Shown one piece after another: positions 1 through 23,574 of a stretch of DNA of 23,574 nt. Each line of letters opens with the position of its first letter. The first letter of the stretch is position 1. The notes under the pieces were generated by a model. The model was not told the origin of the DNA. It worked only from the letters and a program-made list of their open reading frames with translations, and did no database searches. The DNA is from a virus. The position numbers and the translations under genes were made by a program. Location: IMG/VR virus record IMGVR_UViG_3300031886_000044, positions 1-23,574 of that record; one strand, 5' to 3'.

Positions 1-1
1 T

Positions 2-1645
2 AACGTCACCGCGCTTACCGTAGACAGTTCACAGCGAGTCGGCATTGGAGGTGTGCCAACTTCCAGCCTCCTTGAGCTTCACGGCGCATCTTCAGAGGAT
101 GCTATTAAGATTGTTGACTCTACGAACAGTTACGCGACGACAATCGGCCAAGGTGATTCGTACACCAACATCTTCGGTGACTCCAGCAACACTGGAATGC
201 TGCTTGGCTTTGGCACGCCAACAACTGGCAATGCTAAAGTTACGATTACCGCAGCGGGCAATGTCGGCATTGGGACGGCGGATATTGATGGGCCACTAGA
301 CATAGGATTCAATGGTGGTTCGGGTACAGACCCATATCGCGGTGGCTTCTACTTTAAGAACAGTCACGATACCGCTAACCCAAATCGTCGTGTTAAATTT
401 GACCAAACCACCGCTACCACGTTTGCAATCCAAACCGTTAACACCGACGAAACTACGGCTAGTGATGGAAATATCGTGCTACAACCGAACGGAGGCGATG
501 TCGGCATTGGAACTGACAGCCCTTCCGTTTTACTAGATTTAGAATCCACCTCTCCGGTAATTAGGTTCACCGATTCTGATGCAACCGGAACCCCCGAATG
601 CGAGGTGTCGGGTGCGGGAGGTGATTTGATACTTCGGGCTGACAGGGATGACGAGAAGGCTGACTCATTAATTAAATTTGAGGTGGACGGAAGTGAGAAG
701 GCTAGAATCGACTCTTCGGGCAGCGTCGGCATTGGTACGGACAGCCCTGCAACTGGATATGCGTTGGATGTTAATGGTAAGGCAGTAGTAAGGGACGATT
801 TTGAACTGTGGAATGACTACTGCATTCAAGATTTCCGAAAGACAAATGGGACGGACAGGTTAGGTTGGATTCTTAACCGCGCTGTCACCAACTGCCAATA
901 TGTGTGGGCGGATGGTCTAGATTTACTTTTTTCTACAACGACAACCGGAGGCACGCCTACCGAAAAGATGCGAATTTCGGCTGCTGGAAACATTGGAACC
1001 GCAAATGCTTTCCATGTCACCAACGGCGGCAGTGCTACTGCTGGCAATGCTTTTTATTCCCCAGCCTCCAACGAGGTTGGTATTTCCAGTAACGGGGTTG
1101 AGGCAATTCGGGTTGACGGGTCGCAAAATGTCGGCATTGGGACGGCCAGCCCCAATAGTTATGCTAACTACACCACCCTCACGCTAAACCACTCTAGTGC
1201 CGACCCCCTTGATAGCCTCGGATCGTTACTGGATATGGAGGTCAACGGTATTCATATATACGAATTAGCAGTGGAGGCTACGCAAGTCACGCACAATGTC
1301 ATTACGGAACACCCGATGGTGTTTAAGACCCATAACACCGAACGTATGCGAATCGACTCTGACGGCAGAGTGCATGTTCGTATGTATAACCAGTATATGC
1401 AGAACGATGGAACTACTGTTGCTGGACAGATAGGGAATGCGAGCAAAGTTAATGGCACCACGGAGTCTGATTTAGCACTGTACTCAGCGGGAGGGATTGA
1501 GTTTTCAACAGGGGGGAATTCAACTCCGAAAGCCTCCATCGACTCTTCGGGCAATGTAATTCTAGCCAACGTACAGGAAGGGGATAGCGGTCTTGCGAGT
1601 GGGACAATTTACAAGGAAAGTGGATTCTTAAAAATAGTGGCTTAA
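2..1645 (+). CDS. Tail fibre-like protein with VGIGTxSP repeats, 5' partial
   Basis: Probable receptor-binding tail fibre or appendage. The frame is open from position 2 to the stop at 1643-1645 (547 visible codons), and the residues before the first possible start (GTG at 53) continue the repeat pattern (SQRVGIGG), so the true start lies upstream of the window. The protein is rich in Gly, Ser, Thr, Asn and Asp. It carries five VGIG(T/G) motifs, several as VGIGTxSP, each preceded by a turn such as SGS, GGD or SQN and followed by a short beta-rich stretch; KARIDSSG, KMRISAAG and RMRIDSDG are related turns. It ends in a short segment (SGTIYKESGFLKIVA) with no peptidase S74 chaperone domain. Such repeats are common in marine phage fibres and suggest a trimeric beta-structure. 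The adaptor gene follows after one base. Confidence 0.75.
   Translation, partial: NVTALTVDSSQRVGIGGVPTSSLLELHGASSEDAIKIVDSTNSYATTIGQGDSYTNIFGDSSNTGMLLGFGTPTTGNAKVTITAAGNVGIGTADIDGPLDIGFNGGSGTDPYRGGFYFKNSHDTANPNRRVKFDQTTATTFAIQTVNTDETTASDGNIVLQPNGGDVGIGTDSPSVLLDLESTSPVIRFTDSDATGTPECEVSGAGGDLILRADRDDEKADSLIKFEVDGSEKARIDSSGSVGIGTDSPATGYALDVNGKAVVRDDFELWNDYCIQDFRKTNGTDRLGWILNRAVTNCQYVWADGLDLLFSTTTTGGTPTEKMRISAAGNIGTANAFHVTNGGSATAGNAFYSPASNEVGISSNGVEAIRVDGSQNVGIGTASPNSYANYTTLTLNHSSADPLDSLGSLLDMEVNGIHIYELAVEATQVTHNVITEHPMVFKTHNTERMRIDSDGRVHVRMYNQYMQNDGTTVAGQIGNASKVNGTTESDLALYSAGGIEFSTGGNSTPKASIDSSGNVILANVQEGDSGLASGTIYKESGFLKIVA
38..1140 (+). repeat. Five dispersed copies of GTCGGCATTGG
   Basis: The 11-base word GTCGGCATTGG occurs at 38-48, 263-273, 500-510, 725-735 and 1130-1140, always in the same codon frame and encoding VGIG. 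Flanking bases differ between copies, which fits a repeated fibre motif under codon and protein constraint. It gives short homology within one gene. Confidence 0.9.
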
Positions 1646-1646
1646 A

Positions 1647-2390
1647 ATGACATTAACTGAACTAGCAAATTTTGTAACGACGAAGCTCTCTGATACTGAT
1701 GATGATTCAGTGACAGTGTGCAAGAGCTTCATCAATCGTAGATACCAAATGATTTGGGACACGGGTTTATGGACTGAATCTATGGGGGTAGTCACTCAAG
1801 AAGTGGCAGCGGGAGACACGTCCATTAGCTTGTCCGATGCTCCGTCTATTACCTTCTATCAATCTTCCTCCACGCCTACTACGAAGGTGGATTTCCCTGT
1901 AGCTTTGAAGTTCACAGAGACGGGCAAGGATGACGGGCTTAATATGCTGAACGACTCATGGATGACGTTCTTTCAGATTGATCCTAATGCGTGGGAGGAT
2001 GTAACCAGTAGACGAGCTAACCCTACCAACTTTATTAACCTGCCAAAAGATTCCAGCGGGAACTGTAGGCTCAAGCCTGTTCCAGTTCCGAAGACCGCTG
2101 GCAACGTGTTTGTCTTGGGCAAACTAAACTGGGTGGAGCTGGGAGACACAGACACCCCCGCCTTGAATGGGATAGACAATGCCCTGCTCGCCTTTGCCGA
2201 GGGGGATATGCTGGAGAGGTCGAGGCAGTACGGAAAGGCGCAGATCAAGTATCAAGAAGCTGCTTCGCAGGTACAGATTATGAAGGACTTGGAGAATGGA
2301 CAGAGACAATCCATTAGCCGGATTATTCCCTACACCTACGATGATTACGATTTCCACGGGAGCGTGGCTGACTTTGGGCCAAAGAACTAA
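1647..2390 (+). CDS. Probable head-tail adaptor protein
   Basis: A 247-aa protein starting ATG one base after the fibre stop. Its N-terminus is helical (LTELANFVTTKLSDTDDDSV, then FINRRYQMIWDTGLW). This resembles podovirus adaptor proteins that dock under the portal, in which helices with a (F/L)xNxxYxxIW-like motif precede a beta-rich part. The second half holds beta stretches and a helical AFAEGDMLERSRQYGKAQIKYQEAA segment of about residues 181-205. It lies directly upstream of a hub-like gene, the usual order for adaptor and nozzle in P22- and T7-type tails. The family call is by resemblance and order; no catalytic motif is expected or seen. Confidence 0.55.
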   Translation: MTLTELANFVTTKLSDTDDDSVTVCKSFINRRYQMIWDTGLWTESMGVVTQEVAAGDTSISLSDAPSITFYQSSSTPTTKVDFPVALKFTETGKDDGLNMLNDSWMTFFQIDPNAWEDVTSRRANPTNFINLPKDSSGNCRLKPVPVPKTAGNVFVLGKLNWVELGDTDTPALNGIDNALLAFAEGDMLERSRQYGKAQIKYQEAASQVQIMKDLENGQRQSISRIIPYTYDDYDFHGSVADFGPKN

Positions 2391-4307
2391 ATGCCATTAC
2401 TAGAGAATAGCGCGACTGATGACCAAATCCTCTTGGATGGGGATACGGGATTCACTGGTGGACAAGCCAGTAACGTGCGCCGCAACATAATAAAGCAAGG
2501 GGCTTACACTGCGGGGCAGAACATTGACTTTGATGTGTTCGGCAACCTTGTCACACGCAGAGGTGCGTCTCAAGGGCTGACCAATGCAGCGGGTGAGAGG
2601 TGGGATGAAGCCACCGACGAGTGGGATTTAACTACGAGATCGTGGGGAACCGGAGACTTGGAGGGAGCGATCATTAGTGCAGGGGTGCTGGATAACACGT
2701 CAACCGAGATGGTTGTGCTGGCCGAATATGATGGAGCTTCCATCAAAAACATTCGCACACTTGAAAACGGGACAGCTTTCAGCGCAGCCATAGCTACCTT
2801 CACCGGGACAGATGTTTATTTTGCACAACTCGCTGATCGGATGTTTTGGTGTGATAGCTCCGGTGACTTACAGTATGTCACCACTGCGGGAGCAGCCTCC
2901 GGAAGCCTTGCGGCGGGTAAGGTTACTTCCATCACCATTACCGAAAAAGGCACTGGCTATGATGCAGTTCCTACGGTGACGATTTCCGGGGGAGGCGTAG
3001 CAGCGGGTACAGCCGTTTTGGGCTACGACCTTGGAGTGGCGCGAGTGGATATAACCAACGAGGGAACAGGTTATTCCTCTTCAGCCCCTCCCACTGTTAC
3101 CTTCTCTGCCCCAACATCGGGGACAACCGCAACGGGGGTTGCTCATGTCAGTCAATTGCCCTCAAAGCCCAAGCTGTTAACTTCCCACACAAACAGACTC
3201 TTTTGCTGTTCAGCCGATGATTCAGTGCCTCAAGATTTAATTTATGTAAGCGGAATATTGGACGGCCAAAGCTGGGACGTTGCTGGAGATCAGATTCGTG
3301 TTACTCGCGGTGACGGTGATCCAATAATGGCCCTCTGCCCTTGGTACGATTTTAAGTTGGTGGTGTTAAAGGAGCGCAGTGTGTGGGTCGTAGACGCAAA
3401 CCCTGCCCAAAATGTCAGTGATTGGACGATCAGCCTCATAACAGATAGGGTTGGGTGCGTTTCACACAAGTCCGTGCAGCAGGTGGGAGCGGATGTCTAC
3501 TTCTTGAGTAGAGAGGGAATACAAAGCGTCTCTAATATCGAGGCTGGGGCGCAAGCAGCAGTGAATGTAGCTATCTCCGCGCCCATAGACGACTTCATCA
3601 ATCGCATAAACCAAGCTCAATGGGGCAAATGCGCCTCAATCTTTTACGGAAACCGCTATATGCTTGCGGTTCCGCTTGATGGCTCCACTTACCCTCAATA
3701 CACCTTGGTATATAACACCCTCCACAAGAGTTGGAGCGGGTTTTGGATAGGATGGAAGCCTAGATGCTTTATAGTCTCCGCTTTTTCGGGTGAGATGCGG
3801 TTAAGTTTCGGGGATGAGGAGGGTAAATTCTTCACTTGGAGGGATTTTGTCAATGAACAGGATGCAGCGGAATCCGATTACATGGACGATACCTCTTCCT
3901 ACCTCTCTGAAGTGATTTCACGGGGGTACAACTACGGCGAAATGTACTCTGATAAGTTGGGCTACCAAGTTGAGTTTGATTTGGAGAACTTTTACTTTAA
4001 TCAAGACCAAGACGTTAAATTCTATTACCTAAAGGACATGGGCGACGATGATCTGCTCCTCCTTACGGAAGGGGGCAGTGAGGTTCTTGATGAAGGAGGT
4101 GATCCCATCACTGGATGGGCTACACGCCAGTTGTTGGGGGAGGTTACGGTGGAAAACCGTGAATCCCACTTTGTAAAGGGTTATAATCTCTTGAGTAAGA
4201 ACAAATTCAAGGAGATACAGTTTACCGCAGTCACAACCTCCGGAAGATTGGCTCTTCAAGCCATTAAAACGTCTGCCTTCGCAGATACCATCAATCCGCA
4301 ACGATGA
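2391..4307 (+). CDS. Probable tail hub / tail nozzle protein (beta-propeller-like)
   Basis: A 638-aa protein that starts at the base after the adaptor stop. Residues 250-480 show the pattern of the podovirus tail hub family: a DQIRVTRGDGD stretch, WYDFKLVVLKERSVWVVD, DRVGCVSHKSVQQVGADVYFLSREGI, APIDDFI, then NRYMLAVPL with TLVYNTLHKSW. T7 gp12 and P22 gp10 have similar organisation, a closing ring that forms the short tail tube. An inserted beta-rich segment with two GTGY...PTVT motifs lies near residues 187-240. The stop overlaps the next start as ATGA (4304-4307), so the next gene is probably translationally coupled. The fold call is moderate because no alignment was possible. Confidence 0.6.
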   Translation: MPLLENSATDDQILLDGDTGFTGGQASNVRRNIIKQGAYTAGQNIDFDVFGNLVTRRGASQGLTNAAGERWDEATDEWDLTTRSWGTGDLEGAIISAGVLDNTSTEMVVLAEYDGASIKNIRTLENGTAFSAAIATFTGTDVYFAQLADRMFWCDSSGDLQYVTTAGAASGSLAAGKVTSITITEKGTGYDAVPTVTISGGGVAAGTAVLGYDLGVARVDITNEGTGYSSSAPPTVTFSAPTSGTTATGVAHVSQLPSKPKLLTSHTNRLFCCSADDSVPQDLIYVSGILDGQSWDVAGDQIRVTRGDGDPIMALCPWYDFKLVVLKERSVWVVDANPAQNVSDWTISLITDRVGCVSHKSVQQVGADVYFLSREGIQSVSNIEAGAQAAVNVAISAPIDDFINRINQAQWGKCASIFYGNRYMLAVPLDGSTYPQYTLVYNTLHKSWSGFWIGWKPRCFIVSAFSGEMRLSFGDEEGKFFTWRDFVNEQDAAESDYMDDTSSYLSEVISRGYNYGEMYSDKLGYQVEFDLENFYFNQDQDVKFYYLKDMGDDDLLLLTEGGSEVLDEGGDPITGWATRQLLGEVTVENRESHFVKGYNLLSKNKFKEIQFTAVTTSGRLALQAIKTSAFADTINPQR

Positions 4308-4714
4308 CAGCCTTGAATCTAATGACTTTATCTATTGGCCAGCTTTGCCACCGTCATCTTGAGCATTGTAAGGGTTGGAAGCCTTCAATCCTATTGAAAT
4401 GGGTGGAATGGTTCATCGTCCAAGGAAGGTACTGGACAGTGGTGCGGGACGGGGAGTTGAGAGGGGTAGCCCTTGTCCGGTTTGTGGATGATGAGGACGG
4501 TTGCCGCACAGACTACACTGATACAGAGGGGAAGATATGTTTTGTGGATGCCACCGTGGCACATGGAGAAGGGGTTATGAAGGAACTTTACACGCAGATG
4601 TTTAATGATCTTGGGCATCGATGTGAGACAATGGCTTGGGTTAGACCGAAGCATAATGATAAAATAGTTTGCGTCCCAATGGGGCAAGCAAGGAGAAGAT
4701 TACTAAAGGTATAA
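4304..4714 (+). CDS. Small GNAT-like protein of the virion module
   Basis: A 136-aa protein coupled to the hub gene by an ATGA overlap. The strand pattern YWTVVRDGELRGVALVRFVDDEDG, then ICFVDATVAHGEGVMKELYTQMFNDLG, then TMAWVRPKHNDKIVCVP resembles the beta-2/3/4, helix-3, beta-5 core of GNAT N-acetyltransferases. Similar small proteins sit before the internal virion genes in many podoviruses, and T7 gp13 holds the same position. The usual acetyl-CoA pyrophosphate loop (Q/RxxGxG/A) is replaced by AHGEGV, so enzyme activity is doubtful and a structural or assembly role is possible. The call rests on secondary-structure pattern and gene order. Confidence 0.45.
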   Translation: MTALNLMTLSIGQLCHRHLEHCKGWKPSILLKWVEWFIVQGRYWTVVRDGELRGVALVRFVDDEDGCRTDYTDTEGKICFVDATVAHGEGVMKELYTQMFNDLGHRCETMAWVRPKHNDKIVCVPMGQARRRLLKV

Positions 4715-4718
4715 TATC

Positions 4719-7700
4719 ATGGGCAAATCATCACCACCTCCAGCACCTACACCGCCAACCGCATCGGAGATTTCCGCCGCGAACATAGAATCAGCGAAGG
4801 GGCTGAAGAGACTTGAACGTGCCATGCAGTTTGGTGAAGAACTCACCAAGGAAGGCTATGTGCGGCAACAGTTGGATGTGCCGGAAGGTGCAGAACCTGT
4901 TTACGACTACCAAGATGTTCAAACCTCGATGCCCGAATATATCGTTGATGCGAGTGAGGGGGCTGCAAGGTTAAAGGTTGGAGATGATGGTAAGATTATT
5001 GGTCAGTGGCCCGACATAGATAACCCCGATGCGGAGGGGTCTTACATGGGAATGAACTGGTGGGAAGCCCAAGCCCAAGCCCAAGAAGAGGGTAACGATG
5101 ATTGGACAGGGACACACGCAGAGTCCGGCCAACAGTACGGAACCACGCAAGTTCAAACACTTTCGGGGTACGATGTTCCCGATGGTGAGGGAGGTTCAGA
5201 GTATCAAGAGGCCAACGCTTATTTCAAAATCAATGATGACGGTACTCGCACGCAGGTAAACCGTGATGAAGCTATTGATGCTGATTTCACAGGGATGGGC
5301 GACACTGATCTTGCCCGAAAGAAATGGGAGTTTGAGCAGGAAACATCTCCGGAACGAGCGCAGTTCATGCTCGATCTTGCCGAGCAGTTCGGCCCCGACT
5401 TTGTAGATCAAGCAAAGGATTTAATTGAAAGGAGTGATCCCACTGGATTTGCTGCAAGAGAGTTGCTTGGCCAACTCGCACAGGAGTACACCCCCGGAGA
5501 GTTACCCGATGCCCCTGTGCTGGATGAGATGGGTGAGTATGCCGCCAAGGAGCAGGTTGGAGATCGCCCCACTCTTGGGGAGGTAACTGAATCTCCTCTA
5601 TACGATAGAGCGGGAGACATGGATGCTTTGGGGAGAATTACAGAAACCCCAACCTACCTTGAATCCGAATATGGGCCGGGTTACGAGAGGGCTGGAGAGA
5701 TGGATGCGCTCGCAAGGCAGGGAGCCTTTGGGGGATATGAACGGCAAGCAGACATGGAAGCTCTCGCAAGAGCGGGAGACATGGACGCTCTCGCAAGGCT
5801 TGAGTCTTTTGGGGGATTGGAAAGAGCCGGGGAGATGTCTGACCTAGAACGTGCTTCAGCGATGGAAGGACTCAGTAGGCTTGGAGAGTTCGGTGGCTAT
5901 GAACGTGCTGGGGAGATGAACGCACTGGAGAGAGCCGGAGAGATGGGAGCGTTAACCCGATTGGGAGATGCGCCTACCATGCGTGAGCTTGGAACTGGGC
6001 CAGCCTTTGAGAGAGCGGCTGCAATGGACGCACTGGAAAGGTCCGAAGCTGCACCCGGACTGGAGAGGCTTGACGACATCCCCGAAATAGGACTCGACCC
6101 CACTTCACTAGCTGGGCGTAGATTTACAGAGCAACAGTTATTGGATCGCGCACAATCCGGACGGTCGGGAAGATTAATGGCTGAAGAAGCCAGCCGATTA
6201 GCTAGAGGCAGACAAGCTGCGAGCGGAAACATCTTTGGCGGCGGAGCAGTCTTACAAGAAGCAAGAGCTGTACGGCAAGCAGAAGAAGCAGGGCAACGGC
6301 AGGGGTTATCTGACCTCCTCGGCTTCCTTACTTCCGGTCAAACCGCAGGAGATTATGAGTCGAGGGTGGCACAGCAGAACTTGATGAACAGGCTTACGGG
6401 CATTCAGCAGAGAACTGGAGCAACTCAAGCAGAGTTCGGAATGGGTCAGCAGGTTCTAGGACAGCGCAATGTTGCAGCCTTGCAGGAACGCGCCGATGCG
6501 TTGGCAGCACTGGGGCAGCGTAACCAAGCGGAGCAAGCCGAGTACGACAACTTAACTAGAGAGATTAGTCAGATCAACCAAGCGCGACAAGCTGGGTATG
6601 GGATGGAAGGCGCACGGGTAGGCAGTGAACGATCTGCGGAACTCGCAGAACGAGCTGACCAACTCGGAGCAATCGGCCAGCGGAATGTTGCTCAAGAGCG
6701 TGAGTATCAAGCTGCACTTTCAGCCATGCAACAGCGCAATCTCGCCGGAGGAGGAGAGTACGGCTTTGAAGCACAAAGAACGGCGCAGATGAATCAAGCT
6801 GCGTTGCAGGAACGCGCTGACGCATTAGGGGCTATCGGTCAAAGGAATCAAGCGGAGGAGCGTGAGTATCAATCCACCCTCCAAGCCATTCAGCAGAGGA
6901 ACCTTGCAGGGACAACCGAGTACAGTCTTGAAGCTCAACAAGTTGCACAGATGAATGACGCTTCCTTGAGAGAGAGAGCAGACGCACTCGCGTCTCTCGC
7001 TCAACGGAATACAGCGCAGGAGCGGGACTTTCAAGCTGCGGTGCAAGCATTGCAACAAAGGAACCTCGCGGAAGAAGGCGAGTACAATCTTGAAGCGCAG
7101 CAGTTGGCTCAAACCAACCAAGCACAGTTGCAGGAAAGAGCCGATCAGTTGGGGGCTTTAGGGCAGAGAAACGAAGCTGAACAGGCCGAGTTTGCCAACC
7201 TCCAAGCCACCCTCGCTCAAGTAAACCAAGCGCGGGAAGCACAGTTTGCGACAGATACCCAACGGCAGGAATTTAATACACAGCAACAGCTTCGCGAGAG
7301 AGCCGATGAGTTGGGTGCTTTAGCCCAACGTAACCAAGCACAAGAGCAGGAGTATCAAGGACTTTTGCAGGGGCTATCCCAGCAGCAGGGAGCGAGAACC
7401 GCAGGATTTGCGATGGACGTTCAAGGGGCTGACCAGCGCAACCAAGCAACACAAGCTGACTTCGCCAACCAGCAAGCAGCCTTGGCGCAGACAAACCAAG
7501 CGAGGCAGCAGTCGTTCAGTAACGCGATGCAGCGCACGATGACGCAGCAGCAAATGCAGCAGCAACAGATGGCTAACCTTCAGAGCTTTAGCGGGTTGGC
7601 TCCTGTTTCCAATCAGTTTGGAAATCTAGGGGGAGCGCAACAAGCTGCGTTCGCTAACTTTAACCCTGTTCAGTATCAGCCTACAAATACGATGGCTTTA

Positions 7701-7880
7701 TTGCAGGGTCAACAGCAGTTGCAGGGTAGCATCTTTGGCAACCAAGCTAACATTTGGGGGCAACAAGCACAGGCAGCAGCTCAACCGAGTGGGTTTGGGT
7801 CAGCCTTTGGGACTATCCTTGGAGGGTTCGCTGGAGGAGCAGGAGCAGCGTGGGGCGCGAAGAAGTGGCCCGGAGCATAA
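4719..7880 (+). CDS. Large repetitive internal virion / ejection-type protein
   Basis: A 1053-aa protein with RBS AAGG nine bases before ATG. It has four regions. Residues 1-290 are acidic and start with a Pro-rich tip (SSPPPAPTPPTAS). Residues about 290-450 hold repeats of an (E)RAGEMDALAR type. Residues 586-909 hold six units of exactly 54 aa, each with an ERADxLgalgQRNxAxxxEy core, predicted helical or coiled coil. The Gln-rich tail ends in a Gly/Ala-rich hydrophobic segment (FGTILGGFAGGAGAAWG). Position, size and composition suggest a core or ejected protein; a Gly-rich C-terminus could insert in a membrane. No enzymatic motif was recognised. The role is inferred from context with the two following large genes. 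Confidence 0.6.
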   Translation: MGKSSPPPAPTPPTASEISAANIESAKGLKRLERAMQFGEELTKEGYVRQQLDVPEGAEPVYDYQDVQTSMPEYIVDASEGAARLKVGDDGKIIGQWPDIDNPDAEGSYMGMNWWEAQAQAQEEGNDDWTGTHAESGQQYGTTQVQTLSGYDVPDGEGGSEYQEANAYFKINDDGTRTQVNRDEAIDADFTGMGDTDLARKKWEFEQETSPERAQFMLDLAEQFGPDFVDQAKDLIERSDPTGFAARELLGQLAQEYTPGELPDAPVLDEMGEYAAKEQVGDRPTLGEVTESPLYDRAGDMDALGRITETPTYLESEYGPGYERAGEMDALARQGAFGGYERQADMEALARAGDMDALARLESFGGLERAGEMSDLERASAMEGLSRLGEFGGYERAGEMNALERAGEMGALTRLGDAPTMRELGTGPAFERAAAMDALERSEAAPGLERLDDIPEIGLDPTSLAGRRFTEQQLLDRAQSGRSGRLMAEEASRLARGRQAASGNIFGGGAVLQEARAVRQAEEAGQRQGLSDLLGFLTSGQTAGDYESRVAQQNLMNRLTGIQQRTGATQAEFGMGQQVLGQRNVAALQERADALAALGQRNQAEQAEYDNLTREISQINQARQAGYGMEGARVGSERSAELAERADQLGAIGQRNVAQEREYQAALSAMQQRNLAGGGEYGFEAQRTAQMNQAALQERADALGAIGQRNQAEEREYQSTLQAIQQRNLAGTTEYSLEAQQVAQMNDASLRERADALASLAQRNTAQERDFQAAVQALQQRNLAEEGEYNLEAQQLAQTNQAQLQERADQLGALGQRNEAEQAEFANLQATLAQVNQAREAQFATDTQRQEFNTQQQLRERADELGALAQRNQAQEQEYQGLLQGLSQQQGARTAGFAMDVQGADQRNQATQADFANQQAALAQTNQARQQSFSNAMQRTMTQQQMQQQQMANLQSFSGLAPVSNQFGNLGGAQQAAFANFNPVQYQPTNTMALLQGQQQLQGSIFGNQANIWGQQAQAAAQPSGFGSAFGTILGGFAGGAGAAWGAKKWPGA
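5590..6090 (+). repeat. Short (E)RAGEMDALAR-type protein repeats
   Basis: Within the 1053-aa gene, units of about 9-20 residues recur: DRAGDMDALGR, ERAGEMDALAR, RAGDMDALAR, ERAGEMSDLER, ERAGEMNALER, ERAGEMGALTR, ERAAAMDALER. Some are separated by FGGYER or FGGLER spacers. The pattern is helical and charged. The corresponding DNA is similar but not identical between copies. Confidence 0.75.
6474..7445 (+). repeat. Six tandem 162-bp (54-aa) units
   Basis: Equivalent residues start at 6474, 6636, 6798, 6960, 7122 and 7284, exactly 162 bases apart with no insertion or deletion. Each unit begins (A/Q)xLxERADxLxxLxQRN and contains a second xxNxAxxxxY half-motif, so it may itself be a duplicated half of about 27 aa. 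The next unit (from 7446) is degenerate. An exact period suggests duplication followed by selection on length, as in a helical rod. Confidence 0.9.
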
Positions 7881-7892
7881 GGAGAAATAATT

Positions 7893-9557
7893 ATGGCAGA
7901 CTTTTGGAGAGGGTTCGGAGAAGGCTTTGGGAGAAGCTATGAGAGCAGCTTTGAATCCGCATCTAAGCGGCTTGAGGAGCGGCGTAAGCTGGAGAGAGCT
8001 GCGAAGGCGGCGAGGGAGAAAGCTGTTTCCGGACTGATGGCCCAAGGAAGGGGGATAGAACTGCATGGTGGTAACCCAAGGGAATTGTTCAGCAAGGGGG
8101 AGCGCGATGCCGCCGACTTGGCCTTGGGGCCGACAAAAGGAGGGGTTAGGTCGGATGGGTTAACCCCTATACTTCCCGAGATGCAGCGTGCTCCATTCAA
8201 GGACATGGTTAGCGGTGCGACTAAGTCACAGATAGATGCAGCCGCAGCCTTTGGCCCTTCTTTAGCAGAGCAGTTGAAGGCTGATAAAACTGCCCTTAAA
8301 GCCAAGTGGGAGTCGGAGGGTGCTAACCTAGCCAGCCCGAACAATGACTTCAAGATACCCCAAAAAGCTTTGGAAGGGATTCCTAAGGATCAGAGAGAGT
8401 CTATGGAAAAAGGGGCCGCAAAGGTGGAGAATGAGGCTCTTAAAGGGCTTAAGGTGGCAGTTTATGAGAACTTGGACAGGGGAGTTCAAGCCTTTATGGA
8501 TAGGCGGAATTATACTGGAGTCCCCGCCACTAGGGAAGATACACGACAAGATATAGAGTCGATGCCTTTGCGGGATCAAGTGGCAATACTCTCGCAAGAC
8601 AATCTTGCAGATTTTGAAAAGAATAATAAAGTTCTAGCTGAATACAACACCATCTTTAAAAATCCCTACACTCTCCCCGCCAGCGATATTGCCAATGAAC
8701 TCAACTTAATGGGAGAGGTCAGTAGGTCGGCAAAAGTTTTGAAGGAAGCAGGTGAAAATGATCCGAAACGGGAAGAGCTAGATGCTGCTTACCGGAATGC
8801 TAAGGTTGAACTAGCGAAGCTGCGAGGCAAGGCGGAGGTGAATTACGAAGGAATTAAGAATGAGATTGCAGAGTACCATAAACTAGAAGGGCAAAAAGAT
8901 GCACAAAGGAAGCTGATATGGGATACGAATGCTAGGGCAGCAATCGCTAGGGTTGATGAGTTCAAGAAGATTATTGATCCGGAATCCTTTGAAGGGGGCG
9001 AAGAAGGTAGCTTCGATGATCCAAAGTCATTGTACAGAACCACCTACTTCAAGGAGGTTAAAGACCCCGTTACAGAGGAAACGTACACAGATGTTGTCCC
9101 CGATTTTTACCCGTGGCTCAATAAGTTTAATATGCGCGTTCCGTCCCCACCCGCCGCTGGCCTTGGAACCGTTATCAATATAGGAACAGGGGGGCGACAA
9201 GAGTCTATTGTCTATATGCCGGAAGGCGTAGCAACGGATGCGAAAGGACAGAAGCCCCTAGAAGATGAGGTGGAAGGGCCGGAGACGGTAGTGTTTGAGA
9301 GGGAGAGGCGTAAAAGCAACATGACGAAAGCCCAAAGAGATATAATCGATAAGGCGAGGAAGTCTTTCAAGAGTTCTTCCAAACCGAAGGAGATACAAGG
9401 GCGCACTGTAAAATCTTCTTACGACATCAAGACAGACGAGAGGATAGAGGATGAGGAGAGGGAGTGGCTTTTAAACCAAGAAGAAGAGGTTATCTTCACT
9501 AATGAGCGTGGTGAAGAGTTTGTTAGGATAAAGGACACGATTTACAGGCTTAAATAA
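7893..9557 (+). CDS. Hypothetical virion-module protein, 554 aa
   Basis: Starts ATG with a good RBS (AAGGAG, nine bases upstream), 12 bases after the previous stop. The N-terminus (WRGFGEGFGRSYESSFESASKRLEERRKLERAAKAAREKA) is Gly/Ser-rich then strongly helical and charged. The middle is mostly helical with many Lys/Glu pairs, and residues near 370-440 look beta-rich. The C-terminus (EEVIFTNERGEEFVRIKDTIYRLK) resembles a small beta-hairpin. No family was recognised. Between two large putative internal virion proteins, it is most likely a virion component such as the middle member of a three-protein ejection set. That is inference from order and size only. Confidence 0.5.
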   Translation: MADFWRGFGEGFGRSYESSFESASKRLEERRKLERAAKAAREKAVSGLMAQGRGIELHGGNPRELFSKGERDAADLALGPTKGGVRSDGLTPILPEMQRAPFKDMVSGATKSQIDAAAAFGPSLAEQLKADKTALKAKWESEGANLASPNNDFKIPQKALEGIPKDQRESMEKGAAKVENEALKGLKVAVYENLDRGVQAFMDRRNYTGVPATREDTRQDIESMPLRDQVAILSQDNLADFEKNNKVLAEYNTIFKNPYTLPASDIANELNLMGEVSRSAKVLKEAGENDPKREELDAAYRNAKVELAKLRGKAEVNYEGIKNEIAEYHKLEGQKDAQRKLIWDTNARAAIARVDEFKKIIDPESFEGGEEGSFDDPKSLYRTTYFKEVKDPVTEETYTDVVPDFYPWLNKFNMRVPSPPAAGLGTVINIGTGGRQESIVYMPEGVATDAKGQKPLEDEVEGPETVVFERERRKSNMTKAQRDIIDKARKSFKSSSKPKEIQGRTVKSSYDIKTDERIEDEEREWLLNQEEEVIFTNERGEEFVRIKDTIYRLK

Positions 9558-9559
9558 TT

Positions 9560-12500
9560 ATGGCTGACAAAAATTCAGTTCTGTCATTCAAGAACCTTCG
9601 ACCCAAAGAGGAAGAGGAGGAAGAGGAGAAAGAGAAGCTGTCCTTCAAAAACCTTCGACCAAAAGAGGAGCCAAAGCCAAAGCCGGATACAGACTCAGAG
9701 GGATACCGCCATCGAGTTGACATACGAAGAAGGGGTGCAGGGGCTGGGAGAAGAAAGGACACCCCGCGACAGTTGGGGCGCGATCTTTACCCCGAAGCTT
9801 TCCCCGAAAGAGAAGTTCCTTCACCTGTCCAATCAGTCATTGACACTCTAAGAGGAGGAACCCCAAAGGAGGTTGTTAAAGCCTATGAGGAGGGTAAGGG
9901 CGGCAGGGATAGTTGGCTGGGCAAGCTTGCTGGTTCTATGAATGTTTTGTTCGGTGAAGATGTTGGACGGATAAAGGCGTTGGAGGAGGACACGGAAGTC
10001 CCGCTCACAGGGGGGAAGGTAATAGGATTTAATGCTGCTAGAAGGAAGATAGCCAAGAATCAGAAAGAGTTTCATAAGCAATTTCCGGAAGGGTCGAAGG
10101 CTAGATTGGTTGGCGACACGGCCACTGGTATAGCAAATGAATCCATCAATCTGATTCAGACAATCGGAGGCACTAGGGGAGGGCTTGCCACTTTGGGGTT
10201 TGGAGGAGTCTTGAGGCTCCTAAAGGGCGGAGGAAAAGCAACATCAAATGTGACCCATGCCACCTTCGCAACAACCATCATGGATGGGGTTAACGAGAGC
10301 AAGGATCAAGTCGCAGATGTGTTTCACGGGGTTAATGAGGACGGGACTCCAAAGTACTCTGACACAGAGAAAGCGGAGACTGCATTCGGCATAACTGCCG
10401 CCGCCGCCTTCACAGCCGCGCTCACCCACGGAACAGTTAAGGATATTGCCTTCTTAAAGGAGCACGGTGTCCGTAAGGGAATGCCTCCCAAGGAGGCATC
10501 AAAGGCTTTAAGAAAAATAAAGGCAATAGGATTTAAGGCTACTGAGAAGGTGGAGAAAGTGATGGAGGCGGCTAAGGCTGAAAAGCCTAAGCTCGACACT
10601 GAACCAAAGCAGATACCTCTTCTACTGGATGAACCTATCTCAGAGCTTGTGCCAAAGGTTGCTGAAGCACAGCAGATTGGAAGGATGAAGGGTGATAAGC
10701 CTATCGGTGTAGAAGAAGAGGCAGCAATACCTGTTCCCGATATTCCTATAAAGGAGGTTGAGGTGTCTCCGGAGGTTCCGCTAAGGGACGTAGAAGCCGC
10801 TCCGGAACCTAAGCCTATGGTAGACCCCGTCATGAGGAAAGACCTTGAGATGAGGAAAGACCTTGAGATTAGGAAGGATCAGCCTGTTGTTGAGGCTTTA
10901 AAGGAGGAAAAGATTGAGGATGCCGCTCTTAAAGGGCCACCCGTAGCCCCTCCCAAGCCCCCGGAAGTAGCTGAAGCTATGAGTGAGCCTAACTTGGGCG
11001 TAAAGACTATCGTCAAGAGGTCTATTGATAGACTGAGAGCGGAGGGTACAAAGGAAGCCTCTGAGCTTGCTGACTTGATTGAGGCAGACCCGCGATCTTA
11101 TTACGAAGTTTTACCAAGCAGAGAGATATCAAAGTCCGTTGGGGAGATAACTGACATAAATCAGATTAACGATCTGATTGCAGGGAAAAATGCCAAAAGC
11201 ATAGAGACCATGCTTATGACTCAGAAAGAGAATATACTCTATGATAAGTGGAAGAAGGGTGAGGTTCCGGAGTCTGAGTACAGGGATGCGGTGCAAGCCA
11301 CTGCTGAGAAGGGCAAACATTACGGACAGCAAATAGAGCAGATGAAGCACTTGAGGGAGGGTCGCACTGATGTGATCCTTGACCGCATAGATGCCATAAG
11401 AAAGAAGGAAGGGCTTCCTGCTCTTGAGGGGAGCGTAAGGAAGGACTTAACCAAGCTCATTGATGCGTCGAGGGAAGCTAATAAAAGAAAGAATGACGCT
11501 GAAGAGGTGTGGGTTAAGGATAAGAGCGACAAGAATTTTCACAAGGCTTACGATGCTTTCGTTGAGGCTGAGAATGCCGTGGCAAAGCAATATAGATTCT
11601 TGGCTGACTATAACCCGAAGCTATGGACTGATATTTATGTCTCCCATTTACAAGGGAACTTCCTAACCCCAGCAACTCTCGCTGTTAACGTGGTTGGAAA
11701 CATTGTTCCTATCCCTCTAAGGGCTATGAGCAGGGCAATGACAAAAGGGATCGACCTCTTTGATAACCTGCTCTTATCTAAGGGAAGGAAAAGTGAGCTG
11801 GACGCATTGAAGGAAGAGTTCTCTGCAATGGAAAAGACTGATCCTGCAAGAAAGAAAGTTGCCCAAGATATAGCGAGACTACAGGCTAAGTTAGAACCTC
11901 AGATCGGACTTTCGCCAGTAAAGGGAACTTTTGATAAGTGGGCTAAGGGATTCGCTTGGGAAGGGTGGGGCTTGAAGAGATTGAAGAAGACTCTTGGGGC
12001 TGTCATCGAGGGAGACACGGTCAAGGCGAAAAGGGAGCTGAACAATGCAGCCTATGATGATGCGTTATCCTCACTCGTCTTCGGGCAGAGGGTTAATCAA
12101 TACGAGGTTGGGTCTACTTCACCAAATCCGATACCCACAAGCCCTATGAACCATCATCGCGCTTGGTACAGGATGTACAAGAAGCAGACTCCACGATCAT
12201 TGCGGGATATTGGTGATTTTGCGAAGGATTTTGTGGAGGGGACAACTGGGATCGCTCCCGACATGATTTTTAGGTTCTTGGCTATGGGAGACTTGCCGTT
12301 CAGAAGAGGGGAAACGCATAGGCTTATCAGAGAGTACGGAGAGAGTAAAGGATGGAGCGATGGAGACATATCCAAGGCTCAGTTACATCCGGAGCTTCTT
12401 ATAAACAAGAAAGACCTTGCGCGGATAAGGAACGAAGGTCTTAAGGCAACCTTTCAGAATGAAAACGCAGTAACTGAATTTCTTGCAGGTATTAACCAAT

Positions 12501-14077
12501 GGCTCAAGAAGCCGACACACAGGGGCAAGTCAAGTAAGGTGACGGATGCCTTGGGCAGAACGGCTTACGCTGGGTACAGAACAATAACTCCGTACCAAAA
12601 GACGCTTGTTAATATACTCGGGGAACACGCTGGATACACTCCTCTCGGGTTCATGGAGTTTGCCATTAGAGGGTCTATGGCGAAAGATAAGGGTGGATTT
12701 GCTTCAAGGGATGCGAAGATGGCTTTAGGCAGGGCAATGACTGGAACGACTCTGTACTTCGCCACAAAGCTTATGATGGAGAAGGGGATAATTGAGGTTC
12801 AACCGGAGATGACAAGATCGGATGAGACAGGCGAGCGTTACTTGGCTGACTCGATATTCCCTCACGGCTCCATAAACCTAACCAAGCTAGAGGAATGGGC
12901 GGGTGGCTATGACCGAAAGGGAGATGAAAAGCATTTTAGGAAAGGGGATAAAACCATAGGGCTTGAGAGAGGAGGTGGCCCATTAGGTTATATGCTTCTT
13001 GCCAATGCCGCCTTAGCAAAGCAGATGGAGGATATGCCGAAGGAGGAGAGGAAGAAGATAGAGGATTCTTGGATTAAGATGATGTGGCAAAATGAAAAAG
13101 GAAGAATGGAGTCCGTAGGGGAATTCATACTTCACAAGAGCTTTGCCACAAACCTCCGAAGGCTGGTAAACAACATGGCGCACAATGATGTTAATGAGTG
13201 GTGGGATAAAGCCCTCAGACCGATAGCCGAAGCGATGCCAACCGCAGTTGTTCCAAATACGGCTGACTGGTTCTATAAAAAGAACTCTAAATACAAGAGG
13301 AGATACAAGGCAGACAGTTTTGATGAAGCCTTAATAACCGCCTACAGAAAAAAGATGGGAGCACTTGGCTTGCTTGAGCTTGACGACCCGTTTCATGTGG
13401 ATATGTGGGGCCGCAGACTAAGGTCGCTCCCGCACGGGGCAAAGGAGGAGGACAGACTCGCACATCATGTGTTCGGAACGATGGCTCCGAAAGAAATGTT
13501 CCCCGACCCCGAATCAAACGAGGTTTACAGACTTTGGAGGGACAGCAATGACTCGCTACTCGCTCCAGCCCCTTTAAGCAAGGGTCTTATCCATAAAGGG
13601 GAGACATATGATTTGAACAAGGATCAGTACGCAATGCTTCAAGAGCTTGTGGGTAGGGCGCGACTGAATGGAGTGCCGAGGATTCAGTACAGCCCCACAA
13701 AAGGCGGGGGAATAAAGATGGAAATTCACCAAAGCTTGGGAGGAGTTAAGGATTGGGTGAACGACTTTGGCGGTAAAAGAGTTGCCAACACGCCGAACGG
13801 AATGCCGGACGGCTTGAAGTGGGTGGACAGACCGGACTTCACAAAGAGGGTGGACGGGAAGATCGTGGGAGTACAGGGTAAGGATGACATAATAAAGGAC
13901 ATCTTTAAGAAGGCTCGCGCATACGGAAAGAATGAGCTTTTTAAAATTGCAACTGACGAGAGCTACAAGCAGAGGTTCGGGGATAGAGCAAAACAATACT
14001 CTTGGAACCTTGATAAGATTCAAGACCTCAAGCCAGTACCGAAAAGGTCGGGCAGGGAATACGAGACTTACGACTAA
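9560..14077 (+). CDS. Giant internal virion protein / large polyvalent-type protein
   Basis: A 1505-aa protein beginning two bases after the previous stop with a weak RBS. The N-terminus has the motif LSFKNLRPKEE twice (residues 8-18 and 27-37) around a Glu tract. Residues about 335-480 are a Pro/Glu/Lys-rich linker with a tandem MRKDLE repeat. From about 690 to 1080 it shows patterns of phage large polyvalent and internal virion proteins: GNFLTPATLAVNVVGN (about 700-714), then PYQKTLVNILGEHAGYTPLG and GGFASRDAKMALGRAMTGTTLY (about 1010-1070) before a hydrophobic stretch. No lytic transglycosylase active-site motif was found in it. A role in DNA ejection is inferred from size, family resemblance and place. 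Its TAA stop is the first three bases of a 20-bp palindrome. Confidence 0.6.
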   Translation: MADKNSVLSFKNLRPKEEEEEEEKEKLSFKNLRPKEEPKPKPDTDSEGYRHRVDIRRRGAGAGRRKDTPRQLGRDLYPEAFPEREVPSPVQSVIDTLRGGTPKEVVKAYEEGKGGRDSWLGKLAGSMNVLFGEDVGRIKALEEDTEVPLTGGKVIGFNAARRKIAKNQKEFHKQFPEGSKARLVGDTATGIANESINLIQTIGGTRGGLATLGFGGVLRLLKGGGKATSNVTHATFATTIMDGVNESKDQVADVFHGVNEDGTPKYSDTEKAETAFGITAAAAFTAALTHGTVKDIAFLKEHGVRKGMPPKEASKALRKIKAIGFKATEKVEKVMEAAKAEKPKLDTEPKQIPLLLDEPISELVPKVAEAQQIGRMKGDKPIGVEEEAAIPVPDIPIKEVEVSPEVPLRDVEAAPEPKPMVDPVMRKDLEMRKDLEIRKDQPVVEALKEEKIEDAALKGPPVAPPKPPEVAEAMSEPNLGVKTIVKRSIDRLRAEGTKEASELADLIEADPRSYYEVLPSREISKSVGEITDINQINDLIAGKNAKSIETMLMTQKENILYDKWKKGEVPESEYRDAVQATAEKGKHYGQQIEQMKHLREGRTDVILDRIDAIRKKEGLPALEGSVRKDLTKLIDASREANKRKNDAEEVWVKDKSDKNFHKAYDAFVEAENAVAKQYRFLADYNPKLWTDIYVSHLQGNFLTPATLAVNVVGNIVPIPLRAMSRAMTKGIDLFDNLLLSKGRKSELDALKEEFSAMEKTDPARKKVAQDIARLQAKLEPQIGLSPVKGTFDKWAKGFAWEGWGLKRLKKTLGAVIEGDTVKAKRELNNAAYDDALSSLVFGQRVNQYEVGSTSPNPIPTSPMNHHRAWYRMYKKQTPRSLRDIGDFAKDFVEGTTGIAPDMIFRFLAMGDLPFRRGETHRLIREYGESKGWSDGDISKAQLHPELLINKKDLARIRNEGLKATFQNENAVTEFLAGINQWLKKPTHRGKSSKVTDALGRTAYAGYRTITPYQKTLVNILGEHAGYTPLGFMEFAIRGSMAKDKGGFASRDAKMALGRAMTGTTLYFATKLMMEKGIIEVQPEMTRSDETGERYLADSIFPHGSINLTKLEEWAGGYDRKGDEKHFRKGDKTIGLERGGGPLGYMLLANAALAKQMEDMPKEERKKIEDSWIKMMWQNEKGRMESVGEFILHKSFATNLRRLVNNMAHNDVNEWWDKALRPIAEAMPTAVVPNTADWFYKKNSKYKRRYKADSFDEALITAYRKKMGALGLLELDDPFHVDMWGRRLRSLPHGAKEEDRLAHHVFGTMAPKEMFPDPESNEVYRLWRDSNDSLLAPAPLSKGLIHKGETYDLNKDQYAMLQELVGRARLNGVPRIQYSPTKGGGIKMEIHQSLGGVKDWVNDFGGKRVANTPNGMPDGLKWVDRPDFTKRVDGKIVGVQGKDDIIKDIFKKARAYGKNELFKIATDESYKQRFGDRAKQYSWNLDKIQDLKPVPKRSGREYETYD
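10832..10867 (+). repeat. Tandem 18-bp repeat, two exact copies plus a third degenerate copy
   Basis: ATGAGGAAAGACCTTGAG is repeated exactly at 10832-10849 and 10850-10867, followed by ATTAGGAAGGAT. The repeats encode MRKDLE-MRKDLE-IRKD in the linker of the 1505-aa protein and keep frame. Probably recent slippage in an unstructured spacer. Confidence 0.9.
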
Positions 14078-14094
14078 GTGTTCGCGAACACTTA
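14075..14094. promoter_or_regulatory. Perfect 20-bp palindrome, candidate operator
   Basis: TAAGTGTTCGCGAACACTTA is an exact palindrome. Its first three bases are the stop codon of the 1505-aa gene and it ends 21 bases before the next start (14116). No T-run follows on either strand, so it is not an intrinsic terminator. A near copy occurs at 20389-20408 beside the regulator promoter. Candidate binding site for the phage RHH protein (inference). Confidence 0.55.
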
Positions 14095-14115
14095 ACAGGG
14101 AAATGCAAAGGGTGG

Positions 14116-14556
14116 ATGGACAAAGAGACGAAGAGAACAGGGAGCGTTGCGGAGCTTGCTGTATCTGCCAAGCTCGTATCCTTGGGCTATAACGTAAGCA
14201 TACCTTTCGGGGAATTACCTTACGACATAGTAGCTGAGAAGGGTGGGAAGCTGATTCGGGTACAAGTCAAGAGCGCAACATTATCCAAGTACGGCAGCTA
14301 CCGCTGCTCGCTTACGCATGGCAGCGGGAGCATCAAGACAAAGTACACGAAGGATGTGTGCGACTTGATGATCCTCTATGCCCCTTACTCACAAGACTAC
14401 GCAGACATACCCGATGACGGGTTCTACGTTATCCCCGTCAAGGCGTTGATGAAGAAGAACGCCTATCACGCAACCCTGCACCCGTCCGGTATGGGTAAAG
14501 GTAATAGGAAGATATGTAAATGGGAGGAGTTCAGAGATGGGTGGGAAGGTATTTAA
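14116..14556 (+). CDS. PD-(D/E)XK-fold nuclease, small
   Basis: A 146-aa protein. The N-terminus matches the core of small PD-(D/E)XK endonucleases of the PDDEXK_11 / intron-endonuclease-like type: TGSVAELAVSAKLVSLGYNVSIPF with Glu13 in the first helix, PYDIVAEKGGKLIRVQVKSA with Asp37 and Gln50-x-Lys52. The QxK form of the third motif is known in this superfamily. Asp37 and Lys52 would bind metal and activate water. RBS AAAGGGTGG lies just before ATG. The gene follows the palindrome, which could allow separate control from the virion genes. It may process DNA or act in host takeover; the substrate is unknown. Confidence 0.6.
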   Translation: MDKETKRTGSVAELAVSAKLVSLGYNVSIPFGELPYDIVAEKGGKLIRVQVKSATLSKYGSYRCSLTHGSGSIKTKYTKDVCDLMILYAPYSQDYADIPDDGFYVIPVKALMKKNAYHATLHPSGMGKGNRKICKWEEFRDGWEGI

Positions 14557-14803
14557 GAACAAGTTCCCCAAGTGTTGGATCGGGGAGAGGGTGGAAGTCC
14601 AATGGCTTGACCCTGCTGGATTCGTTCAGTCAGAGCTATCGAAGGTGAAGCCTTTCATATGTATAACCAATGGAATCCTAATAGCCATTAAGGATGATTA
14701 TATAATCATGTGTTCGGGACACTATCCCGAGGACGAAAAAGACCCCATCGTTGACGCTACTGCGATAACGAAGGGGTGTGTTACTAGGATCAGCCGTGTC
14801 TAG
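14537..14803 (+). CDS. Small hypothetical protein, 88 aa
   Basis: Starts ATG inside the nuclease gene (20-base overlap) with a strong RBS GGAGGAG ten bases upstream. Beta-rich throughout: RVEVQWLDPAGFVQ, PFICITNGILIAIKDDYIIMCSGHY, then ITKGCVTRI. The pattern (a V.W.D start, a central G-I-L-I turn, and a C-terminal I..I stretch) resembles widespread small phage proteins of unknown function. The stop TAG (14801-14803) overlaps the stop of the convergent leftward gene within CTAG. No function is assigned. Confidence 0.6.
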   Translation: MGGKVFKNKFPKCWIGERVEVQWLDPAGFVQSELSKVKPFICITNGILIAIKDDYIIMCSGHYPEDEKDPIVDATAITKGCVTRISRV

Positions 14804-15021
14804 ATGGATGCGGTAATGAGACAGAGAACCTTCCCTCTCTGCTTACCGAGCTGGTAGTATTCCTTCTTGGCTTCTTCATTGCCCCAGCGATACTCGCCGC
14901 CAGCCACTTCGCTCCTATGCCAAATCAACTTCTTGCGTCTCTCATCTATACAATCCAAGACCTGCCGTAGCTCCCATATTGAGTAGGGCTTCTTCACTGG
15001 GCGAGTTTCATCGAATAACAT
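14800..15021 (-). CDS. Small hypothetical protein, last gene of the leftward unit
   Basis: A 73-aa protein. ATG at 15021 is preferred over TTG at 15027 because the RBS GGAGG then sits nine bases upstream. Mostly helical and basic: PYSIWELRQVLDCIDERRKKLIWHR, then EAKKEYYQLGKQRGKVLCLI. It overlaps the end of the DnaA-like gene and is the last gene before the convergent virion block. No family recognised. Confidence 0.55.
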   Translation of the reverse strand: MLFDETRPVKKPYSIWELRQVLDCIDERRKKLIWHRSEVAGGEYRWGNEEAKKEYYQLGKQRGKVLCLITASI

Positions 15022-15430
15022 TTTCAAGCTCCTCCGTTACCTCAAGCATCTTCTTGTGCATAAGCTCCTTCTCCCTCTCCCTGTAAGGCTTGTAAAACTT
15101 CTTGAAGTTGTGGAACGCATCGGTGATGCGCAGCGAGTATCCGTCATTCACGCACAACTCCAGTGCAGATTCAATCTTGTTGTAACCGTATAAAGCGGTA
15201 ACGTGATCCTTTCCCATCGAACACCCTATCCCCACAAAGCTCATGTCAGCTTTCCTAAGAAGCCAGTACACTGTTTGCCTTGCCATAGTAAGTCTCGTGT
15301 CTCCTCTTGGGACGTTCATTATCTCATCGGCATCAACATCGAACGAGATGCTCGAAGAGATGACGGCCATTCTTGTGAGGGTTAGCTCCCTCTCTGTTGG
15401 TTGTCTACTGTTTTTCATATCTCCTTTCAT
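15008..15430 (-). CDS. Stand-alone DnaA domain IV (origin-binding) protein
   Basis: A 140-aa protein. Residues about 33-90 match the C-terminal helix-turn-helix of DnaA, which reads the DnaA box: Met49-Ala50-Arg51-Gln52 followed by TVYWLLRKADMSFVGIGCSMGKDHVTALYGYNKI. This aligns with the ARQxAxYLxR, S...IG..FGgRDHTTV and KI features of the DnaA signature, keeping Arg51, Gln52, Ser64, Ile68-Gly69, Asp75-His76 and Thr78. No AAA+ ATPase domain is present, so it could bind DnaA boxes without opening DNA itself. The C-terminus is a charged helix. Start 15430 has a G-rich RBS; ATG at 15418 (MKNSRQ) is an alternative. It could recruit or block host DnaA, or bind a phage origin. Confidence 0.75.
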   Translation of the reverse strand: MKGDMKNSRQPTERELTLTRMAVISSSISFDVDADEIMNVPRGDTRLTMARQTVYWLLRKADMSFVGIGCSMGKDHVTALYGYNKIESALELCVNDGYSLRITDAFHNFKKFYKPYREREKELMHKKMLEVTEELENVIR

Positions 15431-15498
15431 TTAATCCCAACCCCTCCCCGCCGAACTGCAAGCAACGGAGAGAGGCTGAGAGGTTAGCATTGTTAGTG

Positions 15499-15801
15499 CT
15501 AGAATGGTGACGCTACGGCTGGAGCTTCTGCTGTTGCAGCAGCCTCAAGCTGAACGCCTTTCTGTACAGCCAAGCTGACACGAGGGGTTCCTTCTTGGTC
15601 TTCCTCGACCCATCCGGAGATGAAGAGGTTCACCAATCCGTTCTCGTCTGCTACGTCCTTCAGCAAATTAAGGTCTAGCTCAATGATCTTACCTTTATGG
15701 TCGGGTTCACTGCTTCCTTCACGCTTGCGGTCGTTCTTGTAGAGGTAACCCTTCTTGGCTACCTTCTCGTACTTATACTTCTTCCTTATTTCTTCGGGCA
15801 T
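15499..15801 (-). CDS. Small hypothetical protein, possibly OB- or SSB-like
   Basis: A 100-aa protein. ATG at 15801 is chosen because an upstream start at 15858 would overlap the nuclease gene by 53 bases, while this start has an RBS (AAAGAG) and leaves a four-base gap. The sequence KGYLYKNDRKREGSSEPDHKGKI, then NLFISGWVEEDQEGTPRVSLAVQKG, recalls small phage proteins with an L-(Y/F)-KN(D/E)K start, a GW central strand and a final Y/VSL strand. The C-terminal 20 residues are an Ala/Pro/Glu tail ending in Phe, like acidic tails of single-strand binding proteins but weakly so. Function uncertain. Confidence 0.5.
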   Translation of the reverse strand: MPEEIRKKYKYEKVAKKGYLYKNDRKREGSSEPDHKGKIIELDLNLLKDVADENGLVNLFISGWVEEDQEGTPRVSLAVQKGVQLEAAATAEAPAVASPF

Positions 15802-15805
15802 AATA

Positions 15806-16399
15806 CTATCTCTTTCGTACCTTCTCCTTGATCCAGTCTCCCCATTTATCCATCGCATCCACGATGGACAGTAACCGTTCCTTGACGGCGGGTGTTACGG
15901 GTTCATTGAGATTTATTGCTTTCATCGCCTCGACTTGTCCGGCGATGACATAGCTAAAGTGTTTGATTGCTGTACAGTTATCCTTTCGTGCACACCAGCG
16001 ACAGTAATCACACGGCCAAGGTGAGCGGGTGGGGTCGTTAACGGAGTCAACGATGGCGTATACTATACTCTCTGCTTCCTTTATATCAATATCAAAAGTC
16101 TCTACATCCCTGTAGCGTGAGTAAACGATGTGACATTTCAGCTTCTTATCCCCGAACTTCTGCATGACACCGAGTGCATACGCAGCCATCTGCTGCTTGT
16201 AGTCCCGCTTCATGCCTGTCTTGAGATCGAAGAGATGTCCCTTGCAGTAGGCATCCATGCTGCCGAAGCTGATCTCTTCATCATCGCGCATGATGGGAAC
16301 CTGCTGTTCACTGATAAGCTTCTTCCTCCCTGCCACTGACAGGATGTAGGATGCAGCCCACGCTATCTCATCGGGGTAATCCTTAACTGTCTTTGACAT
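15806..16399 (-). CDS. C-terminal half of a RecB/Cas4-like PD-(D/E)XK exonuclease
   Basis: A 197-aa protein carrying the catalytic core of the RecB/Cas4-like (DUF2800-like) nuclease family: GSMDAY with Asp49, FDLKTG with Asp58-x-Lys60, then Gln69/Gln70 and Tyr74 in the YKQQMAAYALG helix (the QxxxY motif). A C-terminal cysteine group follows at Cys130, Cys133, Cys136 and Cys142, as in the iron-sulfur cluster of AddB and Cas4, where one more Cys lies near the N-terminus. The N-terminal part with that Cys and the GTxxHE motif is missing and appears as the separate gene at 18120-18326. A TGA lies just upstream in frame, so this gene cannot be extended to include it. RBS GGAAGG. It overlaps the previous gene by 17 bases. 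Likely a recombination exonuclease. Confidence 0.7.
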   Translation of the reverse strand: MSKTVKDYPDEIAWAASYILSVAGRKKLISEQQVPIMRDDEEISFGSMDAYCKGHLFDLKTGMKRDYKQQMAAYALGVMQKFGDKKLKCHIVYSRYRDVETFDIDIKEAESIVYAIVDSVNDPTRSPWPCDYCRWCARKDNCTAIKHFSYVIAGQVEAMKAINLNEPVTPAVKERLLSIVDAMDKWGDWIKEKVRKR

Positions 16400-16574
16400 T
16401 CTTTGCCTTCCAAGCCTTCACACGTTTCTCTGCCAATCGATCCTTCAGCCATTGGTTGTCTGAACCCTTCACGCCTATGATGGCTGAGTCCACTTCACTG
16501 CGGCTCGCGTGAGGATCAGTCAGCACTCTCATGCCAATCCTCTCCCATTCCTCCCTTAGTTCCTGTTCTTTCAT
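16383..16574 (-). CDS. Small hypothetical protein, 63 aa
   Basis: Starts ATG overlapping the stop of the 29-aa membrane protein as ATGA (16571-16574), so probably coupled. Charged and helical: KEQELREEWERIGMRVLTDP, then DNQWLKDRLAEKRVKAWKAKN. No family recognised. It overlaps the nuclease half-gene by 17 bases. Confidence 0.5.
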   Translation of the reverse strand: MKEQELREEWERIGMRVLTDPHASRSEVDSAIIGVKGSDNQWLKDRLAEKRVKAWKAKNVKDS

Positions 16575-16660
16575 ATTGATGTTGCTACTTTTATTATTAA
16601 CCCTATAAACCCCAGCACTACTAATAGCACTGCCACCAGTTCCCAGTCTTTAGCCTTCAT
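16571..16660 (-). CDS. 29-aa single-span membrane protein
   Basis: Reads MKAKDWEL, then a hydrophobic segment of about 19 residues (VAVLLVVLGFIGLIIKVAT), then SI. The start overlaps the end of the zinc-ribbon gene by 11 bases, and the stop overlaps the next start as ATGA. GGGAGAAG lies immediately upstream of ATG, a short RBS spacing. Neat coupling on both sides and an uninterrupted hydrophobic span support a real gene. The role is unknown: a small lysis accessory, a superinfection or membrane modulator are all possible. No charged pore residues are visible. Confidence 0.55.
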   Translation of the reverse strand: MKAKDWELVAVLLVVLGFIGLIIKVATSI

Positions 16661-16865
16661 CTTCTCCCATTAGAAAGTCTCTTATGTTGCTGCTCAGTGG
16701 GGGTCGCTTACCCGTGTCGCGGTAGTAGCCGCACTTAACGCAGATCAGTTTGCCCATCCAGCTATCGGGGTTGAACCCCATCTTTCTGCTTGCCTCGTCA
16801 TCACTGTTCTCGACAGTGATACTCATGGGGTCGTCACAGAGTTTGCAGTTTGTTTCGTATACCAT
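16650..16865 (-). CDS. Small zinc-ribbon protein
   Basis: A 71-aa protein with two CxxC pairs (Cys7-x2-Cys10 and Cys42-x2-Cys45), typical of a zinc ribbon or rubredoxin-like knuckle, separated by an acidic loop. RBS AAAGGAA lies eight bases before ATG. It overlaps the end of the upstream nuclease gene by 43 bases. It may bind nucleic acid or protein; no specific family recognised. Confidence 0.6.
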   Translation of the reverse strand: MVYETNCKLCDDPMSITVENSDDEASRKMGFNPDSWMGKLICVKCGYYRDTGKRPPLSSNIRDFLMGEDEG

Positions 16866-17341
16866 ATGTGTTCCTTTGCCTTGTCCATAGGGATGAAGGC
16901 GTTATCCACTTCCTTCTCCCCTCCGTTTATACACTTCTGCGTCTTGGTCTTCCGCACATCAAAGTCCACGAGGAACTTCCCCCGATTGTCAGTGAGCTTG
17001 ATGGTTAGAATCTTCTTCTCCGGTATGAGGTAGAGCATCCCGATGAAGGGACAGCAGATCAATTCGCTGATGAGCTGGCCTCTCAGTATCTTGGCATGGG
17101 TTACCAGCCACTCGTTACCGAAGTTGCAGATGAGTTGCTCCGTGGTCATGTCCCTTGTCTTCACCTCCACAGCACAGTCCACCCACTGGTTCTTGTGTAG
17201 ATAGAAGAACCCATCGATGGCAGCGGGTTCCCGCTTGTCAGTCTCAAGGAACCTGTAGTCGGGGTAGAGATTACAGAATGCTTCTATGCACTCATGCTCA
17301 TAAGCTAATGCGCTTTGACCGCGAGGCGTGTTGATGTTCAT
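16823..17341 (-). CDS. PD-(D/E)XK-fold nuclease-like protein
   Basis: A 172-aa protein. ATG at 17341 (MNINTPRGQ) is preferred over an upstream start at 17380 because it overlaps the previous stop as ATGA and has GGAAAC upstream. The restriction-endonuclease-like core is visible: helix AYEHECIEAFCNLYPDY with Glu15/Glu17, then AAIDGFF (Asp43) and CAVEVKTRDM (Glu59-x-Lys61). The C-terminal half is beta-rich (FIGMLYLIPEKKILTIKLTDNRGKFLVDFDV). It lies in the block that separates the two halves of the RecB/Cas4-like nuclease. It could be a DNA-processing enzyme, or a homing-type nuclease involved in that rearrangement; the latter is speculative. Confidence 0.55.
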   Translation of the reverse strand: MNINTPRGQSALAYEHECIEAFCNLYPDYRFLETDKREPAAIDGFFYLHKNQWVDCAVEVKTRDMTTEQLICNFGNEWLVTHAKILRGQLISELICCPFIGMLYLIPEKKILTIKLTDNRGKFLVDFDVRKTKTQKCINGGEKEVDNAFIPMDKAKEHIWYTKQTANSVTTP

Positions 17342-17697
17342 GCTGTTTCCAGTGGTAAATCCAGTTGAGGGTCTTCCCAATCGAGTGCTCCCTTGGCATC
17401 CCCTTCAAGAAGCGCACCATAGTCTATGCAGTCTGCTGCGGATTTCTTGTAGTCGAAGAACCAAGCGAGGGATGGGTGTGCATGAGCGAACAGCCTAGAG
17501 TAGAATGAGTCATAGGTATTGATGAGGGGTTGGTGGGTGTTCCACCTTATAGTCTCAGTAACCGCTTTAACGCCGCCTTTAAGCTTCCCTGCCTTAATGA
17601 GGGAAAGGATTGTAGCCTCATACTTGTTCCATATTTCGGGGTTGGTTAGGTGGTAGTCCACAAACTTTGCGGCCATCCTTCTGTTCTCAATGCTCAT
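17338..17697 (-). CDS. Hypothetical phage protein, 119 aa
   Basis: Starts by ATGA overlap with the previous stop (17694-17697). The sequence FVDYHLTNPEIWNKYEATILSLIKAGKLKGGVKAVTETIRWNT, then YDSFYSRLFAHAHPSLAWFF, matches a widespread phage and prophage family of unknown function. In that family an N-P-x-(V/I)-(Y/W) start is followed by a G-x-K-A-(V/I)-x-E-x-(I/V)-R-W-x-T motif and a NxxYSxxYARLF-like motif. The present copy keeps the RW and RLF..HP features. The C-terminus is acidic. Role unknown. Confidence 0.55.
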   Translation of the reverse strand: MSIENRRMAAKFVDYHLTNPEIWNKYEATILSLIKAGKLKGGVKAVTETIRWNTHQPLINTYDSFYSRLFAHAHPSLAWFFDYKKSAADCIDYGALLEGDAKGALDWEDPQLDLPLETA

Positions 17698-17957
17698 CGC
17701 TTTGCAATCTCCTTGTAATGTTTCACCTGCTTCTCAAGCTCCTCGATGCGCTCATCCTTCTCCTCCATCTGCCTTGCGGCAGTCTCGACGTAGAACCAAA
17801 AGTCTATGGCTTCTCCGCGCAAGTCGTTGATGATGTCCTCCCTGTTGTCGAGGTTACCCCCGTGTTCCTCTTGCCCAGCATCGTACTTGGCTGGGGCTAG
17901 TTGATTGAAGCACTTGATGGCTTCATCTCTTATTTGGTTTGGTGTTCTTTCTTGCAT
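17694..17957 (-). CDS. Small helical protein with EHGG motif, possibly NTP-pyrophosphatase-like
   Basis: An 87-aa protein with a strong RBS (AAGGAG). Residues 24-36 read KYDAGQEEHGGNL, followed by DLRGEAIDFWFYVETA (about 45-60). This KYxxGQxEHGGxL plus E(A/x)IDxxxY pattern is common in small phage proteins that resemble the all-alpha NTP-pyrophosphatase (MazG-like) group. Only one helix pair with Glu/Asp metal ligands is obvious, so activity is not established. Residues 60-84 form a likely coiled coil. It overlaps its neighbours at both ends. Confidence 0.45.
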   Translation of the reverse strand: MQERTPNQIRDEAIKCFNQLAPAKYDAGQEEHGGNLDNREDIINDLRGEAIDFWFYVETAARQMEEKDERIEELEKQVKHYKEIAKR

Positions 17958-18115
17958 AGCATCTCCTTCTCTCTCCCCAACCAGTAAGCCGTGTTTTTGA
18001 CTTTCTTGAATCTTTTCATCTTCATATCTACGGAATAACAGTCGTGGTAATCCCCGTACTGTCCCGCCGTAGCCACTTTAACAAACTCCTTCACTAACTT
18101 ATCTGTCCATCTCAT
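17930..18115 (-). CDS. Small basic hypothetical protein, 61 aa
   Basis: RBS AAAGGA lies upstream of ATG; the gap from the previous stop is four bases and it overlaps the next gene by 28 bases. The sequence is basic (DMKMKRFKKVKNTAYWLGREKEMLCKK) with a WTDKLVKEFVKVATAG start. No family recognised. It is the first gene after the N-terminal half of the split nuclease. Confidence 0.45.
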   Translation of the reverse strand: MRWTDKLVKEFVKVATAGQYGDYHDCYSVDMKMKRFKKVKNTAYWLGREKEMLCKKEHQTK

Positions 18116-18119
18116 TCTC

Positions 18120-18326
18120 TTATCCTTTCTTCTTCAACTGCTTCACCAGTGCGGTGTCGCCCAGTAGTTCCTCCAGTTTCTCATGGAGTTCCGTTCCCCT
18201 TATCGCTGCCGCCCCCACCGTTGACGACGACTTATAGCATGGACACTTAGCCATTTCGGGCAGGGAGGATGGAGGGAAGTCGGGGTGATGCGCCCTCTCA
18301 GTATGGTTAATGTCTTTCTCTGTCAT
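18120..18326 (-). CDS. N-terminal half of a RecB/Cas4-like PD-(D/E)XK nuclease
   Basis: A 68-aa protein. ATG at 18326 is chosen over TTG at 18329. It has exactly the features that open DUF2800/Cas4/AddB-like nucleases: a His-rich start (HHPDFPPSSLPEMAKCPCYKSSS) with Ser20-Ser21 and Cys28/Cys30, where these enzymes place the single N-terminal iron-sulfur Cys, then IRGTELHEKLEELLGD (Gly44-Thr45...His48-Glu49), the GTxxHE motif. It stops after KQLKKKG with no catalytic Asp or DxK motif. The missing core is in the gene at 15806-16399, which lacks this part. The two products may assemble into one enzyme. Alternatively this is a decaying fragment, although its intact RBS, GTxxHE motif and Cys argue against that. 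Confidence 0.6.
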   Translation of the reverse strand: MTEKDINHTERAHHPDFPPSSLPEMAKCPCYKSSSTVGAAAIRGTELHEKLEELLGDTALVKQLKKKG

Positions 18327-18558
18327 CAATCTCTTCCCCTTCTATTACCCTAACTTCCTTCTTGAAGTGTTTGTTGTAAGATTCACCAGCTAAAGCCCCT
18401 TCTTTCCATGCTTGGTAAGCCCACTCTCTCTCCCTTATATACGGGTTATCCCATTCGTCACTTGTCTCACCGCGCTCCGTAACGCACATGAACCCATCAA
18501 GCCACGCACAATCATAAAGCACTATCCCAACCTTATAGTAACCGGGGTCTGTAATCAT
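18307..18558 (-). CDS. Hypothetical protein, 83 aa
   Basis: Starts ATG after a short AT-rich leader with no clear RBS, downstream of a strong hairpin. The sequence YYKVGIVLYDCAWLDGFMCVTE, then EREWAYQAWKEGALAGESYNKHF, is acidic and mixed alpha/beta. The C-terminus overlaps the nuclease N-half gene by about 20 bases. No family recognised. Confidence 0.5.
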   Translation of the reverse strand: MITDPGYYKVGIVLYDCAWLDGFMCVTERGETSDEWDNPYIREREWAYQAWKEGALAGESYNKHFKKEVRVIEGEEIDDRERH

Positions 18559-18574
18559 AATATTAAATTGGTAA

Positions 18575-18601
18575 GGGTGAGTGGGTCGCGCCCACCCACC
18601 C
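18575..18601 (-). terminator. GC-rich hairpin after the annealing-protein gene, weak terminator or processing element
   Basis: An 11-bp stem with one mismatch (GGGTGAGTGGG with CCCACCCACCC) closes a five-base loop. It lies six bases after the ERF stop and 16 bases before the next start. On the leftward strand it is followed only by TTACCAATTT, a weak U-tract. It could attenuate or stabilise mRNA rather than stop all transcription, because co-directional genes continue. Confidence 0.4.
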
Positions 18602-18607
18602 TATTAA

Positions 18608-19186
18608 TTATGGTTTAACAAACAGTTCATCCGCCTGTTTATCCTGCTTCTTGTAGTTGGTTCTACTCTTCTTGTTCTTGGAAGCCTTGAATGAGTCGTC
18701 GCTCATTTGAGTCTTGCCTGTGGCTGCGCTGCCATCGTCATCAATCTCCTCAGAGTCTATGCACAGAGCACCCTCAAGAAGTATCCTCATTGCGTATGTA
18801 TGTGCTCCCTTTCTATTCTGCATATTGTCTGTCTTGGGAAGTTGGCATACGCTTGTTAGGCATTGCTCACCAAGTATGAGCTTGAGCTTGAGATAATCTT
18901 CACGAGGGTAATGAGTCTTACTTATCACCTCCGTATCATCACCATCGGCATTGGGCTTCCACTCCTTAACTGCTGCCTCTGTTCTTTCGGGAGTGAACCC
19001 CATCTCAAAGTGTACGAGTATCCCTTCTTGATTCAGTGCCGCTCGGCAAGAGTCTATGAAGTCTTTGAGCATAGCGTAAGTGCTATTGAAGTGCGGGTTA
19101 AACCCCGAGCACGGGGCTGTGGTGAAGTTCAACTGTGCTCGCACGAGCGCAGTTCCGATGTGTTCTAGTTCTTTTTCTTTTTGCAT
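18608..19186 (-). CDS. erf: ERF-family single-strand annealing protein
   Basis: A 192-aa protein. The N-terminus fits the ERF superfamily of phage recombinases: IGTALVRAQLNF, then NPHFNSTYAMLKDFIDSCRAALNQEGILVHF (residues 30-60), the NPxFxSxYAxL motif and following helix. Residues 124-151 read NRKGAHTYAMRILLEGALCIDSEEIDDD, matching the family G(S)AxTYAxRYxLxxxLGIxxxxDDD motif. Such proteins form rings on single-stranded DNA and anneal complementary strands. The last 40 residues are a Lys/Asp-rich tail. Its neighbours, a resolvase-like nuclease and a RecB-like nuclease in two parts, fit a recombination module. Confidence 0.8.
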   Translation of the reverse strand: MQKEKELEHIGTALVRAQLNFTTAPCSGFNPHFNSTYAMLKDFIDSCRAALNQEGILVHFEMGFTPERTEAAVKEWKPNADGDDTEVISKTHYPREDYLKLKLILGEQCLTSVCQLPKTDNMQNRKGAHTYAMRILLEGALCIDSEEIDDDGSAATGKTQMSDDSFKASKNKKSRTNYKKQDKQADELFVKP

Positions 19187-19503
19187 TGTTCTATTAGTTT
19201 AAAGAACGCTTCGGCTGACATGGAAACGATCCACTCCTTGAGCTTGCCTCCGGTGCGGTAGGTTGCTACGACTGGTAGCTTGCCACCGCAATCTGTCTTG
19301 GCTTGCATGAGGGCCGTCTCTACGTTGGGCCGTTGCGTATATTTTACTTCGAAGTGGAGATGAGGCAGGTCTTCACAGATGACATCCGGTGCGGATTCGT
19401 CACCACTGAATTGCTGTCCTCTCCTTGAGTTGGGATAGCCAGCTAATTTTAGCTGATCTCTCCACAACCTCTCTCCACGTTTTCCTTTCTCTCTACTGTT
19501 CAT
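19165..19503 (-). CDS. Holliday-junction-resolvase-like PD-(D/E)XK nuclease
   Basis: A 112-aa protein. ATG at 19503 (MNSREKGKRGE) is preferred over GTG at 19518 because it gives the typical N-terminus of this family. Motifs are Glu11 in KRGERLWRDQL, RRGQQFSG, then APDVIC with Asp40 and HFEVKYTQ with Glu52-x-Lys54. ALMQAKTDCGGKLPVVATYR follows, the QAxxD and PVV pattern seen in phage Hjc-like and VRR-like nucleases. Length fits a compact resolvase. It overlaps both neighbours, between the alpha-CTD-like gene and the ERF gene, which supports a role in recombination or branched-DNA cleavage. Confidence 0.65.
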   Translation of the reverse strand: MNSREKGKRGERLWRDQLKLAGYPNSRRGQQFSGDESAPDVICEDLPHLHFEVKYTQRPNVETALMQAKTDCGGKLPVVATYRTGGKLKEWIVSMSAEAFFKLIEQCKKKKN

Positions 19504-20035
19504 TAAGATTTTTGCCACAATCAGAAAGTTTTTTGGTTGGTAAAGCGGAAGGCTCTTTGAAGGAGTCGATGATCAACTGTTGCGTTGCATAAGTTAACAG
19601 CTTTCCAGTGAAATGGTTTTGAAACTCCTCCTCACGCACTGTCTCGATCATTTCCCTTTTAAGTTCTCGCACCTCTTTTTCAAGAGCCTCCAGTCTCTTC
19701 CGCTTCTTCTCCTTTACAGGGTTCAATAACCCCACAAACGCACAGACCTCTATGTGGGTACGCCATCCGTAGTTGTGGGGGCGGGGCTTCCTTTCGGGGT
19801 GAAGCTTGCCGCTTACTATCGCAGCCTTAACCTTATCCACTGTGTCGTACTCATCGCTTTCTTTGTATTCGTTGTCGCTATAATAGGAATAATTCCCGAC
19901 CACCTCTCTATGCTGATAAAAACAATTAAATGCGCGGATGCTTAACCCGTCGAACTCTTTTTTAAAGCGGTCATACCTTACGTCCCACTCGGCACACTTC
20001 TTTTCAAAACTTGATACCTCATCTAAGTCTTCCAT
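19493..20035 (-). CDS. RNA polymerase alpha-CTD-like DNA-binding protein with coiled coil
   Basis: A 180-aa protein with RBS AAGGA eight bases before ATG. Residues 30-104 resemble the C-terminal domain of RNA polymerase alpha: GLSIRAFNCF (residues 30-39) corresponds to the LxxRxxNCL helix, with Arg34 and Asn37 at the places of E. coli Arg265 and Asn268. Helix YDTVDKVKAAIVSGKL (63-78) comes next, then HNYGWRTHIEVCAFVGLL (87-104), matching the helix-hairpin-helix NLGKKSLxEIKxxLxxxGL with Gly90, Arg92 and Thr93. About 24 residues are inserted between the first two helices. Residues 107-140 form a coiled coil, and the tail is unstructured. It may bind UP-element-like DNA or host polymerase. Structural confirmation is needed because the similarity is by eye. 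Confidence 0.55.
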   Translation of the reverse strand: MEDLDEVSSFEKKCAEWDVRYDRFKKEFDGLSIRAFNCFYQHREVVGNYSYYSDNEYKESDEYDTVDKVKAAIVSGKLHPERKPRPHNYGWRTHIEVCAFVGLLNPVKEKKRKRLEALEKEVRELKREMIETVREEEFQNHFTGKLLTYATQQLIIDSFKEPSALPTKKLSDCGKNLNEQ

Positions 20036-20059
20036 TCTATATCCTTCTGTTTAAGATAA

Positions 20060-20123
20060 GGAGGTTCACACCGCCAAAGGAGGTAGGGCAGTAGATGCCC
20101 ATTGAAAAGCGGTGCTCCCCTCC
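20060..20123 (-). promoter_or_regulatory. Structured RNA leader between the regulator and alpha-CTD-like genes
   Basis: Beginning four bases after the RHH stop, the leftward transcript can fold with GGAGG pairing CCTCC and CACCGC pairing GCGGTG around a 4x4 internal loop. Inside is a second hairpin GGGCA-TCTAC-TGCCC. Two CCTCCTT words resembling the 16S rRNA anti-Shine-Dalgarno lie within or just after it. TTATCTT follows the outer stem, which could make a weak attenuator. A cis-regulatory role is inferred. Confidence 0.45.
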
Positions 20124-20127
20124 AAAG

Positions 20128-20343
20128 TTATTCTGAGTACTGTCCGACCTTAGCCATATCAATTAACATCTCCAAAATATCCCTCCGTGATCTTCCGGTT
20201 TCCCTCACCAGCATGGTCAACTTCTCGTGATGTCCTTCGCTGATCCGTACACCAAGGCAACGTCTTATATCTGTTGGCTTGATCTTGTCGGGGTTAATCT
20301 TTGTGACTACTGCGGCACTGTCGTCTAAGGTTCCTTCCTCCAT
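20128..20343 (-). CDS. Ribbon-helix-helix transcription regulator
   Basis: A 71-aa protein. After a flexible N-terminus (1-26), residues 28-64 fit an Arc/MetJ/CopG-type fold: strand RCLGVRIS, helix EGHHEKLTMLVRETG, turn GRSR, helix RDILEMLIDMA. Such proteins bind DNA as dimers, inserting a beta-ribbon in the major groove. It is the first gene behind a strong promoter, and a 20-bp near-palindrome lies upstream, a natural autoregulatory operator. The start falls only about three bases after the expected transcription start, so the mRNA is almost leaderless; GGAGGAAGG follows the ATG rather than preceding it. No better in-frame start exists before the fold. Confidence 0.7.
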   Translation of the reverse strand: MEEGTLDDSAAVVTKINPDKIKPTDIRRCLGVRISEGHHEKLTMLVRETGRSRRDILEMLIDMAKVGQYSE

Positions 20344-20352
20344 GAGATAGCT

Positions 20353-20381
20353 AGTATGACAGCAGCAGGGCTATCTGTCAA
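20353..20381 (-). promoter_or_regulatory. Strong sigma-70-type promoter for the second leftward unit
   Basis: On the leftward strand, TTGACA (20381-20376) is a perfect -35 box. It is separated by 17 bases from CATACT (20358-20353), which matches TATAAT at four of six positions and is preceded by an extended TGT. Transcription should start near 20346, a few bases before the ATG at 20343. Confidence 0.75.
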
Positions 20382-20388
20382 GGGTACT

Positions 20389-20408
20389 TAAGTGCTCGCG
20401 AGTACTTA
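20389..20408. promoter_or_regulatory. 20-bp near-palindrome, candidate operator at -43 to -62
   Basis: TAAGTGCTCGCGAGTACTTA has one mismatched pair and shares TAAGTG-TCGCGA-ACTTA with the perfect palindrome at 14075-14094. It lies seven bases upstream of the -35 box, between the terminator and the promoter, where UP elements or activators usually bind. Candidate site for the RHH regulator or another phage DNA-binding protein. Confidence 0.55.
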
Positions 20409-20410
20409 TT

Positions 20411-20453
20411 AAAAAGCGGGGATGGGTAGAAAGGACAAGAACCCATCCCCGCT
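20411..20453 (-). terminator. Intrinsic terminator ending the upstream leftward unit
   Basis: A perfect 13-bp stem (AGCGGGGATGGGT pairing ACCCATCCCCGCT) with a 13-base loop is followed on the leftward strand by TTTTT. It lies 25 bases after the stop of the 101-aa gene and separates that unit from the downstream promoter. Confidence 0.9.
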
Positions 20454-20477
20454 GGGCGCGGAGCAATGAAAGGACAG

Positions 20478-20783
20478 TTACTCCGCTGTATCTTTTGACT
20501 CGATGATCTCTGTCCAAGCTGCAAGCATTTGTTCTGCAAGCAAGAGTGCTTCTTCAGTATCATCGCATCCTTCATTTAGACTTTGGATACCGCAACCGAT
20601 CAAGGCTTGTCCCATCCTTTTACGGGTGCATCCTCTAACTTCTGTTATTTCAGTCAGTGATCTTAGGTCTTCGCAGAACTCTTTAGCCGCTTGTTCCTCA
20701 TCACTTAGACTCCTTTTCTCGATAAGTGCTGACACGAATATTATATCCTCTCCTTGTTGCTTGTGTAACCTGCTCTTCTCCAT
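20478..20783 (-). CDS. Hypothetical helical protein, up to 101 aa
   Basis: From ATG at 20783 the gene overlaps its upstream neighbour by 83 bases, which is long. GTG at 20735 (AAGGAGAGG 11 bases upstream) would cut the overlap to 35 bases and give about 85 aa. The product is acidic and helical, with Cys37, Cys52, Cys64 and Cys73 counted from the first Met. The C-terminus EEALLLAEQMLAAWTEIIES is a strong helix. No family recognised. It is the last gene before the intrinsic terminator. Confidence 0.5.
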   Translation of the reverse strand: MEKSRLHKQQGEDIIFVSALIEKRSLSDEEQAAKEFCEDLRSLTEITEVRGCTRKRMGQALIGCGIQSLNEGCDDTEEALLLAEQMLAAWTEIIESKDTAE

Positions 20784-21039
20784 CCTCTGTACGTTCGACG
20801 ACCTTCCTCGTCATCGATTCACACAAAGCATTTGATTCGGTTACGTCTACCACTACATAGGTTCCATCGTCGAGTTCAATGTGTTCACCTATGATTCTCA
20901 TTACCCTGCCATCGGGTAGCGTGTTGGGTATGGTTTCCCATATTTCGAAGTCACCATACTGATGCCGCATGACCTGCAAGCGGCCCTTCTTTTCCCTTGT
21001 ACCTTCACGGTAAGGGTCTTGATATAGGTTACTCATCAT
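20701..21039 (-). CDS. Hypothetical protein, 112 aa
   Basis: Starts by ATGA overlap with the DUF932 gene (stop 21036-21038), so probably coupled; a second ATG follows at 21036. Beta-rich centre (GDFEIWETIPNTLPDGRVMRIIGEHIELDDGTYVVVDVTES) and charged C-terminus. No family recognised. Its 3' end overlaps the next gene. Confidence 0.5.
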   Translation of the reverse strand: MMSNLYQDPYREGTREKKGRLQVMRHQYGDFEIWETIPNTLPDGRVMRIIGEHIELDDGTYVVVDVTESNALCESMTRKVVERTEDGEEQVTQATRRGYNIRVSTYREKESK

Positions 21040-21884
21040 CCAGCCACGATGCCCTTGGTCAAGAGGGTGTCCATCTTATCAGTGATAAGCATGGGCAAGT
21101 CCCGCTTGATGTTGGTGGTGTGTTTCCTAGCAACAGTTACCTCTCCGGTGAAGGCTAGGTTATCGCATACGAACGGGGCTATGCCTAAGACCAGCCCTGC
21201 TGGGAACTTCATGTCATTACTATTCCGCATCCCTATCACGTACCGATAGGATTTGCTGACTGAATAGCCGTCACTGAATAGTTCCGGTTCGTTTATATAC
21301 TCCCGCATCTTATCCCCTTCGGGGTCACAGAACCTTTGGAGCATATTGTTAGCCAGTTGTGTCCTGCTGCTTATGGCTTCTATCCGCGCATTATCTGAGC
21401 GGAACTTACCACCACGCTGTAGCTGGTGGGTGTAGGCTTGGAGTAACCGCCATGCATTATGACCATAGCTATGCTGATCTCTCAGCAGCCCATCATCATT
21501 GTGATGGTTACGGTTATACTCCTTCTCGACAGCAAGCATCTGCGTTGCGGGCAGTGCTCCATACTCCACCATTCTGACAAGCAGATGGTGTCGATGTTCA
21601 GTGCTGAGTTCGGTGTCCTTGAACAGCTCACAGCGAGCGTCAATGGATGGAACGCTGAACTCCTGTAACTCCATTAGTCCAAACATCCGCTCATTGTCCG
21701 GTGTGACAGCATACTCTCCGCTGCCATACCTTATCCCCCGTGCATTGAGCTCGCTTTTTACCCTGCTGATAAACCAGCCGTGCTCGATGGGTACGTGGGT
21801 GTCTGTCTTTCTTGATGGAGCTGGTATGCTGTTGATGAAGTCTTCATCCTTCAGCTCTGCTCCGCAATGTATCATTAATCCCAT
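21036..21884 (-). CDS. DUF932-like protein with apparently swapped segments
   Basis: A 282-aa protein with RBS GAAAGGAAG. Three blocks of the phage DUF932 family can be seen. Block A, residues 1-75: MIHCGAEL, THVPIEHGWFISRV and YAVTPDNERMFGLMEL. Block C, about 82-160: ELFKDTELSTEHRHHLLVRMVEYGALPATQ and HNAWRLLQAYTHQL. Block B, about 213-265: YRYVIGMRNSNDMKFPAG, FVCDNLAFTGEVTVARKHT and NIKRDLPMLI. In family members I recall, B comes directly after A and C is C-terminal. Here the order is A-C-B. The frame is intact and the motifs are well kept, so the protein is probably functional. The molecular role of DUF932 proteins is not settled. Confidence 0.65.
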   Translation of the reverse strand: MGLMIHCGAELKDEDFINSIPAPSRKTDTHVPIEHGWFISRVKSELNARGIRYGSGEYAVTPDNERMFGLMELQEFSVPSIDARCELFKDTELSTEHRHHLLVRMVEYGALPATQMLAVEKEYNRNHHNDDGLLRDQHSYGHNAWRLLQAYTHQLQRGGKFRSDNARIEAISSRTQLANNMLQRFCDPEGDKMREYINEPELFSDGYSVSKSYRYVIGMRNSNDMKFPAGLVLGIAPFVCDNLAFTGEVTVARKHTTNIKRDLPMLITDKMDTLLTKGIVAG

Positions 21885-21904
21885 GATACTTCCTTTCGTT
21901 TGTT

Positions 21905-21925
21905 AAGGTTGACGATGTCAACCTT
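21905..21925. repeat. Perfect 9-bp inverted repeat with 3-base loop
   Basis: AAGGTTGAC and GTCAACCTT flank GAT in the 60-base gap between the GP88 and DUF932 genes. No T-run follows on the leftward strand, so it is a candidate operator, mRNA stabiliser or processing hairpin rather than a clear terminator. Confidence 0.45.
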
Positions 21926-21944
21926 TGTTGTGTTGATGGTGATT

Positions 21945-22688
21945 TTACTCACCGAGATTCCATACAAATCCACTGGTATCATTCTTTGCCTCACCCTTGG
22001 CGGTCAGTCCAATGACTGCTGGCTGAGGGTCTTTGAATCGCAGATCACTATCATCCCCATTGATTACCTTCACTCCGCGCAGGGTCTTCGGCCATTTCTC
22101 GGGGCCATCGCTGAAGACTATGGCTACGTTGTACCCATTAAGCAGGGCCAGTTTACACTCACGCCAGTTTGATGGCCCATCATAGCTAAAGGTGAGGTGA
22201 TAGTTCTTGCGCTTATTCTTCACAAGCTTCTTGTAAGACTTGGTGTAGTCATAGAACTGGATGTGCGGCATCTCATCAATGAGCCACTCATAGCTCTCAT
22301 CAGTAGTCCCATTCGGCCTTACGCACGGCTTCATGCCCTTACGCTTGGCTTTACGCTCCAACGCCTCCACTTCCATGATCATCTTCGCCTTGAATTGATC
22401 GGGTTCGAGCAGCTTATAGACAGTACGCTTGGCGCGAGCTGTCTGTGTTGCGTCAAAGCGGCCTCGCCCTGCTGTATTAAGGCACGGCCCTTCGCAGTTA
22501 CCTGCCCAACGGCAAGCATTGTAGTTGGCTATATCATTACGGAGCAGCACCTTTGCCGCCCACTTATGATCATACACACTACGGCTAGGTAGGGCGTAGT
22601 GTATGCCAGTGAGGTAGTTATACCTCTCGCCCTTCACCGTCTTGGCATCGCTGCCCACGGTGAGTAGGTAGTTCGGTTCGTATTTCAT
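21945..22688 (-). CDS. GP88 (gene product 88) family protein
   Basis: A 247-aa protein. ATG at 22688 (MKYEPNYLLTVG) is chosen over an upstream in-frame start at 22772 because GAAAGGAAAGGACA precedes it and homology-like sequence begins there. Family pattern: LLTVGSDAKTVKG (8-20), YLTG, a Cys group in CRWAGNCEGPCLNTAGRGRF (Cys59, Cys65, Cys69), VRPNGTTDESYEW, HIQFYDYTKSYKKL, NYHLTFS, GYNVAIVF, VINGDDSDLRF, then GLTAKGEAKNDTSGFV. This is the GP88 family found in many actinobacteriophages and marine phages. Its biochemical function is not established; the cysteines suggest metal binding. Confidence 0.75.
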   Translation of the reverse strand: MKYEPNYLLTVGSDAKTVKGERYNYLTGIHYALPSRSVYDHKWAAKVLLRNDIANYNACRWAGNCEGPCLNTAGRGRFDATQTARAKRTVYKLLEPDQFKAKMIMEVEALERKAKRKGMKPCVRPNGTTDESYEWLIDEMPHIQFYDYTKSYKKLVKNKRKNYHLTFSYDGPSNWRECKLALLNGYNVAIVFSDGPEKWPKTLRGVKVINGDDSDLRFKDPQPAVIGLTAKGEAKNDTSGFVWNLGE

Positions 22689-22818
22689 TGTCCTTTCCTT
22701 TCTCTTTCGGTGGCCTTTGTGTGGCCATTGATTCACACCATCTCTGCCTCTCCATCCTCTCGGAGAAGTCATCCCTCATATTGGGAGGGATATCCCATTG
22801 TTTCTTCCAGTGTCCCAT
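22618..22818 (-). CDS. Possible small protein overlapping the GP88 start
   Basis: A 66-aa reading frame. Its first part (GHWKKQWDIPPNMRDDFSERMERQRWCESMATQRPPKE) looks protein-like with repeated Trp, Arg and Met, and lies mostly upstream of the GP88 start. The last 23 codons overlap GP88 in another frame and are less convincing. No clear RBS. It fills the space that would otherwise be a 5' leader. Could be spurious. Confidence 0.35.
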   Translation of the reverse strand: MGHWKKQWDIPPNMRDDFSERMERQRWCESMATQRPPKEKGKDNEIRTELPTHRGQRCQDGEGREV

Positions 22819-23060
22819 AGTGTTAATAACTTTCTGCTTGTAACCTCGGTCTGTGTATAACTTTATCTCGCCACATTTTAAGAACGTGTGTATAATTTAT
22901 TCTTATCAGCTTCTTTCATCTGATGATACCTTGGTTTATTATGACGCATCTGATGAGACTGCGTTTAGTTTTCATCTGATTCCATTCCTTTCATCATCCC
23001 TTCAATAAGACATTGGTGTCATTTTGTTGGGTTTAAGGATAGCTATGATTAGATATAATC
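22819..23060. other. Intergenic region with DnaA-box matches and CATCTGAT repeats, candidate origin
   Basis: About 240 bases without a convincing gene. TGTGTATAA, an exact match to the relaxed DnaA box TTATNCACA on the opposite strand, occurs at 22852-22860 and 22887-22895 in the same orientation. AT-rich sequence (TATAATTTATTCTTATC) follows. CATCTGAT occurs at 22917-22924, 22947-22954 and 22973-22980, the first two extended by GA. A short inverted repeat GATTA/TAATC lies near 23048-23061. The phage also encodes a DnaA domain IV protein. Boxes, iteron-like repeats and AT-rich DNA together suggest a replication origin. This is inference. Confidence 0.45.
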
Positions 23061-23168
23061 TTATCCTTCCCCGCCTTTCTCTTCATCCAATGCCTTCTTC
23101 TCCTCCTCCAATATCTTCATGTCATCCTCCATTATTTCCCACCAGCTCTTTGGTTCTTTCTCATCCAT
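23061..23168 (-). CDS. Small acidic protein, 35 aa
   Basis: Starts ATG two bases after the transglycosylase stop, with a strong RBS GGAGGA seven bases upstream. The sequence is Glu/Lys/Asp-rich and helical (KSWWEIMEDDMKILEEEKKALDEEKGGEG), consistent with a short coiled coil. RBS, spacing and composition support a real gene. No function assigned. Confidence 0.6.
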   Translation of the reverse strand: MDEKEPKSWWEIMEDDMKILEEEKKALDEEKGGEG

Positions 23169-23170
23169 AT

Positions 23171-23539
23171 CTATTCCTCCAATGCTTTCTTTAGTTTATC
23201 CCAGTATTTAAGGGTAGCTTGTTTCTTGTAGCCATTAGGGCCACCGTTCCATATGCGAGCGTAATCCTCCAACGTTGGCGGTCTACCTACCCGCTTCTCA
23301 TTTGCATAGATGCGGGTATATATAATCAGACAAGCCTCAGCTTTCTGTCTGTCGTAGCAATCCTCCGGAAACTTGAATTGCTTCCACCCTTTAGCCTTGC
23401 GATACCTGTTCACATCCATGATGCACTCTTTCTGTATCTGCAATGGACCATGGCTTGCGCCATGGTCACCGATTGCGCGGTCATTACCTCCCGATTCCTG
23501 CATGATTAGGGCTAGTACGAATGCTTTCCATGTTATCAT
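23171..23539 (-). CDS. Lytic transglycosylase / lysozyme-like endolysin
   Basis: A 122-aa protein with an excellent RBS (AAAGGAGGAAT). The sequence fits a compact goose-lysozyme/SLT-like fold: LIMQESGGN with likely catalytic Glu15, GDHGASHGPLQIQ (GPLQI 31-35), a middle helix with Cys residues (ECIMD, EDCYD, EACLI), and ARIWNGGPNGYKKQATLKYWDKL (about 94-116). It would cleave cell-wall glycan. No cleavable signal peptide: the catalytic Glu is only 15 residues from the start. It would therefore need a holin, or be virion-associated. The start overlaps the stop of an upstream frame as TAATG. Confidence 0.7.
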   Translation of the reverse strand: MITWKAFVLALIMQESGGNDRAIGDHGASHGPLQIQKECIMDVNRYRKAKGWKQFKFPEDCYDRQKAEACLIIYTRIYANEKRVGRPPTLEDYARIWNGGPNGYKKQATLKYWDKLKKALEE

Positions 23540-23574
23540 TATTCCTCCTTTGCTTGTGGCTTAATTGCCACATC
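23539..23574 (-). CDS. 3' end of an upstream leftward gene, partial
   Basis: A frame open from the window edge reads DVAIKPQAKEE then TAA, and this stop overlaps the transglycosylase start as TAATG. Only 11 codons are visible, so identity is unknown. The tight overlap suggests an operon continuing beyond the window. A 6-bp hairpin TGTGGC/GCCACA lies within it. Confidence 0.35.
   Translation of the reverse strand, partial: DVAIKPQAKEE

Follow-up and report, generated by a model that had tools for sequence, protein, structure and literature searches.

The window analysed here, a stretch of viral DNA of 23,574 nucleotides, contains two minus-strand genes that each carry part of the motif set of a RecB-family nuclease (Table 1). 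The upstream gene, which we refer to as the N part, has the motifs SSLPEMAKCPCY and RGTELHE, and the downstream gene, the C part, has GSMDAY, FDLKTG, QQMAAYALG and CDYCRWCARKDNC (C133-x2-C136-x5-C142). A first-pass annotation made from the letters had described this division of motifs, and we found both open reading frames and their motifs where it had placed them, with seven small same-strand ORFs (61, 87, 119, 173, 71, 29 and 63 aa) lying in the 1720 bp between. The RecB-family PD-(D/E)XK set is complete only across both chains, as H48 is found in the N part and D49, D58, K60, Q70 and Y74 are found in the C part. Likewise, a four-Cys pattern of one N-side Cys and a C-side C-x2-C-x5-C group is formed only by the two parts jointly (C28; C133, C136 and C142). 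The annotation's claim of such a pattern stood in so far as these four are the Cys residues most widely common to relatives in which the enzyme is a single, fused chain, but it was less tidy than described: the N part has two Cys residues (C28 and C30), the C part has a fourth (C130), and two fused relatives (L055 and L056) have no N-side Cys.

Table 1. Features at and around the split nuclease locus, with positions in the window.
Feature	Position	Strand	Remarks
SSB-like protein (phrog_18154)	15499..15801	-	directly after the C part
C part	15806..16399	-	197 aa; motifs II and III, QhxxY, C-terminal Cys group
Inserted block, seven small ORFs	16400..18119	-	content and length vary among relatives
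63-aa gene, family c2	16383..16574	-	adjoins the C part and overlaps its start
29-aa ORF of the block	16660-16571	-	read from the sequence
71-aa gene, family c3	16650..16865	-	two CxxC pairs
173-aa gene, family c5	16823..17344	-	PD-(D/E)XK-like motifs by eye; c4 or c6 instead in relatives
87-aa gene, family c1	17694..17957	-	in most split relatives
N part	18120..18326	-	68 aa, ATG start; motif I RGTELHE (H48); N-side Cys C28 and C30
Erf-type single-strand annealing protein	18608..19186	-	upstream of the N part; likely functional partner
RusA-like Holliday junction resolvase (phrog_244)	19165..19518	-	same module

Family model and profile searches with the C part gave a match to DUF2800 (8e-9) that exceeds the curated cut-off and one to phrog_69, a family of phage exonucleases (2e-12); these begin only at model positions 76 and 175, respectively. 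When membership of DUF2800/phrog_69 was assessed, the C part alone scored 35.5 bits against a cut-off of 21 and the N and C parts together scored 37.8; the N-terminal motif region was absent from the C chain and supplied by a separate gene throughout the clade, and model positions past 280 of 368 were without a match. No family model matched the N part by itself. Joining the two parts produced a match to phrog_1706 where there had been none (3e-7) and improved the match to phrog_3953 from 0.13 to 2e-5. A search of 50,697 phage records with the N part returned two places only (E = 1e-4 and 4e-4); these are in the Akkermansia phages Chantilly and Chambord and fall within the very exonuclease gene that the C part matches best. 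In the 387-aa Chantilly exonuclease, residues 53-89 align with the N part and residues 104-241 with the C part, in order and without overlap. Profiles of the two parts were also compared with an alignment of eight fused relatives, where columns 15-59 were matched by the N profile (probability 98.4, E = 9e-15) and columns 73-263 by the C profile (probability 99.9, E = 1e-37). The N profile scored 90.3, whereas shuffling the columns of the N alignment 100 times gave scores no higher than 17.2. Searched separately and joined, the two parts are thus adjacent segments of one family rather than members of unrelated families, as the first-pass annotation had proposed. Judged by these alignments, the C part forms the main portion of a RecB-family exonuclease of the DUF2800/phrog_69 type, and the N part is the N-terminus that it lacks. 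Membership of Cas4 was rejected (TIGR00372, 17 bits versus a cut-off of 65), a sequence search of solved structures gave no useful match, and the PADLOC defence families gave weak DruK and Cas4 matches only, in a neighbourhood that is one of phage recombination. No relatives were found in one scan of bacterial and archaeal genomes, and we therefore infer no host.

Relatives were collected by IMG/VR searches with each part. At least 26 further contigs have both genes, always on one strand and with the N part before the C part, at a distance of 496-1878 bp, and none of the contigs that span both places is without the N part or the C part. The contigs with a single part (L014, L033, L065 and L079) end before the place of the other part, and in L022 the N part is cut. 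Identity among the C parts is 56-89% with the motifs intact, and all RecB motifs are kept together with C130, C133, C136 and C142. In the N part, 36 positions are invariant in 20 sequences, including C28, C30, G44, T45 and H48, and the tail is variable. The catalytic set H48, D49, D58, K60, Q70 and Y74 is invariant in the split clade, and G46, D49, D58, K60, Q70, Y74, C133, C136 and C142 are invariant in the C parts and fused relatives taken together. Both parts are under purifying selection (median dN/dS of 0.18 for the N part and 0.12 for the C part), and the short part is neither absent nor decayed in any close relative, being intact and conserved throughout. Distance matrices of the N and C parts were correlated (r = 0.83; 0 of 5000 permutations as high), which argues against one part having been replaced independently of the other and is expected for any co-inherited genes, whether or not their products are in contact.

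Since the RecB fold core lies in the C part, and the N part is short with a variable tail, the C part alone could be a working nuclease and the N part a retained fragment with another job, such as a regulator of the C part or a DNA- or Erf-binding adaptor. It would also suit this alternative that Asp replaces the motif-I His in the fused relative L057 and in the Akkermansia phages. However, the most conserved residues of the N part are the catalytic-motif and Cys residues common to the fused enzymes, and the C part never occurs without the N part in contigs spanning both places. Furthermore, no split relative has regained the motif in its C part: no N motif was found upstream in the C part open frames of the clade, so that no C part relative carries an N-terminal motif of its own, the outcome named beforehand as refuting a split enzyme. 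Together, these observations make a self-sufficient C part improbable. A second complete exonuclease, which could render the split one dispensable, was rejected, as none was found in the window or in ten related records (possibly incomplete); the window and eight other split contigs (23-39 kb, records that may be incomplete) each give a single N match and a single C match, with no additional phrog_69 member. The adjacency of the two segments within one family, the absence of the N motif from the C parts and the conservation of the short part all support the two-subunit reading of the first-pass annotation. We infer that, in this clade of uncultured phages, the two genes very probably encode two non-covalently assembling chains of one RecB-family (DUF2800/phrog_69) DNA exonuclease.

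Two relatives, L054 and L077, preserve the same break in another form. In these contigs, whose C parts are 57% identical, the N and C parts overlap directly in different frames with no insert, and the C frame starts at the same protein point as the C part of the window. The N frame of L054 stops at a TGA at 5003-5005 and its C frame starts with an ATG at 4995; in L077 the C start is at 4992 and the N stop at 5006-5008. A tree of the C parts was rooted with the fused rows as the outgroup, among which the program warned of long branches. One branch (99/99) set all 24 split rows apart; L054 and L077 (99/97) were sister to this clade and joined to it with support of 95/91, and the eight fused relatives were placed outside. 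Since the break is also present, insert-free, in the sister lineage and the outside relatives are fused, the break therefore came first and the variable block of small genes later. One break by frame change with translation restart explains both groups. As a first step, one break would have turned a single gene into a pair of overlapping ORFs with translation restart, the state kept in L054 and L077; as a second, small genes would have entered the junction, and some would have been exchanged repeatedly. A C-terminal tail of ~78 aa, which is common to L054, L077 and several fused relatives, was also lost from the window clade; it was not found as a third gene in the split-clade loci. This loss is what might be seen if the nuclease were dead and both parts were remnants of a decaying gene, but such decay is highly unlikely given the purifying selection on both parts and the motifs that stay intact among relatives as diverged as those described above.

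The constant order of N part, block and C part on one strand also raises the question of whether a single covalent chain is made from the two parts, through splicing of RNA or protein or through ribosomes bypassing the block. In L054 and L077, frameshifting could in principle join the two frames, and it may operate there instead of restart. Across the clade, however, the N and C parts have stop and start codons of their own, the block between them is packed with variable ORFs, the gap varies over the range given above, and no intein domain was matched. An Rfam search of positions 15500-18700 with E values up to 5 returned no match, and on this basis we rejected the presence of an intron, or of an RNA element of another kind, at the junction. 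We consider covalent joining very improbable, and return to two separate chains in what follows.

The block between the parts is exchangeable. Among relatives, families c1 and c2 are the commonest and c3 is frequent, and one of c4, c5 or c6 is usually present, all three PD-(D/E)XK-like by eye and none connected to another by BLASTP. In L021, the place of c4, c5 or c6 is taken by a 277-aa ORF whose last stretch is c3-like; in L052, c6 is on the other side of the N part, outside the pair; and in L054, a c1 gene lies ~3 kb upstream of the nuclease. No block gene tested matched a homing-endonuclease domain. The first-pass annotation had taken the enclosed PD-(D/E)XK gene as a hint to how the split arose. 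This suggestion was not borne out, as the sister lineage is broken at the same place and lacks any insert, and the enclosed gene belongs to one or another of three families, is unmatched in one relative and, in another, is found outside the two parts. We therefore rejected the enclosed nuclease as the cause of the split.

In a structural model of the C part, core residues 11-120 were predicted mostly with pLDDT above 90, and the Cys region, residues 121-160, with about 50-64. The poor confidence in the Cys region is consistent with an absent partner, although other causes, for example a shallow alignment, are possible. Of the comparisons with known structures, only that of folds was informative, with modest TM-scores (mostly 0.3-0.45); in it, the C part model resembled Argonaute-associated Cas4-family proteins, Cas4 and AddAB, and more weakly MGME1, RecE and lambda exonuclease. 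The model of the fused relative L057, in which residues 1-70 are confident (pLDDT about 87-98), matched AdnAB, Cas4 SSO0001, RecE and lambda exonuclease. The order of the RusA-like, Erf, nuclease and SSB-like genes is kept in most relatives. Given these neighbours, the split enzyme is most likely the exonuclease of a phage recombination module, making single strands for Erf.

We propose that the small N chain would supply the motif-I metal-ligand His (H48), the helix bearing it and C28, and that the C chain would supply the beta-sheet core (D49, D58, K60, Q70 and Y74) together with C133, C136 and C142. By analogy with Cas4 and AddB, the four Cys residues may hold an Fe-S cluster or zinc, in which case the staple would be an inter-chain bond; zinc is possible in place of an Fe-S cluster (PMC3466216), and some Cas4 proteins are active without a cluster (PMC4176176). 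Like the exonucleases of the Red and RecET pairs, the two-chain enzyme would prepare DNA ends for the Erf annealing protein encoded nearby. More speculatively, and with the balance of our judgement somewhat against it, the N chain could be a separately expressed activating subunit, with the core inert until docking completes both the active site and an inter-chain Cys-metal staple; by regulating the availability of this small chain, the phage might then adjust the timing or strength of DNA resection, and exchangeable small genes might use the junction as a landing site.

DUF2800 has been described as a PD-(D/E)XK nuclease-like phage gene found near other DNA-metabolism genes (PMC8093625). The DUF2800 (PF10926)/phrog_69 exonucleases compared, including those of Chantilly and Chambord, are of the same family by score, have the same motif order and adjoin a single-strand annealing protein gene. 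Unlike the window enzyme, with its chains of 68 and 197 aa, they are one chain of ~310-390 aa; here the break falls between motif I and motif II and the C-terminal tail is lost. Cas4 and the AddB/AdnB iron-staple nucleases are alike in having one N-terminal and three C-terminal Cys residues (C-x2-C-x5-C), RecB motifs and the predicted fold, but their four Cys residues are in one chain whereas here they are divided over two; no Cas gene was recognised near the split nuclease. As in the Red and RecET pairs, a RecB-like exonuclease lies beside an annealing protein, which here is of the Erf type and accompanied by an exonuclease in two genes.

Other phage enzymes are likewise encoded in two parts around other DNA, namely Aeh1 nrdA (split by mobE), T4 topoisomerase gene 60 (split by mobA), DNA polymerase 43A/43B and the OM43 split DNA polymerase. 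The two-part products are active for Aeh1 nrdA and DNA polymerase gene 43, and activity is inferred for T4 topoisomerase (PMC2988022); in OM43 phages, one small ORF lies between the parts of the DNA polymerase (PMC10580990). In those known cases the enzymes are different ones, and what divides each is either a homing endonuclease or, in others, an untranslated spacer or a single small ORF. Here, in contrast, the break divides a small nuclease domain, separating its active-site motifs from one another and likewise the Cys residues of the putative staple, up to seven exchangeable genes lie between the parts, and an overlapping-ORF stage survives. In the Aeh1 nrdA type, a homing endonuclease sits between the parts, whereas here none was matched and the same break is insert-free in the sister lineage. 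The split exonuclease thus belongs with phage genes in pieces, and what is new is the enzyme, the break site, the block content and the overlapping-ORF stage. In the literature searched, which included few subscription journals, we found no earlier account of a phage exonuclease of DUF2800 or the RecB family that is split.

Phage genes in pieces are mostly long enzymes and are linked to homing endonucleases. For annotation, this locus carries a warning: the C part would look like a truncated exonuclease, and the N part, which alone matches no family model, would be missed. The assembled enzyme would be a naturally split RecB-family nuclease, and possibly a useful two-part switchable enzyme. 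As the fused, the overlapping and the separated stage can each still be seen, the route from one gene to a two-gene enzyme is directly testable, and the split state of this nuclease is kept under selection across a diverse clade.

The window also encodes a PDDEXK_5 endonuclease-like protein (14116-14556, + strand; 7e-18) where the structural genes end, and, inside the structural region, a 1053-aa protein (4719-7880) that is rich in imperfect internal repeats (QRNQAEQAEY, ERAGEMDALAR). A short protein at 23171-23539 matched Destabilase, a lysozyme-type family (PF05497, 1e-6), and is possibly an endolysin. Just after the SSB-like gene, at 15008-15430, lies a gene kept by most relatives, whose small product matched the DnaA C-terminal DNA-binding domain slightly under the curated cut-off (PF08299, 8e-7); the rest of DnaA is absent.

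In the fused nucleases of two relatives (L055:4836-5819 and L056:4836-5819), the N-terminal staple Cys is missing (KSPRW), and the three C-terminal Cys are still present.

Among relatives with the split nuclease, a single slot between its N and C parts can be filled by c5, c4 or c6. These are three small-protein families with nuclease-like motifs, none of which was linked to another by BLASTP. In the related contig L052, c6 is instead placed before the N part. Genes appear to have been swapped repeatedly at the slot between N and C.

Nuclease-like small-protein families at the split nuclease
Family	Location	Position
c5	window 16823-17344	between the two parts
c4	L007:2044-2535	between the two parts
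c6	L017:5134-5535	between the two parts
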